Shown here: one piece after another, positions 1 through 64,000 of the stretch
Position numbering within the stretch: the stretch's first letter is position 1
How the letters are laid out: every line of letters starts with the position of its first letter
NCBI RefSeq assembly: GCF_023822025.1
Contig: NZ_CP082909.1
Span: forward strand, 1 to 64,000
Length of the DNA: 64,000 nucleotides
Direction: 5' to 3'
Source of the DNA: Endozoicomonas sp. 4G
GTDB taxonomy: Bacteria; Pseudomonadota; Gammaproteobacteria; Pseudomonadales; Endozoicomonadaceae
The notes under the pieces: generated by a model
The model's input: the letters and a program-made list of their open reading frames with translations, nothing else
Database searches by the model: none
Told to the model about the DNA's origin: nothing
Translations under genes and position numbers: made by a program

Positions 1-107
1 GCGGCTCGGTTTTCGACAGTTTTTCGGGCTCTAGGGGTCTCGGCGGCACATATGAAACAGGCGGTTAGGGAAAGCGTCAAGGGGTTAGCGATGTCTCGGC
101 AGGCGGC

Positions 108-595
108 ATGAACGAACAGGTGATCGAGCAGATCGACGGTATCCGCCTGAGCCTCTCGGCGCTGTCTCGGGAGTTCGGGATTGCGCGGGAGACGGTCGGC
201 AAGCGCCTGGCCGCCGCGGGCGTGGCTCCCGACGGCGACCGCAAGGGCTACCCGGTCTATCGGCTCGGGCCGTCGTGCCGGGCGCTGCTGCAGGCGGAGA
301 CGGCGAGCTCGGGGCGGGTGGAGAACCCGGAGGATCTGCCGCCGCTGGAGCGCCGCGCCTGGTACCAGTCCGAGCGGGAGCGCGTGCATCTGGAGCGGGA
401 GCAAGAGCACCTGGTCCCCGCCGAGGAGGTTCGCGAGCAGCTCGCGCTGGTGATCAAGATCACCAACCAGTTTCTCGACACGCTCCCCGATGTGCTCGAG
501 CGCGATTGTCGGCTCCCGACCGATGCGATCGCGGTCTTGGAGAAGCGCCTGTCGTTGGCGCGCTCCGACTGGGCCGAACGGCGGAGGCGGCATGA
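108..595 (+). CDS. Terminase small subunit (DUF1441/Nu1-like)
   Basis: This is the DNA-recognition subunit of the packaging motor. The N-terminus (about residues 10-60) reads as a helix-turn-helix of the Nu1/DUF1441 type, with LSREFGIARETVGKRL followed by KGYPVYRL. A charged helical stretch (ERRAWYQSERERVHLERE) follows and would dimerise or bind the large subunit. The frame stays open past the gene. The likely stop is the TGA at 593-595, which overlaps the large-subunit ATG but is reached only if one base was lost near 575-592. Position directly before the large terminase supports the call. Confidence 0.75.
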
Positions 596-2656
596 GCTAC
601 GCCAGCGCCGTCTCGATCCGCCGCGAGGTCGCCCGCTCCGCCCGCCCGCAGGAGCACATCAGCGTGTCCGAGGCGGCGATGCGTCATCTGCGTCTGCACA
701 CCGATTCCGGCGGCTCCGAGCCCTGGAACCCGGACCTGACGCCCTACATGGTCGAGCCGATGGACCGTCTGATCGATCGGCGCTACGAGGCCGTGATCTT
801 CATCGGCCCCGCCCGGACCGGCAAGACGGGCGCACTCCTGGGCTTTCTCGCCTACATCATCACCTGCGATCCGTCCGACGCCATGGTCCTGCACATGAGC
901 CAGGACAAGGCCGGGAAGTTTTCGAAAAAGACCTCCGCCGCATGTACCGCGAGAGCCCGACCCTCGGCGCCGAGCTGACCGGCCGGGCCAGCGACAACAA
1001 CGTCTTCGAGAAGACCCACAAGTCCGGCAACGTGCTCTACATCGGCTGGCCGTCCGCCTCCCAGCTGTCCGGCGAGACGATCAAATACATGGCCATCACC
1101 GACATGGACCGGATGTCCCTGTCGGTGGAAGGAGGAGCAGCCCCTTCCTCATGGCCAAAAAGCGCACCCAGACGTTCCTCAGCCGGGGGCGCACCTACGT
1201 CGAGACCTCCCTGGCTACGAGGTCACCGATCCCAAGTACAGCCTGAGACACCCGCACGAAGCCCCGCCCGCACCCGGCGCCGTTGCGCTCTACAACCAGG
1301 GCACCATGTGCCGCCGCTACCTGCCGTGTCCGCACTGCGGCGAGTTCTTCATGGAGCCGAGCGACTTCAGCGGCTTCAGCTTCGCCCACAATCGAGACCT
1401 CCTGGGCGCCACGATCCCCGAGGCCATCGGCGAGGTGCACCTGATCTGCACCGCCAACGGCTGCCTGATCGACCCCTCGCACAAACAGGCCATGTCGCGC
1501 GCCGGCCTGTGGGTGCCTGCCGGCGGTCGAATCGAGGACGGCCGTGTCGTCGGCGAGCCGCGTGACGCACCCTACGCCAGCTACTGGCTGACCGGCGTGT
1601 CGGCCGCGTACCAGGAGTGGGAATCCATCGTCCGCGCCTACCTGCAGGCGGAGTTCGTCTACGACACCACCGCGGACGAGGAGCCCCTGCGCAACACCTA
1701 CAACCTCGACATGGGCATGCCCTACCTGTCGCGTTCCCTGCAGGCCACGCGCGACAGCAACAGCCTCACCCGCCGCAAAGAGGAGATGCCCCGACGCGTC
1801 GTTCCGCACGGCGTGCGCTTCATCCTCGCGGCCGTCGACATCCAGGGCGGGCGCGATCGGCGCTTCGTGGTCCAGATGATCGGCTACGGCGAGCACCTGG
1901 AGAGTTGGATCATCGACCGCTTCAACATCCGCCACCTCGACGCCGACGACGACAGCATCCGCCTCGACATGAGCACCCATGTGGAGCACTGGGACGTGCT
2001 GATCCACCAGGTCATCGACCGCACCTACCCCCTGGCCGACGGCAGCGGCCGACACATGCCCGTCCACCTCACCGTCTGCGACACCGGCGGCGAAGACGGC
2101 GTGACCGACCGCGCCTACGCCTTCTACCGATCGCTGCGCCTGCGCGGCCTGTCCAACAAACTGATGCTCGTGAAGGGCGCGAGCGGCCGCTCCGCCCCCA
2201 AGCTCGAGGAGCGCTACCCGGACACCACCAAGCGCAAAGACCGCAACGCCGAGTCCCGCGGCGACGTGCCCGTGTGGTTCATCAACACCAACACCCTCAA
2301 GGACATCATCAACAACAACATGGGCCGCACCGACCCCGGCCCCGGCTACATGCACTGGCCCGCATGGCTCGGGACCTGGTTCTTCGACGAGCTCACCGCG
2401 GAGAAGCGCAAAGACGACGGCACTTGGGAGCAGGTCAGCCCCCGTAACGAGGCGTTCGACCTCTACACCTACGCCCACGCCGGCCTGATCCGCCTCGGCG
2501 CCGACAAGTTCAACTGGCAGCAGCCCCGCACCTGGGCCGCCGACTGGGACGACAACCCCGAGATCGTCACTGCCCGACAGTCAGGCCGTCGACCCGCTAC
2601 CGCGCGCCGTGGTGCCGACGGCACGGCCGGTGCGGTTTCGGCAGAAGGCCAGATAA
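592..2656 (+). CDS. Terminase large subunit, GpA family (three frame breaks)
   Basis: This is the ATPase/nuclease that cuts and pumps phage DNA into the prohead. It begins MSYASAVSIRREV, and a Walker A-like GPARTGKT lies near residue 70. The reading then moves between frames near 925 (gaagttttcgaaaaag), 1140 and 1210, and each step fits a single missing base. After 1213 it runs on with CPHCGEFF and later a nuclease-like region (VCDTGGEDGVTDRAY). The restored length of about 688 residues is close to the lambda GpA family. The TAA at 2654-2656 is the likely end but needs further frame correction, so the exact C-terminus is uncertain. Confidence 0.85.
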
Positions 2657-2661
2657 CCGGC

Positions 2662-4402
2662 ATGACAACCCCCGTTGTGGTCGGGAAGGCCGTGCTGCAC
2701 CTCGGCGACTGTCTCGACGTGATGCGGGGATGGACCCCGCATCTGTCGACTCGATCGTCTGCGATCCGCCGTATGGCCTTGGGTTCATGGGGAAGGAGTG
2801 GGACAGCGGAAAGTCTTTTGTCGAGCGCAAGGCGGCAAAGCCCAACACGTTCGATCACGTCGGCGGCAACCACAATCCGGCGAACAGCAAGGATCAGCAG
2901 CGCACAAGGCATCGCGAGGGCATTGCTTACCAGGAATTCATGCACGACTCATTTACGGAAGCCCTGCGTGTCGCCAAGCCCGGCGCCCATCTGCTTGCGT
3001 TCGGCGGCACCCGCACGTTCCACCGGCTCGCTGTCGCGATCGAGGATGCAGGATGGGAGATCCGCGATACGGTGATGTGGGTTTACGGGTCCGGGTTTAG
3101 CAAAGGCTTTAACCTGCGCAGAGCTGGCGTATGTGTTTGTTCTGAAAGTGGGAATGCTGTATCATGTATCCATCACGAAACTGGAGATGGGCATGGCAAA
3201 CAGACAACCAAACACGACGTGCGACTTGTGCGGGGAAGCGATCTACCGACGCCCGAATCTGCTCCTCAAGAACAAGGGAAAGTTTTGCTCTACGGCTTGC
3301 AGGAACAAGGTTCACAAGGCGTTTGGCCCGAGGGGTCCGAATCCGAAGCTGGCAGGAGAAAACAATCCGGCGTGGAGCGGGGGAGCTATATCGAGCCGGA
3401 GAAAGGGTATCGGATGATACGGAATCCGAGCCATCCGCGAGCGCGACAGAATGGGTATGTTCTGGAGCACATTCCGGTAGCCGAGAAGATACTTGGCCGA
3501 TCGTTGACGGCGGAGGAGGAGGTCCATCACATCAACCGGGATCGGGCGGACAACAGGCCGGAGAACCTGAAGGTCTACGCGAGTCATCTGGAGCACTGGA
3601 TGGACGAGCATTACACGGACGTGGCCAATGCCCGCGATGCGGCAAATTACTCAAAGAATACGAAGGATTCGGGACATCTCTAAAACCAGCGTTTGAGCCG
3701 ATCATCGTCGCGCGCAAACCCCTCGACGGCACCGTCGCCGGGAATGTGCTCAAGCACGGCTGCGGGGCGTTGAATGTGGATGGGTGTCGGATTACTGCGG
3801 ATGGCGGTCGCCCGTTGCGCGAGATCGACCCGAAACAGACGAACAACAACGCCTATGCCGGGCGCATGGACGGATCGCTTCAAGGGGGATCGAAAGCCGT
3901 TGGCGAGACGACTCTTGGCCGGTTCCCCGCGAACCTCATTCACGACGGCTCGCCCGAGGTGGTCGCGCTGTTTCCGCAAACGGAATCGGGCACACTGAAT
4001 CAAGGATCGATCACGTCGGAAAACCGGATCTACGGCAAGCGCGGAGGGTACGACAACCCGACGCTGTATCAAGGCAACCAAGGCAGCGCCGCCCGCTTCT
4101 TCTACTGCGCCAAAGCCAACAAGTCCGACCGCGACACCGACAACACGCACCCGACCGTAAAACCCGTCGAGCTGATGCGCTATCTGGTGCGCTTGGTTAC
4201 CCCGCCACGCGGCGTCACGCTGGACCCCTTTATGGGCTCAGGTTCTACCGGAGTCGCCGCCGTCCTCGAAGAGGCCCGGTTCATCGGCATCGACTACGAA
4301 CCAAGCTATTTCGAGATCGCCAGCCGCCGCATCGACGACGCCCAACGCCAGCAGACCCTAGACCTGGATCCGCCCGACCCGCGCGCCCAAACCCCTCAAT
4401 AA
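2662..4402 (+). CDS. Phage DNA methyltransferase interrupted by an HNH gene
   Basis: This is an amino-methyltransferase of the N6-adenine/N4-cytosine class. The catalytic CDPPYGLGFMGKEWD lies near 2755-2800, and the SAM-binding LDPFMGSGSTG near 4212-4243 sits in the C-terminal half, the beta-class order. The start MTTPVVVGKAVLHLGDCLDVM is followed by a frame break at cgggg near 2728. The N-terminal half ends at about 3110 (MWVYGSGFSKGF). The expected continuation (YEGFGTSLKPAFEPI) resumes at about 3655 in another frame. An HNH endonuclease gene fills the roughly 540 bases between. Whether an active enzyme is made depends on how, or whether, this insert is removed. Confidence 0.8.
3193..3683 (+). 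CDS. HNH homing-type endonuclease inside the methyltransferase
   Basis: The first part, MANRQPNTTCDLCGEAIYRR, carries a four-Cys zinc-finger pattern (CDLC...CSTAC) and a GENNPAWSGG motif typical of phage HNH homing endonucleases. After a frame break in ggggg near 3380, the protein continues with GYVLEHIPVAEKILGRSL and the HNH core EEEVHHINRDRADNRPENL. It ends at TAA 3681-3683 in a frame different from the methyltransferase. Such enzymes nick DNA and spread their own gene. I see neither clear intein splice residues nor a convincing group I intron core, so this may simply be an invading gene that split its host gene. Confidence 0.75.
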
Positions 4403-4430
4403 AAAATCCCGGTTTTTCGTCTTCGCCCCC

Positions 4431-4461
4431 TTGCGCTCTTATAATTACATGCTAGTATTAT
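4431..4461 (+). promoter_or_regulatory. AT-rich putative promoter for the small-gene cluster
   Basis: In a very GC-rich context, the gap after the methyltransferase is AT-rich. It holds TTGCGC at 4431, TATAAT at 4440-4445 and TATTAT at 4456-4461. Spacing from TTGCGC to TATTAT is 19, so the match to sigma70 is imperfect. It lies 45 bases upstream of the next ATG, which has gagag as its ribosome site. Confidence 0.4.
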
Positions 4462-4504
4462 ATTCAAGCAAGGGGCAACGACGACAACCAACCGGAGAGA
4501 CGCC

Positions 4505-4936
4505 ATGCAGACCATCATCAACCGCAGCCCGCTGACCATCTCGATCGACACGGACGGCGCAATCACCGTGACACTGAACAGCGCTCCGCTGGCGATGCCT
4601 TTCGGCACCAAGATCAAGGCGCTTTCCGAGGTGAAAGGCTCCGGAACGGCTGCGCTGGTTGCAGCAGCCAAGGCCAAGGGCGGCACGCACCTGATGGGAT
4701 CGCGCGTTGCGCTGCTCCCCGGCGAGGCCGATCTGATCGCCGCAGCGCTTGCGTCGCATCCCGCGCTGATCGCCAAGGATGCCGCATTCCAGGCTGAGTG
4801 TGAGCGGCTCGCCGCGGCCGAGCGCAAGATCAACGCCGAAAACGCATGGCAGACCGACCCCCGCTACGGCTTTGCAGAAGGCGCCGAGACCCCGGATCGC
4901 GCAGACAACACGCCGAGCCACAAGCGGGATTATTGA
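4505..4936 (+). CDS. Phage protein of unknown function
   Basis: A 143-residue protein that I do not recognise. The first 45 residues alternate polar and hydrophobic positions as in a beta sheet (LTISIDTDGAITVTLNS). The rest is an alanine-rich helix with charged residues (AECERLAAAERKINAENAW). It is first in a run of five or six small same-strand genes behind an AT-rich promoter-like gap. The composition matches the phage half. Confidence 0.7.
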   Translation: MQTIINRSPLTISIDTDGAITVTLNSAPLAMPFGTKIKALSEVKGSGTAALVAAAKAKGGTHLMGSRVALLPGEADLIAAALASHPALIAKDAAFQAECERLAAAERKINAENAWQTDPRYGFAEGAETPDRADNTPSHKRDY

Positions 4937-4977
4937 TCACAACCACGGCCCCGCAATGGGCCAAGAGGATAGGCGAC

Positions 4978-5292
4978 ATGACCACAATCAACATCACCGG
5001 AACCATCCTTTCAGGCAACCTCGGCGAAGGCTGGAGCGACCAAGACGAGGCGGCCGAGGCTTACGCAGAGTTCCTTTCCGCGCGGTATCGCGCGGCGGCC
5101 GAGTCAAGTTTCCCGGGCGCAGAAATCAGCGTCGAGATCGAAGTCGAGTACAACACGGAGGGATGTTCCCCCGATGCGATCGCGACCGGAGACGCCGGCA
5201 CCCTCGAAATGGCGCGGCTTGAGGACATGCTGACCAACGACGGCGCATGGAACGAGTTCCTCGACTCCGACGCCGCGCGCGAGCTGGCCTAA
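4978..5292 (+). CDS. Small acidic phage protein, unknown
   Basis: A 104-residue acidic protein starting MTTINITGTILSGNL. ATG 4978 follows an agaggata ribosome-site-like stretch, and the longer open frame upstream overlaps the previous gene and is rejected. I recognise no family. The composition, with AEAYAEFLSARYRAAAE, suggests a helical centre. The neighbours are equally small accessory genes. Confidence 0.6.
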   Translation: MTTINITGTILSGNLGEGWSDQDEAAEAYAEFLSARYRAAAESSFPGAEISVEIEVEYNTEGCSPDAIATGDAGTLEMARLEDMLTNDGAWNEFLDSDAARELA

Positions 5293-5331
5293 TCACCCCA
5301 ACCGCCCGGCTCCGTCTGGGCAGGACACCAC

Positions 5332-5523
5332 ATGAACACCGAGAGCCTGATCCGAGACACCATCGCCGGCACATGGCGCGCCGGCCACTACGATACGGCG
5401 ATCGACCGGCTCAGTGGCGCGCGGATGGCGTTGCTGTACGTCGAGCCCAAGAGTGCCGCCATCGACGATTTGACCGATCTCATCAACGTGGCGCTACGGC
5501 TCTACGCTGAGGATGCGACATGA
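5332..5523 (+). CDS. Small phage protein, unknown
   Basis: Sixty-three residues, MNTESLIRDTIAGTW..., predicted all-helical. The stop overlaps the start of the next gene by four bases (ATGA), which supports co-translation in this small-gene operon. No family is recognised. Confidence 0.6.
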   Translation: MNTESLIRDTIAGTWRAGHYDTAIDRLSGARMALLYVEPKSAAIDDLTDLINVALRLYAEDAT

Positions 5524-5702
5524 CCGAAACCAAACGCGGCCCGGGCCGGCCGCCCGCGGACAACCCGATTGCGACACGGCAGATCTCGATTCTTTTGCCG
5601 CTGAACCTGGTCGAGAAGGCGCGGCGAATCGGCGACGATAACCTGACCGAGGGCGTGCGTCGCGCGCTGCGGGCGTATCGGGAGAAGGGAGAAAACCCAT
5701 GA
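5520..5702 (+). CDS. Ribbon-helix-helix-like DNA-binding protein
   Basis: Sixty residues. The N-terminus GPGRPPADNP resembles an AT-hook. It is followed by a short strand (ATRQISILLPLNLV) and two helices (EKARRIG, LTEGVRRALRAYREK), the layout of Arc/MetJ-type ribbon-helix-helix repressors. It probably regulates phage or host promoters. It overlaps both neighbours by four bases. Confidence 0.55.
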   Translation: MTETKRGPGRPPADNPIATRQISILLPLNLVEKARRIGDDNLTEGVRRALRAYREKGENP

Positions 5703-6122
5703 CCATCATCCAAAACAAAGGCCAAGCCATCGACTGGACCGACTACTGGACCAGCGAGCACGCGCGCGCCGGGCTGTTCTTTCTGAGCTGGAACGCCGGT
5801 TGCGCCCGCCTGCTGATCCCCGACAGCCAGAAGCACTGCCTGCGCGAGATGCGCAACGCGACCGAGGTCATCGTCTCGCGCGGACCTTGGACCGACCAGG
5901 GCGGTCGGGATGCGCTTCGAGCTGATGTGGGAAGACGGGACCGACTACCCCTTTGCCGTGCACCTGGTCGCCGAGCAGACCGACCGGTTGATCCCCGACA
6001 CGCAGCAAGGCGCGGGGTTTGATGTTGCGGCCTGGACCCGTGGAGGGCTTAAAGCACGCTGGCCGGGGCGGTATCGCGTGGTCGATGCGATTCCGGATCT
6101 GCGGCCGTGGAGTCAGCAATGA
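5699..6122 (+). CDS. Phage protein, unknown (one frame break)
   Basis: The N-terminal part, MTIIQNKGQAIDWTDYW, runs in one frame to about 5905. The C-terminal part (FELMWEDGTDYPFAVHL...) continues in another, and together they give about 140 residues ending at TGA 6120-6122. The break at gtcgggatgcgcttcg needs one extra base rather than a lost one, unlike most breaks here. The family is not recognised. Its position just before a zinc-ribbon gene suggests accessory functions. Confidence 0.55.
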
Positions 6123-6322
6123 ACGACGAAAAAGTACAAAAAAGTGTGCAATTTATGCACTGCGCAGACTGCGGCCGCGAGATCGAGCTAAACAAACGAC
6201 CGTGCGAGGATTGGCAACTCGAAGACGGCCGAACCGTCTGCCCTGAGTGCTGCATCGCCGACATGCAGGCGATCGTAGAGCGTGCCCGGGAGGAAGTCGG
6301 TCAGCCCCGCACAAAACACTGA
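6119..6322 (+). CDS. Small zinc-ribbon protein
   Basis: Sixty-seven residues with two Cys pairs, CADC and CPECC, spaced about 27 residues apart, which is a metal-binding ribbon. The ATG at 6119 overlaps the upstream stop. The N-terminus MNDEKVQKSVQFM is ordinary. Function is unknown. Such short zinc proteins are common in phage accessory regions. Confidence 0.6.
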   Translation: MNDEKVQKSVQFMHCADCGREIELNKRPCEDWQLEDGRTVCPECCIADMQAIVERAREEVGQPRTKH

Positions 6323-6333
6323 CCGACAAGCAA

Positions 6334-6406
6334 ACCATTTCCCTGCCCCCAAGAAAATGGTCCCACCCCTCACAAACACTAGATATGGGGTTACACAGTG
6401 ACCCCA
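6334..6406. promoter_or_regulatory. Two hairpins in the gap before the head operon
   Basis: Stem 1 pairs ACCATTT (6334-6340) with AAATGGT (6355-6361). Stem 2 pairs TGGGGTTAC (6386-6394) with GTGACCCCA (6398-6406), with a three-base loop and one G-U pair. Neither is followed by a clear T-run, so they could be processing sites or protein-binding sites rather than simple terminators. Confidence 0.5.
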
Positions 6407-6421
6407 ACCACAACTCACACT

Positions 6422-6452
6422 ATGCGCAGACCTCAAGGAGCCGTCTGCGCAT
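6422..6452 (+). promoter_or_regulatory. Hairpin presenting the gpW ribosome site in its loop
   Basis: ATGCGCAGAC (6422-6431) pairs perfectly with GTCTGCGCAT (6443-6452). The 11-base loop contains AAGGAG (6435-6440). The last two bases of the stem are the first two of the gpW start codon at 6451. In mRNA the Shine-Dalgarno would be displayed while the start codon is partly held. This probably sets or switches head-operon translation. Confidence 0.6.
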
Positions 6453-6660
6453 GCCCTACACCACCGAGGACCGTGACCGTCTACGCGCTGCCTTAACCGG
6501 CGGCGAGATGATGGTCAAATTCGCCGACGGGCGCCTCGTGCAGTACCGCTCCGTCTCGGAGATCCGCCAGGCGCTCGCCCTGGTCGACTCGGAGCTTGAC
6601 GCCGCATCCGGACAGCGTCGGCCCGCGGCCTTCCGCGTCAACGTGAGCAAGGGCGTCTGA
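6451..6660 (+). CDS. Head-tail joining protein, gpW-like
   Basis: Sixty-nine residues starting MPYTTEDRDRLRAALTGG, with a beta hairpin (MMVKFADGRLVQYRS) between two helices, the fold of lambda gpW. Size and position directly before the portal gene match lambda and related siphoviruses. gpW plugs the portal after packaging and allows tail attachment. The ribosome site lies in a strong hairpin loop. Confidence 0.75.
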   Translation: MPYTTEDRDRLRAALTGGEMMVKFADGRLVQYRSVSEIRQALALVDSELDAASGQRRPAAFRVNVSKGV

Positions 6661-6662
6661 CG

Positions 6663-8094
6663 ATGGCCCTGGTCCCCGCCGTCCAGCTTCTCGATTCCCG
6701 CGGCCGCCCGATGCGCAACAGCGCCTACGAGTCCGCCACCGTCGCGCGCCGCGGCTCCAGCTGGAACGCCCCCGGCTCCGGGCCGAATCAGGCCCTCAGC
6801 TACAGCCTCACGACCCTACGCAACCGCGCCCGCGCAGCCGAGCGCAACAACCCCTGGCTGTGGTCCGCGATCGACCGCCTCGTCTCCAACGAGGTCGGTG
6901 TCGGCGTGACCTTGCGCCCGCGCGCCAAGGATCCGGAGTTCCGCAAGGCCGCCGTCTCCCTCTGGGAGCGCTCCCGCCGCGAGCTCGACCCCGAGGGCAC
7001 GCTCGACTTCGGCGGCCAGCAGGCCCAGGCCGTGCGCGCCCGCCGCGTGGCCGGCGAGGTCTTTGTGCGCCGTCGGCGCCGCACCAACGACAGCGCGTTT
7101 GCCGTGCCGCTGCAGGTCCAGATCCTCGAAGCGGAGTTCATGCCCGTCGGCGATCATCGCGACCTGCCCAACGGCAACAGCATCCGCGACGCCATCGAGT
7201 TCGACCCCCGCGGCGCCCGCGTCGCCTACTGGCCCTACATCGCACACCCGAGCGACGACACCCGCGGCAGCGGCTGGAACCGACAGGTGCGCGTCCCGGC
7301 CGAGGACATCATCCATCACTACCTGCCGACCCGCCCCGGCCAACGCCGCGGCGAGCCCACGGCCGTGCGCTCCCTGCTCCCCGCGCGCACCTTCGACACC
7401 TACGAAGACGCCGAGCTGATGCGCAAGCAGACCCGCGCCCCCTTCACCGGCGCCGTCTACCGCGAGGCGTTCACGGACCAGGACTGGCACTTCGACCCCT
7501 TCACCGGCGCGCCCATCACCAATCTGGACGCACCCCAGATCGACGTGGAGCCCGGAACCTTCCTCGGCCTCGCCCGGGGAGAAGCTGCAACTGTTCGACG
7601 CCGACGACAACGGCGCCGGCCTGGACGCCTACAGCCGCACAGTCCTGCTCAAGATCTGCGCCGGCTTCGGCGTGCCCTTCGAGCTGGTCACCGGCGACTG
7701 GTCCAAGGTCAACGACCGCCTCGTCCGCGCCGTGCTCAACGAGTTTCACCGATCCATCGAAGCCGCCCAAGACCACCTGCTGATCTTCCAGGTCTGCCTC
7801 GGTGTGTGGTCCTGGTGGATGGACGCCGCCGTCTTCGCCGGCCGCCTCCCGGCCCCCGGCTACGCCACCACCCGACACGACTACCTCGCCGTCCAGGCCC
7901 GCCCGCACGGCTGGCGTTACGTCAACCCGGCGCAGGATGTGGAGGCCAAGATCAAGGCCATCGGCGCCCATCTGACGTCGCGCATCACCGCGATCGACGA
8001 ACAGCCCGGGCCGTCGGCTGAGGAGATTGACGCGCAGATTGCCGACGACCCTTGGGCGATGACGCCCGCACCGACCACGCCGGGTGCCGCATGA
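6663..8094 (+). CDS. Portal protein, lambda gpB family
   Basis: The portal ring forms the DNA entry channel at one capsid vertex. Residues 1-300 (MALVPAVQLLDSRGRPM..., AERNNPWLWSAIDRLVSNEVG, RRVAGEVFVRR) are in one frame. After a break at gcccgggga near 7575, the protein continues with KLQLFDADDNGAGLDAY, FGVPFELVTGDWSKVNDR and a C-terminal tail to TGA 8092-8094. The total of about 477 residues fits the lambda family. It sits between gpW and a ClpP-type protease, as in lambda. Confidence 0.85.
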
Positions 8095-8125
8095 ACGCGT
8101 GCGCAGCATCCCCGAAAACGACGAA

Positions 8126-8154
8126 CCCCCGAGCGGCTGTCACCGCGCGAGGGC
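8126..8154 (+). terminator. Imperfect hairpin before the Rha gene
   Basis: CCCCCGAGCGG pairs with CCGCGCGAGGG across an eight-base loop with two mismatches, and ctcttg follows. It separates the portal from the inserted Rha gene and argues for the internal start at 8187. It may terminate or attenuate late transcription. Confidence 0.4.
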
Positions 8155-8186
8155 TCTTGCCACAACCAGTAAAGCAGGTACCGATC

Positions 8187-8864
8187 ATGGCTAAGCAAAG
8201 TGTAACCCATCACGAGATCGCGGGCGTGATCGAGATCCATCGCAACAAGCCGATGGTGTCGAGCCTGAAGATTGCGGAGTTGTTTGAGCGTCCGCATAAA
8301 AACGTTCTCGCAGCCATCCGCCGCGAGCTCGCCGACGATATTTCGCGGCTTAAACTTGAGCCGCGAGACTACATAGATGCCCGCGGAAAGTCGCAGCCCG
8401 TGTTTTGGCTTGACGAGCGTCAAGCGCTTGTCGTGATGCCGTTCCTAGGAGGCAAGAAATCCCGCGAAGGCCAGCGCAAGCTTGTCGACGCCTACCTCTA
8501 CTACCGCGACGCCTTCAAGAACCCGCCCCGCGCCGACCTGGTCCGGGGCAAGCGCGACGCCAGCCGAGTGCTGACCGACTCCATCATCGACATGCGTTCC
8601 GAGCACGGCAAAGACACGACCGCCGTGCACTACATGAGCGAGCAGAAGCTGTGCAACTGGGCCGTGAACGGCGCCTTCAAAGCACTGGACGAATCGAGCC
8701 TCAGCAACGAAGACCTTGAGCTGCTGCGCCTGGTGCGCGAACGCAACGCCGCGCTGATCGCCGCCGAAATCGACTACCCCGAGCGCAAGGCCCGCCTCGC
8801 GCAATACGCCATCCGCCAGCGCACCAAGCTGATCGCCACCGCACCAGGAGACCAAGCCCTATGA
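8187..8864 (+). CDS. Rha-family phage regulatory protein
   Basis: The N-terminal domain contains SSLKIAELFERPHKNVLAAIRREL, the hallmark of Rha/pRha regulators, then FWLDERQALVVMPFLGGKKS and a KilA-like C-terminal extension of about 110 residues. Rha proteins in lambdoid phages interfere with infection of hosts lacking IHF. I chose ATG 8187 (MAKQSVTHHEIAG, 225 residues). A longer start at 8091 overlaps the portal stop but would translate across the hairpin at 8126-8154. Sitting between portal and protease, it looks like an inserted cargo gene. Confidence 0.75.
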   Translation: MAKQSVTHHEIAGVIEIHRNKPMVSSLKIAELFERPHKNVLAAIRRELADDISRLKLEPRDYIDARGKSQPVFWLDERQALVVMPFLGGKKSREGQRKLVDAYLYYRDAFKNPPRADLVRGKRDASRVLTDSIIDMRSEHGKDTTAVHYMSEQKLCNWAVNGAFKALDESSLSNEDLELLRLVRERNAALIAAEIDYPERKARLAQYAIRQRTKLIATAPGDQAL

Positions 8865-10088
8865 GCTGGTACCGCATCGTCAACGCGTCCAAGAACAAGG
8901 CGCGCATCGACATCTACGACGACATCGGCGAATTCAGGACTGGTGGACCGGTGAGAAAACCGGTCTTGCCGCGCGCGACTTCTCCGCGACCCTGGCAGCG
9001 CTGGACGTCGGCGAGATCGAGCTGCACATCAACTCGCGCGGGGGCTCGGTCCCGGACGGGATCCAGATCTACAACGAGCTGCGTCGGCACAAGGCGCGCG
9101 TGACCGTCGTCATCGACGGACAGGCCGCCTCGATCGCGTCCATCGTCGCGATGGCCGGCGACGAGGTCGTGATGCCCTCGAACACGACGCTCTGGATCCA
9201 TGACCCGATGGCGTTCCTCGACATCTGGGGCTACTCCAACGCCGACGAGCTGCGCGCCGCGGCGACCAAGACCCTCAACCTCGCCGACGATCTCGACACC
9301 ACGCGCGACATCCTGGTCAACACCTACCTGACCCGCGCCAACGACACCCTCACCCGCGACGAGCTGATTGCGATGATGGCCCGCGAGACCACCATCACTG
9401 CCGAGCAAGCAATCGCGTGGGGCCTCGCCGACCGGATCGAGGAGCCGCTCAAGCAGGCCGCGTGTCACGACATGCGCCCGATGCGCGAGCGTGCCCGCGA
9501 CGCCGTCCAGGCCCGCGCCGATGCGATCGCCGCCGAACCCGAAGAGCAGGACACCGCCGATGTTCCCGAGACACCCGCCCCCGCGCCGGAGCCGGAGCCG
9601 GAGCCCGAGCCCGTACCGGCCCTTGATCCCGATGCCGTCGTTATCCCCGCGACCGTCACCGCCGCGGATCTGCCGGCCCTGAACACCGCCCTTGCCGCGC
9701 GCGGCGTGACGCTCCACGCCGCCCAGACCGCGATGGATCCGCGCACCCTGGTCGACCTGTGCCAGACCGAGGGCTTCCTCGCCCTGGTCCCCGGCCTGTT
9801 GGCGTCCAGGGCCACCGAGACGGAAGTCCGCTCCCAGATCGCCCAAGCCGCCCGGCTGCGCGACCGCATGCAGGCCGCCGGGCTCGCCGCGCACTTCGAT
9901 GCCACCCTGAACAGCCTGCGCACCGACCCCGTCGACGCCATCTGCCTCGCCTACTCCTACCGCATGGTGGAGGGCGAGAGCGCGATCCGCTCCGACCACG
10001 GCGCGCTCAACGGCACCCCGAGCAAGCCGCCCCCAACGTCCTATCGATCCAGGCCGCGCGTAAGGCGGCACAGAGGAAACAGCCATGA
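8861..10088 (+). CDS. Prohead protease, ClpP type (gpC role), two frame breaks
   Basis: The first 26 residues (MSWYRIVNASKNKARIDIYDDIGEF) are followed by a break near 8935. The restored frame reads INSRGGSVPDGIQIYNEL, then DGQAASIASIVAMAGDE with the nucleophilic Ser, then TLWIHDP with the catalytic His, all ClpP signatures. A long acidic, Pro/Glu-rich linker and an extra C-terminal domain (about residues 190-400) may act as scaffold or substrate region, as in lambda C/Nu3. A second break near 10015 restores a C-terminus ending at TGA 10086-10088, overlapping the next ATG. Confidence 0.82.
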
Positions 10089-10750
10089 CCATGATCACTG
10101 AAGGCCCCCGCGCAGGCGACTACCTGCTCTCCGAATCCAACGGCGCGCAGTCGCGCGAGTCCGCCGTCATCGCCGCCGGGGCCGACCTGGTCGCCGGCAC
10201 CGTGCTCGGCCAGCTCACCAAGAGCGTGGTGGCCCTGACGGCCGCCGCATCCGGCAACACGGGCGCCGATACCGGGCTCGCCTCGGTCACGGTCACGCTC
10301 GGCGCCCAAGCGCTGCCGGGCCGCTACGTCCTCGAATGCACGGCGGCCGTCGTTGTCGACCCGGCGACCCCGGCGCAGTGGTCGATCACCGCCCCCAACG
10401 GTCTTGCCCTGCAGTCCGCCGCGAGCGGAGTCGCTTACGCCGGGTCGCACCTCAACCTCACCCTCGGCGTCGGGACCACGCCCTGGGCCGCGGGCGATCT
10501 GTTGTATGTGGATGTCTCCGGCACCGGCCAGTACATCCAGCACAACCCAGACGCCGTGACCGGTGCGGAGATCGCCGTCGCCGTGCTCTACGAGAGCGTC
10601 GATGCCGCAGAGGCCATCGCCGACGGCGTGATCACCGCCCGCCTCGCCGAGGTCGACGACGCCGCCCTGACCTGGCACACCGGCATCACCGACGCCGAGA
10701 AAGCCGCCGCCGTTGCCTCCCTGGCAGCTCGTCACATCATCGTCCGCTGA
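10085..10750 (+). CDS. Head decoration protein (gpD-like)
   Basis: A 221-residue protein. The N-terminus MTMITEGPRAGDYLLSES is characteristic of phage decoration proteins, followed by AGADLVAGTVLGQL and beta-rich repeats. These trimers stabilise the expanded capsid. It lies between the protease and the major capsid gene, the lambda C-D-E order. Its start overlaps the protease stop. The C-terminal ALTWHTGI...AAAVASLAARHIIVR is typical. Confidence 0.85.
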   Translation: MTMITEGPRAGDYLLSESNGAQSRESAVIAAGADLVAGTVLGQLTKSVVALTAAASGNTGADTGLASVTVTLGAQALPGRYVLECTAAVVVDPATPAQWSITAPNGLALQSAASGVAYAGSHLNLTLGVGTTPWAAGDLLYVDVSGTGQYIQHNPDAVTGAEIAVAVLYESVDAAEAIADGVITARLAEVDDAALTWHTGITDAEKAAAVASLAARHIIVR

Positions 10751-10761
10751 GGAGCGCCGAC

Positions 10762-11766
10762 ATGCCCACTCTCGATATTTTCAACAGCGACGCCTTCAGC
10801 GTCTCCAGCCTGACTGCCTCGATCAACCATGTGACCGAAGGCCAGGCCGTCCCGTCCGTGGTCGACGCTTTGTTCCTGCAAGGCGAGCGCGGCATCAGCA
10901 CGACGACCGCCTGGGTCGAGCGCAAAGGCGACAGCCTGCAGTTGGTCCCGGCCGCCCCTCGCGGCGCCGACGCCGACCCGGTCAACAAAAGCACCCGCGA
11001 CGGCCAGACCTTCACCGCGATCCACCTGCCCACCCGTGGCGGCATCAACGCCGACCAGGTGCAGAATGTCCGCGCGTTCGGCTCCGAGACCGAGGAAGAG
11101 GTGGTCGAGCGCATGGTGCAGGACGAGCTCGACCGCATGCGTCGCAACCTCTCCGCCACCATCACCTACCACCGCATGGGCGCGATCAAGGGTCTCGTCC
11201 TGGACGCGACCGGGTCGACCCTGCTCGACATCCACGATGCGTTCAACGTCTCCCAGCAGTCCCAGTCGATGGAGCTCGACCAGGCCGGCACCGACATCCG
11301 CGCCCTGATCATCAAAGCCAAGCGCTTGTCCGAGAAGGCGGTCGCCGGCTCTATGGTCAACGGATTCGTCGCCCTGTGCGGCGAGACCTTCTTCGACCTG
11401 CTGGTGAACCACGGCGACACCAAGGAAGCGTTCGATCGCTACATGGACGGCGAAATGCTCCGCAACGATCCGCGCTCCGGATTCAGCTTCGGCGGCGTGG
11501 TCTGGCGCGAGCTCTACGGCAAGGTCGGCAACACCGAGTTTATCGACGACGAGCACGCCTACCTGATCCCGTTGGGCGTCCCGGACCTGTTCATCACCCG
11601 CTGGGCACCGGCCGACTACATGGAGACCGTCAACACCCTCGGCATCCCCTACTACGCCAAGCAGGAGCTGCGGCGCATGGGCAAGGGCGTGGACCTCGAA
11701 GCGCAGTCCAACCCCATCAACCTCTGCACCCGCCCGCGCGCCGTCATCAAGCTCACCCACACCTGA
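10762..11766 (+). CDS. Major capsid protein, gpE family
   Basis: A 334-residue uninterrupted protein, MPTLDIFNSDAFSVSSLTAS, with NHVTEGQAVPSVVDALFL and HDAFNVSQQSQSMEL. These are features of lambda gpE-type HK97-fold capsid proteins, and the length is near 340. A ribosome site, gagg, precedes ATG 10762. It follows the decoration gene and precedes head-tail connector genes. Confidence 0.9.
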   Translation: MPTLDIFNSDAFSVSSLTASINHVTEGQAVPSVVDALFLQGERGISTTTAWVERKGDSLQLVPAAPRGADADPVNKSTRDGQTFTAIHLPTRGGINADQVQNVRAFGSETEEEVVERMVQDELDRMRRNLSATITYHRMGAIKGLVLDATGSTLLDIHDAFNVSQQSQSMELDQAGTDIRALIIKAKRLSEKAVAGSMVNGFVALCGETFFDLLVNHGDTKEAFDRYMDGEMLRNDPRSGFSFGGVVWRELYGKVGNTEFIDDEHAYLIPLGVPDLFITRWAPADYMETVNTLGIPYYAKQELRRMGKGVDLEAQSNPINLCTRPRAVIKLTHT

Positions 11767-11793
11767 GCCTGATCCGGAGCCGCAGCCGCACCC

Positions 11794-12168
11794 ATGAGCC
11801 ACCTCGACGACCTCACCGATCGCGTCAATGCCGCACAGCTGCGGACGTTCGGCGTGCCGGTCGCCCTGCCGGGCGGCCGGGATGTCGTCGGCGTGTTCGT
11901 GCGCGCCCCGCAGCCCAAAACACCGTGGCCCGAGATCGGTGCCACGCTCAACCTACGCCACACCCCGAACCCCGAGGTCCACCTGCTCGCCGCCGACACC
12001 GTCGGCCTGAGCCGCAACACCCCGGTTGTCATCACCGTCAAGCGCGACACCGCCGAGCGATTCCTCGTCGTGGACGTCGATCCTCCCGCCGACGGGATGG
12101 CCCGCGTCGCCCTCCTGGTCGACCCCACCGACGCCCCGCGTCCCGATCCGACCAACCGGTGGCAATGA
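11794..12168 (+). CDS. Head-tail connector-like protein
   Basis: A 124-residue, beta-rich protein (MSHLDDLTDRVNAAQLRTFG...). It sits where lambda gpFI/FII or the HK97 connector genes sit, directly after the capsid. The segment FGVPVALPGGRDVVGVFVRAP is common in phage head-tail joining proteins. The stop overlaps the next start. Confidence 0.6.
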   Translation: MSHLDDLTDRVNAAQLRTFGVPVALPGGRDVVGVFVRAPQPKTPWPEIGATLNLRHTPNPEVHLLAADTVGLSRNTPVVITVKRDTAERFLVVDVDPPADGMARVALLVDPTDAPRPDPTNRWQ

Positions 12169-12727
12169 TGAGCGTACCCGTCACCACCACCCTGGACGCC
12201 TACCACGCCGCGGTCATCGAGACCCTGCGCGACACCTTCGGCGACCGGATCCAGACCTACGGGCCCTACGACCCGACGGAGCTCCTCGACAACACGCGCC
12301 CGCTCAACACCCCGGCGCTCTACCTGCAGCTCGAGACCACGGACCTGATCACCCTGCCCGACGGCATGCCCCTGCGCGCACACGTCCCCGCGCGCATCTC
12401 CCCGGTCATCCACGTCGTGCTCAGCACCCGCACCGCCGGTGACCTGCAAGTCGCGCTCGATGTCCTCGCCAGCGCGGTGGCCGTGCTCGTCTCCAAAGCC
12501 GGAGCCGACGACCGCCAAGCCGCCGCCCCGGCAACCGCTGGGGCCTCGGCGCCGCCGTCACCGCCCCCGAGGGCATCGCCGCCATCCCCGCCGAGTGGCG
12601 CCCCGGCGCCAACGGCTACGACTCGCGCGCCGTGCGCTTCGAGCAGACGCTTTATTTGCCGAACGATCCTATCGCCTGCCTCGCCGAGCCCGCGCCCGAG
12701 CCGGTCGAGCCGGACCCCGAACCCTAG
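12165..12727 (+). CDS. Head-tail/tail completion protein (one frame break)
   Basis: It begins MMSVPVTTTLDAYHAAVIETL. After a break near 12529 in ccccggc it continues NRWGLGAAVTAPEGIAAI...TLYLPNDPIACLAEP and ends at TAG 12725-12727 after a Pro-Glu-rich tail, about 187 residues in all. It resembles the tail-terminator-like minor proteins found between connector and tail tube genes, but the family assignment is weak. Confidence 0.5.
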
Positions 12728-12739
12728 CCCGGAGCCGAC

Positions 12740-12998
12740 ATGCCCACGGTCCAGATCAACAAAACCGCCTACGTCAAGATCGTCGACGCCGCGGCCGAGA
12801 GCTTCACCGCACAGTGCCGCGCGGAAACCCTCTGGGAAGTCACGTTCGCCGAAACCGAACCCGCCGTCGAGACCGCGGGCGCCCTGGTCCCGCCCGGCCT
12901 CGAGCACGGCGTGACCCGCGCCAACGGCACCGGCCACGGCTAGGGCAAGCTCCCGGCCAGCGCCCCGGTCGCAACCGCCGACGTGGTCGTGATCTGAG
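12740..12998 (+). CDS. Small virion protein with an in-frame amber codon
   Basis: MPTVQINKTAYVKIVDAAAE... runs 67 residues to TAG at 12941-12943. The same frame then stays open for another 17 codons (GKLPASAPVATADVVVI) to TGA 12996-12998, where the next ATG follows. The downstream part looks like genuine C-terminal sequence. Either a base was misread (TAC/TAT to TAG) or the amber is suppressed. Function is unknown, probably a virion or trimming protein. Confidence 0.45.
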
Positions 12999-12999
12999 C

Positions 13000-13191
13000 A
13001 TGCGCGCCTTCAACCCATTCGCCGCATTCCGGCCGTTCAGCGCGCATCGCGCGTCGGGCCACCGCCCCGCCCCCGGCTTCGAGCTATTCATGGTCCGCAA
13101 GCCCGGCGGAGTCGGCTGGGAGCCCCTCATGGTCCGCAAGCCCGGCGGAGTCGGCTGGGAAACATTTCAGGTGAAGAAAGCACATGTCTGA
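13000..13191 (+). CDS. Short protein with a duplicated 13-residue motif
   Basis: Sixty-three residues. The second half carries MVRKPGGVGWEPL and then MVRKPGGVGWETF, encoded by a tandem 39-bp repeat at 13090-13160. The N-terminus is Phe/Ala rich (AFNPFAAFRPF). Function is unknown. It precedes the fibre/adhesin genes, and the repeat may be a small tail-surface element. Confidence 0.5.
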   Translation: MRAFNPFAAFRPFSAHRASGHRPAPGFELFMVRKPGGVGWEPLMVRKPGGVGWETFQVKKAHV

Positions 13192-13924
13192 GCCGCTACC
13201 CCACGAAGATCAGAGCCCCGCATCCGGGTTCCAGATCGAGCAGGAGGGCACCGAGCTGATGACGGTGATTCTGGGTGCTGTCCAGCCCGACGACCTCGCC
13301 GAGCCCTATGTCGATGAAGGCACCCCCGGCGCTGACGGCCTGTTGACCGCCGCGGACAAGCTCAAGCTCGACGACATCGAAAACGAGGCTACAGCGGATC
13401 AAACCGCACAAGAAATCGCAACCGCAATCGACGCCGACGAGACAGCGGAAGCGACGCTTAAGACCGCGCTCGGGCTCGGGTCTGCGGCTTATACCGACGA
13501 TGACGACTATGCGACCGCCGCCCAAGGCGATTTGGCAGATACCGCAGAACAGCCTGCCGCGATCACAACCGCCGCGATCACAGACGGCAGCCTCGCCACC
13601 CCGCTCAACGGCTCGATCCATCACGTCGCTCTAACCGAGGACGTCGATGTCGCCTGGACCGCGCCCATCCCGAGCGGCGGCAACGCTGCTACGACCGGCT
13701 ACTACTGCACCGTGGTCTTCAACCCGCCCGGCACTGGCGAAGGCTCGGGCGCCGAAGACGACGGCCCGTGGATCGCCCCCTTCCCGGTCGGCTGGAATCA
13801 GGTCGGCGGTCTCGACTCCATCAGCCTCGCACCCGGCGATGACCCGATTGTCTGCTCGCTCGCAAGCGTGGGCGACGGCGTGATCCTCGTCTCGGCGGTG
13901 GCGGCTGTGGAGATTGCAGCGTGA
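13184..13924 (+). CDS. Probable tail fibre/adhesin-support protein
   Basis: A 246-residue acidic protein. Residues 45-110 (GTPGADGLLTAADKLKLDDIE) match the tail-fibre linker pattern often seen before receptor-binding domains. The second half is beta-rich with VALTEDVDVAWTAPIPSGG. It overlaps the upstream gene and ends four bases into the retroelement target gene, so it probably forms the stalk that carries the variable adhesin. Confidence 0.6.
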   Translation: MSEPLPHEDQSPASGFQIEQEGTELMTVILGAVQPDDLAEPYVDEGTPGADGLLTAADKLKLDDIENEATADQTAQEIATAIDADETAEATLKTALGLGSAAYTDDDDYATAAQGDLADTAEQPAAITTAAITDGSLATPLNGSIHHVALTEDVDVAWTAPIPSGGNAATTGYYCTVVFNPPGTGEGSGAEDDGPWIAPFPVGWNQVGGLDSISLAPGDDPIVCSLASVGDGVILVSAVAAVEIAA

Positions 13925-15252
13925 GTATGCAGCGGCATTTGCAGTCGATGCTGATGCGCGCAGGCCGCCGTCACAACGACATCGGCACGCCGGGCGCCTG
14001 GGGCTTCGGCGTGGGCGTGACGCCCTACGATCGGGTGCCCGCAGGCTGGGAGCCGGCAGCGGATCACACGACACCCGATGCGGACGGCTACGGCAATTAC
14101 ACCTACCTGGATGGCTCGGTCGCGGCCTATGTGCCCGCGTTTTACTACAAATGGGGCACGGGCTCGAATGGTCTGTCGATCAACACGATCGACATCAAAA
14201 ACATCTGGACATTCCGCGACCGCGCCCACGCCGCGCAGTCCGGCTACGCCCTGCACCGGGCCTTTGTCGACGGCGGGCAGGTTATGCCCGGCGCATTCGT
14301 GGACAAATACCAGTGGAGCGCGAACAGCTACAACGGCAACGTGGTTGCGGGAAGCATCAAAAACGGCGATCCGCTCTCGAGCAGCGCCTCGCGCAACGGC
14401 TGGGGCTCCCTGCTCACCGGCCTGACGACGACGGACAACATCTATGCCGGCGCGCTCAAAGCCGCCAAAACGCGGGGCCAGGATTTCTTCTGCAACAGCC
14501 GCTTCATCTGGGCTGCGCTGGCGATGCTGTCCTACGCCCATGCACAGGCGTCGTCATCGACCGAGCGCTGCGGCTGGTACATGGCCGGCGCCAACTACCC
14601 CAAAGGCAACAACAGCAATAACGCTGCGCGCACCGACGTGGACGACACGAGCTGCTCATGGACCTCGAAGCGGCTACAACTTCTGCGGCCTGACGGGCAG
14701 CGCGTCGACATTCGCAAAATCCACGCACAACGGTCAAAACTCGGGCATTGCCGATCTGAACGGCAACGTCTGGGAAGTCACGCCCGGATTCACGAGCAAC
14801 GGCTCCCATTTCCTCATTTTCAAAGAGGCCGCATCGATCGTCGATGTGACGGGCGGCACGACCCTGTCTACGGATCTGTGGAGCGCAGCCGGGTATTCGG
14901 ACCTTCACGACAATCTCGGCGCCACCTATGAAAGCGCAATCGCGCGCAGCGCCGTTACACGCTACGCAAGCGCCAGCCAGGCATTCAGCGCCGCCACCGA
15001 AGGCAACGCCTGGGCATTCGCAGGCATGGGCGGCATGCTCGCCGCGGGCGCCAGTACGGCGGGCACGGCCGAATTCGGAAGCGACGGTTTTGGGATTACC
15101 GGCCTGCGGCCATGTGCCCGATTTCGGGCGGGAGCTGGAACACCGGGGCGAGCGCGGGGGTCTGGGCGTTGAATTGCGGCGCTGTCCGGGGCAGCTCGTC
15201 TGTCCGCGTTGGGGGCCGGGCCGCCTGTTACTTTGGCTGGCCCGAGCGATAG
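13921..15252 (+). CDS. Variable adhesin, target of the diversity-generating retroelement
   Basis: Restored length is about 443 residues. The N-terminal half (MSMQRHLQSMLMRAGRRHNDIG, GVTPYDRVPAGWEPAADHT) precedes a C-type-lectin/formylglycine-enzyme-like fold (ADLNGNVWEVTPGF). The C-terminus, CPISGGSWNTGASAGVW through FGWPER, is the variable repeat. Two compensating breaks lie near 14666 (one base gained) and just before the variable repeat near 15108 (one lost). In retroelement systems such proteins are receptor-binding tips. Here it sits with tail-fibre genes, so host-range switching is the likely role. Confidence 0.8.
15111..15226 (+). repeat. DGR variable repeat (VR)
   Basis: This 116-bp copy of the template at 15672-15787 differs from it at 19 positions by direct comparison. 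Every difference falls on a template adenine (changed to G, C or T), and the other bases agree. That is the signature of adenine-specific mutagenic retrohoming. The 3' end keeps the adenine-free block gttgggggcc, the expected initiation side. It encodes the last third of the adhesin lectin domain. Confidence 0.93.
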
Positions 15253-15254
15253 CG

Positions 15255-15656
15255 ATGGGCCTTCACTCCGAAGCCAACCTGAATCAGCGGTTCATCGAGA
15301 CCGCGCGTCAGGTCAATTTGTATTTGAATCATTTTCCGAAGCATGAAAAGTACGCGCTCGCACAGCAGATCCGGAATGCGCTGTACGACGTGTATGCGCT
15401 GATCGTCGAAGCGCAAAAGCGCTATCACAAGAAAACCACGCTAACCAACCTCGACATTCGCCACGAGCAGCTGCGGATGTTCGTTAATCTCGCGCACAGT
15501 CTCGGCTATTTTCAGTTCCGCGACGGTCAGCCGTCCGCCGAGTCGCCGGAGGCGCAGGCTATCCACAGACACCTGGTCTTGAGTCGAATGATCGACGAGC
15601 TTGGGCGGATGATCGGTGGGTGGCTGAGGCTGGAATCAGGAGGCAAAGAGCAGTGA
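15255..15656 (+). CDS. avd: DGR accessory variability protein Avd
   Basis: A 133-residue all-helical protein (MGLHSEANLNQRF..., FPKHEKYALAQQIRNALYDVY, LSRMIDELGRMIGGW) matching the four-helix-bundle Avd/S23-like family. The KHEKYALAQQIR stretch is diagnostic. Avd forms a barrel-like pentamer that binds the reverse transcriptase and the template RNA. It lies between the variable and template repeats, the classic DGR order, two bases after the adhesin stop. Confidence 0.88.
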   Translation: MGLHSEANLNQRFIETARQVNLYLNHFPKHEKYALAQQIRNALYDVYALIVEAQKRYHKKTTLTNLDIRHEQLRMFVNLAHSLGYFQFRDGQPSAESPEAQAIHRHLVLSRMIDELGRMIGGWLRLESGGKEQ

Positions 15657-15671
15657 AGGGAGACGTCTTAA

Positions 15672-15787
15672 CATGTGCCCGATTTCGGGCGGGAACTGGA
15701 ACAACGAGGCGAACGCAGGAGTCTGGACGTTGAATTGCAACAATGTCCGAGGCAACTCGAATGTCAACGTTGGGGGCCAGGCCGACT
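15672..15787 (+). repeat. DGR template repeat (TR)
   Basis: The 116-bp template contains 29 adenines, many in AAC codons, and 19 of them are altered in the variable repeat. It is non-coding in practice, although an open frame crosses it. It is transcribed with avd and the reverse transcriptase and copied into mutagenised cDNA. It lies 128 bases upstream of the reverse transcriptase start. Confidence 0.93.
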
Positions 15788-15914
15788 CTGATTCACCTCG
15801 CATCCGGCAACGGAATGGTGGAACACAGGGAGACGTTTTCCTGCGCGCAAGCGCGAAATCGGAGTGCATCCGCCTTTCCGGTAGGGCCGGCAACGGTGTC
15901 GAAGGTCAGGCGCG

Positions 15915-16919
15915 ATGAAGCGCATCGGTCATTTGTTCGAGGCTGCGTTTACGCCGGAAAGCATTTATGCGGGGTATGCGGCTGCCTCTCGCGGCAAGCA
16001 TCACACCCGCGCCTGTTTCGAGTTCGAGCGGAGGCTTGCGTATCACCTCGACATGCTGCGCGAGGAGCTGACCAGCGGGCGCTATCGGCCCCGGCCCTAC
16101 TTCCGATTCGTCGTCAAAGAGCCGAAAGAGCGCGTGATCTACGCCCCGGCTTTTCGTGATCTCGTGGTGCAGCACGCCATCTATCGCGTCATCCTGCCCA
16201 TCTTCGATCCGACCTTTATCGCCGCGTCGTTTGCCTGCCGGGTGGGCTACGGCACGCACCGCGCCGCCGATTATGCGCAGCAGGCACTCAAGGCCAGTCC
16301 GCGCGACAGCTACACGCTCAAGCTCGACGCACGAAAATTCTTCTACAGCATCGATCGCGCGGTACTGCGCACGCTGATCGAGCGCAAGATCAAAGACCGC
16401 CGCTTTATCGGCGTGATGATGCAGTTTGCGGATTACGGGTCGCCTGTCGGCATCCCGATCGGCAACCTCCTCAGCCAGATTTACGCGCTGATCTATCTCA
16501 ATCCCGTGGATCATTTCGTCAAGCGCGAGCTCGGCGTGAAGCGCTATTGCCGCTATGTCGATGATCTCATGCTGTTCGGCCTGACCCGCGAGCAGTGCGT
16601 GGAGTATCGCGAGCGCATTGCCGCGTTCATGCGCGACCGGCTTGGGCTGGAGCTTTCGCGCACCACGATCGCGACCGTACAGCGCGGCGTCAACTTCGTC
16701 GGATACCGTACCTGGGCGCGCAAGCGATTCGTTCGCAAGCACAGCCTTTATACGCTGCGCCGATCCGTTGCGCGTGGAAAGCTCGACTCCGTCGTCTCGG
16801 TGCTCGGGCACGCCAGGCGCACGCACAGTCTGCGACACATGATTGCGACGGTCAGACGCCGAACCCCGGCGATGTACCGGGCGCTCCCGCCGGCATATAG
16901 GAGGATGACATGTACATGA
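15915..16919 (+). CDS. DGR reverse transcriptase
   Basis: A 334-residue uninterrupted enzyme. The palm motif CRYVDDLMLFG holds the catalytic YVDD. The DGR-specific GIPIGNLLSQ replaces the QG motif of retroviral enzymes and relates to adenine infidelity. An earlier conserved block is LKLDARKFFYSID. It copies the template RNA into cDNA that replaces the variable repeat. It is the last of the adhesin-avd-TR-RT cassette and is followed by a ribosome site (aggagg) for the next gene. Confidence 0.95.
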   Translation: MKRIGHLFEAAFTPESIYAGYAAASRGKHHTRACFEFERRLAYHLDMLREELTSGRYRPRPYFRFVVKEPKERVIYAPAFRDLVVQHAIYRVILPIFDPTFIAASFACRVGYGTHRAADYAQQALKASPRDSYTLKLDARKFFYSIDRAVLRTLIERKIKDRRFIGVMMQFADYGSPVGIPIGNLLSQIYALIYLNPVDHFVKRELGVKRYCRYVDDLMLFGLTREQCVEYRERIAAFMRDRLGLELSRTTIATVQRGVNFVGYRTWARKRFVRKHSLYTLRRSVARGKLDSVVSVLGHARRTHSLRHMIATVRRRTPAMYRALPPAYRRMTCT

Positions 16920-17097
16920 CCGAAGCTCACCGCCTAGCGATAGAGCCTCTAGACAATCGCTGGCTCGACACAAAGGTCAAAAAGGCCGAAAAGCCCTACT
17001 CGCTCGACACAATTTGTCTGAGCTACCACCTCCAATATCCTCGGTTCCCGGAGCATCCTCCGGGGAGCGCGCGACATGTACATGACCGAAGCTCACC
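16907..17097 (+). repeat. 25-bp direct repeat around a duplicated gene start
   Basis: gacatgtacatgaccgaagc plus tcacc occurs at 16907-16931 and 17073-17097, 166 bp apart. Both copies contain the start MYMTEAH. The first opens a short frame (MYMTEAHRLAIEPLDNRW...) that soon loses coding character. The second starts the real downstream gene. This looks like a local duplication or a remnant 5' gene copy immediately after the retroelement. Confidence 0.6.
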
Positions 17098-17489
17098 AAT
17101 TGCCGCCGAGCCACATTTTGCGCGACGGCCTGCGCCATCCCGTCGCCCCGCTGATCCGTCGCGAGGATATTCATCGCCTCGCCAGTCTCGGCGTGCTGCG
17201 GCACATCACCGCCGAGGGTCCGGCCCCGCTCGGCTATGGCCCCTGGCATCTCGCCGAAGACGCTCAAGGGCCGCATTACTACCGCGAGCCTGCGGGCACC
17301 GAGCAAGAGCGACAAGCCGCGATCGATGCGGCTGCGGCTGCGGCGCATGAAGCCGCACTGGCCGCCGAATGGGCGCAACAGGCCGCCGATCGCGCAAAGC
17401 GCGAAGCGAACGAAGCGTTGGCCGAGCCGACAACGCCCGAAAACCTATCCCAACAACTCGCGGCCATTCGGCTGCTGTCAGGAGTCTAA
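17076..17489 (+). CDS. Phage protein with C-terminal coiled coil, unknown
   Basis: A 137-residue protein, MYMTEAHQLPPSHILRDGLRHP. The second half is a long Ala/Glu/Arg helix (AAAAAHEAALAAEWAQQAADRAKREANEAL). Its place after the adhesin cassette and before lysis-type genes suggests a fibre-associated or assembly factor. No family is recognised. Confidence 0.6.
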   Translation: MYMTEAHQLPPSHILRDGLRHPVAPLIRREDIHRLASLGVLRHITAEGPAPLGYGPWHLAEDAQGPHYYREPAGTEQERQAAIDAAAAAAHEAALAAEWAQQAADRAKREANEALAEPTTPENLSQQLAAIRLLSGV

Positions 17490-17491
17490 TC

Positions 17492-17755
17492 ATGGCCGTC
17501 ATTTGCAAGATCGACCGAAACAATGCGCGCGGGAATGAGATTGCCGCTGCCGTAGACAAGATTCGCGACGGGCTCGCCACGTTGAGAAAGCTCGACGGAA
17601 TGCGTGCCGAAGCCGTGGGTGCAGGCGGCACCGTCTTCGCCGAGACGTTCGGCATTACCGCCGAAGCTCAAGCGATGAGCGACAGATGGGGAGCCATTGC
17701 CGGCGGAGTCTATACCGGACTGCCCGACTTCCTGAATGCGACGATTGCTGACTGA
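17492..17755 (+). CDS. Small phage protein, unknown
   Basis: Eighty-seven residues, MAVICKIDRNNARGNEIAAAVDKIRDGLATLRKLDGM, with an amphipathic helix near the N-terminus. It resembles small conserved phage structural proteins. The stop overlaps the next ATG (TGATGA arrangement). Confidence 0.55.
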   Translation: MAVICKIDRNNARGNEIAAAVDKIRDGLATLRKLDGMRAEAVGAGGTVFAETFGITAEAQAMSDRWGAIAGGVYTGLPDFLNATIAD

Positions 17756-17844
17756 TGAGCGCCGTCTGCATCTCGCTGATCGTCACGGTCGCGGCCTTTG
17801 CATTCGCGGGCGGGATGTACGTGTCGCGGAGGATTTATCGATGA
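17755..17844 (+). CDS. 29-residue membrane peptide
   Basis: MSAVCISLIVTVAAFAFAGG followed by a short basic tail (MYVSRRIYR) gives one transmembrane helix. It overlaps the starts and stops of both neighbours, which makes translation likely. It may be a small holin-like or lysis-associated peptide. It is too short to assign. Confidence 0.45.
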   Translation: MSAVCISLIVTVAAFAFAGGMYVSRRIYR

Positions 17845-18323
17845 CCGAACGCGAAGACGGAGCTTATTTCGGCATCCTACTATTTCAGATCATCGACGCG
17901 CATCGCGAGGCTGCGGAGTGCAACCGGCGGCTGTGGGCGCGGATTTGGATCGTGCTGTGGGTGTCGATCGGCGTGCTGGCATTCGGTGCGTGGTACAGCG
18001 TGGCGCAAGCGCAGAGCGTGCCTGCGTATGAGGGCTGTACGCTCGCGTGGGATTACTCGGAGGAAGATCAAGCCAAGATCGGCGGCTTCGGGGTCTTTGT
18101 CGGGGAGCGCAGAGTGACGGGGCTAGGTCCGGCTGAGCGATCCATTCCCTGCGACGCGCTCGGGCTGACGTTCGGTGAGACGGTGCTGCTCAAGATCCGC
18201 GCATGGGGCATCAACGGCGGGCATTCGGAATGGGCAACGCTCGAAGCCGTTTATATGCCGACGCCCGTCGTCGCCCCGCCGACTCGGGTTCGGCTTCAAT
18301 GGGAATGGGAGTCCGAGCCATGA
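17841..18323 (+). CDS. Membrane-anchored phage protein with a beta domain
   Basis: A 160-residue protein. One transmembrane helix (RIWIVLWVSIGVLAFGAWY) lies near residues 32-50. A predicted extracytoplasmic beta-sandwich-like domain follows, with CTLAWDYSEE and LKIRAWGINGGHSEW, reminiscent of fibronectin type III. It lies among lysis-type genes. Its role is unknown. Confidence 0.55.
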   Translation: MTEREDGAYFGILLFQIIDAHREAAECNRRLWARIWIVLWVSIGVLAFGAWYSVAQAQSVPAYEGCTLAWDYSEEDQAKIGGFGVFVGERRVTGLGPAERSIPCDALGLTFGETVLLKIRAWGINGGHSEWATLEAVYMPTPVVAPPTRVRLQWEWESEP

Positions 18324-18844
18324 GCTACCCTCTCCGCATCGACGAGCTTTCCAAGGAAGAAAAGCGGCTGATCCAACGGGATATGATCCGGCTTGGATTC
18401 CTTAAGCCAACTCTTTCAAACGGCGATCCCGCTGACGACGGCATTTGGGGGCCGGTGACAATCCGGGCTTATTCCCAATACTGGGCCTCGCGCCCGTCTG
18501 TCGAGATCAGTATTCCGGTCGTAAGCCCGGCACCAGCTGAACCGTGGTGGGTCTCGGGAACGCACTGGAGCTTGATTGCGGGCCTGGCGTCGATGCTGCT
18601 CGGATTCGCGGGCATGGCCGTCGATGCCGGGGAATTGTCGCAAGCACTGGCAATGGGCGCGGCAACGGTGGCGACGCTGATAGGACTCTACCGCAATGCG
18701 GCGCGTAAGAACCCGATTGATCCAACTCTCGTTGCTCGCGTCGGCACTCACGATATCCGTCTGCCTAGCCGGCTGCGCCGTGACCCAGTGTCGACCGGGA
18801 GCGACACCGGACACAAAGACCCTCGCGGGCTATTCGGCGAGTGA
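18320..18844 (+). CDS. Peptidoglycan-binding-like/holin-like membrane protein
   Basis: The first 45 residues (LIQRDMIRLGFLKP...DGIWGPVTIRAYSQYW) look like a peptidoglycan-binding module. They are followed by two hydrophobic helices (SLIAGLASMLLGFAGMAV and a later MGAATVATLIGLY). The last 45 codons overlap the next lipoprotein gene in another frame, so the true C-terminus is probably earlier, hidden by a frame error. Holin or membrane-lysis function is inferred from context. Confidence 0.5.
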   Translation: MSYPLRIDELSKEEKRLIQRDMIRLGFLKPTLSNGDPADDGIWGPVTIRAYSQYWASRPSVEISIPVVSPAPAEPWWVSGTHWSLIAGLASMLLGFAGMAVDAGELSQALAMGAATVATLIGLYRNAARKNPIDPTLVARVGTHDIRLPSRLRRDPVSTGSDTGHKDPRGLFGE

Positions 18845-18905
18845 GCTATCCATGATCCAGACGCTCATGGCGTTTGGTCCTTTCGTTCGATGCGAGGTGG
18901 AATGA
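18696..18905 (+). CDS. Small lipoprotein, Rz1-like context
   Basis: Sixty-nine residues with a signal peptide and lipobox LAGC near residues 24-27 (LLASALTISVCLAGCAV). Phage-encoded outer-membrane lipoproteins in lysis clusters usually act as o-spanins. Its overlap with the upstream membrane protein resembles nested Rz/Rz1 arrangements, but Rz-like coils are not upstream here. Confidence 0.5.
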   Translation: MRRVRTRLIQLSLLASALTISVCLAGCAVTQCRPGATPDTKTLAGYSASELSMIQTLMAFGPFVRCEVE

Positions 18906-19201
18906 TGCAACAACTTCTGGTCAACGCCTTAATCGCCATAGCTTCGCGCCTCGATCTCTTTGCGCTGGCCGAAGCCATTTACCGGATGCTGGAGCCGAAG
19001 ATCCCCGCCGAAGTGAAGATGCGGATCAATACGCTGGTGCGTACTGTCGATGAGCTTGATCTCCCCGGCGAGGAGAAATTCCGAGAAGTGATAACGGCGC
19101 TGAAAGATCCGAATTCCTCCGTGCGCGGAGCCATTGCCGGCATTCCGCAGCGCGTATTGCTGGTAGCAATTCAAGCTGCTTACGAGCGCATGGAAAAGTG
19201 A
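18902..19201 (+). CDS. Phage protein, unknown, helical
   Basis: About 99 residues, MMQQLLVNALIAIASRLDLF, with a hydrophobic N-terminal helix and a charged helical body (IPAEVKMRINTLVRTVDELDL). ATG 18902 overlaps the preceding stop. It is probably an accessory lysis or virion gene, and no family is recognised. Confidence 0.55.
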   Translation: MMQQLLVNALIAIASRLDLFALAEAIYRMLEPKIPAEVKMRINTLVRTVDELDLPGEEKFREVITALKDPNSSVRGAIAGIPQRVLLVAIQAAYERMEK

Positions 19202-19202
19202 G

Positions 19203-19547
19203 ATGGGCAATGACGAAGTCGAAACCTACCGACGCAGACGCGAACCCGGAGACGGTCGCGAGCGGACATTCGCATCGATCGCATCATTGGTGGGCGCTCT
19301 CTCGTTGGCATGGGTACTATCATCGGCCTGGGTTGGTTTTCGTGACAGTGTTCTTGCTGAACTTGGGGCTTGCGCATCTCGCGCTGAACTCCTTGGCGCC
19401 AAAGTGGAGCAGTATTATCGCGAGCGAGATCCGTGGCTCAGGCGCATTGAGATGCTCGAAAAGCAGCGGGATCAGCTTAATGAGCGAGTGCAGATCTCCC
19501 TTGATCGGATTCGGGATCTTGAACTCGGCGGAGGCAAGCGGCCGTGA
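19203..19547 (+). CDS. Membrane coiled-coil protein, spanin-like
   Basis: A 114-residue protein. A transmembrane helix (SLVGALSLAWVLSSAWVGF) is followed by a long coiled coil (RIEMLEKQRDQLNERVQISLDRIRDLEL). One membrane anchor plus a periplasmic coil is the i-spanin layout. It sits after a lipoprotein gene and before a muramidase-like gene, which supports a role in outer-membrane disruption. Confidence 0.55.
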   Translation: MGNDEVETYRRRREPGDGRERTFASIASLVGALSLAWVLSSAWVGFRDSVLAELGACASRAELLGAKVEQYYRERDPWLRRIEMLEKQRDQLNERVQISLDRIRDLELGGGKRP

Positions 19548-19797
19548 GTAGCCTCATGCAAACCCCTTGCGCCAACCTCATCGAGCGCGACCCGCCCGAA
19601 TGCGCGATGAGCCGCAAGGTCCCCGAGGACTGTCATCGGGCGTGCGCGTATTACTCCCCGGACTCACGGACAGCGAGCGCACCCGCTGCGAGATCTGGAC
19701 CCGCGTCATGGGCTACCACCGTCCCGTGTCGGCCTTCAACGCAGGTAAGCGGGCCGAGCACGACGAGCGGCGTTACTTCAAGGAGCAACAGCCATGA
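19544..19797 (+). CDS. Small NrdD-C-terminus-like protein (one frame break)
   Basis: After a break near 19666 the protein reads TDSERTRCEIWTRVMGYHRP and then FNAGKRAEHDERRYFKE. This resembles the C-terminal region of anaerobic ribonucleotide reductase, shortened to about 84 residues, with an N-terminal Cys cluster (CANL...ECAM...CHRACAY). Such mini-proteins recur in phages. A reductase function is unlikely without the catalytic barrel. GTG 19544 or ATG 19556 may be the start. Confidence 0.6.
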
Positions 19798-20284
19798 CCC
19801 CGCGTCAATTCAAGATCGAGATTTTGTTGCCCGGTCTGCACGTCCTGCACGGCATCGGCGGGCCGCCGATCCGGGATGCCGCGCTGCAGATGCTGCTGAC
19901 GATCGCGCTGCAGGAATCCGCGCTCGAGCACCGCGCCCAAGTCATCGCGAGCGGCAACCCGGCCCCGCGCGGGGCTGGTGGCAGTTCGAGCGCGCGGGCG
20001 GCGTGGCCGGCGTGATGAGGCATCCCGCATCCGCCGCGCTTGCGCGGAATCTGTGCCAGGCATGCCATGTCCCCTTCAGCGCGCCACATATCTGGCGATG
20101 CCTGGAAGGGCACGACGTGCTCGCGGCCGGGTTTGCGCGCCTGCTGCTCTGGACCGACCCTACGCCGCTGCCGACCGACCATGCCGGCGGGTGGGACTAT
20201 TACTTAAATAATTGGAGACCCGGAAAACCACACCCCGCGAAATGGCCGGGCTATTGGCGTCAGGCCGGCGAGGCACTGGCATGA
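19794..20284 (+). CDS. Lytic transglycosylase/endolysin-like protein (one frame break)
   Basis: Restored to about 163 residues. ALQESALEHRAQ supplies a Glu in a muramidase-like context. After a break near 19970 comes ARGWWQFERAGGVAGVM, then a short C-terminal part with GGWDYYLNNWRPGKPHP. The Q-E-S ... G-W-W-Q-F-E spacing resembles lysozyme-like lytic transglycosylases. It lies in the lysis cluster, so it is probably the cell-wall enzyme, although the family is inferred. Confidence 0.6.
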
Positions 20285-20745
20285 CCCTCCTCGGCACCGC
20301 TTCCATCCTCGCCGACGTGCCGCAGCCCGTGCGCACGCGCATCACCGCGCGCCTGGCCGCCCTGCTCGACCCGCTCGCGCACGTCACCGTCGGCCCGGAC
20401 CGCGGGGCCTTCGAGGAGCGCGCGACGATCTACATCACCCCGGGCACCGAGTCGGTCGAGCGCCGCTACGGCTGCGACACCCGCGCCGCGCAGTACACCA
20501 TCAGCGCGGCCGTCTATGCCCCGGACTACCTGCCGCCGCCCTACGAGATTGCGGACCGGCTGTCCGCGCAGGTCGCCCAAGTGCTCGCCACCCCCGACCC
20601 GACCCTCGCAGCCCTGGTCGAGGGCATTACGCTCGACAGCACGGCGCCCGTGTTCCCCGAGGAGCCCGGCAACATGGTCGGATCCCGCCTGACCTACACC
20701 ATCACCTACTCGGCCGACCCGGTCGATCCCGACAACGCCATCTGA
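20281..20745 (+). CDS. Minor tail/tail terminator-like protein
   Basis: A 154-residue protein, MTLLGTASILADVPQPVRTRI, ending in a beta-rich region (GSRLTYTITYSADPVDPDNAI). Position immediately before the tail tube gene matches the lambda U or HK97 tail-terminator slot. It starts inside the upstream stop codon (ATGA overlap). Confidence 0.6.
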   Translation: MTLLGTASILADVPQPVRTRITARLAALLDPLAHVTVGPDRGAFEERATIYITPGTESVERRYGCDTRAAQYTISAAVYAPDYLPPPYEIADRLSAQVAQVLATPDPTLAALVEGITLDSTAPVFPEEPGNMVGSRLTYTITYSADPVDPDNAI

Positions 20746-20755
20746 GGATATCGAC

Positions 20756-21729
20756 ATGGCATCCGCAAAAGACGCAAAAATCCAGTTCGAGGCCGGCCAA
20801 ACGCCCTACGCCATGGCTCCCTTGACCGGCTCCGGGGTCGACTTCGTCGGCGCCGCGGCCCCTTGGTCGCGCCGCTCCGGCTATGAGCCCGAGATCCTGG
20901 TCGACGGCCTGTTGACCGGCGGTAAGATCACCGCGCACGCCACCGAAAACACCGTCGCCATCGCCGGCGGCACGGCCTACATCAGCGGCAAACTGGTGTC
21001 GTTTCTGGCGACCACCAAGACCGTCGGCATCGGCTCCGAGGGCACCGCCGCGCGCATCAGCTCGGTCATCGTCGACGAGGACGGCGCCGTCTCGGTCGAG
21101 GACGGCACCGTCGGCGCGGCGTTGATCGAGACCCGCGATGCAGCCGGCGGACCCGCTTACGTCCCGGTCGACGCGATCGAGATCGGACAGGTCCGCCGCT
21201 CCGTCATCGCCGCGGCTGCGGTGACCTCTGCGCAGATTTTCCAAACGCCCGGTATTCACCAAGAGTTCTTCAACGTCCCGGCCCGCACCGGCATCGACTA
21301 TCTCACGGGCACCGTGAGCTTTGCCGCACCCTTCGCCGCCATTCACACGGCAGCTGCCGCTAAAAGGTCTACGCCGCTTACGCCACGCCGATTTTCGCAG
21401 ACGTACCCAAGGCCAGCGCATGGCAGGATCCTGCCTATACCTACTCGATCAGCTCCACCGAATACTACGGCGGGGCCGAGGGCTCGGAGTCGCGGTCAAT
21501 CGGTCAGGGCGGGTTCAGCGCGCTCCTCGAGGACGGCACGACCGACCCGATCATCCAAGTGGCGGGCGAGAAGTCGTGGTTCAAGTTTTGGCCGGATCGC
21601 GCCCGCTCCGTGCCCTACCGTATGGCGCTTGGCACGCTCGGCGCTGCAGTGGCGTATCCGGCCTCCGGGGCGATTGCCGGCACCTTTACCATCTCCGCCG
21701 AAAGCCCGTCTGTCGGGGTGGTCGCATGA
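20756..21729 (+). CDS. Major tail tube protein (one frame break)
   Basis: It begins MASAKDAKIQFEAGQTPYAM. A break at taaaagg near 21364 is followed by VYAAYATPIFADVPKASAWQ and a C-terminal part (SWFKFWPDRARSVPYRM, ending SPSVGVVA). The restored 324 residues are long for a tube protein and probably include an extra surface domain. It is followed by tail-assembly chaperone frames and the tape measure, the standard siphovirus order. Confidence 0.7.
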
Positions 21730-22326
21730 CATTCCACGCGGATGCCTTTGCATCCGCGTCTCTCTCCATGCCGGAGAGCGATGTGGATGTGGCCGACCTG
21801 GCCGCGTGGTTCGACCCCGGCGAGAAACCCGTCTGGCGCGTGCGCGGCCTCAACGGCAACGACCTGGTCAAGATCGAGATGGCCGAACGCCGCGGCCAGG
21901 CCGCCGCCGCCCTGGCCGCGGCTATCGAGTCCGGAGCCGCGAAAGAGATCACCGCGAGCGTGCGCGCCCTGCTCGGGCGCACCGACGACATCGAGGCCGT
22001 CTACGCCAAACAGCTCGAGGCCCTGGTGCTCGGCAGCGTGGCCCCGGCCATCTCGCACGAGCACGCCGCGAAACTCGGCGAAGCCTACCCGGTCGTGTTC
22101 AAGCGACTGTTCAACGAGATCAACCGGTTGACCGGGGAGGGCGCCCACGCTGAAAAAAGCCGCGGAGCTCTGGGCGACCCCCGGAGTCCGCAACGCCTGC
22201 GCCATCGGCTGGAAGTTCAGCAAACCCCTCTACGAGCTCCGGCCCGACATCCTCCCCGGCGGTCGCCTGACGGCTGTCGAAGTGTGCCTTTGGAATCTGT
22301 GGGCTGAGACCCTAAACCATGGCTGA
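21726..22326 (+). CDS. Tail assembly chaperone(s), two overlapping frames
   Basis: Frame one, MTFHADAFASASLSMPESDVDV, is the gpG-like chaperone and stays open to 22307. A second frame, open from 22132, encodes KKAAELWATPGVRNACAIGW and ends at TGA 22324-22326, four bases into the tape measure gene. In siphoviruses G and T are linked by programmed frameshifting. Here the step is +1 (or -2) near ccggggagg...ctgaaaaaag, so either recoding or one base gained explains it. The product chaperones tape-measure assembly. Confidence 0.65.
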
Positions 22327-24988
22327 CCTGCAAAGCACAATCGAGATCGTCATCGGCGCGATCGACGAGACCGCCGCCGGGTTCGCGGCGGCGATCGACA
22401 ATGTCAACAACATGGCGGGCTCGATCGAGGATGCCACCCAGCCGATGGCTGACCTCACCGCGGGCATCCTCGCCGCAGATGCCGCGATGCTTGCGCTCGG
22501 CGTGACGATGCTCAAATGGAGCACCGACGAGGCTGCCAAGTTTCAGACCGCGACCTCCGAGATCAATACCCTCATCGGCCTGTCCCCCGAGCTGATGGGG
22601 GAGTTCACCGACGACATCCTTGCCTACGGGTCCACGTCTACCCAGACGTTCGAGCAGATCAATGGCGCCGTCTACAACGCCATTTCGGCGGGCGTCGCCT
22701 ACGGGGACGCCCTTGACGTCGTACGCCAAGCCGAGCTGATGGCGGTGGCGGGCAAGTCCGAGCTTAACGAGGCCATGACACTTCTGGTCCCGACGCTCAA
22801 TGCCTACGGGGAGAGCACCGAGGAGGCCGGGCGTTACTCCGACGTGTTTTTCAAGACCGTCGCGCTCGGTGTCACGACAATCCCCGAGCTGTCTTCCTCC
22901 ATGGGCCAGCTCGCGCCGACTGCCGCGGCCGTGGGCGTGCCGATCGAGACCCTTGGCGCCGCACTCGCTACGCTGACGTTCAACGGCATCGGCACCAGTG
23001 AGGCGGCGACCGGGCTTAAAGCTGCGCTCTCCAACATCATTGTCCCGTCGAAAGGGGCCTCGGATGCGGCAGCGGAGCTAGGCGTTGCGTTCGGTGTCTC
23101 GGCGTTGGAGACGAAAGGGCTGGAGGGTCTGCTCCAAGACCTCTACACCGCGACCGGCGGCAATGTCGATCAGATGGCGCGGTTCTTCGGCTCCACCGAG
23201 GCGCTGAACGCGGTCTTGGCGCTCACGTCCAACTCCTCCGAAGTTTTCACGCGCAACCTCGAAGCGATGGACGGCGCGGCGGGGTCGACCGATGCGGCCT
23301 ACAAGATCATGGCCGACACGTTCGAAAACGTGAATAAGGTGCTTGGCAACGCCGTCGACGTGATCCTGATCAAGATCGGGTCCGAGCTGCTGCCCGAGAT
23401 GACCAACCTGTCAAAAGGGTTGACCGATGTATTCAACGGCATCGGCGAAGGCATTGATCAGGGATCATTTGACGTCCCGCTCGAGATCGTAGAAGGCTTT
23501 ATTGCCGACCTCGCGGCGATGCTCGCAACCGCCGCGGAAAACCTTCCCGAAGCACTCGCCCTGGTTGACTGGTCCGGGTTCGAGGACGCGATGGAAGGCG
23601 TCAACGAAGCACTGTCCGGCCTGTTCGACGGTGTCGATCTGACGACGCCCGAGGGGCTGGCCGAGGCGATTCAACTCGCCGTTGATGCGTTCACCGGGAT
23701 GATTAACGTCACGTCGGGCGTGATGGAAGGGCTCCAGCCGCTGTTCGATACCATCGGATGGCTAGTGCAGTCGTTTGCCGATCTAGATCCGGAAGTGCAA
23801 TCAGCCATCGGCTATTTCCTGGGCCTGTCGACGACGGCCAACATCGTTGCCGGCACCGTCGGCTCGCTGTCCGGCGCTCTCGGCGCGGCAGGCGCAGCCA
23901 AAGGACTGGTCGGTTCATTCGCCGCGTTGGGGCCGGTGATTGCGGGCGCATCCGTCGCGCTTGCCGGATTCGAAGTCGGCAAATACATCGCAGAAGTTAC
24001 CGGACTCGACGAGGCTCTCGAGGAATGGTTGCTCGGGCTTAAGGATATTCCGCCGCTCATCGGCGCATCGGATGACGCCGTCGCCCGGTCCGAGGCGACG
24101 CTGAAGAGCCTGGGGTCCGAGATCGGCCTGACCAATCTCACGATGGAGGAGTTCAACGACCTCGTCAATTCAGGGAAGCTTGTTTGGGACGAGACTACAG
24201 GCAAATGGATTGAGGCCGAGAGCGCAGCAAAAGATCTTGGTGCATCGTTCGACGAGATCGGCGTGGACGGGCTCGTCGCCGAGTTCAACCTGCTCAACCC
24301 GGCCCTGCAGCTCACGGCAGACGGCACCGTCGAGGCATCCGATGCAACGGACGCATTGTCGACCACGACGCGCGGTCTGATCTCGGTGTTCGACGCCGCA
24401 ACCGGCAAATGGATCGACATCGCCGACGCTGCGGATAAAGGCGCGGATAGCGTCCACGACGGCGGCGAAGAGCTCAAAGCCGCAGCCGAAAAAGCCGAGC
24501 TGATGACCCGCGCGAGCGCGGATTTCATTCTCGGATGGGAAAAGATCCAATCCGCCGAACGCGTCGCCATCTTCGAGGCGCGGGCGGATATCGCAGTCGC
24601 GCAGATCGAGGCCGACGCCAGCCGCACCATCGCCGCATTCGATGCGATGTCGTCATCATTCCAGAATACCGGCGACGTGCTCACCGAGCTTTTCGGCATC
24701 TGGGCGGGGCTGGATAGCGGGTTCGACAAGAACAAAATCGCCGAGTGGATTGAGCGCGAGTACAAGATCCGCGAAGACCTCGCCAAGTCGCAGATCGCCC
24801 TCGTCGAAGCGGAAATCCGCCGAATGGAAGCCCAAACCGCCCTGCTCGAAAAAGGCGGCGTGGAAATCAAAATAAGCTCGGACGGCCTGGAGCCGGCCCT
24901 GGAGGCGTTTATGTTCTCGGTGGTGGACAAGGTCCGCGTCCAGATCGCCGGCAGCTACGAGGACTTCCTGCTCGGGTGCGGCTCATGA
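22319..24988 (+). CDS. Tail tape measure protein
   Basis: An uninterrupted 889-residue protein. The N-terminal third matches the TP901-type tape measure core (GVAYGDALDVVRQAELMAVA, TIPELSSSMGQLAPTAAAVG, GLKAALSNIIVPSKGASDAA). Then come hydrophobic segments (about residues 500-560, IVAGTVGSLSGALGAAGAAK) and long helical coils near the C-terminus. It sets tail length and may aid DNA passage. Its intact frame contrasts with the broken genes around it. Confidence 0.9.
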   Translation: MADLQSTIEIVIGAIDETAAGFAAAIDNVNNMAGSIEDATQPMADLTAGILAADAAMLALGVTMLKWSTDEAAKFQTATSEINTLIGLSPELMGEFTDDILAYGSTSTQTFEQINGAVYNAISAGVAYGDALDVVRQAELMAVAGKSELNEAMTLLVPTLNAYGESTEEAGRYSDVFFKTVALGVTTIPELSSSMGQLAPTAAAVGVPIETLGAALATLTFNGIGTSEAATGLKAALSNIIVPSKGASDAAAELGVAFGVSALETKGLEGLLQDLYTATGGNVDQMARFFGSTEALNAVLALTSNSSEVFTRNLEAMDGAAGSTDAAYKIMADTFENVNKVLGNAVDVILIKIGSELLPEMTNLSKGLTDVFNGIGEGIDQGSFDVPLEIVEGFIADLAAMLATAAENLPEALALVDWSGFEDAMEGVNEALSGLFDGVDLTTPEGLAEAIQLAVDAFTGMINVTSGVMEGLQPLFDTIGWLVQSFADLDPEVQSAIGYFLGLSTTANIVAGTVGSLSGALGAAGAAKGLVGSFAALGPVIAGASVALAGFEVGKYIAEVTGLDEALEEWLLGLKDIPPLIGASDDAVARSEATLKSLGSEIGLTNLTMEEFNDLVNSGKLVWDETTGKWIEAESAAKDLGASFDEIGVDGLVAEFNLLNPALQLTADGTVEASDATDALSTTTRGLISVFDAATGKWIDIADAADKGADSVHDGGEELKAAAEKAELMTRASADFILGWEKIQSAERVAIFEARADIAVAQIEADASRTIAAFDAMSSSFQNTGDVLTELFGIWAGLDSGFDKNKIAEWIEREYKIREDLAKSQIALVEAEIRRMEAQTALLEKGGVEIKISSDGLEPALEAFMFSVVDKVRVQIAGSYEDFLLGCGS

Positions 24989-25335
24989 TCGCGTACCTCA
25001 CCCCCACAACATTCTGGTTCGGCGAGCCCCCGCAACTCGACATCGACCCGGCATCCGACACCCGCACGCGCACCCGGCGGATGACGCGAAGCGCTACGCT
25101 CGACGGCGACGCGGTCGTCAACGACGGCGGCTATAGCGAGGCCGACCGAGCCCTGTCGCTGCAACTGCGTGGGCTGACGCTCGATCAGGCGGATATGCTC
25201 GCGGAGATCGCCGCCTATCCGCTGTGCCGCCTGTCGCTCGACCACGGGCTCTACGAGGGCAGGGTTAAGGATCACCAACTGTCGAGCCCGACACGGGCGC
25301 GGCTTACGTTTTGGGTTTCCCGGAGGATTGCTTAG
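24985..25335 (+). CDS. Minor tail protein, unknown family
   Basis: A 116-residue protein, MIAYLTPTTFWFGEPPQLDI, that lies where lambda M/L-type distal tail proteins lie, directly after the tape measure. Its beta-rich C-terminus (RARLTFWVSRRIA) suits a baseplate hub component. It starts inside the tape-measure stop. Confidence 0.6.
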   Translation: MIAYLTPTTFWFGEPPQLDIDPASDTRTRTRRMTRSATLDGDAVVNDGGYSEADRALSLQLRGLTLDQADMLAEIAAYPLCRLSLDHGLYEGRVKDHQLSSPTRARLTFWVSRRIA

Positions 25336-25734
25336 ATGGCTACCGAATACTCCCTCGCGCTCGTCAGCGCAGGCTACACCGCAGCACTCGGCGTCATCAC
25401 CGCGGGCGCCGGGGCATCGACCATCGGCATCTTTTCCGCCGCCGATGTCCTGCTTGCCTCCGCCACGATCGACGACGCGGCATCCGCCGTGAGCGGCACG
25501 ACCGGAGACATCACAATCGCCATCGCTGCACAGGAGGATTCCTCCCCTGCAGGCGGCACGGCAAGCTATGCGCAAATCATTGACGGGGATGGCGATCCGC
25601 ATATCCAGGTGCCGTGCGTGCAGGGCACGGAGGCAGTCGCTGGCTTCTGCGTGCTCAATACGCTCGTCATCATTGCAGGCGCTCCTCTGGAGATCCTCTC
25701 CGTCGTCATCCCCGCCCCCGCGCTGCTAGCGTAA
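25336..25734 (+). CDS. Small tail/virion protein, unknown
   Basis: A 132-residue protein rich in Ala, Ile, Thr and Ser (SAGYTAALGVITAGAGASTIG), predicted beta, with no obvious signal peptide. It starts one base after the previous stop. Low complexity and context suggest a baseplate or fibre-decoration protein. Confidence 0.55.
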   Translation: MATEYSLALVSAGYTAALGVITAGAGASTIGIFSAADVLLASATIDDAASAVSGTTGDITIAIAAQEDSSPAGGTASYAQIIDGDGDPHIQVPCVQGTEAVAGFCVLNTLVIIAGAPLEILSVVIPAPALLA

Positions 25735-25737
25735 CCC

Positions 25738-26916
25738 ATGCCCCAAGTCTCGGCGACCTATGCCCTTGGGGGCCGCCCCGTTGCCGAAAGCGCGGCCGGG
25801 GTCGCGACTTGCTATACCGATTTGACGCTCGCGCTCCCCGCAGGCGCATCGATCACCGGCGTCGACATTTCGTACGAGATAAACGCATGGGGCAGCGGAT
25901 ACAGGAGCGAACAACAGTCGCGTGTTGTGTCCCCCACGCTGTCCCGCGGAGAAACGGCTTGGACGGCCGGATTCGGGGATTGGGACGGCGTCATGGAGTA
26001 CGGCCGATACGGCGTCAGTGTGTTCAATGGCACGGCTGCAGGGAATATCGTTTTCAGGCTAGAGGCGTATAGAACGTGGAGCTCCGACGGAGAGGCCCCC
26101 TGCTCGAGCCTTAACCACGTAATAACAAACAACACCTACTCGATCACCGTATACTACGAAACCAGTGCGGAGGCCGCTGAAGCGCAGATTCGTGCGCACG
26201 CACTGATTTCACAGATTTCTCTTCTTGCTGAAAGTGAAATTGCGGCAGGCCGCCTTAGCCTTGATCATCTATTTGGCGAGGCTCGGCTCTTATCAGCTCA
26301 ATCGAATGCGCGAATACACCTAGACGGTTTATTCCAACCGCTCAGTTTTCGCGGCCGTGCCTTTCCCCCAACGCAGAAGCCGCAGCCTCGGGCGTCACGC
26401 TCTACCGCTGCATGCTCACCGGCGCACCCGATGGCCGCACTGATGCCGTGCTGCCGATCCGGTCGTTTCAGGTCAGGCACAGGCGGGATACGGCATCTTA
26501 CTATCAGGTCGTGATTCCATCGCTCGCTTACATCGACGCGATCGACGACCGCCCGAATGGGCAGATCGTCATCTGGAGCGACACCGACGGGGCCACCGAG
26601 GAGCTGATGCGCGGCGCACTCGGGAGCGTCCGGGAGACCGCGGGCCGAACAATCAGGCGATCACAATCTCTGGCAACGCCAGCCGGGCCCAGACGCCACG
26701 CGCCACGTATCGCGTCTCGCGCGTGCTCTACCAATACAGCACGTTCGACGGGGAGCAGCGCCTACGGATCGAGCCGCGCGCAGCCATTCGGCCGGGGGAC
26801 ACGATCCAATTCGAGGGCTCTTTTTTGAGGCCGGGGTGGTGACGTGGAGCGTGGCGGTTTCCGAAACCGGGTTGTCCGCGCAGATGGAAGTAGCGACGCT
26901 CGCGGAGGGCGCATAG
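25738..26916 (+). CDS. Distal tail/baseplate protein (three frame breaks)
   Basis: Restored to about 392 residues from MPQVSATYALGGRPVAES to TAG 26914-26916. Breaks near 26370 (ttccccc), 26640 and 26825 (tttttt) each fit one lost base. The middle reads SFQVRHRRDTASYYQVVIPS. The end is FDGEQRLRIEPRAAIRPGD and later VTWSVAVSETGLSAQM. It resembles phage baseplate-hub proteins of the gp27/gpJ type only loosely. Confidence 0.55.
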
Positions 26917-29615
26917 ATGCCCATCGGCTACGTCACCGCCAATCAGGGTGAATCGCGCTACACGGTCGCGATCCCGCGCAAGACGCCCCTGCTCGCGGCT
27001 CTGATCGAGGCGCGCCGGGTCGAGATCGAAGGGATTGATCGCGTCCTCGAGGAGCTTCGCAAACACGAGGCGGCTTACCGCGCGACCTACAACACTGCGA
27101 TGGAAGCTGTCGGCGAGGCGATGGCGGGCTATACCGAGTGCCGGGAGTCCTACACCGAGATGCAATGCCGCAACGCCAAGATCGCCGAAGCGGAGGCCGC
27201 TTACTCATCCGCTCGCGCTGCGTGCGACGACGCCTGGAGCGATTGCCTTTTTGCCTGCGCCATCGGCGACGGCGCCTGTCAAGACGCCTGCGATGATACG
27301 CGCGAGGCGTGCAGGGAAGAGGCCGAAGTTGTCCGGGGCCGCGCGCTCGCCGCGATCGATCGGCTGTGCGCGGATGCTGTGGTCGCGCACTTGCAGGCAT
27401 GCCAAGCGCAGTGGGCGCCTGTGATAGCGGAGGCGCAAGCCAGCGCGGTCGAGGCCCTCGCGCCGCTGCAGGACGCGATGATCGCGATCACCTGGGAGAG
27501 GACCAAGCGCACAGCGGCCGCGCGCAGGCTCAACGAACTGGAGGCGATCGAGTCGAGCGCGGAGATGGCGACGGCGTGGTCCGCGCAGTACAACGCGGAT
27601 CTGAAGACAGGCGATGTCCCGGAGGAGCCGACCGGGTCGGAAGAACACGCCGTCACCGTCGCGACCGTCTCGGGTCGCGCGGTCATCACATCGATATCGT
27701 CGGTCAACCCGTGCGCTCACGACGCGCGCGCACTGCCCGCCGATGTGCTGTTCGTCGATTCGGCTCTCGCGCCGGGCGCGGAAACGTGGCGCCCGACGTG
27801 GCGCACGGGGACCGTCACCGCGATCTACGATCCGGCCAACCCGGACGGTTGGCCGGACCCCGAGAAACCGCTCCGGGTGCGCATCGACCCTGCCATCCTG
27901 CCGGGCACGCTCGGCACGCGTGTATCGCGCCGAAATATCGAGTGCACGCCTCCGGGCGCATTCTTCGACGAATCCGGCGAGCTTGATGCTCGGCTCGGGG
28001 TCGCGCGGCAGGAATACGACGACGCGATCGATGCGCGAGATGAAATCCTCGCGGAAATCCAGGCGTGCAAAGACGGCTACAGCGTTGAGGACTGCACCGC
28101 GCCACGTAACGAGGTCTGCGAGTACAGCCGCGAACAGTCGATGTTGGCGTGCATCGACGCGCGCGACTATTGCCTGTCGATCGCACAGGACGCCAATGGT
28201 GAACAGTATTGCCTCGATCAATTCGCCGCGTGCGAGCAACAGGTCGAAGCGATCTTTTCGGCGTGCGTGGACGGAGCCACGGCGGATTGCATCGCCGCGA
28301 AAGCGCAGCATGACGCCCAATGCCTGCAGACGCGCCAATTCGCCCTGACGCAAGCGGAGACCGAGGTCGCGACGGCGTTGCGCAACCTGATCAACGCCAC
28401 GGCCGACATTCAGGGGCCACCCGCGGAGCTGCTGCTCGATGTTGCCGTCGGGCATTGCGCTACAGATCGCTACCAGGTCGGGGATGATGTCTTGATCGAC
28501 TTTCCGGCCCGCACAGCGTCAACCGGGCTTGATTGGTCGACAGCGACATCCGAGCAGATCCGCGCGGCAGCCATGGCGGTCTGGCAATCGGCCCGCGCCG
28601 TCGGCTGGGCATCCAACACAAGGAGTTGCGACAGGATGATGATTCACGAGATCGTATTGACCTCGATGGGCGGGGCATGGGCCTATGGGATGCCCGAGGA
28701 TTTCCGGTGGGATCAGGCGCGCGCGCTGTACGAGCACATTGTGGCCGGCGAGGTGCAGTTTCATGCCGGGTTCGCCCCTGACCTGGAATCGCTGGTGATG
28801 CGCCCGCTTTACGAAAGCTCTGATGATGGCGGCGAGTACTTTTTACCTCGCTCGATTGCGAGGGCGGATCGATCGAGACGGTTCCGGCGATCTACGTCTC
28901 CAATCCAGTCCCGGAGGAACCGGTTCCGGTTGAGGAGTGCATTGCCGCGCGGACGGATGCGGCCAACATCGACCGTGCGCTGATGAAGCGAGACGGCCCG
29001 AGCGAGGAGGGCGGCCTGCTCGTCGGGCGCGAGATCTGGTCGTCTTGGCTCACGTCGAGCCCTTACGCGCCATATCGGCGATTTATCCCGGCGGATGAGA
29101 CCGTGTCTAAAACCGTGGACGGCGAGACCGTCACCATCAACGTCTCGACATCTACGCTCGGCGCGCTCTTCGACTTCGCGGGCGCAACGGTCGCCAACGC
29201 ATACATTGACCAGGCCGTTGATCACGTCATCGCAGGATTTCCGTCGGCGTGTCAAGCCGCTTACGACGCCGCGCTCCCTGACTGGGAGCGATATCAAAGT
29301 AGCGACGTGATCGAATTCGGCGCTTCTTCGCGGTATTACGGCTTACTGTTCCTCGGCGATGGCTATACCGATTGCGCCTTCGAGCAGCCGACCCCGGGCA
29401 TGGAGTACCAGCGCTACCGGATCGAGGACACCGTCGATCACAAGATTTGGGACTTCACCCTGCGGTATGTGGGCCTCGGCGAAGGTAACGAGCAGGCCTG
29501 CACGGTCGTGACCGAGGTCAGAACGACAGCGCTCGTGTCGGAGGATCTGATCATGCGCTGCGAAAAGCCGGTAACCTCCGGCTCGCTTGAGGTGGACGCG
29601 GCGCCCGAGCCGTAA
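26917..29615 (+). CDS. Large cysteine-rich tail protein (one frame break)
   Basis: About 899 residues in two frames joined near 28845 (tactttttacc). The first 150 residues and a later region around residues 350-480 are helical and unusually rich in paired Cys (CDDAWSDCLFACAIGDGAC, CKDGYSVEDC, CEYSREQSMLACIDARDYC). The C-terminal 210 residues are beta-rich with DETVSKTVDGETVTINV. It ends the tail module, so a baseplate or tip fibre scaffold is likely. So many cysteines in a cytoplasmically assembled protein is unusual. Confidence 0.6.
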
Positions 29616-29617
29616 CC

Positions 29618-29722
29618 ATGCCCGTCACCATCTCCGGCATCACCGAAGCCAAAGCCCTGCTCGCGCAACTCACGGGGCAGATGCGCGAGGGTGCTACGCC
29701 AGCACTACAGCACCGACTAACC
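29618..29722 (+). CDS. Short tail-end gene or remnant
   Basis: MPVTISGITEAKALLAQLTG looks coding. With one frame correction near 29690 it would end VLRQHYSTD at TAA about 29720. The continuous frame instead runs into the integrase, without coding character in between. It is either a mini-gene or the start of a truncated minor tail gene. Confidence 0.35.
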
Positions 29723-29738
29723 CGCTACTCATCGCCTG

Positions 29739-29885
29739 ATGATTCAGGAGCTTGGGCGCGTCGTCCGACCGATCGAGCATCGGGGCAACCGCAAGTCGCG
29801 CACCCGTTCGGCGGCATGGGGTTGCGCGTGGTTGCTCGGGTTCTCGGGGTTCCTGCCTGTCGTTATTCTGCACTGTTTTTCCTGA
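29739..29885 (+). CDS. 48-residue putative membrane peptide
   Basis: MIQELGRVVRPIEHRGNRKS is followed by one hydrophobic helix (WGCAWLLGFSGFLPVVILH) to TGA 29883-29885. It has no good ribosome site. It is plausible as a holin-like or superinfection peptide but could be chance. Confidence 0.25.
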   Translation: MIQELGRVVRPIEHRGNRKSRTRSAAWGCAWLLGFSGFLPVVILHCFS

Positions 29886-29917
29886 TTCGCAATTATTCTG
29901 TTGCCAAATGCTACGCG

Positions 29918-29952
29918 GTAGCGCTACAACGCCCGGTTTTAGCACCGGGGCG
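29918..29952. promoter_or_regulatory. Palindromes directly before the integrase
   Basis: GTAGCGCTAC (29918-29927) is a perfect palindrome. CGCCCGGT (29930-29937) pairs with ACCGGGGCG (29944-29952) over a six-base loop, four bases before the integrase ATG. They may control integrase expression or form part of the attachment region. The AT-richer stretch 29870-29912 lies beside them. Confidence 0.4.
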
Positions 29953-29956
29953 AAGC

Positions 29957-31045
29957 ATGGCGACGATCTCAGCACGCAAGCGGGGCGACGGCACGACAGT
30001 TTACACGGCGCAGATCAGACTCAAAAAGGCCGGCGTCGTCTGGCACAGCGAGGCGAAGACCTTCAATCGACGGGCTGCGGCCAAGGCGTGGGCGCTTGAG
30101 CGCGAGGACCAACTGCGCTCGGACCCGGAATCGGCGAAGCGCGCGGATCATGCCGGGCTCACGGTCGGAGACTTGATTCGCAGTTACATCAAGGCGCGCG
30201 AGGCGATCGAGCCGCTTGGGCGAACGAAGGGCGATCATCTGCGGTTCCTGCTCGGGCAACCGATCGCGGGTGAACTCGCAGTAGGGCTGACGGCGGCTCG
30301 GGTTGTGGCGCATGTGCAGGCGAGGCGCGAGGGCGGGGCAGGCGGGGCAACGGTCTCGAATGATTTGACGTGGCTGCGGGTGGTCTTTAAGTACGCCCGG
30401 CTCGCGCTCGGGATTGCGGTCGATCCGCTCGCCCTGGCCGACGCGACGGACATCAGCAGATCGGAGCGGATGATCTCCAGGCCGATCCGGCGCAAGCGGC
30501 GCCCGAGCGACGACGAGCTGACGAGGATCGACGCATGGTTTCGCGCGCACCGACCGAGCGGACGGGTCGGCAGTGCGCCGATGGATCTGGTCATGTGGGC
30601 GGCGATCTATTCCTGTCGGCGACTGTCGGAGCTGTGCCGGATGAGGATGTCCGACTATGATCGCGAGCATCGCGTGTGGCTGATCCGGGATCTAAAGCAT
30701 CCCGGCGGGTCTGCGGGGCACGACGCCGAGATGCTGGTGACTGAGCGATTCGCCACTGTGGTCGAGGCGATCCTGGCGCTACCGGGTCGCAAGCTCGACG
30801 AGCCGCTGATGCTCCCGTTCGATCCGCGCACCGTCTCGGCGAGGTGGACGCGGACGATGCACGTTCTCGGGATCGAGGATCTGCACTTTCACGACCTAAG
30901 AAGATGCGGAGCGAGTCGGCTCGCCGAAGACGGGTGGACCATCCCCGAGATTCAGCGCGTGACGCTCCACGATTCTTGGTCCTCGCTGCAAATCTACGTC
31001 AATGTGCCGGCGCGCAAGACGGGGCGGGTGGAGTGGGGTGACTAG
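29957..31045 (+). CDS. int: Tyrosine-recombinase integrase
   Basis: A 362-residue uninterrupted protein, MATISARKRGDGTTVYTAQI, with an N-terminal arm-binding domain (residues 1-60), a SAM-like core-binding domain and a catalytic domain. Catalytic residues are visible: Arg in SCRRLSEL, His-x-x-Arg in HFHDLRRCG, His/Trp in LHDSWSS and the nucleophile in QIYVNV. It integrates and excises the phage. It is separated from the immunity genes by the long leftward operon, and its 3' end faces the end of that operon. Confidence 0.92.
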   Translation: MATISARKRGDGTTVYTAQIRLKKAGVVWHSEAKTFNRRAAAKAWALEREDQLRSDPESAKRADHAGLTVGDLIRSYIKAREAIEPLGRTKGDHLRFLLGQPIAGELAVGLTAARVVAHVQARREGGAGGATVSNDLTWLRVVFKYARLALGIAVDPLALADATDISRSERMISRPIRRKRRPSDDELTRIDAWFRAHRPSGRVGSAPMDLVMWAAIYSCRRLSELCRMRMSDYDREHRVWLIRDLKHPGGSAGHDAEMLVTERFATVVEAILALPGRKLDEPLMLPFDPRTVSARWTRTMHVLGIEDLHFHDLRRCGASRLAEDGWTIPEIQRVTLHDSWSSLQIYVNVPARKTGRVEWGD

Positions 31046-31348
31046 GCGCTTGAATCCGCGACCCGTAAACCAGTCCAACGCCTTGCATATTGATGGATCG
31101 TCCCACCAATCGTCGATCAATCGATTCATCGCGCGATCCGCGTAGAACGTCGGGCCGCAGAATCGATGCCAATCCATGAAAATGTATCGGCCATCTTCTA
31201 GCCTGATCCGGAACGACCGGGTAAAGCAAACGACCCCGTTGTCGTTCGAGTTCGTGCGGTTGTTGTTCGGGTCCAGCGCCCACACGCCGGCGTTCGACGT
31301 GTTGTTCCAGTTCCCGCCGGAGAGCAAAACGAAAGGCGCGCACGGCAT
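30896..31348 (-). CDS. Asn-rich C-lectin-like ORF resembling a DGR target or template
   Basis: It begins one base after the PrtN-like stop. The first 45 residues (CAPFVLLSGGNWNN, SNAGVWALDPNNN) align with the template repeat of the retroelement at 15.7 kb (CPISGGNWNN, NAGVWTLNCNN). The rest (RYIFMDWHRFCGPTFYADR, ALDWFTGRGFK) looks like a short adhesin-like domain. The open frame overlaps the integrase 3' end. One lost base would end it at about 31042 instead. Its Asn codons are all AAC, as in an unmutated template. Confidence 0.5.
   Translation of the reverse strand: MPCAPFVLLSGGNWNNTSNAGVWALDPNNNRTNSNDNGVVCFTRSFRIRLEDGRYIFMDWHRFCGPTFYADRAMNRLIDDWWDDPSICKALDWFTGRGFKRLVTPLHPPRLARRHIDVDLQRGPRIVERHALNLGDGPPVFGEPTRSASS
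31239..31322 (-). repeat. Adenine-rich TR/VR-like segment, orphan
   Basis: On the minus strand this segment reads ggcgggaactggaacaac followed by repeated AAC codons. It is similar but not identical to the template repeat at 15672-15787. No second reverse transcriptase or Avd lies beside it. It is either an unmutated variable repeat, a template from another retroelement, or a relic. Confidence 0.5.
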
Positions 31349-31603
31349 TCAAGCAACCCTCCGCTTCGCCACATCCGCAGCAGCCTTCGCCCGCTCCGCA
31401 TCCAGCCACGCGGCAAGATCCGTGATGCGGACCAGCCACGGGCTTTTTTGACTGCCCGGCCTGTAGGCCGGAAAGGGCAATTCGCCCTTCGCGGCTTTGG
31501 TGCCGGCGGCCCGCGCACCGAGTGCAAGATACTTCTCGGCGACGGTTTCGAGCGGGATGTCGGTGGTGCCGTATTCGGCCATGAGTAGGAATGTGGTGTT
31601 CAT
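31349..31603 (-). CDS. PrtN-like (pyocin activator family) protein
   Basis: An 84-residue protein, MNTTFLLMAEYGTTDIPLET, with AAKGELPFPAYRPG, QKSPWLVRITDLAAWLDAER. This is the pattern of the pyocin-activator PrtN family, a small DNA-binding transcription activator that turns on pyocin genes after DNA damage in Pseudomonas. The start at 31603 has an aaggag ribosome site. It lies at the distal end of the leftward early operon, just before the Asn-rich ORF. Confidence 0.75.
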   Translation of the reverse strand: MNTTFLLMAEYGTTDIPLETVAEKYLALGARAAGTKAAKGELPFPAYRPGSQKSPWLVRITDLAAWLDAERAKAAADVAKRRVA

Positions 31604-31797
31604 CGCAGCGACTCCTTGTGCCAGCCTGAATCGCTGACCAGATGCGGCGACCTGACAAGCTCCGACCAAACCTCGTCAATCGCTTCGAATCTGGGCTTGC
31701 CTGTGATCAATTTGCGCGCTTGATCCTCGCTCTCCGCGACGATCGACGCCACCATTTCATGGGTGTCGGTGCTGTATCGGATGTGGTAGATGTTCAC
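31600..31797 (-). CDS. Small phage protein, unknown
   Basis: Sixty-five residues from a GTG start that overlaps the upstream stop: VNIYHIRYSTDTHEMVASIV. A beta strand followed by a helix (ESEDQARKLITGK) resembles small antirestriction-type or nucleotide-binding folds. It overlaps the next ATG by four bases. Confidence 0.55.
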   Translation of the reverse strand: MNIYHIRYSTDTHEMVASIVAESEDQARKLITGKPRFEAIDEVWSELVRSPHLVSDSGWHKESLR

Positions 31798-32051
31798 GTC
31801 GACCCCTCCGCGAGCTTCCGCCCGCAAAAACAGCAATACCTCAAGCCGTTCTGCCCGGGCGATCCGGCATGGACCTCGAAGGCTTCGCCGCAGTCGGTGT
31901 GCCAGATTCCTTCGGGGTCGTCGGTCCATGTGCAAGTCGCTTCGCGATCGGCAAGCAGTCCTCGAATCACGCGCGCCACTCGGCGGTCCTTCGCCGAGAT
32001 GCGCGGCGCGAGCTGCCCGAGGTATGACTTGGCTTCGTCGATTGCGCTCAT
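31794..32051 (-). CDS. Small zinc-ribbon phage protein
   Basis: Eighty-five residues, MSAIDEAKSYLGQLAPRI, with Cys at CTWTDD, TDCGEAF and a terminal CCFCGRKL. This is the Lar-like or general phage zinc-ribbon pattern. It may bind zinc and modulate host restriction, but this is unproven. It overlaps both neighbours. Confidence 0.55.
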   Translation of the reverse strand: MSAIDEAKSYLGQLAPRISAKDRRVARVIRGLLADREATCTWTDDPEGIWHTDCGEAFEVHAGSPGQNGLRYCCFCGRKLAEGST

Positions 32052-32254
32052 TTCGGCTTCTCCGCCCGCTTTTCCCACGCATCACAATGTGCACCATCAT
32101 CCGGACCGACATACTCATCGGCGCCATCCAGCGCATACCGGATCCAGTATGGTAGGTCGCCCGGGATGTCGAACGAGCAAAACGTCGGATGGTCCTGGCC
32201 CATCGGCGCCGGCGCGAAGTAGCGGCAGGTGCCGCAGCGGATGTCGTGGATCAT
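32048..32254 (-). CDS. Small Cys-containing phage protein
   Basis: Sixty-eight residues, MIHDIRCGTCRYFAPAPMGQ, with CGTC, a later Cys in TFCSFD and HCDAWEKR. The CxxC...C...C pattern recurs in a sister gene at 32430-32618 and suggests a shared metal-binding fold. The function is unknown. Confidence 0.55.
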   Translation of the reverse strand: MIHDIRCGTCRYFAPAPMGQDHPTFCSFDIPGDLPYWIRYALDGADEYVGPDDGAHCDAWEKRAEKPK

Positions 32255-32433
32255 TTCGGTGGCTCCGGTAGCGGCATCCAGTGGGTGATTTCGTCGAAAA
32301 TCCTGCCGCCAGAATCGTCGCGCATCCATCCCAGGTATTTACCGTGCAAGGCAATCAAGACGGTGCCGCGCTTGCACGCTAAAAGCACTCGAGTGGATGT
32401 CGGCGCCGTTGAGATCGGTTGCCATTCGCTCAT
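32251..32433 (-). CDS. DUF551-like protein
   Basis: Sixty residues, MSEWQPISTAPTSTRVLLAC ... FDEITHWMPLPEPPK. WQPISTAP near the N-terminus and THWMPLPEPP at the end are the DUF551 hallmarks found in phage early operons. The function is unknown. Confidence 0.7.
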   Translation of the reverse strand: MSEWQPISTAPTSTRVLLACKRGTVLIALHGKYLGWMRDDSGGRIFDEITHWMPLPEPPK

Positions 32434-32618
32434 TTCGCCTCCCATGCGCTGCACCCGTCGGTAGTGCGCGTGATCGGTCGCTTCGGCCGAAACCAGTGCG
32501 GGACCGCAATGCCATCAGTGAGATGATCGACCCATTCGCACCGCCCTTGACTCGATCCGCTGAATACCGGCGCTCCGTGGTGCCTGCACGTCCCGCAGCG
32601 CTTGTCGGTGTTGGTCAT
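32430..32618 (-). CDS. Small Cys-containing phage protein
   Basis: Sixty-two residues starting MTNTDKRCGTCRHHGAP, with CGTC, GRCEWV and GCSAWEAK. Spacing is very like the product of 32048-32254, so the two may be diverged duplicates. Function is unknown. Confidence 0.5.
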   Translation of the reverse strand: MTNTDKRCGTCRHHGAPVFSGSSQGRCEWVDHLTDGIAVPHWFRPKRPITRTTDGCSAWEAK

Positions 32619-32872
32619 TTCGCCTCCGTCGCGCTGTAGCTCGGAACCTGCTCGCCGAACACAACCCATTCGGTGATCTCGCCGTCCGGATCCTGAACGC
32701 GAACGGTCGCCTCGGATCCGCCTACGATGGTGTAGTCTCCGCTTTCCCTGTCGCTTTGATCTGCCCATATCTCCGCGGCATTCTGAGCGCTGTAGGCGTC
32801 CGTAATGGTGATGCCGTCCTCCGGCCCTTCGTGCCCGGCATCCGGGCACCAAACGCGGTATGTGTCGCTCAT
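32615..32872 (-). CDS. Small acidic phage protein
   Basis: Eighty-five residues, MSDTYRVWCPDAGHEGPEDG ... ITEWVVFGEQVPSYS. It matches a common phage small-protein pattern with an N-terminal CPDAG and a beta-rich body. It is translationally coupled to its neighbours by four-base overlaps. Confidence 0.55.
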   Translation of the reverse strand: MSDTYRVWCPDAGHEGPEDGITITDAYSAQNAAEIWADQSDRESGDYTIVGGSEATVRVQDPDGEITEWVVFGEQVPSYSATEAK

Positions 32873-32955
32873 CTCGCCACCCCGACCGCATCCCAACCGG
32901 CATCAAAGCCGTCGCAGTTGTCGACCGCCTTATCTCTCGCTTCTTCACGCGTCAT
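32869..32955 (-). CDS. 28-residue peptide gene
   Basis: MTREEARDKAVDNCDGFDAG to TGA, filling the exact gap between two overlapping genes. Its only support is the overlap chain and codon usage. Confidence 0.3.
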   Translation of the reverse strand: MTREEARDKAVDNCDGFDAGWDAVGVAR

Positions 32956-33155
32956 ATCAACTCCAAAAACGATGGACAGGTATCGTAAACGACCGATAGC
33001 CGGTCGAACGGGAACAGGCTGTCGACGCTCGGGGTGCGCGGCGTGATCTCGTATCGGTGCAGCCAGCGGGCGCACCGGGCGGATTGCGGGCAGTCGGCGT
33101 CGTAGCAGCGGGTGACCTCTTCGGCGAGGCGCCCCGCGCCGGCTTGGTCACGCAT
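32952..33155 (-). CDS. Small phage protein, unknown
   Basis: Sixty-seven residues, MRDQAGAGRLAEEVTRCYDA, with DCPQSARCARWLHRYE, a Cys pair around a helix. It starts inside the deaminase stop region and overlaps the following peptide gene. No family is recognised. Confidence 0.5.
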   Translation of the reverse strand: MRDQAGAGRLAEEVTRCYDADCPQSARCARWLHRYEITPRTPSVDSLFPFDRLSVVYDTCPSFLELI

Positions 33156-33588
33156 CACGGTCGACCTGTGCGAACTCGATCCCGGCATGCCGATACACCC
33201 ACGCGGCGAGCTCCAGCGAGGGGCCCCATCGCGCCATCTGCTCGCCGGAGGGCTGAGGCGCGACGACGCGCCGGATGCCGGCCTGTGCGAGCTTGGCGGC
33301 GCACCGCGAGCACGGGGGCATGGGCCAAACGTAGGCGGTGCAGCCGTCGAGCGACTGGCGAGCGAACAGGAGGGCGTTTTCTTCCGCGTGCAGGACCAGG
33401 GAGAGCTTGGTCTCGCGGTGCTCGAGGATGGCGGCGTCGTCCGGCACGCAACGCGGCAGGCCGTTAAAGCCGGTCGAGACCACCCGCCCCTCCCGGTCAA
33501 GGAGGGCGCAGCCGGCGCGGGTACTCGGGTCCTTGGATTTGGCTGCGACGGCGCGCGCGATGGACATTCCGTATTCATCCCACGTCAT
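33148..33588 (-). CDS. dCMP deaminase-type zinc enzyme
   Basis: A 146-residue cytidine/deoxycytidylate deaminase. The zinc site is HAEENALL (His and catalytic Glu, about residues 67-71) and PPCSRC (about residues 91-96). The substrate-handling TGFNGLPR is near residue 39. It converts dCMP to dUMP and feeds thymidylate synthesis for phage DNA. It sits mid-way in the leftward operon among small unknown genes. Confidence 0.85.
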   Translation of the reverse strand: MTWDEYGMSIARAVAAKSKDPSTRAGCALLDREGRVVSTGFNGLPRCVPDDAAILEHRETKLSLVLHAEENALLFARQSLDGCTAYVWPMPPCSRCAAKLAQAGIRRVVAPQPSGEQMARWGPSLELAAWVYRHAGIEFAQVDRDA

Positions 33589-33818
33589 CGGCAGGCCTTC
33601 ACGAGCCGATCGATCGCCTTGCGCACCAGCGGCCATTCGGCCGGGTCGATCGTGATGCGTGCATCCCGGTGCAGACTGGATTGCGCCAGGACGATAAACT
33701 CCCCGCCCGATTCGTCGTCGATGTCGATCCGGGTCGTGCCGTCGGCGTAGATCGGATCCCCTCTGCGGCTGACGCTGTACTGGGTCGCCCGGCATTCGTA
33801 CTTCTTGGCCTTGCTCAT
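33585..33818 (-). CDS. Small phage protein, unknown
   Basis: Seventy-seven residues, MSKAKKYECRATQYSVSRRG, basic at the N-terminus and beta-rich (GGEFIVLAQSS), with a helical end (WPLVRKAIDRLVKA). The family is not recognised. Its overlap with the deaminase gene suggests co-expression. Confidence 0.5.
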   Translation of the reverse strand: MSKAKKYECRATQYSVSRRGDPIYADGTTRIDIDDESGGEFIVLAQSSLHRDARITIDPAEWPLVRKAIDRLVKACR

Positions 33819-34015
33819 TGCAGCATCAGCTCCAGGTCGGGGCGGTAGGTGTCGGCGGCGGGCCAGGGCGTAGCGGACGGCCAGGGTCGGCCGTCGCTGG
33901 GCAGGACCGGGACGATGGGGTACCAGCCGGGGGCGACGCCGAGGTCCATGCCGGGCGGACCGATCCATTGCAGCGCGCGGGCGGCGAGGTAGCTCGGGAG
34001 CGCCTTGGTCTGCAT
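33815..34015 (-). CDS. Small phage protein, unknown
   Basis: Sixty-six residues, MQTKALPSYLAARALQWIG, with a Pro/Trp-rich centre (GMDLGVAPGWYPIVPVLPSDG). It is probably a small soluble accessory protein. The ends overlap neighbours. Confidence 0.45.
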   Translation of the reverse strand: MQTKALPSYLAARALQWIGPPGMDLGVAPGWYPIVPVLPSDGRPWPSATPWPAADTYRPDLELMLQ

Positions 34016-34018
34016 GGT

Positions 34019-34299
34019 CTACTCGACGCTCGGGCGGGTGGGCTGCGGATGCTCGACGTGGCTCGGGCGCGCCGATGCCCATTGATCGCACAGCGCGGCG
34101 TGCTGGGTGGAACAGCCCATGTGTCGGCACAACGCGCGGGTGTCGATCACGTTGCCGGACCAGCGGGCGCAGTTCGCGCAGGTGCGGCCGAGGGGATGCC
34201 CTCGCCGCGGCGGATCTTGGCCCGGCGGGTGGTGGCGTTGATCCAGCCGGCGCGGGAGCGGATCTGTTCGGTCGGTGTGCCATAGGTATCGGCGCGCAT
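34019..34299 (-). CDS. Small phage protein with a Cys cluster (one frame break)
   Basis: It starts MRADTYGTPTEQIRSRAGWI. After a break near 34195 it continues HPLGRTCANCARWSGN and CRHMGCSTQHAALCDQW. Five cysteines in a compact C-terminal half suggest zinc binding. Restored length is about 93 residues. Confidence 0.5.
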
Positions 34300-34304
34300 G
34301 GGGG

Positions 34305-34670
34305 CTACTCCGCGTTCGGGGTCGGATAGGGGTTGTCGGGGCTGGCCGGGTCCCAGCTTGCGAACAGACGCTGCTGGCCCAGCGCTTCGAGCGCATCGGC
34401 TGTCGGGTGCTTGGTCGGGCCGATGCGGAAGTCCAGATCCTGCTCGACGCGTTCGGCGTGGGTGAGGGGCTGCAGGTAACCGGGTCGGCACTCCATGCAG
34501 GGCGCATCGCAGGGCATCAGGTCGGCGAGGGTGCAGGCACAGCCGGCGTCTCCGCCTTCGCCTGCGTAACCGCTGGACGACTCCAGGTAGAGGCCGTCGA
34601 AGCCGCCATGTTCCAGCGCCTGCAGGACCAGGGGCTGCAGGCCGTCGGGTACGGGGGTGCGCTCAGACAT
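34305..34670 (-). CDS. Phage protein with a CxC...CxxC region, unknown
   Basis: A 121-residue protein, MSERTPVPDGLQPLVLQALE, with CACTLADLMPCDAPCMECRPG, a dense Cys group that may bind metal. The C-terminus (LFASWDPASPDNPYPTP) is polar. No family is recognised. Confidence 0.5.
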   Translation of the reverse strand: MSERTPVPDGLQPLVLQALEHGGFDGLYLESSSGYAGEGGDAGCACTLADLMPCDAPCMECRPGYLQPLTHAERVEQDLDFRIGPTKHPTADALEALGQQRLFASWDPASPDNPYPTPNAE

Positions 34671-35176
34671 AATCGTCCGCCAACCGCTGGATGCGGCGAT
34701 CCACCGACCGCGCGGCGCTCCACACCGGGTGACCGGCGAGGAGCTGGTCGGCGATCGTGATCAGTGCTTCGCGCGAGGTCTCGCAGGCCTGCAGCAAATC
34801 CGACTCCCACCGATGGTCCTCCGCGTCACCGTCGGCGAGGATGTGCGCCCACGGGGATGCGTATTCGTCGCCGTTGGTGGAGCTCCCTGCGGTGTCGATG
34901 TCCTCGGGGGCGGTATCCGGCGTCGAAGGCGCTCGGGCGTGCGGACGTCGGGGGCGGGGCGATCTGCGCGGCGGCGAGAATCTCCGCGCTTTTGCCTTGG
35001 CCGATGACGCCCTGGTCGACCGGGATGGCTGCGCGGCTCTCGATCGCGCGATACTCCGCGGCGATCTCGTCGGCGACGGCGTCGAGTGCGGCCCCCGCGA
35101 CTCGTGCGGCTGCCTCCGCAGCGCTCGGCAGACGGTAGGACGCGACCGCGCGCGAGCCCTTGGTCTTGGCCGGCAT
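34663..35176 (-). CDS. Phage protein, unknown (one frame break)
   Basis: The N-terminus MPAKTKGSRAVASYRLPSAA, with a long Ala-rich helix, runs in one frame to about 34950. The C-terminus (NGDEYASPWAHILADGDAED, LLQACETSREALITIADQLL) is in another, giving about 170 residues. It overlaps the gene downstream. No family is recognised. Confidence 0.45.
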
Positions 35177-35394
35177 GCCGCCGGGCTCGCCCGGGCGATG
35201 TCGGCGTCTCGGACGATGGTCCCGGCCTCGCGCATGTGCCCGATGATGCGGGCCATAGTGACCTTGTCGTCCGCGGCGTCGCAGACCTGGTAGAGCTCGT
35301 CGGCGGAACAGGGGCGCGCGGCGCCCTGCAGGTACGCCAAGACATCGGCCTCGATCGCCACGCGGGCGGGGGATTTTTCGTGTGTGCCCATCAT
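35173..35394 (-). CDS. Small winged-helix-like protein
   Basis: MMGTHEKSPARVAIEADVLAY followed by SADELYQVCDAADDKVTMAR and GHMREAGTIVRDADIA reads as a small winged helix. The stop is not clear because the frame stays open into the next gene, and one lost base near the end would close it around 35173. Transcription control within the operon is inferred. Confidence 0.4.
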
Positions 35395-35621
35395 GCTGCC
35401 TCTTCGAGCCGGTTGACGATGTCGGTGGTAGCCTGCTGGAACGCCAGCCTGCACTGCTCCTCGGCGTACCGGGCCACGGCGAGCGCGGGATAGATCTGCT
35501 CGCGTTTGATCAGGTCGCCTGCGAGGCCTGCCGCGTCGAAGGCGCGCGATAGGCGGACCCGGCCCGCTACGGCGCTCAGATAGGCGTCGCGCGTGCCCCG
35601 CCAGTTGGTCGGATCGGTCAC
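35391..35621 (-). CDS. Small helical phage protein
   Basis: Seventy-six residues from a GTG start overlapping the previous stop: VTDPTNWRGTRDAYLSAVAG, all-helical (YPALAVARYAEEQCRLAFQQ). The family is not recognised. Confidence 0.5.
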   Translation of the reverse strand: MTDPTNWRGTRDAYLSAVAGRVRLSRAFDAAGLAGDLIKREQIYPALAVARYAEEQCRLAFQQATTDIVNRLEEAA

Positions 35622-35869
35622 AGGTAGTACCTCCGGTCGGTCCACTCGACTTGGATATCGTCCAGGCGGGCGGCGAGGACACCGAATTGCGCCGACGTGA
35701 CTTTGCGTCCCGGCTGAATCCAGTCGATGCGCGGCCGGCGGTCGACGCGGATCCGGGGCGCGCCGTTGGCGGATGCGGCGAGGATCCGACAGCCGGCCCT
35801 GCGCAGCAGTGCGCAGGCGTAGAGCACGCGGCGGGCTTGGCTGGCGTTGGGGTTGCATTTGCCGATCAT
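35618..35869 (-). CDS. Small phage protein, unknown
   Basis: Eighty-three residues, MIGKCNPNASQARRVLYACA, basic, with GRKVTSAQFGVLAARLDDIQ. It may be DNA-binding by charge, but no motif is certain. It starts 16 bases after the preceding gene. Confidence 0.5.
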   Translation of the reverse strand: MIGKCNPNASQARRVLYACALLRRAGCRILAASANGAPRIRVDRRPRIDWIQPGRKVTSAQFGVLAARLDDIQVEWTDRRYYL

Positions 35870-35884
35870 GGTCCATCTCCCTGG

Positions 35885-36667
35885 TCAAAATGCAGTGGTG
35901 AGGCGGTATTCCATCGTCGAGCCGTGGCCGTGCTTCGCCCCTTCGCGCGGGCGCTTCTCGAGCCGCCCGGAGCGCAGCAAGGGGCTCAAGCGGGTAGAGA
36001 TGACGGCCGGCGTGGGCGCGTCCAGGGTCGTGGCGGCGATGGCAATGGCCGCGGCGAGCTCTTGCGTGGACATCCAGCGCTCGCGGTCCGCGCGGAGCGT
36101 GCCGGTAATCCAAAAGGTCAGCGACCCGGGCTGATGCTCCGGCCCGAGGCCGCCGCGCGCTGCTCGTCGGCGCGACTGAACGGGCCCCAGCAATACTCGA
36201 GCTGGGTGCCGTCCTCCGAGCGCCGCTGGACGATCTGCCCGGTCGACCGGTAGCGGTGGAGCAGGTTGGCGACGCCCTTGGAGTCCAGGCGCTCGGGCGC
36301 CAGGGCGATCAGTTGCGCGACGCTCACCCACCCATGCTTGGCCTTGATGCGCTTGATGATGCGCTGGGTCAGGGAGGGCAGCATCGTGCTCCCGACAGCC
36401 CCGCGGTCCTTGGGCTTGGCCTTGACCCGTGCGGCCGGAGCTGTCGCCTTGACGGCACGCTCGCGTTGCTGCGGGGTGATCGTGGGCGCACACCCCTGAT
36501 CGGCGCGGCAGGCGACGACCGGCTCGGGCGTCGGGCGCAGTCCGATCTGCTCGCGCTGCATTTCGCGCGGCTGGTAGCGCGGGGGCATCTCGGGGGCGAT
36601 AGTCCCTGAGCGGGGCTCCCGGATCGGGCCGATAGAGTGGGCCGGCGGTATAGATGCCTCCGTTCAT
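35885..36667 (-). CDS. Two-winged-helix DNA-binding protein (frame breaks)
   Basis: It is assembled from MNGGIYTAGPLYRPDPGA (start 36667), then MPPRYQPREMQREQIGLRP after a break near 36590, and a C-terminal part after a break near 36125. Two helix-turn-helix-like blocks are visible: RIKAKHGWVSVAQLIALAPE with VANLLHRYRSTGQI, and WMSTQELAAAIAIAATTLDA with LLRSGRLEKRP. It has about 260 residues and is probably an early regulator or replication factor. The breaks make boundaries uncertain. Confidence 0.5.
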   Translation of the reverse strand: MNGGIYTAGPLYRPDPGAPLRDYRPRDAPALPAARNAARADRTAPDARAGRRLPRRSGVCAHDHPAATRACRQGDSSGRTGQGQAQGPRGCREHDAALPDPAHHQAHQGQAWVGERRATDRPGARAPGLQGRRQPAPPLPVDRADRPAALGGRHPARVLLGPVQSRRRAARGGLGPEHQPGSLTFWITGTLRADRERWMSTQELAAAIAIAATTLDAPTPAVISTRLSPLLRSGRLEKRPREGAKHGHGSTMEYRLTTAF

Positions 36668-36894
36668 GCTGCGACCTCCCGTGTGTCGTCGTCGTCGTCG
36701 TCGTCCGGCTCGATTTGACCGAACCCGCACTCGTCGCACCCCTCGGCGGGGTCCGCATCGGCAGCTCCGCAGTCCCGGCAGAACCAGGTGCTGACGCTGT
36801 CGCCGAACTCATCGACGCCGGTCTGGAAGCGGTCGGCGTAGAAGCCGGATTCGAGCCAGAGGGCGCCGGCGGCGATGGCTTGCTCCAATGTCAT
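36664..36894 (-). CDS. Small acidic zinc-ribbon protein
   Basis: Seventy-six residues, MTLEQAIAAGALWLESGF, with CRDCGAADADPAEGCDECGF, a compact four-Cys zinc ribbon. A run of seven aspartates follows near the C-terminus. It is probably a nucleic-acid or protein adaptor. Confidence 0.55.
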   Translation of the reverse strand: MTLEQAIAAGALWLESGFYADRFQTGVDEFGDSVSTWFCRDCGAADADPAEGCDECGFGQIEPDDDDDDDTREVAA

Positions 36895-37073
36895 TGCACG
36901 ATCTCCACGTCGCGGATGGCGGCCCGCTTGGCCATGGCGGCGACGAACGCCAGGGCGGACCAGGTGCTCAGCTCGGATTCGAGCCGGTCGAGTTGTTCGA
37001 TGGTCAGGTCGGTCAGGTCGCCGCGGCTCATGTCGCGCAACGCCCGCTGCAGGTTGTCGACGGCGATGCTCAT
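36891..37073 (-). CDS. Small helical phage protein
   Basis: Sixty residues, MSIAVDNLQRALRDMSRGDL, then an amphipathic helix (TIEQLDRLESELSTWSAL). It resembles small coiled-coil regulators. An earlier in-frame ATG two codons upstream is possible. Overlaps with both neighbours suggest one mRNA. Confidence 0.45.
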   Translation of the reverse strand: MSIAVDNLQRALRDMSRGDLTDLTIEQLDRLESELSTWSALAFVAAMAKRAAIRDVEIVQ

Positions 37074-37240
37074 CGCCATTCCTCGCTCATCCATGAAGCC
37101 AGTGCCGCGGTGCGGCGCGCGGCGATGATCCGGCGGCGACGCCGCAAAGTGACCATGCGGGGGACGGCCCAGTCCGACAGGGCGCACAACGCGGCGAACG
37201 CCAGGCTCAAGGTGCCGATCAGGATCAGGGTGTTGGTCAT
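37070..37240 (-). CDS. Small single-pass membrane protein
   Basis: Fifty-six residues. TLILIGTLSLAFAALCALSD near the N-terminus forms one membrane helix, followed by a very basic cytoplasmic stretch (RMVTLRRRRRIIAARR). It may be an exclusion or membrane-targeted early protein. Confidence 0.45.
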   Translation of the reverse strand: MTNTLILIGTLSLAFAALCALSDWAVPRMVTLRRRRRIIAARRTAALASWMSEEWR

Positions 37241-37494
37241 TGGGAGGGCTCCCGGTCGTCGTCCTGCGTTGTCCGGACCCGGCTGTCGGTGATCACCCAA
37301 CCCGAGCTGTCGGACCGCGTGGTCTCGATCCACATCTCGGCGCACGCGGTGCCGGAGCCGGATCGGTCGCTGAAAACCGTCTCGCCGTGCTCGCCGGTGC
37401 ATTTGTACATTCGCCACAAACCTGCGCTGGCGGGTGCGGGGGCGATGGTGGCGGCGATGAGGGCGGCGAGGATGAGGGTGGTCTTGGTTCTCAT
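37237..37494 (-). CDS. Secreted DUF4124-like protein
   Basis: Eighty-five residues with a signal peptide (MRTKTTLILAALIAATIAPAPASA) and a following WRMYKCTGEHGETVFSDRSG, the start pattern of DUF4124. It is periplasmic if expressed. It is the last protein gene before array 1, so it is transcribed after the Tas-like operon if the transcript reads through. Confidence 0.55.
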   Translation of the reverse strand: MRTKTTLILAALIAATIAPAPASAGLWRMYKCTGEHGETVFSDRSGSGTACAEMWIETTRSDSSGWVITDSRVRTTQDDDREPSQ

Positions 37495-37550
37495 GGTGTC
37501 GGTCTCCTTGCGGTTGTCTCGCTTAAGGTATTTCATTCTTTCGATGGAAA

Positions 37551-38017
37551 TGGCTCGATCGCCATCCTTGATTCGTTCGGCTTTTTGGCTCGATTGCTTC
37601 GCCTGGTTCTCTCCCCATGGATGGCTCGATTCTGCTGTCTGGTTCTTTCAAGATGGATGGCTCGATTCTGCTGACTGGTTCTTTCCAGATGAATGGCTCG
37701 ATCGTGCGCAGTGATTCTTTCTTGTACATTGGCTCGCTCGCCGGCTTTGGTTCTTTCAAAATGCTTGGCTCGATCTCTCGATTTGGTTCTTTTCCCGATA
37801 CTGGCTCGATTGTTCGCCTTGGCTCTTTCGTTATTGATGGCTCGATCAGCTGCGATGGTTCTTTCAGTCATCATGGCTCGATCCCGGGTTATGGTTCTTT
37901 CCTTTACTGTGGCTCGCTCGCGCGTACTGGTTCTTTCGGCCCTTCTTGCTCGCTCGCGCGGACTGGTTCTTTCACTTATCGTGGCTCGATCCTTGAACAT
38001 GGTTCTTTCGGTCGGGG
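37551..38017. repeat. TIGR-like array 1 (13 units of 36 bp)
   Basis: Twenty-six consecutive half-units of 18 bp (one of 17) alternate between TGGCTCGATY-N8 (A) and TGGTTCTTTC-N8 (B). Examples of A are at 37622, 37658, 37802 and 37838. Examples of B are at 37640, 37748, 37856 and 37964. The constant 10-mers are well kept while the 8-mers differ in almost every copy. Half-units are multiples of three, so an open frame of GS-I/F-xxx hexapeptides results and is not a real protein. The 36-bp unit with two repeats and two short spacers matches the TIGR array pattern. Confidence 0.85.
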
Positions 38018-38021
38018 TGGC

Positions 38022-38045
38022 TGCCCGAGCGGCAATCCGCTCGGG
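38022..38045. terminator. Strong hairpin between array 1 and the Tas-like gene
   Basis: GCCCGAGCGG pairs perfectly with CCGCTCGGGC over a CAAT loop. It lies 12 bases downstream of the Tas-like stop and just before array 1. No T-run follows on the minus strand, so it could be a processing or boundary element rather than an efficient terminator. Confidence 0.6.
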
Positions 38046-38056
38046 CTTCGTTCAAT

Positions 38057-39184
38057 CTACTTTTGCGCAATCTGCGGCGGTTTAATGTAATGGGCATGCC
38101 CGCCGTGCGCGATCACCCAAGGCGCGGGCGGCTCGGTGCCGGTTTCCTGGCGCCACCAACTCTCTTGGAGATGCGAAAGGAACAGCTTTACCGCGTAGCG
38201 CTGACTCCGCATCTGGATCTGAGCTGGCGGAAGCATGGGAACGCCCGGATAATCGTCGTCGGCTTTGCAGGCTGCCGCGGTCGGCGTGGTGCCTGACTCC
38301 AACAGCGCGCGCGCTTTCTCGGCGCTACATCCGCCCGAGTACCAAGCATGCGCGTCGGTTTGCTTGCCGATTTTCTTTCCGGTCAGCGCCTTCGTGGCCT
38401 GATCCGACAGCATCCCCGCGAGGTTGCGCTTCCATTCCAGGGTTTTGCGTTCACGGTAGACGCGACCATAAAAGCCGTCGGGATGATTGGAGACCTTCAC
38501 GAAACTCTCGCCGATCTTCCAGCACAGCGTTTTCAAAGGGCCGTTGAATGGCTTGCGCGAGATCGCCGAGCAAGCGTTCGCCTCGGTCAGCTTCACCTCG
38601 GTGCCATCCGGCTTATGGGTTGCCATGTGGATCAGGTTGGCCGGGTTGCGCCCGACCTTCTCGGCGACCGCAACCAGGCGCTCTTCGATGCTCGGGCCTT
38701 TCGTCTCGGTCCAGATCGCCTTGGCCTGCTCCCGGCTGCACCATTGAACGTTCGGGTCCAGTCCGGCGAATCGCCAGATATGCCCGGCGGTCGGGGCCTT
38801 ATTGATGTCGATGTGGGCCAAGAGCCCGGCAGCCAGAATCGGCCCGATGCCTGTTGTCTGGTCAAAGAACCACGCCATCGGGTGGGTCTCGGTGTAGATG
38901 GCGAGCAGCTTCGCGACCGAGTCTTCCAGGGCGGTAAATTGCTTCCCGACCCAGTCGATCGCCTCGTGCGGCTCGGCGGTGTTGCCGGACTTCTTGGCGT
39001 CGCGCTCAAGCCCCTTGGATTGGTTGCCGACGGCAATCCGGTTCGCCTGCATGTTGTAGTACAGATCGACCAGATAGCGTGCTTCGGAGTCGGTGACCCC
39101 TCCGCCGTTTTGGCGCAACCCCTTGGTCATGTCGCGGGTCAGCTTGTAGACGGGCGTCAGCATCGATTCAAGTTCGGCGTGCAT
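38057..39184 (-). CDS. Tas-like protein with IS110-C-terminal/Nop-like domain
   Basis: A 375-residue intact protein. The start 39184 is chosen because ggagag lies just upstream of MHAELESMLT. Residues 1-100 are helical. Residues 108-146 hold TTGIGPILAAGLLAHIDI and HIWRFAGLDPN, the helix-hairpin-helix signature shared by the IS110-family C-terminal domain and Nop domains. KTLCWKIGESF and FYGRVYRERKTLEW (residues 218-251) continue it. No DEDD, RuvC or HNH motif is visible, so a nuclease-free guide-binding type (TasA-like) fits best. It is flanked on both sides by the 36-bp arrays, which is the main argument against a plain transposase. Confidence 0.72.
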   Translation of the reverse strand: MHAELESMLTPVYKLTRDMTKGLRQNGGGVTDSEARYLVDLYYNMQANRIAVGNQSKGLERDAKKSGNTAEPHEAIDWVGKQFTALEDSVAKLLAIYTETHPMAWFFDQTTGIGPILAAGLLAHIDINKAPTAGHIWRFAGLDPNVQWCSREQAKAIWTETKGPSIEERLVAVAEKVGRNPANLIHMATHKPDGTEVKLTEANACSAISRKPFNGPLKTLCWKIGESFVKVSNHPDGFYGRVYRERKTLEWKRNLAGMLSDQATKALTGKKIGKQTDAHAWYSGGCSAEKARALLESGTTPTAAACKADDDYPGVPMLPPAQIQMRSQRYAVKLFLSHLQESWWRQETGTEPPAPWVIAHGGHAHYIKPPQIAQK

Positions 39185-39225
39185 TGGTTCTCTCCGGTTG
39201 GCCGCCACCAGGGCGGCCGTTTTGG

Positions 39226-39492
39226 TTACGCGGCCTTATCGGCCATCGGGTTGAAGTTCAGCGACTTCAGTTCGCCATTCGCTTTCATGCCGTACTTGAA
39301 CAGCTCGGCGCGACGGCTTGCCAGATCGCGGCTCAGAAGGACTTGGTTGCGCACGCCGATGGAGAAGCTTTTCATCTTCTCGGCCGCGGTCAACTTGGCG
39401 TCGTTGAACACCTCGTCAAGCAATGCGGCGTTGGCGGTCATCATCGATTCGTAGGAATCGATTCGGGTTTCCTGTGTGACTTGGTCTGTCAT
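39226..39492 (-). CDS. Small helical partner of the Tas-like gene
   Basis: An 88-residue helical protein, MTDQVTQETRIDSYESMMTA, with SFSIGVRNQVLLSRDLASRR. It sits 41 bases before the Tas-like start on the same strand, between the two arrays. The intervening gap holds an inverted repeat (GGCCGCC/GGCGGCC) before the Tas ribosome site. I do not recognise a family. A cofactor, adaptor or regulator of the guide system is an inference from position only. Confidence 0.55.
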   Translation of the reverse strand: MTDQVTQETRIDSYESMMTANAALLDEVFNDAKLTAAEKMKSFSIGVRNQVLLSRDLASRRAELFKYGMKANGELKSLNFNPMADKAA

Positions 39493-39544
39493 ATGCGTAC
39501 CCTTAGGGTTGATTGATGACGGTTGATGAAACGCTTGGTGTTCC

Positions 39545-40158
39545 TGGTTCTGTTATCGGGGATGGCTCGATCACCTTTAATGGCTCTCTCAGCAACATTG
39601 GCTCGATCGATGTACGTGGTTCTTTCGCAGTTTTTGGCTTGCTCCTTTACACTGGTTCTTTTCACCTGACTGGCTCGCTTCAACACGCTGGTTCTTTCGT
39701 AGAATGTGACTAACTCTTTCGTATGTGACTCGATCACCAGTAATGGTTCTCTTCCCCGATCTGGCTCGATCGTACGTCCTGGTTCTTTTGTCGCGGCTGT
39801 CTCGATTCGCTTTAGTAGTTCCTTCGTTGCTTTTGGCTCACTCTTCAAATCTGGATCTTTCACCCTTAGTGGTTTGCTTCTGTATCGTGTTTCTGTCTTC
39901 GTATGTGGCTTGATCAGGGTCCTATGGTTCTTTTGCGTGTGTTGGCTCGATCGTTTTGATTGGTTCTTTCCCGGTGTTTGGCTCGATCAAGTGCTTTGGT
40001 TCTCTCTTGTGCTATGGCTCGATCTGCAATCATGGTTCTTTCCCTCAAGATGACTCACTCTCACCCCGTGTTTCTTTCAATACCCATGGTTCACTCCAGG
40101 TCGCTGTTTCTTTCCTCCGCTCTGGTTCGCTTGCGCTCTTTGGTTCTTACACAGTGAC
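39545..40158. repeat. TIGR-like array 2 (about 17 units of 36 bp, partly decayed)
   Basis: About 34 half-units follow the same grammar as array 1, for example A at 39563, 39762, 39943 and 39979, and B at 39617, 39744, 39961 and 40033. The constant parts are more degenerate (tgactcactc, tgtttctttc, tagttccttc). Phase slips of one base occur near 39707-39725 and 39924, and one A-A junction breaks alternation near 39726. The right end overlaps the stop codon of the upstream minus-strand gene at 40147. If transcribed leftward, this array comes before the small gene and the Tas-like gene. Confidence 0.8.
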
Positions 40159-40305
40159 TGGCTTTTTAGCGTCGATGCGCGCAATGGTCACGAACGCCCA
40201 ATGCAGCGCTTCGACGCGGGTGAAGAACCACGGTGAGACTTGGTCATCCTGCCAAAGGATTGCGCGGTACTGCCGGGCTTTGCATTGAATCTTGTAGGGG
40301 GCCAT
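40147..40305 (-). CDS. First gene of the leftward operon, unknown
   Basis: A 52-residue protein, MAPYKIQCKARQYRAILWQD, basic and beta-rich, ending AFVTIARIDAKKPVTV. Its TAA lies inside the last half-unit of array 2, so array and gene share bases. It is the first gene after the promoter at 40353-40381 and is probably an early protein. Similar small proteins resemble DUF-type modifiers. No name is given. Confidence 0.5.
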   Translation of the reverse strand: MAPYKIQCKARQYRAILWQDDQVSPWFFTRVEALHWAFVTIARIDAKKPVTV

Positions 40306-40334
40306 GGCCGTCTCCTGTGCTGCGATCGCCCTAA

Positions 40335-40388
40335 ATTGCGCGACCTGCAATCATCCTAGCCGCGTCCAGCCATTGCGTCAAGCGCAAT
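40335..40388 (-). promoter_or_regulatory. Leftward early promoter with two repressor operators
   Basis: On the minus strand TTGACG (40381-40376), a 17-base spacer and TAGGAT (40358-40353) form a good sigma70 promoter. Two operator copies frame it: ATTGCG-TCAAG-CGCAAT (40372-40388) over the -35 and ATTGCG-CGACC-TGCAAT (40335-40351) at the start site. The same palindrome lies in the rightward promoter at 40892-40908. The downstream transcript carries the small gene, array 2 and the Tas-like operon. Confidence 0.75.
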
Positions 40389-40402
40389 CGTAAGCGAAAG
40401 GC

Positions 40403-40426
40403 AAAAAAGCCCCGACTAGCGGAGCT
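40403..40426 (-). terminator. Terminator after the repressor gene
   Basis: On the minus strand AAGCTCCG-ctagt-CGGGGCTT is followed by a TTTT run, a classic intrinsic terminator. It ends repressor transcription just before the leftward promoter, insulating the early operon. Confidence 0.65.
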
Positions 40427-40446
40427 TGGTTTTGGGAGGAAGGTCT

Positions 40447-40823
40447 TTAAGCGCGCCGACGGTGGCGGGTCGGGCGGGTGTCTGCGGGAGATTTCTCAGG
40501 ATCATCACGCCATCGACGGAAGACCGAATCGAGCAGAGCCGGATCGATGGTGTCGATCAGCTCATGCAGCGCGGCCTTCCGTGGGTCTCCCTCCTTGGGG
40601 GCTGTCCATCCTCCGCCAGGCGGTAAATCTCCCATACTTTCACATCCAGTGCCTTGGCGATGGCTTCGAGGCGGTCGGTCGTGGCGGCCTGTTTGCCCTT
40701 GATGATCCGGTTGAGGTTGGCGGTGTCCATCTCGCCTGCGCGTTCCGCGAGCTGCTTCTGGTTGTACCCGCGATCAACCATCAAGTGATCGATCGCGCGG
40801 CCGATGTCTATGTTGGTGAGCAT
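40447..40823 (-). CDS. XRE-family phage repressor (one frame break)
   Basis: The helix-turn-helix reads GYNQKQLAERAGEMDTANLNRI within MLTNIDIGRAIDHLM..., then LEAIAKALDVKVWEIY. The frame breaks near 40600 in agccccca and the C-terminal part (KAALHELIDTIDPALLDSVF) follows in another frame to about 40447, roughly 125 residues in all. It is divergent from the Cro-like gene and next to shared operators, so it is the likely immunity repressor. The recognition target is inferred to be ATTGCG-N5-CGCAAT. Confidence 0.7.
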
Positions 40824-40881
40824 ATGCACATCGTCGCCGCGCGGACATCTCGAAGCGGTAAGCGTGCGCCGCAATTTCGCC

Positions 40882-40910
40882 TTGACAGTCTATTGCGGAA
40901 TGCGCAATCT
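40882..40910 (+). promoter_or_regulatory. Rightward promoter with operator, leaderless start
   Basis: TTGACA (40882-40887), a 17-base spacer and CAATCT (40905-40910) form the rightward promoter. The operator ATTGCG-GAATG-CGCAAT (40892-40908) overlaps spacer and -10. The start site would fall at about 40917, so the Cro-like ATG at 40918 would begin the mRNA, a leaderless message. Confidence 0.6.
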
Positions 40911-40917
40911 TAGGGGC

Positions 40918-41121
40918 ATGAACGGACTGAGACATCAACGAACCTCGCGCGGCTTACTTTTGAAGGATGCCGCGGAAAGCCTGGGCACGGATCCGGGGAA
41001 CCTGTCTCGCATCGAATCCGGCAAGCAGGCACCGAGCCTTCGCCTCGCCCGCAAGATTGCCACCTTCTACGGCATCACCCTTGAGCAGGTGTTTGACGGC
41101 CAATCAGAAAAGGCCGCCTGA
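40918..41121 (+). CDS. Cro-like XRE regulator
   Basis: Sixty-seven residues, MNGLRHQRTSRGLLLKDAAE with SLGTDPGNLSRIESGKQAPS, a compact XRE helix-turn-helix, then LRLARKIATFYGITLEQVF. Small size and divergence from the leftward repressor make it a Cro/CI-type antagonist. It heads the rightward early operon that leads to replication genes. Confidence 0.75.
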   Translation: MNGLRHQRTSRGLLLKDAAESLGTDPGNLSRIESGKQAPSLRLARKIATFYGITLEQVFDGQSEKAA

Positions 41122-41122
41122 C

Positions 41123-41428
41123 ATGCCCACCCCTTCACCCGAGCCCGTCGCGACATCCATCCACCCGACCATGAAGGTCGGGCGGTGGTCCGTATCCAAC
41201 GCGACGGGCTCGTCCTGTTCCGCGCACCTGCCACGCGCAGGCCGCGCCACGCTGTCGGTCACCGGCAGCTGCCCGATGTCCTCCTCGATCGCGCCCGCCG
41301 CGCGACTTCGCCCGCACCCCCGCGGGCTTTTTTATTCGTGTCCAGGCCAGCCGGCGGTGCCTCAACACCGGCAGCCGCAGCGTGTCCATCTCCTGCGCGG
41401 TGCTTGCGCCGATGTGCAGCTCACGTGA
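41123..41428 (+). CDS. Low-confidence ORF after the Cro-like gene
   Basis: The open frame from MPTPSPEPVATSIHPTMKV has a biased Ser/Pro/Arg composition. A competing frame contains VVRIQRDGLVLFRAPATRR, which looks more natural. A terminator at 41311-41335 would cut the transcript inside it. Probably one short gene of about 60 residues exists here, obscured by frame errors. I see nothing else in 41336-41560. Confidence 0.25.
   Translation: MPTPSPEPVATSIHPTMKVGRWSVSNATGSSCSAHLPRAGRATLSVTGSCPMSSSIAPAARLRPHPRGLFYSCPGQPAVPQHRQPQRVHLLRGACADVQLT
41311..41335 (+). terminator. Rightward intrinsic terminator
   Basis: CCCGC-acccccc-GCGGG is followed by ctttttttatt, a GC stem and T-run. It is placed soon after the Cro-like gene, where lambda-type phages use antitermination, so a regulated early terminator is plausible. 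Confidence 0.6.
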
Positions 41429-41569
41429 TGCGGCATCTTCGGTCGGGCGAACTGCGCTAACAGCGCGCCCGGCCCCTTTTCCGCGCCCGGTCCCGAGGCG
41501 CTCGGTATCGGACCAGCTCCTTGCCCGGTCACAGGGCGGGGCTTATCCACCAGGCAAGGAGTGGCCGCC

Positions 41570-41776
41570 ATGACGACGAACGTCGAGAAGAATCTCCACG
41601 TCGAAGAATTCAAAATTCGGCTGAAACCGGGCCAGGCGGAGTTGATCCGCTCGATGGCGTTGCAACTGGATATCCCTCCTGCGGTGTTGCTGCGGCACTT
41701 GGTGGTGCACGGCCTGGAGGGGCGTGACCTGACGGACAGTCTGCGCGATGCGCGGGCGAAGGGAAGGGCGCATTAG
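41570..41776 (+). CDS. Ribbon-helix-helix-like small protein
   Basis: Sixty-eight residues from MTTNVEKNLHVEEFKIRLKP, with a strand followed by AELIRSMALQLDIPPAVLLR, similar to ribbon-helix-helix or CopG-like regulators. The ATG at 41570 is favoured by aaggag nine bases upstream over a GTG at 41561. Confidence 0.55.
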   Translation: MTTNVEKNLHVEEFKIRLKPGQAELIRSMALQLDIPPAVLLRHLVVHGLEGRDLTDSLRDARAKGRAH

Positions 41777-41807
41777 GCCCTGACAAAACAACGATGGGGA
41801 GCTACAG

Positions 41808-42013
41808 ATGGTCGATCACGTCGACGAGGCCCGCACAGGGGCTGAGCGGGCCGCGGGGGTGGTGACGGTGACGGTGGAGCTGGACGCGCTGTCGTCCGCA
41901 CACTTGCTGGCCATGGCCACGCGCGCGGGCATGACGCCGGACGAGTACGCATCGCGCTTGGTGGCGGTCCGCCTGCAGGCGATCTGCGATCTGGCGACCG
42001 GGGTGGGTCGTGA
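41808..42013 (+). CDS. Small regulator-like protein
   Basis: Starts MVDHVDEARTGAERAAGVV and continues VTVTVELDALSSAHLLAMAT, a beta-helix-helix pattern close to the preceding gene. One frame correction near 42000 gives a TGA overlapping the next GTG start. Function is unknown, perhaps a second ribbon-helix-helix protein. Confidence 0.4.
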
Positions 42014-42695
42014 GCCCGCGGGTGGTGGGGTTTGCGGGGCCGGCAGGCGTGGGCAAGAGCACTGCGGCGGCGTTGCTGGCGGCGGAGGGCGGGTGGCGGT
42101 TGCTGGCGTTCGCGGATCCGCTGCGGGCGATGGCGTTGGCGCTGCATCCGGAGTGGTCGCTGCTGGACTTGGTGGGGCCGGGCAAGGAGGTGGTGTGCGG
42201 TGCCTCGCCGCTGAGCTGGGGGCGGATGGAGGATGTGTTGATCGAGCACGCGCGGGAGCTGACGCACCGGTCGGTCGGCGAGGCGGTGGGGGTGATCTTC
42301 AACGGTCGGCGACGTTGAGCACGCTGCAGCACGCGCTCTCGCCGCGACAGACGTTGCGGGCGCTGGGGGATATGGTCAAGGCGATCGACCCGGATGCGTT
42401 CGTGCGCTCGGTGCGGGCGCGGGCGATCGATGCGGGCGAGCAGGGTCTGTCGGTGGTGATCGACGACGTGCGGTTCGAGCCGGAGGCCGCGCTGGTGCGG
42501 GAGCTCGGCGGGCTGGTGGTGCATCTGCGGCGCGAGGGGGTGCGGTTCCGGCGGGATCACAATTCGGAGCAGGGCGTGACGGTGGATGCGCGCGACACGC
42601 TTGCGATCAACCGGGGCAGCGTGCAGATGCTGCGCGGGGAGCTGTATCACGCGCTGGGCTTGGCCGGACGCAGGACGCGGGAGGTGGCGGCATGA
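42010..42695 (+). CDS. Deoxynucleoside monophosphate kinase (one frame break)
   Basis: The P-loop GFAGPAGVGKSTAAALL opens the protein at the GTG start. After a break near 42305 it continues TLQHALSPRQTLRALGDMVK and then VVIDDVRFEPEAALVRELGG, the DVRF block of T4 gp1-type dNMP kinases. It phosphorylates dNMPs for phage replication and works in the same pathway as the deaminase at 33.1 kb. Restored length is about 228 residues. Confidence 0.8.
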
Positions 42696-42934
42696 GCCCG
42701 TCGCGACTGCAGTGGGCGCTGCGGATGGCGCAGGAGGCGCGCTACGCTCTGTCGGATCTGGCCGACGTGATGGACGAGCTGGGCACCGAGGCCGATCGGG
42801 ACCACGGCGGGGGCTGCGATGCTGCGCACCTGATCAATCGCGCGGAGGAGGCCCGCGGAGCCGCTCGGCTGTTGGATGAGTGGATGGGGCATCTGCGGCG
42901 CTTGCGGTCGCGGGCCGAGGACGGGGCTGGATGA
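42692..42934 (+). CDS. Small helical phage protein
   Basis: Eighty residues, MSPSRLQWALRMAQEARYAL, with a Glu/Arg-rich second helix (RAEEARGAARLLDEWMGHL). It overlaps both neighbours by four bases. No family is recognised. Confidence 0.5.
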   Translation: MSPSRLQWALRMAQEARYALSDLADVMDELGTEADRDHGGGCDAAHLINRAEEARGAARLLDEWMGHLRRLRSRAEDGAG

Positions 42935-44046
42935 ACGGGATGACGCATCCTCGCGAAGACACGCCGACGGACCCGCCGAATTTGCAGGTTGCGCTTGCGC
43001 ATGCCGCTTCGGGACGACCGGTGTTTCCGTGCTCGGCGAAGACGAAGCATCCGGCGATCTCGAAAGAGGCGGGCGGGCGCGGCTTCCTGGACGCGACGAC
43101 GGACGCCAAGCAGATCAGGGAATGGTGGAGCCGGTATCCGTCGGCCATCGTCGGGATGCCGACGGGGGCGAAAACGGGTGTCTGGGTGTTGGATGTGGAC
43201 GTGAAGCCGGGTCAACGCGGTGCGGAGTCGCTGGCGTTGCTGACGGAGACGTTCGGTCCGTTGCCCGAGACGCTGGTGTGTCGGACGGCATCGGGCGGTC
43301 GGCACTTCTTCTTTGTGCACCCTCGGGACGGTCGGCGGATACCGAATAAGGGCTCTCGACTCGGGATCGGTCACGAGACGTGGGGCGACGGCGCGTATCC
43401 GGAGGTGCCGTTCGAGCGTGCCCCGAACGGGCAGATGGTGACCCCGGACCTGGATGTGCGCGGGGATGGCGGTTATGTGATTTTGGCCGGGTCGATCATG
43501 TTGGACGGCCGGGCGTATGAGTGGGCGTCGGTCGACGGTGCGAAGGCCGCGCCTGCTCCCGAGTGGCTGGCTGCGCTGGTCACCGTGGAGCCGGACGCGC
43601 CGCGCATGGCTGCGGTACGCGGGGATGCGAGCGTGCCGGACGGGAGCTTCTTCGCGAAGGTGAACGCGAAGGCGCTGGGGAATCTGCAGGCGTGGGTGCC
43701 GGCGGTGTTTCCGGCGGCGGTGCCGTATCACGCGGGGTTCCGGGTGAGCTCCAAGGCGTTGGGCCGTGCGCTCGAGGAGGATATCAGCTTGGTGCCCGAG
43801 GGCATCATGGATTTCGGCGAGGAGCTGGGCAAGACGCCGATCGATATCGTTCTGGAGTGGGGCAACGCGGCGAAGGCTGCGGATGCGGCGGTGTGGTTGT
43901 GCGATCGGCTGGGGGTTGATCCGGCTGCGCTGGGCTGGCGGGATCGATCCGCCAGGCCGTCCGGTCGTCACGAGGAGGTCGTTCCCCCGCCCCTCCGCCT
44001 GAAGCGGGGTCGACATCGGAACCGCCTGCAGGGCGGCCGAAATTGA
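42931..44046 (+). CDS. Bifunctional DNA primase-polymerase
   Basis: A 371-residue protein. The N-terminal prim-pol domain begins LQVALAHAASGRPVFPCSAK, typical of phage replicases. The catalytic region holds GVWVLDVDVK and, further on, TASGGRHFFFVHP with DGGYVILAGSIM. It starts replication forks by making primers. The TGA at its end overlaps a TTG start of the helicase-like gene, so the two work together. ATG 42931 overlaps the upstream stop. Confidence 0.8.
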   Translation: MNGMTHPREDTPTDPPNLQVALAHAASGRPVFPCSAKTKHPAISKEAGGRGFLDATTDAKQIREWWSRYPSAIVGMPTGAKTGVWVLDVDVKPGQRGAESLALLTETFGPLPETLVCRTASGGRHFFFVHPRDGRRIPNKGSRLGIGHETWGDGAYPEVPFERAPNGQMVTPDLDVRGDGGYVILAGSIMLDGRAYEWASVDGAKAAPAPEWLAALVTVEPDAPRMAAVRGDASVPDGSFFAKVNAKALGNLQAWVPAVFPAAVPYHAGFRVSSKALGRALEEDISLVPEGIMDFGEELGKTPIDIVLEWGNAAKAADAAVWLCDRLGVDPAALGWRDRSARPSGRHEEVVPPPLRLKRGRHRNRLQGGRN

Positions 44047-45608
44047 AGGTGGTGGGCGGAACAGACCATGATCCTCGGCCGGTCGTGGAGATCGAGAACG
44101 GGCGCCTGCCGCAGAATACGGACGATGCTGCTGCCTATTTGATGGAGGGCGGGGCGGAGGTCTACCAGCACGGGAACCGCCTGGTGCGGGTCGGGCGCTG
44201 GGAAGGTGCCTCTCCCGGCGTGGAGCGACCGACCGGATCGGGCGTGTTGCTGGATATCAGCCCGGAGTGGCTGGTGGACACGATGACCCGGCTGGTCAAT
44301 TTCAAGCGGTTCGACGGTCGGTCCGGGGAATGGCGCAAGACGGATGCGCCGTCGAAGATCGCCAAGACGCTGTTGGCCCGGCGGGCGAGTGGCCGTTCGA
44401 TCACCTCGTGGGGTTTTGCGATTCCCCCACCCTGACGCATGACGGCAGGGTCGTCTCCGAACCCGGTTACGACAAGCCGTCCGGGTTGTATCTGTCCAAT
44501 CCTCCGAAGATTCGGCCCATCGGCAAGATCAGCCCGGAGGACCTCGCCGAGTCGTCTCGGGCGCTGTACTCCCTCTTCGATACCTTCCCTTTGCGACACC
44601 CGCCGATGAATCCGCTGCGCTGGCGATGGCGATGACGGCGCTGTTGCGTCGGGTGCTGCCGGCTGCGCCGCTGGGGTGCATCAGTGCCTCGACCCCGGGA
44701 CGGGGAAGTCGTTGTTCGCGGATTGCTTGTCGGTGTTGGCGACGGGGAGGACGGCTCCGGTGGCGGCGATCGGGAAGGATACGGAGGAGTTGGAAAAGCG
44801 CATCGACTCGCTGTTGCTCAAGGGAGATGCGTTGACGGTGTTCGACAACGTGGATCGGGCGGTGAAATCGGACGTGCTGTGCCAGGTGACCACGCAAGCG
44901 CACAAATCCATCCGGGTGTTGGCGCAGTCGCGGATCGTGGAGGCGCCGACGAACGTGGCGCTCTACATGACGGGCAACAATCTGACGCTGATCGGGGATC
45001 TGACTCGGCGGGCGGTGCTGACGAATCTCGACGCGGGGTGCGAGCGGCCGGAGCTGCGGGAGTTCAAGCGCGATGCGATTGCGCATGTGCTCAAGCATCG
45101 GGCCGAGGGGATTCGCAACGTGCTGGTGATTGCGAAGGCGTATCTCGATGCGGGGTGCCCGAAGGTCGATGCCCCGCCGTTCGGGTCGTTCGAGCAGTGG
45201 GACCGCATGGTGCGCCGCCCGCTGATGTGGGCCGGCTGGCCGGATCCGCTCGGGCCTGCCGGGTCGATGCGGGAACAGGACCATGAGTTCGGCGGGATGG
45301 TCGACCTGATGGTGTCCTGGTCGGAGATCCAAGGGAAGCAGGAGGCGACGGCCGCGGAGCTCTACGAGCTGATCACTGCCCGCGTACCGCTGATGGGCGG
45401 TGACTACGGTCCGCAGTATCCGGCGTTGCAGGACGCGGCCGTGACGGTGCTCGGGGCCATCGGGAAGTGGTCTCCCAAGGAGCTGGGCTACCGCCTACGC
45501 CAATGGTCGGGGCGCATCGTGAGCGGTTACCGGGTGGTGCATGGCGGCAAATCCAAGCACGGGGTCAAGTGGCGCGTCGAGTCGATGACGACCGCCAGCC
45601 CCGCCTGA
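44043..45608 (+). CDS. Replicative helicase-like ATPase (three frame breaks)
   Basis: The pieces join across breaks near 44430, 44620 and 44695. Each fits one lost base. Walker A is TPGTGKSLFADCLSVL and a Walker B-like ALTVFDNVDRAV follows. NVALYMTGNNLTLIGDLTRR resembles the sensor/Arg-finger region of phage DnaB-unlike helicases. The intact C-terminal half (44676-45608) ends in a DNA-binding-like domain (LRQWSGRIVSGYRVVHG). With the primase it forms a replication module. Restored length is about 520 residues. Confidence 0.7.
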
Positions 45609-45618
45609 GACGGGTACG

Positions 45619-45735
45619 GGTGACGATGGTGACGATGGTGACGATGTTTGACCCCTACATAAGAAAGTGTCCCTTTTTGATAAACATAATATGTGTAGGG
45701 ACCGGAATCATCATCACCATCGTCACATCGTCACC
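45619..45735. other. Iteron/dyad region, possible replication origin
   Basis: GGTGACGATGGTGACGATGG (left arm, three 9-bp copies at 45619-45648) mirrors CATCACCATCGTCACATCG (right arm at 45709-45735). Inside, CCCCTACAT (45652-45660) mirrors ATGTGTAGGG (45691-45700), with an AT-rich centre. The dyad is more than 100 bp long and lies just after the helicase gene. It may be an origin or a transcription-control site. Confidence 0.5.
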
Positions 45736-45752
45736 TTTTGGGGTGAATCGCG

Positions 45753-46061
45753 ATGAAGGATCTGACATGGATCGAGAGAGATCGCTACAGCCAGCGCGCG
45801 AACACCGGCCATCAGGTGAGCGCAGCTAAAGGCGCCCGCGGTTGGGTCTACTCCGCCTGGGGCCGCAACCGGGCGCCCGGCGTGCACTACCACGAGGTGC
45901 CGGATGCGCTGGGTGCTCGCGAGCATTACCGGCGCGGCGAGCATGTCCCGCAGCGCTTCGAGTGCCTGGGGCATTTCGCCACGGCGGCAGAGGCCCGCGC
46001 GGCGTGCGCTGCGGATGCGGCCTCGATCGCCGAGCGGGACGAGACGGAGGCGAGCCGATGA
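45753..46061 (+). CDS. Phage protein, unknown
   Basis: A 102-residue protein, MKDLTWIERDRYSQRANTGHQ, with GRNRAPGVHYHEVPDALGAR and an Ala-rich helix at the end. It starts right after the dyad and overlaps the zinc-ribbon gene. The function is not recognised. Confidence 0.55.
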   Translation: MKDLTWIERDRYSQRANTGHQVSAAKGARGWVYSAWGRNRAPGVHYHEVPDALGAREHYRRGEHVPQRFECLGHFATAAEARAACAADAASIAERDETEASR

Positions 46062-46258
46062 GATGCCCGGTCTGCGGATGCGAGCACCACGTCGTGATCG
46101 AGACGCGGCGGCACGACGACGAGGACGGTGTGATTCGGCGGCGTCGCAAGTGCGGGCACTGCCAGTTCCGGTGGTCGACGGCGGAGGTGCCGGTCAACGT
46201 GCCGGCCAGCGTGACGCGGTTGGCGGCAACGTGGGTGGTGCGGAGGGTGACGGTGTGA
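46058..46258 (+). CDS. Zinc-ribbon transcription factor-like protein
   Basis: Sixty-six residues. MRCPVCGCEHHVVIETRRHD and RRRKCGHCQFRWST give two CxxC knuckles as in NrdR/Ogr-type zinc ribbons. ATG 46058 overlaps the previous stop. Such proteins in phages often activate late genes, which suits the place just before the packaging/structural part if the genome is circular. Confidence 0.65.
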   Translation: MRCPVCGCEHHVVIETRRHDDEDGVIRRRRKCGHCQFRWSTAEVPVNVPASVTRLAATWVVRRVTV

Positions 46259-46946
46259 AGATCGATATCAGGGGTTTGGCGGATACGCGTCGGGCTGTCG
46301 GCGAGCTGGCGAAGCAGATCCCGTTTGCGACGGCCAAGGCGATCAACACGACCGCATTTGCCGTGCGTGCGGCGGAGCAGAAAGAGTTGCAAGCGAAGCT
46401 CGATCGTCCGACGCCGTGGCTTCCGAAACAGGTCTGGGTGAAACAGGCGACCAAGACCTCGTTGGCTGCCAAGGTCGGATCGAAGTCGGGTGTCGACGGC
46501 ACGGCTGCGGTCTTGGATCGCGTTGTCGCGCCGCATATCGTCGGCGGGAGCCGGCTGCCGAAACCGGTGGAGGATCAGATCCGCCGCAAGAATTGGATGC
46601 CTGCAAGCTGGCGGGCAATCCCGACGCCGTCCGAGACGCGCGACCAGTACGGCAACCTCCCCTGGCGGATTGGATGCGCCTGATCGCCATGACCAACCCG
46701 AACTATTTCGTCGTGCCCGTCGGTTCGGCGAAAGCGCGGCACTTGGCGCCCGGAATCTATCGGCGCTACGGCGCGGCACAGCACGGCTATACCGGTCGAC
46801 GTGTCGAGCGCCTACTCGCCTTCGTCGCCGATACGCGGTACCGCAGTCGCGTCGATTGGAGCGGCGTGGGCGAACGCACGGTAACCGAGACGTTCCCTGG
46901 GGCCTTCGACGCGGCATTGACCGATGCCATCAACAGCGCGCGATGA
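46255..46946 (+). CDS. Phage minor tail/head-tail protein (one frame break)
   Basis: A GTG start (46255) gives VKIDIRGLADTRRAVGELAK, then QIPFATAKAINTTAFAVRAA. After a break near 46665 it continues LIAMTNPNYFVVPVGSAKAR and RVERLLAFVADTRYRS. About 230 residues, resembling the GPZ-like minor tail or head-tail joining proteins. It is out of place beside replication genes, which fits a circularly permuted genome or a rearrangement. Confidence 0.55.
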
Positions 46947-47029
46947 TGGTTACAAGTTTGGCGCCGATGGGACCCCGTCCCCGGCGGAAACCGCGGGACA
47001 TCTGGCGGCAACCCTGGCGTTGGCATTAA
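46944..47029 (+). CDS. Truncated phage ORF at the boundary
   Basis: ATG 46944 (overlapping the upstream stop) opens MMVTSLAPMGPRPRRKPRDI and soon stops at TAA 47027-47029. The GC-rich phage style lasts to about 47,020 and then the sequence becomes chromosomal. The gene therefore looks cut off by the junction. Confidence 0.35.
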
Positions 47030-48030
47030 TGGTGGGAGGCTTTACCGGGCAGGCGTTGAGTGGGCCGATTGAAATTGGTTTGTTGTATGCCTTTATCAAC
47101 TATCTGGACCGGATGTTTGAGCCACTGACCCAGGTCACCATGCAAATGCAGGTACTTCAGCAGTCGGTGGTATCGGCGGAGCGCGTCTTTACGCTGATGG
47201 ATGAACCCATTGAATCGGAGCAGGAAAGGGTCAAGGACTCCCTGATCACCAAAGGAAAAATTGAATTCAGGGAGGTAGAGCTGTCCTACGACGGTAAAAA
47301 CAAGGCGCTGGACGGCGTTTCCTTTACGGCGGAGCCCGGACAGTTTATTGCCCTGGTCGGTCATACCGGCAGTGGCAAAAGCTCCATTGTTAACTTGCTG
47401 ATGCGGTTCTATCCGTATCAGAGTGGCCAGATTTTGATTGATGGTCAGCCTCTGTCCGGTTTTCCTGAGGAGGAGTTGAGGCGACGATTGGGATTGGTGT
47501 TTCAGGAACCCTTTGTTTTTGAAGGCAGCATTGCCGAAAACATCCATCTCGGTCACGAGCATGTGACGGAGAAAGAAGTCTGGCATGCTGCGCAACTGGT
47601 TCAGGCCGCCGGATTTATAGAAAAGTTGCCGGACGGTTATGCCCAGTTGCTGGGTGAGCGGGGGCAATCGCTGTCCAGTGGTGAAAAACAACTGTTGTCG
47701 TTTGCCAGAACGCTGGCCCAGGATCCTGGCATTCTGATCATGGACGAAGCAACGGCGAATATTGACAGCGAAACAGAGCAGGCCATCAAGCAAGGTTTGA
47801 AAACCCTGCGGGAAGGCCGGACCACACTGGCTATCGCCCACCGTTTAACCACGATTGAAGATGCTGATCAGATTCTGGTCATGGAAAAAGGACGCATCGT
47901 GCAACGGGGAACTCACCAGCAACTGCTGGCAGAGCCGGGTCTGTATCTGGATATGTACCAGTCCCAGAGAAATCAGATACAAAAAGAGTCGCTGTTGGCA
48001 GAGGACAAGCCACTCCAGCCAGCGATGTAA
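47018..48030 (+). CDS. ABC exporter half (MdlB-like), N-terminus missing
   Basis: Only the end of the membrane domain and the full ATPase domain remain. LYAFINYLDRMFEPLTQVTM is the last membrane-domain block. Walker A is GHTGSGKSS, the Q-loop FQEPFVF, the signature LSSGEKQLLSFA (degenerate, as in MdlB), Walker B LIMDEATANID and the H-loop AIAHRL. About 250 N-terminal residues are absent, replaced by phage sequence. It is broken and unlikely to function. The best match in order and motifs is the MdlAB-type heterodimeric exporter. Confidence 0.8.
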
Positions 48031-48049
48031 CGATGCAGCGATAGCATCA

Positions 48050-48078
48050 TTCCTGTATCACCATCAGCAGGTTATAAT
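48050..48078 (+). promoter_or_regulatory. Putative proA promoter
   Basis: TTCCTG (48050-48055), a 17-base spacer and TATAAT (48073-48078) lie 75 bases before the proA start. The element tataatgcccgac recurs upstream of dacA. Confidence 0.5.
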
Positions 48079-48153
48079 GCCCGACCCAGTGGTCTGACCG
48101 ATCGGGGTGGGAAAAGCATTCTGGTTTTCTGATAGGTGAACAAGGAGTAGGCA

Positions 48154-49416
48154 GTGACTGAACAGGTAACAGAGTATATGCATGAACTGGGCAAAAAAGC
48201 CCGGGAAGCCAGTGCCGAGGTAGCTAAAGCCGATACGGGTCTGAAAAACCAGGCCCTGCTGGCGATTGCCACTGAGCTGGAAGCGACTCGACCGTTACTG
48301 CGTGAAGCCAATGCTGTCGATTTGGCAAACGGTCGACGCCGGGAGCTGGATGCCGCACTGCTGGATCGGCTGGAGCTGACCGATGCCGGTATTGATACCA
48401 TGATCGAGAACCTGAAACAGGTGGCTTCACTGCCCGACCCGGTGGGGACGATTGATGATCTCAAGTATGTTCCCAGTGGCATCCAGGTGGGTAAAATGCG
48501 AGTGCCGCTGGGAGTGATTGGTATTATCTATGAGTCTCGACCCAACGTAACCATTGAGGCTGCCAGTCTCTGCCTGAAGTCCGGTAATGCGGTGATTTTA
48601 CGTGGCGGCAGTGAATCCATTGCTTCTAACAAGGCGATCGCTCAATGCATTCAGAAGGGCCTTGCATCGGTTGGCCTGCCAGAAGCAGCGGTTCAGGTGG
48701 TAGCGACAACGGATCGTGAGGCGGTCGGGGCTCTGATCAGTATGCCTGAATATGTTGACGTGATCGTGCCAAGGGGTGGTAAAGGCCTGATCGAACGCAT
48801 TAGTCGTGATGCCAGAGTTCCTGTGATCAAGCACCTGGATGGTATTTGCCATGTTTATATTGACGATCTGGCTGACCGGGAGAAAGCACTGGCCATTGCT
48901 GTGAATGCCAAAACTCACCGCTACGGTGTCTGCAATGCCATGGAGACGTTACTGATCAACAGCGCCGTTGCTGCTGACCTGCTGCCTGAGTTGGCACTGC
49001 GCTACCAGAAACTGGGGGTTGAGCTGAGAGGCTGCCCGGAGGTTTGTGATAAGGTTCCGGGTGCTTTGGCTGCTACAGAAGAAGACTGGCAGACAGAATA
49101 TCTGGCACCGATACTGTCCATTAAGCTGGTCGGTGATATGAACGAAGCCATCGAGCATATCAATCATTATGGCTCTCATCATACCGATTCGATCATCACC
49201 GAGAGTTATAGCCGGGGCCGGGACTTCCTGAGAGAAGTGGACTCCAGCTCCGTCATGGTCAATGCCTCCACCCGGTTTGCGGACGGTTTTGAGTATGGTC
49301 TGGGCGCAGAGATTGGTATTTCTACGGACAAGATTCATGCCCGTGGCCCTGTTGGGCTGGAGGGACTGACTTCACAGAAATATGTAGTATTAGGCGACGG
49401 TCATATCCGGAAATAA
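48154..49416 (+). CDS. proA: Gamma-glutamyl phosphate reductase
   Basis: A 420-residue ALDH-fold enzyme that reduces gamma-glutamyl phosphate to glutamate semialdehyde in proline synthesis. [32 protein letters not shown], the catalytic-Cys block [12 protein letters not shown] and the end [13 protein letters not shown] are all present. The GTG start at 48154 follows aaggag. The preceding gap carries a promoter. Confidence 0.95.
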
Positions 49417-49564
49417 CGGATTGCCATCACCCCGTTAACGATTGATGATCGCAGCTATTATATGGGTTTCAAGTACTTAGGTACTTAATCAACAAACAAT
49501 TATGACAAAAGCCTGTACAATTTGTGTCCTGGCTTTTGATTTTTATCGAGTTCTAAAGAGATAT

Positions 49565-49915
49565 ATGCAATCTGAACAACTGAAGCAACAGGTCATTGAT
49601 GCTATCGAAGAGATGAAAGGCAACGACATTACCTGCCTGGACGTTTCCGAGCTGACCAGCGTGACTGATTACATGATTATCGCCAGCGGTACTTCCAACC
49701 GTCATGTGAAATCTGTAGCAGACAATGTGATCGATAAGTGCAAGCAAAGCGGTGCTCGTCCATTGGGGACAGAAGGTCAGGAAAAATCCGAATGGGTTCT
49801 GGTGGATATGGGCGACGTTGTCGTACACGTTATGATGCCAGCCACCCGTGCATTCTATGATCTTGAGCGTCTCTGGGAGCACAGTGAAGAACAGCAGGCT
49901 ACCGAGCTGTCTTGA
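49565..49915 (+). CDS. rsfS: Ribosomal silencing factor RsfS
   Basis: A 116-residue protein, [20 protein letters not shown], with [19 protein letters not shown] and [20 protein letters not shown], the DUF143 pattern. It binds uL14 and blocks subunit joining in stationary phase. The open frame begins 63 bases earlier, but the internal ATG matches family length. Confidence 0.95.
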
Positions 49916-50382
49916 TGCGCGTTCGTCTGATCTCCGTTGGTTCCAAAATGCCGGCCTGGGTTGATGACGGTTACCGGGAATACAGCCGACGCCTGGGCTC
50001 TGACCTCAGGCTGGATCTGGTTGAGATTCCGCTGAACCGTCGCAGCAAAGGGGCCGACGTCAGCCGCCTGCAGGAAAAAGAAGCCGGACAGATGCTGGCA
50101 GCAGCAGGACAGGGCGACCTGATAGTGACGATGGAGATCAAGGGGAAGCCCTGGTCGACAGAGAAGCTGGCAGACAATATGGGAGAATGGATGCATTCTG
50201 GCCGTAATGTCAGCCTGATGGTCGGCGGGCCGGAAGGGCTCCATCCCAGTGTCATGGCTCAGGCTGATCTCAGATGGTCGTTATCGCCTTTGACTTTGCC
50301 TCACCCGCTGGTCAGGGTGGTTCTTGCTGAACAGGTCTATCGTGCCTGGAGTATCCTCAAAAACCACCCTTATCATAAATAG
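49915..50382 (+). CDS. rlmH: 23S rRNA m3Psi1915 methyltransferase
   Basis: A 155-residue SPOUT methyltransferase. [35 protein letters not shown] and [20 protein letters not shown] are the family's SAM-binding knot signature. It methylates pseudouridine 1915. ATG shares one base with the rsfS stop, the usual rsfS-rlmH coupling. Confidence 0.95.
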
Positions 50383-50408
50383 ACAGCCATAAATAGACAG
50401 CTAAACAG

Positions 50409-52274
50409 ATGCCGGTGAATACCCTAAAGGACCACAAAGCAGAGCAACGGATTGTCAGTATCCGGGTCTGGTTGGCACTGGTCTTCATGATCCTGTTGGT
50501 CATGGTGCTGGTTTCCAGACTTTTCTACCTTCAGGTGATCAAATACGACGAGTTGGCTACCCAGTCTGAAGAAAATCGTGTGTTATTGCAGACAGTGCCT
50601 CCGGTTCGGGGACTGATCTATGATCGCAATGGTCATTTGCTGGCGACCAATCGCTCTACCCAGACGCTGGCTATTGTGCGAGAGCGGGTCGAAGACCTTG
50701 ATCAACTGCTTGACGATATTGGCCAGTTAATCCCTGTTAGTGAGAATGAACGAGATCGTTTCCTTCAGCAGATAAAACGACGCAGGCCTTTTGAATCGGT
50801 GCCACTCAAATTCAGCTTGAATGACAAGCAGGCGGCGCTGATTGCTGTCAACCAGTTTCGCCTGCCGGGTGTTGAGATTAATGCCGAGCTGGTGCGTGAA
50901 TACCCTGAAGGCAGCGCTTTTGCCCATAGCATCGGTTATGTGGGACGAATCAACGAGCGTGAATTAAAGAACCTTGATCCTGCTCTTTATACCGGTACTT
51001 ATACCATCGGCAAGATCGGTCTGGAACGTTTTTACGAGCCGGTATTGCTGGGTAAGCCGGGTTATCAGGAAGTTGAAGTCAATGCCCGTGGGCGGGTGAC
51101 CAGGGTTTTGAGCCGTGTCAATCCAACCCCCGGCAAAGATCTTCACTTGTATATTGATACCGATCTGCAAAATGCCGCGATTAAAGCCATGAAGGGAAGA
51201 AGAGGTGCCATCGTGGCGCTGGATCCCAAGACCGGTGGGGTAATGGCGATGGTCAGTAACCCGGCGTTCGATCCCAACCTGTTTGTGACCGGCATCGATT
51301 ACGCTTCTTTCAACGACCTGAATACAGATATTGAAAAGCCGCTCTATAATCGTGCGACATTGGGTGAGTACCCACCGGCTTCCACGATTAAGCCGTTGGT
51401 GGCGCTGGGTCTGCTGGCTAATGACGTCGTGGATGAAAATGACAGGATCTACGACAAAGGCTGGTTCCAACTTCCTGGCAGTGATCACCGTTTCCGTAAC
51501 TGGAACCGTAAGGGGGATGGCTGGATTAATTTGAATCAGGCGATTCTGCGTTCCAACGATACCTTTTTCTATCAAATGGCTGAAAAAATAGGGATTGATC
51601 CTCTTCACGATTTTCTCAGCCAGTTTGGCATGGGGCGCAAGAGCGGTATTGATATTCATGAAGAAAGAACGGGTCTGCTGCCTTCAACAGAGTGGAAGCA
51701 GGGCGCTTACAGTCAGCCCTGGTATCCGGGAGAAACCGTTATTGCCATCATTGGTCAGGGCTATATGCTGACCACTCCCATGCAACTGGCTGAATCGGTG
51801 ACCTTGATTGCCAACCGGGGGAAACACGTCCAGCCTCGTCTGGTGAAAGACGACATTCCTGAGCTGCAAAGCCCTGATTGGGGCGGCGATATTGAGTTGG
51901 ATCAGAAGCACTGGGATCTGGTGATTAATGCCATGGAAAAAGTGGTCAGTTTCAACCGGGGTACAGCCTACTGGCGAATTGGCCGTGGCTTGAAGTATCG
52001 AATGGCCGGTAAAACCGGTACTGCCCAGGTGGTCAGTATTCCCCAGGGGGAAGAATACGATGCCGAGAAACTCAAGGAATTCCAGCGGGATCACAGTCTT
52101 TTTGTGGCCTTTGCACCGGTCGAAGATCCCCAGATAGCACTGGCTGTTGTGTTGGAGAACAACAACGGCGCTTCCAATATCGCCCGGGAGGTGATGGATG
52201 CTTATCTCCTACCCAAACTGGCCAGCGCCGAACAGGTGCAGGCCAGTGCTGAAAACAAGAGGAGCGCACAATGA
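50409..52274 (+). CDS. mrdA: Penicillin-binding protein 2
   Basis: A 621-residue transpeptidase of the elongasome. The N-terminal membrane anchor (LVFMILLVMVLVSRLFYLQV) is followed by a dimerisation region and the catalytic motifs: STIK in PPASTIKPLVAL, SND in ILRSNDTFFYQ and KTG in AGKTGTAQV. With RodA it makes lateral wall peptidoglycan. The RodA ATG overlaps its stop. Confidence 0.95.
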   Translation: MPVNTLKDHKAEQRIVSIRVWLALVFMILLVMVLVSRLFYLQVIKYDELATQSEENRVLLQTVPPVRGLIYDRNGHLLATNRSTQTLAIVRERVEDLDQLLDDIGQLIPVSENERDRFLQQIKRRRPFESVPLKFSLNDKQAALIAVNQFRLPGVEINAELVREYPEGSAFAHSIGYVGRINERELKNLDPALYTGTYTIGKIGLERFYEPVLLGKPGYQEVEVNARGRVTRVLSRVNPTPGKDLHLYIDTDLQNAAIKAMKGRRGAIVALDPKTGGVMAMVSNPAFDPNLFVTGIDYASFNDLNTDIEKPLYNRATLGEYPPASTIKPLVALGLLANDVVDENDRIYDKGWFQLPGSDHRFRNWNRKGDGWINLNQAILRSNDTFFYQMAEKIGIDPLHDFLSQFGMGRKSGIDIHEERTGLLPSTEWKQGAYSQPWYPGETVIAIIGQGYMLTTPMQLAESVTLIANRGKHVQPRLVKDDIPELQSPDWGGDIELDQKHWDLVINAMEKVVSFNRGTAYWRIGRGLKYRMAGKTGTAQVVSIPQGEEYDAEKLKEFQRDHSLFVAFAPVEDPQIALAVVLENNNGASNIAREVMDAYLLPKLASAEQVQASAENKRSAQ

Positions 52275-53419
52275 CCGGTCAGGATTTTGTTCGCCAGCTG
52301 GATGAAGGACAGGGCTTTCACAAGGCACAGGACTGGTCAGAGCGTTTGCATATCGACTTTATGCTGGCCGGTTTTCTGGCGCTTGTCTGTGGCGCTGGTC
52401 TGTTTGTTTTGTACAGTGCCAGTGGCCAGGATATGGGCATTGTCATTCGACAGGCTGTCTATATGCTCATTGGCTTTGTTGGCATGATCATCATCGCCCA
52501 GGTTTCGCCTCGACTGCTGATGCGTCTGTCACCCTGGATATACATGGCAGGTGTCGTGCTCTTGATCGCTGTGCTGGTGGCGGGGATTCACTCCAAGGGA
52601 GCACAACGCTGGATTCAACTGCCTTTTATCCGTTTTCAGCCTTCTGAAATCATCAAGCTGATTATGCCGATTGTGGTGGCAACTTATCTTTCAAAACGGC
52701 AGCTGCCGCCTTCTTTGAAAGATATTGTGGTGGCACTGACCCTGATTGCGATTCCGGTGGTACTGATTGCCAGGCAGCCCGACTTGGGAACCTCACTGCT
52801 GATCGGTGCTTCAGGTCTGTTTGTATTACTGTTGGCCGGGTTGAGAAAACGACTGATTTTTTCTGCGCTGATGCTGGCCCTTCCTTCTATCTGGGGCTTC
52901 TGGCATTTTGTTATGCTCAATTATCAGAAGCAGCGGGTATTGACTTTTCTCAATCCCCAGAGTGATCCCTGGGGGGCGGGCTGGAATATTATCCAGTCAA
53001 AAATTGCCATAGGATCGGGCGGTCTGTACGGGAAAGGCTGGCTTTTGGGAACCCAGTCACACCTGGACTTTCTGCCGGAAAGTCATACTGACTTTATTAT
53101 CGCAGTGCTGGCCGAAGAGTTTGGTCTGATGGGCTGTCTGGTGTTACTGGCACTGTATGCGCTGATTATTGGTCGAGGATTGTTTATAACACTCAAGGCC
53201 CAGACTCTGTTTGACCGACTGCTGGCAGGTAGTATTACCCTGACGTTTTTTGTCTACATCTTCGTTAATCTGGGTATGGTGAGTGGCCTGCTGCCGGTGG
53301 TAGGGGTGCCTCTGCCTCTGGTGAGTCGCGGCGGCACCTCACTGGCTACCCTGATGGCGGGCTTTGGTTTATTGATGTCGATACATACCCACAAAACATT
53401 CCTGGGGCAAAGTCGATAA
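52271..53419 (+). CDS. mrdB: Rod-shape glycosyltransferase RodA
   Basis: A 382-residue SEDS protein with about ten membrane helices. The catalytic/PBP-binding signature includes GAQRWIQLPFIRFQPSE and WLLGTQSHLDFLPESHTDFI. It polymerises glycan chains with PBP2. The four-base overlap with mrdA indicates one operon, and the C-terminus VSRGGTSLATLMAGFGLL is characteristic. Confidence 0.95.
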   Translation: MTGQDFVRQLDEGQGFHKAQDWSERLHIDFMLAGFLALVCGAGLFVLYSASGQDMGIVIRQAVYMLIGFVGMIIIAQVSPRLLMRLSPWIYMAGVVLLIAVLVAGIHSKGAQRWIQLPFIRFQPSEIIKLIMPIVVATYLSKRQLPPSLKDIVVALTLIAIPVVLIARQPDLGTSLLIGASGLFVLLLAGLRKRLIFSALMLALPSIWGFWHFVMLNYQKQRVLTFLNPQSDPWGAGWNIIQSKIAIGSGGLYGKGWLLGTQSHLDFLPESHTDFIIAVLAEEFGLMGCLVLLALYALIIGRGLFITLKAQTLFDRLLAGSITLTFFVYIFVNLGMVSGLLPVVGVPLPLVSRGGTSLATLMAGFGLLMSIHTHKTFLGQSR

Positions 53420-53550
53420 CATTTCTCTGCTGACAAAGTTATTACACAGCTACGGTAGTTGTCTCTTCACGACTGCGGTAAAGTAGGCATTATCCCCTAT
53501 GGAGTTCTATCAGCTAACCGCGTTCACCAGAGTAGTAGCAGGGAGGATTT

Positions 53551-54648
53551 ATGGCCTTAAGGGTAAAAACATGTTTAAAACTGCCGCCATTTCGACTCAT
53601 AACGGCAGGTGTATTATTCAGCGGTTGTCTTTTAACAGGATCGGTGCTGGCCGATGCTGCAAAAAGCACAGTCGATGATCAGCCTGATTATTCGCTTCAG
53701 CCGGAAGTGAAGGCGTTTATTGATGAGTTGGTGAAGGAGGAAAATTTCTCTCGTCAGGAACTGGAGGATATTCTGGCCAAGGCGAACAAGTCTGACAGAG
53801 TACTTGAGTTGATCAGCGCACCTGCTGAGAAGCGTCTGGAGTGGAAAGACTACCGAAAGATTTTCATGACTGAGAAGCGGGTAGATCTGGGTGTGACCTT
53901 CTGGGAGGCGCATGAGAAAACGCTGTCCAGAGTTGAAAAAGAATACGGTGTACCAGCCCATGTCATTGTCGCCATCATCGGTGTCGAAACTTACTACGGT
54001 CGTCAAACAGGCGGGTTCAAGGTGCTTGATGCGCTTTCTACTCTGAGCTTTGATTATCCTCCGCGCAGCAAGTTTTTCACTAAGCAGTTGAAAGAGTTCC
54101 TGATTCTGACCCGTGAACAACAACTGGATGTGTCAGATTTAACCGGCTCTTATGCTGGAGCCATGGGTATACCCCAGTTTATGCCCTCCAGTTACAGGGC
54201 TTATGCCGTGGATTATACCGGTGATGGCCAGTCCAATATCTGGCAACAGGAAGAAGACGCCATTGCCAGTGTTGCCAACTATCTCAGTGAAAATGGCTGG
54301 AGGGCCGGGAGGCCGATTGTCAGCGAGGCAAAGGTCACCGGAAACCAATTTGAGAAAGCAGTGTCTGATTCTGTCAGGCCGAAAAAAACGCTCAAGCAGC
54401 TGGAAAGTTCGGGTTGGCGTCCGGTAGCTGCTTTGCCAGAATCTGCCAAGGCAGCAGCCATCAAGCTGGAAGGTGACAAGGGGCCAGAATACTGGCTGGG
54501 AATGCATAACTTTTATGTTATTACGACTTATAACCGCAGCAAGCTTTACGCAATGGCCGTTTATCAACTGGCAACAGATGTAAAAACCAGCTATAACACA
54601 TCTGCGTCGAAGTCAGCGAAGACATTGGCCGGGAAGTCGTCTAACTAG
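53551..54648 (+). CDS. mltB: Lytic transglycosylase B (MltB-like)
   Basis: A 365-residue enzyme. A signal sequence (ITAGVLFSGCLLTGSVLADA) may carry a weak lipobox at SGC. VPAHVIVAIIGVETYYGRQT contains the catalytic Glu, and SYAGAMGIPQFMPSSYRAY is the substrate-site signature of family 3 transglycosylases. It cleaves murein glycan. The 131-base gap upstream holds no hairpin and may include its promoter. Confidence 0.9.
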   Translation: MALRVKTCLKLPPFRLITAGVLFSGCLLTGSVLADAAKSTVDDQPDYSLQPEVKAFIDELVKEENFSRQELEDILAKANKSDRVLELISAPAEKRLEWKDYRKIFMTEKRVDLGVTFWEAHEKTLSRVEKEYGVPAHVIVAIIGVETYYGRQTGGFKVLDALSTLSFDYPPRSKFFTKQLKEFLILTREQQLDVSDLTGSYAGAMGIPQFMPSSYRAYAVDYTGDGQSNIWQQEEDAIASVANYLSENGWRAGRPIVSEAKVTGNQFEKAVSDSVRPKKTLKQLESSGWRPVAALPESAKAAAIKLEGDKGPEYWLGMHNFYVITTYNRSKLYAMAVYQLATDVKTSYNTSASKSAKTLAGKSSN

Positions 54649-54680
54649 TGCAGCCAAGCCTTGATAGCCGTACAGCCCCT

Positions 54681-54705
54681 CGTTCCCACGCTCTGCGTGG
54701 GAATG
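54681..54705. repeat. Dispersed palindromic element (REP-like)
   Basis: CGTTCCCACGC-tct-GCGTGGGAATG is a perfect-stem palindrome of a type widespread in gammaproteobacterial intergenic spacers. A second copy, with one change, lies at 59330-59354. It is neutral filler between mltB and rlpA. Confidence 0.7.
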
Positions 54706-54800
54706 CTACCTCTCCTGAAAAACGGACTCTACAGCACGAGATGGTATGGGTGCCATTGATAGAGGGAACCCATCAATTACATTGAAGCCGTACACTAGCT

Positions 54801-55610
54801 ATGAAACTGATATTGAACACAAAATCCATCTCAGGAAGCTTTCTGGGGCTGACCCTTCTGCTGTTAAGTGGATGTGTCACCATTGAGGATGGCCCGCCCA
54901 AAGAGAAAAGGGATGTCAGCCAGATCCCTGATGCCATTCCGGTCACTCACGACGGTCAGTTTAAGGATTCTCCCTATGAACTTAATGGCGTAACCTATAC
55001 CCCAATGGAAACTGCCAAAGGCTATGAGGAAGAAGGCGTGGCCTCATGGTACGGCACCAAATTTCATGGCAAGCAGACAGCCAACGGTGAAGTTTACGAC
55101 CTCTATGGAATGACAGCTGCCCACAAGACTTTGCCTTTGCCTTCCTACGTCAAGGTGACTAACCGTCAAAATGGCAAGTCAGTGGTACTGCGGGTGAACG
55201 ACCGTGGACCTTTCCATGGTGATCGAATTATTGATCTTACCTATGCAGCTGCCGTTAAGCTGGGGTTCGCCAATACCGGGGTTGCTAATGTGCTGGTAGA
55301 AGGGATTGATGTGAAATCCTTTGCTGCCGTCAAAACTGCTGAAGACGATAATCAACAGCTCTTTGTGCAACTGGCTGCACTGAAGAATTACCACTATGCT
55401 CAGGTCTTGCGTCGGCAGGTGGCTGAAACCATAGGCAGCGATATCAAGGTAGTGAAGGGGGAAGAGCAGCCCGACCCTTATTATCGAGTTCGGATTGGGC
55501 CGGTGCAAACTCCCGAGCACCTGGAAGAACTCCTTGATAAGCTGGATGAAGGTGATTTTGACGTGCCGTACCTGGTTTATGAAGAGGTCACTGATGCTGC
55601 CGGTGAGTAG
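54801..55610 (+). CDS. rlpA: Rare lipoprotein A
   Basis: A 269-residue lipoprotein: lipobox LLSGCV, double-psi beta-barrel with GVASWYGTKFHGKQTANGE and VVLRVNDRGPFHGDRIIDLT, and a SPOR domain at the end (LFVQLAALKNYHYAQVLRRQ). It acts as a lytic transglycosylase on denuded glycan at septa. Order with mltB and dacA is conserved. Confidence 0.92.
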   Translation: MKLILNTKSISGSFLGLTLLLLSGCVTIEDGPPKEKRDVSQIPDAIPVTHDGQFKDSPYELNGVTYTPMETAKGYEEEGVASWYGTKFHGKQTANGEVYDLYGMTAAHKTLPLPSYVKVTNRQNGKSVVLRVNDRGPFHGDRIIDLTYAAAVKLGFANTGVANVLVEGIDVKSFAAVKTAEDDNQQLFVQLAALKNYHYAQVLRRQVAETIGSDIKVVKGEEQPDPYYRVRIGPVQTPEHLEELLDKLDEGDFDVPYLVYEEVTDAAGE

Positions 55611-55677
55611 TGCCGTATCAGACTGACCTTGACCCACCAGTCAATAAACATATTACATTCTATTTTCAAAGCTTCTC

Positions 55678-55706
55678 TTAAACTCATGAGTCGGTAACAT
55701 TATAAT
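55678..55706 (+). promoter_or_regulatory. Putative dacA promoter
   Basis: TTAAAC (55678-55683), 17 bases, TATAAT (55701-55706), and the same downstream gcccgac as before proA. It lies 37 bases before the dacA ATG. Confidence 0.5.
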
Positions 55707-55742
55707 GCCCGACAACCGTGAATTTCAGAGCTAATTTCTACA

Positions 55743-56960
55743 ATGATCAAACGATTAAATCCTGTCCGGGTCAGCCAGGGACGACTGAAAAGGTTGGCTG
55801 GGTGGGCCTGTATGCTGTTTATTCTGGCGACCGGAGCAGCTCAGGCTCAGGCTGCCGCCCTCATTCCTGCCGCCCCCAAGGTGGCTGCCAGCAGTTATAT
55901 TTTGATGGATGCTGACAGCGGAGAAATTCTGGCTGCTGGGAATCCCGATGAAACCCTCCATCCTGCCAGTCTGACCAAACTGATGACCGCTTACATCGCC
56001 GAGGTGGAGCTGGCGGCTGGCAATATTCATCGTGATGATGAGGTGCTGATCAGCGAAAAAGCCTGGAAAATGGGCGGCTCCACCATGTTTATAGAAGTGG
56101 GTGAGCGGGTTCCGGTACAGGAACTGTTGAAAGGTATTATTATTGTCTCCGGTAACGATGCCAGTGTCGCCATAGCGGAGCATATTGCTGGCGGTGAAGA
56201 CGCCTTTGCCCAGCTGATGAACAACACAGCCAGACGACTGGGGATGATTAACTCCCATTTTGTCAATGCCTCAGGCTGGCCTGCGTCTGACCACTATTCC
56301 ACTGCGAGGGATCTTGCGATACTGTCTCGTCATATCGTCAATGATTACCCGGAGTACTATCAGCTCTACGCTCAAAAGTATTATCAGTACGGTGTTGACA
56401 AGAAAACCGGCAAGCCATTGCGTCGCCAGGCTAACCGCAACAGTCTGCTGTGGAGTAACCCAGATGTTGACGGCCTGAAGACCGGGCATATTGAAGCCAG
56501 TGGCTACGGTCTGGCGGCAACCGCAAAACGCGAGGGGCGTCGTTTAATTACCGTTGTCCTGGGTGCCAAGAGTGAGAAACAGCGTGCTGCCGAAGCCCAG
56601 AAACTGCTGACCTATGGCTTCCGTTTCTTCGAGAACGTGGATGTCAAAAAAGGTGGCGTAACGCTTGAAACAGTACCGGTCTGGAAAGGTAAACAGAATC
56701 AGGTCGACGTAGCCATCGACGATGACCTGATTGTCACAGTACCCAGAGGTACGGGTAAGAAACTGAAAGCGACGCTGGATATTGATCCAATGATTGAAGC
56801 GCCTGTTGAGGCTGGCCAACAGCTGGGTACTCTGAAAGTGACGATTGATGATGAAATCGTCAAAGAAGTCCCACTGAGAGCACAAACCGCAATAGAGCGT
56901 GCCGGTTTCTTTAAACGACTGTGGGATAGCATCAGGCTGTTCATTAAAGGACTGTTCTGA
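55743..56960 (+). CDS. dacA: D-Ala-D-Ala carboxypeptidase (PBP5/6)
   Basis: A 405-residue enzyme. A signal sequence is followed by PASLTKLMTAY (SxxK), VSGNDASVAIA (SxN) and DGLKTGHIEASGYG (KTG). The C-terminal domain and the amphipathic end helix (RLWDSIRLFIKGLF) tether it to the inner membrane. It trims pentapeptides. A terminator-like hairpin follows at once. Confidence 0.95.
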   Translation: MIKRLNPVRVSQGRLKRLAGWACMLFILATGAAQAQAAALIPAAPKVAASSYILMDADSGEILAAGNPDETLHPASLTKLMTAYIAEVELAAGNIHRDDEVLISEKAWKMGGSTMFIEVGERVPVQELLKGIIIVSGNDASVAIAEHIAGGEDAFAQLMNNTARRLGMINSHFVNASGWPASDHYSTARDLAILSRHIVNDYPEYYQLYAQKYYQYGVDKKTGKPLRRQANRNSLLWSNPDVDGLKTGHIEASGYGLAATAKREGRRLITVVLGAKSEKQRAAEAQKLLTYGFRFFENVDVKKGGVTLETVPVWKGKQNQVDVAIDDDLIVTVPRGTGKKLKATLDIDPMIEAPVEAGQQLGTLKVTIDDEIVKEVPLRAQTAIERAGFFKRLWDSIRLFIKGLF

Positions 56961-56982
56961 GCATTTGGCTAAAGTGAAACAC

Positions 56983-57014
56983 AAATACCTTCAGACCCAA
57001 GCCTGAAGGTATTT
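56983..57014 (+). terminator. Terminator after dacA
   Basis: AAATACCTTCAG (56983-56994) pairs perfectly with CTGAAGGTATTT (57003-57014) over an eight-base loop. T-rich bases follow. It separates dacA from ybeD-lipB-lipA. Confidence 0.75.
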
Positions 57015-57035
57015 CATTTATAGACAGTGTAAAAA

Positions 57036-57302
57036 ATGACCGATCAACCAGCGCCAAAAATTGAATTTCCCTGCGATTACGAGATCCGTATTGTCGGCAA
57101 TGCCGCCCCGGATTTTCAGGAAGCGGTCTGCGCTATCGTCAGGCAGCACGCCCCGGATTACGATGGCAACTTCCGGCTGAAAGAGAGCCGTACCGGCAAA
57201 TACACATCAGTTATGGTGACGATCCGGGCCACCGGGGAACCTCAGCTGAAAGCGATCTTCGAAGACCTGAAAGCCACTGGCCGGGTACAAATGGTACTTT
57301 GA
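57036..57302 (+). CDS. ybeD: DUF493 protein YbeD
   Basis: An 88-residue protein, [20 protein letters not shown], with [20 protein letters not shown], the ybeD pattern with an alpha-beta ACT-like fold. It is linked by gene order to lipB. Its function is unknown. The lipB ATG overlaps its stop. Confidence 0.93.
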
Positions 57303-57955
57303 TGAAGCTGAACGTCCGCTACCTGGGCAGGCAGCCCTACGAGCCCGTATTCGAAGCCATGAAAGCCTTCTCTGCAGGCAGAGATGAGCAGACGGTGGAT
57401 GAATTCTGGTTGGTCGAGCACGACCCGGTCTTTACCCTGGGTCAGGCCGGTAAGCCCGAGCATGTTCTGGCTCCCGGAGATATTCCGGTGGTCAGGGTAG
57501 ACCGCGGAGGTCAGGTCACTTATCACGGCCCAGGTCAGCTGGTGGTTTATCTGTTGATGGATGTACGACGCTCAGGCAGTGGTCCCAGGAAAGTGGTGTC
57601 CGCGATTGAGAGCGCCATCATCAAAGTTCTTTCAAGTTATGGTGTCGAATCCTGCGCCCGACCCGATGCCCCCGGCGTTTATATTGATGGTGCCAAGATT
57701 GCGGCCCTGGGGCTGCGATTCCGGCAAATGAAAAGTTATCACGGTTTGAGTTTCAATCTGGATATGGATTTGGAACCGTTTGCCCGAATCAACCCCTGCG
57801 GCTACCAGGGTTTGCAGGTCACCCAGCTCAGGGAGTTTCGAAACTCGGTACAGTGGGATGAAGTGAGCAATCGCTTACTTGAGTGCCTGATGGAAGAACT
57901 TGGGTACAATGAACGAACCGATTTACCAACCGGTACAACATGGCTGAATCTATGA
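57302..57955 (+). CDS. lipB: Octanoyltransferase
   Basis: A 217-residue enzyme. [25 protein letters not shown] (catalytic Lys) and [14 protein letters not shown] (catalytic Cys) identify LipB, which transfers octanoyl from ACP to lipoyl domains. It starts at ATG 57302, one base into the ybeD stop. Confidence 0.95.
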
Positions 57956-58953
57956 CCGATAGCAACCTGATTCCAACTGTTAGCATTCAAAGTGGCGAAA
58001 AGTTTGTCAATGAAAAAGGCATCACGGCCATAAAGAATGGCATCAAAGCCAGCAATCGCTCCGATGAAGCGGTTCAGCCTTTTATGCGCAAGCCGGAGTG
58101 GTTGCGGATTAAGCCCAGGTACGGCAGCAAGTTCAAAGAGGTCAAAGGGACCGTCCATGAGCACAAACTGAGTACCGTTTGTGAAGAAGCCATGTGCCCG
58201 AACATTAATGAATGCTGGAGTTCCGGGACCGCTACCATCATGCTGATGGGCGATGTCTGTACCCGCGCCTGCCGCTTCTGTGCGGTAAATACCGGTAATC
58301 CCAAAGGCTGGCTGGATAAAGATGAGCCGGATCATACGGCCAACAGTGTTAAGCTGATGAACCTGAAATACCTGGTTCTGACTTCTGTTAACCGCGACGA
58401 TCTGGAAGACGGCGGTGCCGGTCACTATGCCGCTGTCGTAAAACGTGTGAAGGAAGTCAATCCTGAAACCGATGTTGAAGCACTGACCCCGGATTTCCTC
58501 GGCGTATTGGCTGATGTAGAAACCGTAGTCGACAGCGGTATTGCTGTTTTTGCCCAAAACGTCGAAACCGTTAAACGACTGACACATCCTGTTCGTGATC
58601 CACGTGCCAGCTATGAACAGACGCTGGATGTTCTGGCTCACTCGAAAAAATATCGTCCTGATGTACTCACCAAAACCAGCCTGATGCTGGGTTTGGGTGA
58701 AACCGAGGAAGAGATCATCGAGACCATGGACGATCTCAGGGCTATTGATTGCGATATCCTGACCCTGGGTCAGTACCTGCAACCCACCAAAAACCATTTG
58801 CCCATTGAGCGTTATGTGACGCCGGAAGAGTTTGAAAAATATCGACAGTGGGGGCTGGAAAGAGGGTTTGTTGAAGTCGTGGCCGGTGCCCTGGTGCGCT
58901 CGAGTTATCGTGCTGAGCAGGTATTGCAGAAGAATAATGTGGGTTTGGGTTAA
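57952..58953 (+). CDS. lipA: Lipoyl synthase
   Basis: A 333-residue radical-SAM enzyme. The auxiliary cluster Cys lie in [12 protein letters not shown] and the radical-SAM CTRACRFC follows. RSSYRAEQ at the end supplies the Ser ligand. It inserts two sulfurs into octanoyl chains. ATG 57952 overlaps the lipB stop, and an in-frame ATG at 57940 is the alternative. Confidence 0.95.
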
Positions 58954-59023
58954 TGACTGGTAGTAAACAATCGGTCGTTAATGTTTGGTTTTGCCGATAG
59001 TTACGCCATATTTCTGCTTAATA

Positions 59024-59074
59024 ATACCCCTCCCGCTTCCCGTCAGATCAGCGCACTGCGAGGGGTTACTTTTT
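59024..59074 (+). terminator. Weak terminator after lipA
   Basis: TACCCCTC pairs with GAGGGGTTA across a long loop and is followed by cttttttc. It may end the lipA operon. Stem quality is moderate. Confidence 0.4.
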
Positions 59075-59140
59075 TCTGGACTCCTGTGACAGTCAAATCC
59101 GAGATAATTTTCCTGTCATCAGGGTGTTAATCGGCTTGCC

Positions 59141-59330
59141 CAAACCATCGGAGTTCCAGGTCAAACCATCGGAGTTCCTGAGTCAAACCATCGGAGTTCA
59201 GGGTCAAACCATCGGAGTTCTGAGTCAAACCATCGGAGTTCTGAGTCAAACCATCGGAGTTCAGGGTCAAACCATCGGAGTTCCTGAGTCAAACCATCGG
59301 AGTTCCGAGTCAAACCATTGGAGTTCCCTC
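59141..59330. repeat. Tandem array of nine 21-22 bp repeats
   Basis: The core CCATCGGAGTTC recurs about nine times, each followed by variable bases and GTCAAA. An open frame across it is a consequence of near-regular spacing and is rejected as a protein. It lies between lipA and the efflux operon. The nearby dispersed palindromes are at 59330-59354 (CGTTCCCACGC...GCGTGG) and 59406-59446 (CGTTCACCCTGAGCG...CGCTTAGGATGAACG). Confidence 0.75.
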
Positions 59331-59405
59331 GTTCCCACGCTCTGCGTGGTAATGCATACCTCACTTAACAAACTGGTACGCGCTTTCAATGTAATTGACG
59401 GGTAA

Positions 59406-59446
59406 CGTTCACCCTGAGCGCCCTTCGACTCCGCTTAGGATGAACG
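59406..59446. repeat. Second dispersed inverted repeat
   Basis: CGTTCACCCTGAGCG and CGCTTAGGATGAACG form a near-perfect stem with an 11-base loop. This family of CACCCTGAGC...GGATGAAC elements is common in gammaproteobacterial intergenic DNA. There is no gene role. Confidence 0.6.
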
Positions 59447-59550
59447 AGGGGGCTGTATGGATATCAAGGCCTGGCTGCACTAAAGGATTTCGCAAAACTC
59501 TGAAGTATGTGAACGAAGCGGGAAGTGGCCACCCAACAGTTAGCCCTCAG

Positions 59551-59577
59551 AAAAAGGCCGCTATCGCGGCCTTTTTC
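59551..59577. terminator. Bidirectional terminator
   Basis: AAAAAGGCCGC-tat-CGCGGCCTTTTT has perfect stems with A and T runs at both ends, three bases beyond the efflux-pump stop. It ends the leftward efflux operon and any rightward read-through. Confidence 0.85.
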
Positions 59578-59579
59578 CA

Positions 59580-62500
59580 TCAGATGTTTGAGCTAAAAGT
59601 GGCTCCACCCCCTCGTCTTTCCTGAAGCCAGCTTTTGAGATCATGCCCAACCCCAATCAGGCAGGGAATAATCGCCAGAGTGATAAAAGTGGCAAAGAGA
59701 ATACCAAAGCCCAGTGAAATCGCCATGGGGATGACCATCTGAGCTTCCCGGGAGGTCTCGAAAATCATCGGGGCTAAGCCACCAAAGGTGGTCAGTGTCG
59801 TTAGAATAATGGGGCGGAATCGTCGGGTTGCGGCCTGGGTAATCGCTGCTCGCCAATCTTTGCCATCCTTTCTGTGTTTGTTGTAGGTAGTGAGTAGAAT
59901 AAGACTGTCGTTCACCACAACACCACAGAGCGCCACGACGCCCATAAAACTGATCATACTCAGGGTGTGGCCCAGAATCATATGACCCAGGAACGCGCCC
60001 ACCAGTCCAAAAGGAATGGCTGCCATGACCAGCAGCGGCTGAGTAAAGCTCTGGAAAGGTATCGCCAGCAGAGCGTAGATCAGCAGCATGGCCAGCAGGC
60101 TTGAGTTTAACAGTGCGCTCATGCTTCTTTTCGCATGTTTCTGGTCTCCTCCCAGGGTGATTTGCAGTCCCGGATATTTTGCCTTGAGCACGTCAAACAC
60201 ATGGTTTTCCAAAGAGCTGATGACCTGCGGTGTCGAGCCTCTCGGGTTCACTTCTGCAGTAATATCAACGGTTCTATTGCCATCCCTGCGGATGACGCTT
60301 GACGGTGCAATACTGTTGCCAATGGCTGCAACACGGGTCAGGGGAATATAGCTGCCGTCGTCAGTACGGATCATCATATTGAGAAGGTCCGCTTCACTCT
60401 GCCTCAGCCCTTCGTTCAACATAACTTTTACTGAGACTTCGTTCCTTCCATCCTGTTGTTTTATAGCCGTCACACCAAAGAGGGCATTGCGCAACTGTTG
60501 TGAAATATCATCGGCAGTGAGTCCCAGGGCCATGCCTTCTTCACTGATACGGATATCCAGCTGAGGATTGCCACTGGCGAAACTGCTGGAAATATCCGTG
60601 ACGCCGCTAAACTGCTCGAGTTGCCCTGAGAGGGATTCACTGGCCTGCTGAAGAACCGTTGTGTCCGTGTGGCTAAGTTCAACGGTCAGGGCCGGATCAC
60701 CTCCCGGACCATGGCCGGTGGTACTGTAACTGATGCTCAGCAGGTCGGTCAGTTCGCCATTGGCTTCCCGCCACAGGTTGGCGACTTCCGCCGTATTGAT
60801 CGGGCGAACATTATGAGCTGTCAGGTTCATAGAAACTCTGATCATGTCGTTATCAATCATGGTGGTGATACCGCTAACCAGTTGATCACCGCCATTTTCT
60901 CTGGCCACTTTCTGAGCGCCCGCTTCAATAATGGCCAGTGTTTCCCTGATTTTGCTTTCCGGACTGCCGTATGGATGAACCGCAGTGACCCTGACAAAGT
61001 TGGCATCGGTTCTGGGCATCAGATAAAAGCCCAGCCTGCCACTGGCCTGCCAGGCTCCCACCAGTACGACAATGGCCAGGGCAACGGACAGTGACAGGTA
61101 TTTTCGATCGAGAACGCTGTTTAGCGCCGGCTTGTATTTTGTCTCTATAAAAGACGTTAATCGTTTATCAACACTTTGCTGAAGGTTGTCCAGTCGCTGC
61201 CCAATCTTACCTTTTGGCTTGTCTTTGCTTTGCCCCAGGTGGGCGGGGAGAATAAACAGGGCCTCGATCCAGGAGATGGCAAATACGCTGATGACTACTA
61301 ACGGAGTCGCCTGATGCAGTTTACCCAACATGCCGGGCAGAGTGAGAATCGGCAGAAAGGCCACCATATTGGTCAGGATACTGAACGTCAGTGGTACGGC
61401 GACATCCCTGGCCCCGAGAATCGCAGCCCTGGAAAAGCCCATTCCTTCCTGACGACGGTGGTAGATGTTTTCACCGGCAATAATGGCATCATCCACCACA
61501 ATCCCAAGGGCGATGATAAAGGCAAACATGGAAATAATGTTGATAGAAACATCCATTCCGGGCAGCAACAGCATAGCGCCCAGGAAGGACGTCGGAATTC
61601 CCATAGTGACCCAGAACGCCAGACGGTACTCCAGAAACAAGCTCAGCAGCACCAGTACCAGCAACAGCCCCAGGAAGGCATTTTTCAGCAACAGATCCAT
61701 CTGGTTCTTGAAGTTTACCGAGTCATCGTCGGTGATCGCGATGCTGACTCCGGGAGGCAATTGCGCCTGTATTTCAGGAAGAATGGCTCTTACGGTATCC
61801 GATACCCCGATGGGGGTTTGGTCACCGATACGGTAAACGGTGAGTCCGGCGGCCAGGTGGCCGTTATAACGGGCTTCCATACCATCGTCGTCGAAATCAT
61901 TAGTGAGTTTGGCGATGTCGCCTAATGTCAGTATGCTGCCACTGGGCAATGTTTTGATCGGAACATCACGGAAAGCGTCAGCCTGTTCACGACGTTCCTG
62001 CACCCGGACGCTGATGTCGCCTCCGGTGGCATTAATTTCTCCGGAGGTTTGATCAAAAGCGTGATGGCTGATGGCGTCAGAGACTTCCTCCAGAGTCAAT
62101 TCGTAGCGCTGCAGCTGGTCTTGATCAAGACTGACCCGGATCTCATGTCCGGGCGCCAGATCCAGTTCAACCTGAGTGAGTCCGGGATCTTGTAGAAAAC
62201 GGTCGCGGACGTTTTCTGTAACGGTGCGCAAAATGCGCTTATCGACATCACCGTAGATCATGATTTCCATGACCTCTTTTTTACGGCTGAGCACGGTTAT
62301 CCGGGGTTTTTCCGAGTCTTTAGGCAACGTGCTGAGTCGGTTCACTGCCTGATCGATTTCCTGAAGTAACTGGTTGGCATCATGCCCTTCGATCACACTG
62401 ACGTAGATTGCGGCTGAACCTGAAACGGACCTTGAGTGGATCTCATCAATGCCTTCAATGCCCCGAATGGCATTTTCAACCGGTAACACAATACCTAGGT

Positions 62501-62699
62501 CAATCTCTTCAGGTGTTGCCCCTGAATAACTGACAGACACCTCGATCCAGTCAATCTCGAACTCAGGCATGATTTCTTTCTTAATGCCCCAGGTGACAAA
62601 CAGGCCGCCGATGATCAGAAACAGCATCAACAGGTTCGGGGTGATCCGGTCTCGGGCCATCCAGGCGATAGCGCCTTTATTTTCATTGATGCCGCTCAT
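59580..62699 (-). CDS. RND efflux pump, inner-membrane transporter
   Basis: A 1039-residue RND pump. The proton-relay motif FAFIIALGIVVDDAIIAGEN, an N-terminal membrane helix (NLLMLFLIIGGLFVTWGIKK), a duplicated porter/membrane layout and PIILTTLTTFGGLAPMIFET are present. It exports drugs or lipophiles with the adjoining adaptor. The substrate is unknown. It is translationally coupled to the adaptor gene, which overlaps it by four bases. Confidence 0.9.
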   Translation of the reverse strand: MSGINENKGAIAWMARDRITPNLLMLFLIIGGLFVTWGIKKEIMPEFEIDWIEVSVSYSGATPEEIDLGIVLPVENAIRGIEGIDEIHSRSVSGSAAIYVSVIEGHDANQLLQEIDQAVNRLSTLPKDSEKPRITVLSRKKEVMEIMIYGDVDKRILRTVTENVRDRFLQDPGLTQVELDLAPGHEIRVSLDQDQLQRYELTLEEVSDAISHHAFDQTSGEINATGGDISVRVQERREQADAFRDVPIKTLPSGSILTLGDIAKLTNDFDDDGMEARYNGHLAAGLTVYRIGDQTPIGVSDTVRAILPEIQAQLPPGVSIAITDDDSVNFKNQMDLLLKNAFLGLLLVLVLLSLFLEYRLAFWVTMGIPTSFLGAMLLLPGMDVSINIISMFAFIIALGIVVDDAIIAGENIYHRRQEGMGFSRAAILGARDVAVPLTFSILTNMVAFLPILTLPGMLGKLHQATPLVVISVFAISWIEALFILPAHLGQSKDKPKGKIGQRLDNLQQSVDKRLTSFIETKYKPALNSVLDRKYLSLSVALAIVVLVGAWQASGRLGFYLMPRTDANFVRVTAVHPYGSPESKIRETLAIIEAGAQKVARENGGDQLVSGITTMIDNDMIRVSMNLTAHNVRPINTAEVANLWREANGELTDLLSISYSTTGHGPGGDPALTVELSHTDTTVLQQASESLSGQLEQFSGVTDISSSFASGNPQLDIRISEEGMALGLTADDISQQLRNALFGVTAIKQQDGRNEVSVKVMLNEGLRQSEADLLNMMIRTDDGSYIPLTRVAAIGNSIAPSSVIRRDGNRTVDITAEVNPRGSTPQVISSLENHVFDVLKAKYPGLQITLGGDQKHAKRSMSALLNSSLLAMLLIYALLAIPFQSFTQPLLVMAAIPFGLVGAFLGHMILGHTLSMISFMGVVALCGVVVNDSLILLTTYNKHRKDGKDWRAAITQAATRRFRPIILTTLTTFGGLAPMIFETSREAQMVIPMAISLGFGILFATFITLAIIPCLIGVGHDLKSWLQERRGGGATFSSNI

Positions 62700-63910
62700 G
62701 GCTGTTTACCTGCAACTAAAGGCTTTTCTGCTGCTAAAGGCTTTTCTGCTGTTTGTAGCGGTAAGCCATTAACAGGCGTGGTCAGTGAAGAGCTGATCAG
62801 TTGGTCGCCATCTTCAAGCCCTGAAAGCATGATGGCTTTTTCGGAATCACGGTATACGGGCGACAGAGTACGGATTTCCAGTGTGTTATTTTCAGCTAAC
62901 ACCCAGACCCGATTGCTGTTTCTGATCAGTGCTTCAGGCACGACAAAGGCATGGTCCACTTTTTTGCCGACAATCTCCGCCCGCAGCAGGTCGTTTACCA
63001 GCACGGCAGGTTTTCCTTTATTTTCTTCCCGTTGCGCCAGCGGGTCCTGAATCTCAATAATGACTTTTGCCATAAGAGAGCCGTCGTTCAGTTCGGGGGA
63101 TACGGAGATCAAGGTCCCTTTACGAAAGTCTTCACGCCATTGTGGGCTGGTGATTTTCACAGTGCTGCCAGTCTGTCCTGCGTTGGCAAAGTTTAGCCAT
63201 TTCAGTTGCCCGACAGGCACTTCCATGGCTATCCAGAAGCGATCCGTTGAGATCAGCTCCATCAAAGCGGTACTATTGCTGACCTGACTGCCCGGATAAA
63301 CGGTGTTGTTGATGACCTGACTGTTAAACGGTGCGGTGATCTGTGTACGACTCAGGTTCAGTTTTGCCTGATCCAGATTCGCCTGAGCCTCACTTAAGGC
63401 GGCTTTGGCAGCTTCCAGTTGCGGCTGCCTGAGCACCAGGGCTTCTTCTTCCGGGGAGAGTTTATTGCCGGTCAGTTCATACTCCTGCCGGGCAATATTT
63501 TGCTGTCCCTGCTCCAGCTTCAATTCCGACAATGCCTGTGCGACAGCTGCCTCCTGTTCCCGGACAAGAATCTTATATTCATCCTGATCCAGGGCCACAA
63601 GCAGCTCACCTTCCCTGACCCGGGAGCCGGGTATCAGGCCATTAAGGATACTGTCCACCTTGCCGCTGACCTCTGGATAAAGAGTGACAGACTGACTGGG
63701 AATAACAGTACCCAGGCCACTGACACGAATATTGACGGTTTGTCTCTCAACGGTAACCGTCTCCACCATTTGCGCTTGTTTTTCAGGTTCGTCACGACTG
63801 GCTTTGGGGGAGGTGGTCATCAGTTGCCATGCAATGGTCACTGAGACGGCAAGAACTAATAGCGGTGCCGCAAGCTTTTTCAGGTGTTGGGTCGATGCAT
63901 TCATTTTCAT
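62696..63910 (-). CDS. RND periplasmic adaptor protein
   Basis: A 404-residue membrane-fusion protein. A single N-terminal helix (LAAPLLVLAVSVTIAWQLM) is followed by the barrel-sandwich (VSGKVDSILNGLIPGSRVRE), a helical hairpin (LELKLEQGQQN region, AALSEAQANLDQAKLNLSRT) and beta domains. No lipobox is seen. The C-terminus repeats EKPLAAEKPLVAGK. It links the pump to an outer-membrane channel. Confidence 0.88.
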   Translation of the reverse strand: MKMNASTQHLKKLAAPLLVLAVSVTIAWQLMTTSPKASRDEPEKQAQMVETVTVERQTVNIRVSGLGTVIPSQSVTLYPEVSGKVDSILNGLIPGSRVREGELLVALDQDEYKILVREQEAAVAQALSELKLEQGQQNIARQEYELTGNKLSPEEEALVLRQPQLEAAKAALSEAQANLDQAKLNLSRTQITAPFNSQVINNTVYPGSQVSNSTALMELISTDRFWIAMEVPVGQLKWLNFANAGQTGSTVKITSPQWREDFRKGTLISVSPELNDGSLMAKVIIEIQDPLAQREENKGKPAVLVNDLLRAEIVGKKVDHAFVVPEALIRNSNRVWVLAENNTLEIRTLSPVYRDSEKAIMLSGLEDGDQLISSSLTTPVNGLPLQTAEKPLAAEKPLVAGKQP

Positions 63911-63911
63911 T

Positions 63912-64000
63912 TTAGTGTGAGACCTGAGCCTTATTTTGTTCCGTGCTTACCATGCTTTCATTCCGAATGGTTTCCGTATTCAGGTCACCCGCCAGAGCCC
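63912..64000 (-). CDS. Partial upstream efflux-operon gene, probable OM channel
   Basis: Only the C-terminus is in the window, reading ALAGDLNTETIRNESMVSTE to a TAA at 63912. Place before an adaptor/pump pair suggests the outer-membrane factor. Too little is visible to name it. Confidence 0.4.
   Translation of the reverse strand, partial: ALAGDLNTETIRNESMVSTEQNKAQVSH

What the first reader, a model, noticed from the sequence alone, without database searches (positions are those of the whole stretch)
37551..40158. TIGR-Tas-like guide system inside a phage: two 36-bp-unit arrays flanking a Nop/IS110-like protein
Seen directly: two long arrays (13 and about 17 units) with strict 18+18 bp grammar, constant TGGCTCGATY/TGGTTCTTTC and 8-bp variable parts, on either side of a minus-strand pair of genes, one with the IS110-C-terminal/Nop-like GIGPILAAGLLAHIDI...WRFAGLDPN motif. 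Known: TIGR-Tas systems are reported as tandem interspaced guide arrays of 36-nt units with two repeats and two short spacers, served by Nop-domain Tas proteins with or without nuclease domains. Inferred: this is a nuclease-free (TasA-like) member. Two arrays around one Tas and an extra small protein would be noteworthy. Orientation of the RNA is not fixed by the sequence.
Basis: partly seen in the sequence, partly recalled or inferred. Interest (0 to 1): 0.95.

Follow-up and report, generated by a model that had tools for sequence, protein, structure and literature searches.

The report
RNA-guided TIGR-TasA system in a prophage
A virus integrated in a bacterial chromosome carries a member of a recently described RNA-guided DNA-binding family (TIGR-Tas) with two arrays of short guide sequences, which may be switched through the same DNA sites as the virus's own life-cycle decision genes; what its guides aim at is still unknown.

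The parts
38057..39184 (-). tas gene (TasA-type, 375 aa from ATG; possible GTG start at 39208)
37551..38022 (-). TIGR array 1: 26 full repeats plus 5' truncated edge repeat AGCCA (38018-38022)
37497..37542 (-). decayed 3' tail of array 1 (three degenerate repeats in 18-nt register)
   Evidence: read by eye
38023..38046 (-). 10-bp hairpin abutting the 5' end of array 1, between tas stop and array
   Evidence: -23.2 kcal/mol, z -4.4, 0 of 200 shuffles as stable
39545..40150 (-). TIGR array 2: 34 repeats, more degenerate, one phase slip near 39716
   Evidence: lies in the stretch shared without mismatch by contig L033
39226..39492 (-). 88-aa companion ORF between array 2 and tas; a 64% identical ORF has the same place in L034
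   Evidence: no Pfam, PHROG or NCBIfam match at E 1
39185..39194 (-). solitary loop repeat GAGAGAACCA directly before the tas ATG
   Evidence: one of three such near-matches on that strand of the window outside the arrays, so may be chance apart from its place
40147..40305 (-). 52-aa ORF at the head of the tas operon, overlapping the first repeats of array 2
   Evidence: no PHROG match when its first 49 residues were searched
40353..40381 (-). predicted promoter of the tas operon (TTGACG-17-TAGGAT)
   Evidence: 9 of 12; 2 such sites found in the region, 1.0 expected, so weak alone
40372..40388 (.). palindrome ATTGCG-N5-CGCAAT overlapping the -35
   Evidence: one of only two exact sites in the 6.0-Mb genome
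40335..40351 (.). second palindrome, one mismatch, just downstream of the -10
40892..40908 (.). palindrome ATTGCG-N5-CGCAAT between the divergent HTH genes
40557..40823 (-). HTH (Cro/C1-type) gene, repressor candidate (ORF as searched ran from a TTG at 40874)
   Evidence: PF01381 8.8e-10, PF13443 3.5e-9
40918..41121 (+). divergent HTH_3 gene, Cro/C1-type (ORF as searched ran from an ATG at 40804)
   Evidence: PF01381 1.1e-11
40407..40427 (-). terminator-like site between the HTH gene and the tas promoter
   Evidence: 6 such sites found in the region, 6.6 expected, so weak

Best explanation
This is a TIGR-TasA system in an early leftward operon of a prophage. Shown here: the Tas family and fold, the dual-repeat arrays, their polarity by sequence, the absence of an N-terminal nuclease part, and the shared palindrome. 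Inferred: (1) A transcript started near 40350 runs leftward through array 2, the 88-aa ORF, tas and array 1. (2) It is cut in the edge repeats into 36-nt tigRNAs (edge half, spacer A, loop repeat, spacer B, edge half). (3) A Tas dimer holds each tigRNA; the two 8-nt spacers pair with opposite strands of one 16-18 bp site, and the protein binds and bends the DNA without cutting. (4) One of the prophage's HTH proteins binds ATTGCG-N5-CGCAAT over the tas promoter and at the divergent switch promoter, so Tas is expressed as an early function when the switch is open. (5) The likely effect is guide-directed silencing or blocking of rival elements or host genes; targets are unknown. Confidence by step: family and type about 0.97; polarity 0.95; binding without cutting 0.8; operator link 0.65; rival or host targets rather than self 0.5. 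The single figure below is for the family, type and general mode of action.
Against: No small RNA data. Repeats start with RA (mostly GA), not the UG box D of TasR; no terminator-like site was found at the 3' end of either array. The palindrome was found by eye in this region before it was counted. The 3' part of the minus-strand HTH gene differs between window and L033 through a homopolymer-length difference, so its product in this strain is uncertain. No target above control level. Array 2 is degenerate and may be partly dead.
Confidence: 0.85

Rival explanations
1. An IS110-family transposase with unrelated satellite repeats.
For: Pfam names the protein Transposase_20 (3.9e-5); PHROG 4285 is labelled transposase (4.4e-35).
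Against: The IS110 model scores 18 bits against a cut-off of 140. The match to IS621 begins at its residue 125, so the N-terminal catalytic half is missing. The genome has one match above the Tas cut-off; its second match (32.9 bits) is below it. Arrays accompany the gene in 77 of 83 loci.
Confidence: 0.02
2. TasA as a self-directed regulator or integrase helper: the guides address sites in the phage's own genome or attachment site.
For: Faure et al. (PMC12045711, discussion read) suggest RNA-guided help to integrases; an integrase lies in the same prophage at 29618-31045.
Against: No site with 15 or more of 16 matches to any of 31 guides in the window outside the arrays. Over the window plus four Tas loci and one phage stretch, 82 sites reach 13 or more in the published geometry, against 85-89 for three wrong geometries and a mean of 96 for shuffled pairs.
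Confidence: 0.12
3. A decaying relic: tas is intact but the arrays, array 2 above all, are no longer used.
For: Array 2 has lower information content in its repeats, a phase slip and off-length steps; the terminase gene of the prophage looks split, perhaps also the primase.
Against: Tas is a full open frame with a confident fold; array 1 is regular; the stretch with array 2 is the same, without a mismatch, in a second assembly.
Confidence: 0.2
4. The shared palindrome is coincidence or marks another regulator, so tas is not in the phage switch regulon.
For: Only three sites, noticed by eye; the binding protein is not identified; the predicted promoter is no better than chance expectation by itself.
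Against: The exact form occurs twice in 6.0 Mb and both sites are within 520 bp; at up to one mismatch 0.38 sites are expected in the window and 3 are found, 1 of 100 shuffles reaching 3; two of the sites sit on the predicted promoter.
Confidence: 0.3

Closest known systems
TIGR-TasA, dual-repeat type (Faure et al. 2025, PMC12045711; abstract, text from the start through the TasR structure, stem-loop, discussion and parB sections and legends read)
   Same: Solo Nop-type protein; 36-nt units of two alternating repeats with two spacers; arrays upstream and/or downstream; phage or prophage home; 5' truncated edge repeat; repeats ending in CCA that co-vary
   Different: Repeats begin GA rather than the UG of TasR; 8-nt spacers (16 in all, as reported for SpTasH; FpTasA and TaTasR have 18 in all); no terminator-like site found after the arrays; an 88-aa companion ORF not described in the sections read; shares a palindrome with the phage switch
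TasR (PDB 9mty) and TasH (PDB 9vzx, 9w04, 21kl)
   Different: They carry an N-terminal RuvC or HNH nuclease; this protein has under 35 residues there. It has a helical insert at residues 150-209, shared by 16 of 47 aligned proteins, itself included
TasA operons with tasParB (PMC12045711, section read)
   Same: TasA with a partner gene, 10-nt repeats, arrays on both sides
   Different: The partner here is 88 aa and matches no family in Pfam, PHROGs or NCBIfam at E 1
IS110 recombinases (IS621, PDB 8wt6; ISCro4, PDB 9t56)
   Different: No N-terminal catalytic half; bridge RNA and element ends were not sought

Membership tests
TIGR-Tas | Nop-domain Tas protein | tested here: met
TIGR-Tas | Long array of two alternating 8-12 nt repeats with short spacers beside the gene | tested here: met
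   10-nt repeats, 8-nt spacers
TIGR-Tas | Box C at the 3' end of both repeats, co-varying between edge and loop | tested here: met
   CCA in both here; across 49 in-register loci the last base agrees in 48, 36 expected. The register filter required C at position 9 and A at position 2, so those two columns are not evidence; 23 of 72 loci were left out by it
TIGR-Tas | Box D UG at the start of both repeats (TasR form; reported to diverge with co-variation) | tested here: inconclusive
   Both repeats start RA, mostly GA; position 1 is G in 49 of 49 edge and 48 of 49 loop consensuses of the in-register loci
[quoted passage not shown]
   Array 1, AGCCA at 38018-38022; array 2 starts with a degenerate full-length edge-like repeat instead
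[quoted passage not shown]
   Arrays fade into degenerate repeats; no minus-strand terminator-like site there
TIGR-Tas | 36-nt processed RNAs bound by Tas | not testable with these tools
   needs small RNA sequencing
TIGR-Tas | RNA-guided DNA binding with both spacers | not testable with these tools
   needs biochemistry; no natural target found above control level
TasA subtype | No nuclease domain | tested here: met
   No HNH or RuvC family among the matches; the aligned core begins at model residue 27-33, leaving no room for the N-terminal nuclease of TasR or TasH
IS110 transposase | N-terminal catalytic domain and full-model score | tested here: not met
   NF033542 18 of 140 bits; IS621 aligned from residue 125 on
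TasA-tasParB operon | ParB-like partner gene | tested here: not met
   The 88-aa ORF has no ParB match; genes further off were not searched for ParB

The most novel reading that the evidence does not exclude
The TIGR-TasA operon belongs to the phage's lysis-lysogeny regulon: the switch protein that binds between the divergent HTH genes also shuts the tas promoter through two copies of the same palindrome, so that a set of some 30 paired-spacer RNA guides is deployed as an early programme on infection or induction, a nuclease-free RNA-guided takeover or exclusion function, with a small dedicated partner protein kept in at least one relative.
Probability: 0.45. Interest if true: 0.75.

Novelty: new member of a known kind. 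Interest (0 to 1): 0.5.

Why it matters
The purpose of nuclease-free TasA systems is an open question in the paper that described them (PMC12045711, discussion). This copy sits in a prophage inside a one-contig 6.0-Mb genome, with an apparent on-off site shared with the phage switch, so expression, RNA processing and target sites can be tested in one lysogen. The survey of 83 loci also gives polarity, repeat co-variation and a controlled negative result on targets.

Tried and rejected
Targets. 31 guides against the window, four Tas loci and one phage stretch: no site with at least 15 of 16 matches in any geometry, and the published geometry gave no more near-matches than wrong geometries or shuffled pairs. 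1919 guide pairs (both registers, so about half are mis-paired by design; from 77 loci) against 1.26 Mb of Tas-phage DNA: published geometry 2 exact and 210 one-mismatch; the other three geometries 5, 10 and 4 exact and 191, 186 and 214 one-mismatch; three mis-paired controls 5, 7, 7 exact and 204, 229, 217 one-mismatch. 400 kb of host DNA (17 stretches beside integrases, one between two of them, two at the end of the contig), one 43-kb phage and the window: in the published geometry 33 sites at two mismatches and none at one or fewer; wrong geometries 33, 31 and 26 at two and 1, 1 and 0 at one. BLAST of joined predicted targets against the genome found nothing but had no positive control, so it shows nothing. 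Three of 31 guides were searched as exact patterns in 10 genus genomes: one guide hit twice, in unrelated genes (own genome 1974434, one-base gap, a zinc-finger-like repeat gene; G027 7228837, no gap, a gene I take for yicC from recall). I estimate 0.08 hits per guide by chance with equal base frequencies, so this is more than expected; I still read it as probably chance because the two sites are unrelated, but it is open. The other two guides gave none. The other 28 guides were not searched in the whole genome as patterns.

Array growth by unit duplication: adjacent units with 10 or more of 16 equal spacer letters 12 of 495, permutation mean 8.1, 113 of 2000 permutations reach 12; not shown in general. 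One exact tandem duplicate exists in L034. In the window, 8 pairs of spacers differ by at most 2, 8.1 expected.

Companion ORF: L180 and L182 also have an 80-87 aa ORF between upstream repeats and tas, but profile comparison gives no support for homology (probability 0.3%). L002, 58% identical in Tas, has other small ORFs there. No relative in viral contigs, phages, or 368 of 369 class genomes searched, the one match being the window's own.

First structure model (two sequences) was poor, pLDDT 49.8, and was not used. Archaeal Nop5 is not among the rows shown; that list is a second look at Foldseek's ranking and excludes nothing. Foldseek itself and the viral library were not run.

Full report
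Observation. Two arrays of 36-nt units lie at 37551-38022 and 39545-40150, on either side of a minus-strand gene pair. Array 1 has 26 full repeats; array 2 has 34 and is less regular (one phase slip, two 19-nt steps). Lag-36 identity reaches 0.72 and 0.59 in the arrays and at most 0.47 elsewhere in the window.

Polarity and repeat roles. On the tas strand the repeats read RATCGAGCCA and GAAAGAACCA. Both end in CCA, box C in Faure et al. 2025 (PMC12045711; I read the abstract, the text from the start through the TasR structure, the stem-loop section, the discussion, the parB section and the legends, and passages). Array 1 begins, 13 bases 5' of its first loop repeat, with AGCCA, a truncated edge repeat as that paper describes for the start of TIGR arrays, which points to RATCGAGCCA as edge and GAAAGAACCA as loop. 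A 10-bp hairpin (38023-38046; -23.2 kcal/mol, z -4.4) abuts it.

Family survey. A scan of viral contigs found 301 relatives, of which the best 80 were fetched. With L034, L038 and the window, 83 loci were examined; 77 have a detected array of 34-37 nt units within 3.5 kb of tas. A few of the 77 are close to the detection threshold of 0.47, which is also the background maximum in the window. 20 of the 77, the window included, have five or more repeats on both sides (counted by hand; L146, L148 and L071 among them are near-copies of one another). In 0 of 72 non-redundant loci does a consensus repeat begin with TGG, as an antisense array would. In the 49 loci whose consensus fell in register (23 left out; the filter required A at position 2 and C at position 9), the last base of box C is the same in both repeats in 48, 36 expected; in 7 of the 8 loci with another base than A both repeats changed together. 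This matches the co-variation reported in the paper.

Setting. The window has terminase, portal, head protease and tape-measure genes, an integrase at 29618-31045 and, at 40.5-41.1 kb, two divergent HTH genes of Cro/C1 type. The tas operon lies just beyond the minus-strand HTH gene on the same strand. The palindrome ATTGCG-N5-CGCAAT occurs at 40372-40388, over the -35 of the predicted tas promoter, and at 40892-40908, between the HTH genes; a one-mismatch copy at 40335-40351 follows the -10 (3 found, 0.38 expected, 1 of 100 shuffles reaching 3). In the whole 6.0-Mb genome the exact form occurs only at those first two places. I found the motif by eye before counting it, and the promoter prediction alone is no better than chance (2 found, 1.0 expected). 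That one of the HTH proteins binds it is inference. A homopolymer-length difference makes the 3' end of the minus-strand HTH gene differ between window and contig L033 (read by eye).

Relatives. L033, labelled a Kiritimatiellae MAG contig, carries window 38036-40745 without a mismatch (two gap openings) and then continues into unrelated genes from within the hairpin, which looks like a chimeric contig. L034 (Tas 52% identical by tblastn; 61% in the alignment) has the same order: array, small ORF (64% identical to the 88-aa ORF), tas, array. In L002 (58%) the tas locus stands between the two halves of a split DNA polymerase; the same split exists without insert in Thiohalocapsa phage LS06-2018-MD04. 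Of 37 genomes in the host family only the window's own has a Tas above the cut-off; of 390 in the order, two match the window's Tas closely, one being the window's own. No phage record matches the protein at 1e-5.

Targets. With the published geometry (spacer A followed by the reverse complement of spacer B, gap 0-2; the order was derived by me from the overhang given in the paper) no enrichment over wrong geometries or mis-paired guides was found in any set tested; details, including one guide with two exact whole-genome matches in unrelated genes, are under Tried and rejected. So self-targeting, and targeting of other Tas phages within about 10 kb of tas, are not supported. The complete host genome was searched with exact patterns for only 3 of 31 guides.

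Verdict. A new member of the TIGR-TasA family, with a plausible and testable tie to the phage switch. In the library searched, which lacks preprints and most subscription journals, I found only the founding paper and one review with TIGR-Tas in the title (searches; the review and the other listed papers were seen in listings only). The TasH structures of 2026 in the PDB show that further work exists which I could not read.

Noticed in passing
L002:2468-6741: TIGR-Tas locus between the N and C halves of a split phage family-A DNA polymerase; Thiohalocapsa phage OP947166 has the same split with overlapping halves and no insert.
   Followed up: partly
L225:about 760-2240 (G000:C1 near 1974434): A bacterial open frame of about 490 codons with C2H2 zinc-finger-like repeats (CDHEGCxY...HLKxHKxxHLP), which I recall as unusual outside eukaryotes.
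   Followed up: no
L033:about 2713: Contig labelled Kiritimatiellae MAG switches from prophage sequence to unrelated genes inside the hairpin before array 1; probably a chimeric assembly.
   Followed up: partly
window:108-3075: The large terminase profile is matched by two overlapping ORFs in different frames, suggesting a broken or mis-sequenced gene.
   Followed up: no
window:59141-59327: About nine head-to-tail copies of a 21-bp unit (CAAACCATCGGAGTTCCGGGT).
   Followed up: no
window:33148-33795: Cytidine/deoxycytidylate deaminase-like gene (PF00383, 9.8e-19) on the minus strand of the prophage.
   Followed up: no
window:35006-35084: tRNA-Glu (ctc) on the plus strand between the integrase and tas.
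   Followed up: no
L034:1314-1740: One TIGR unit is present as an exact tandem duplicate, with further near-duplicates beside it.
   Followed up: partly
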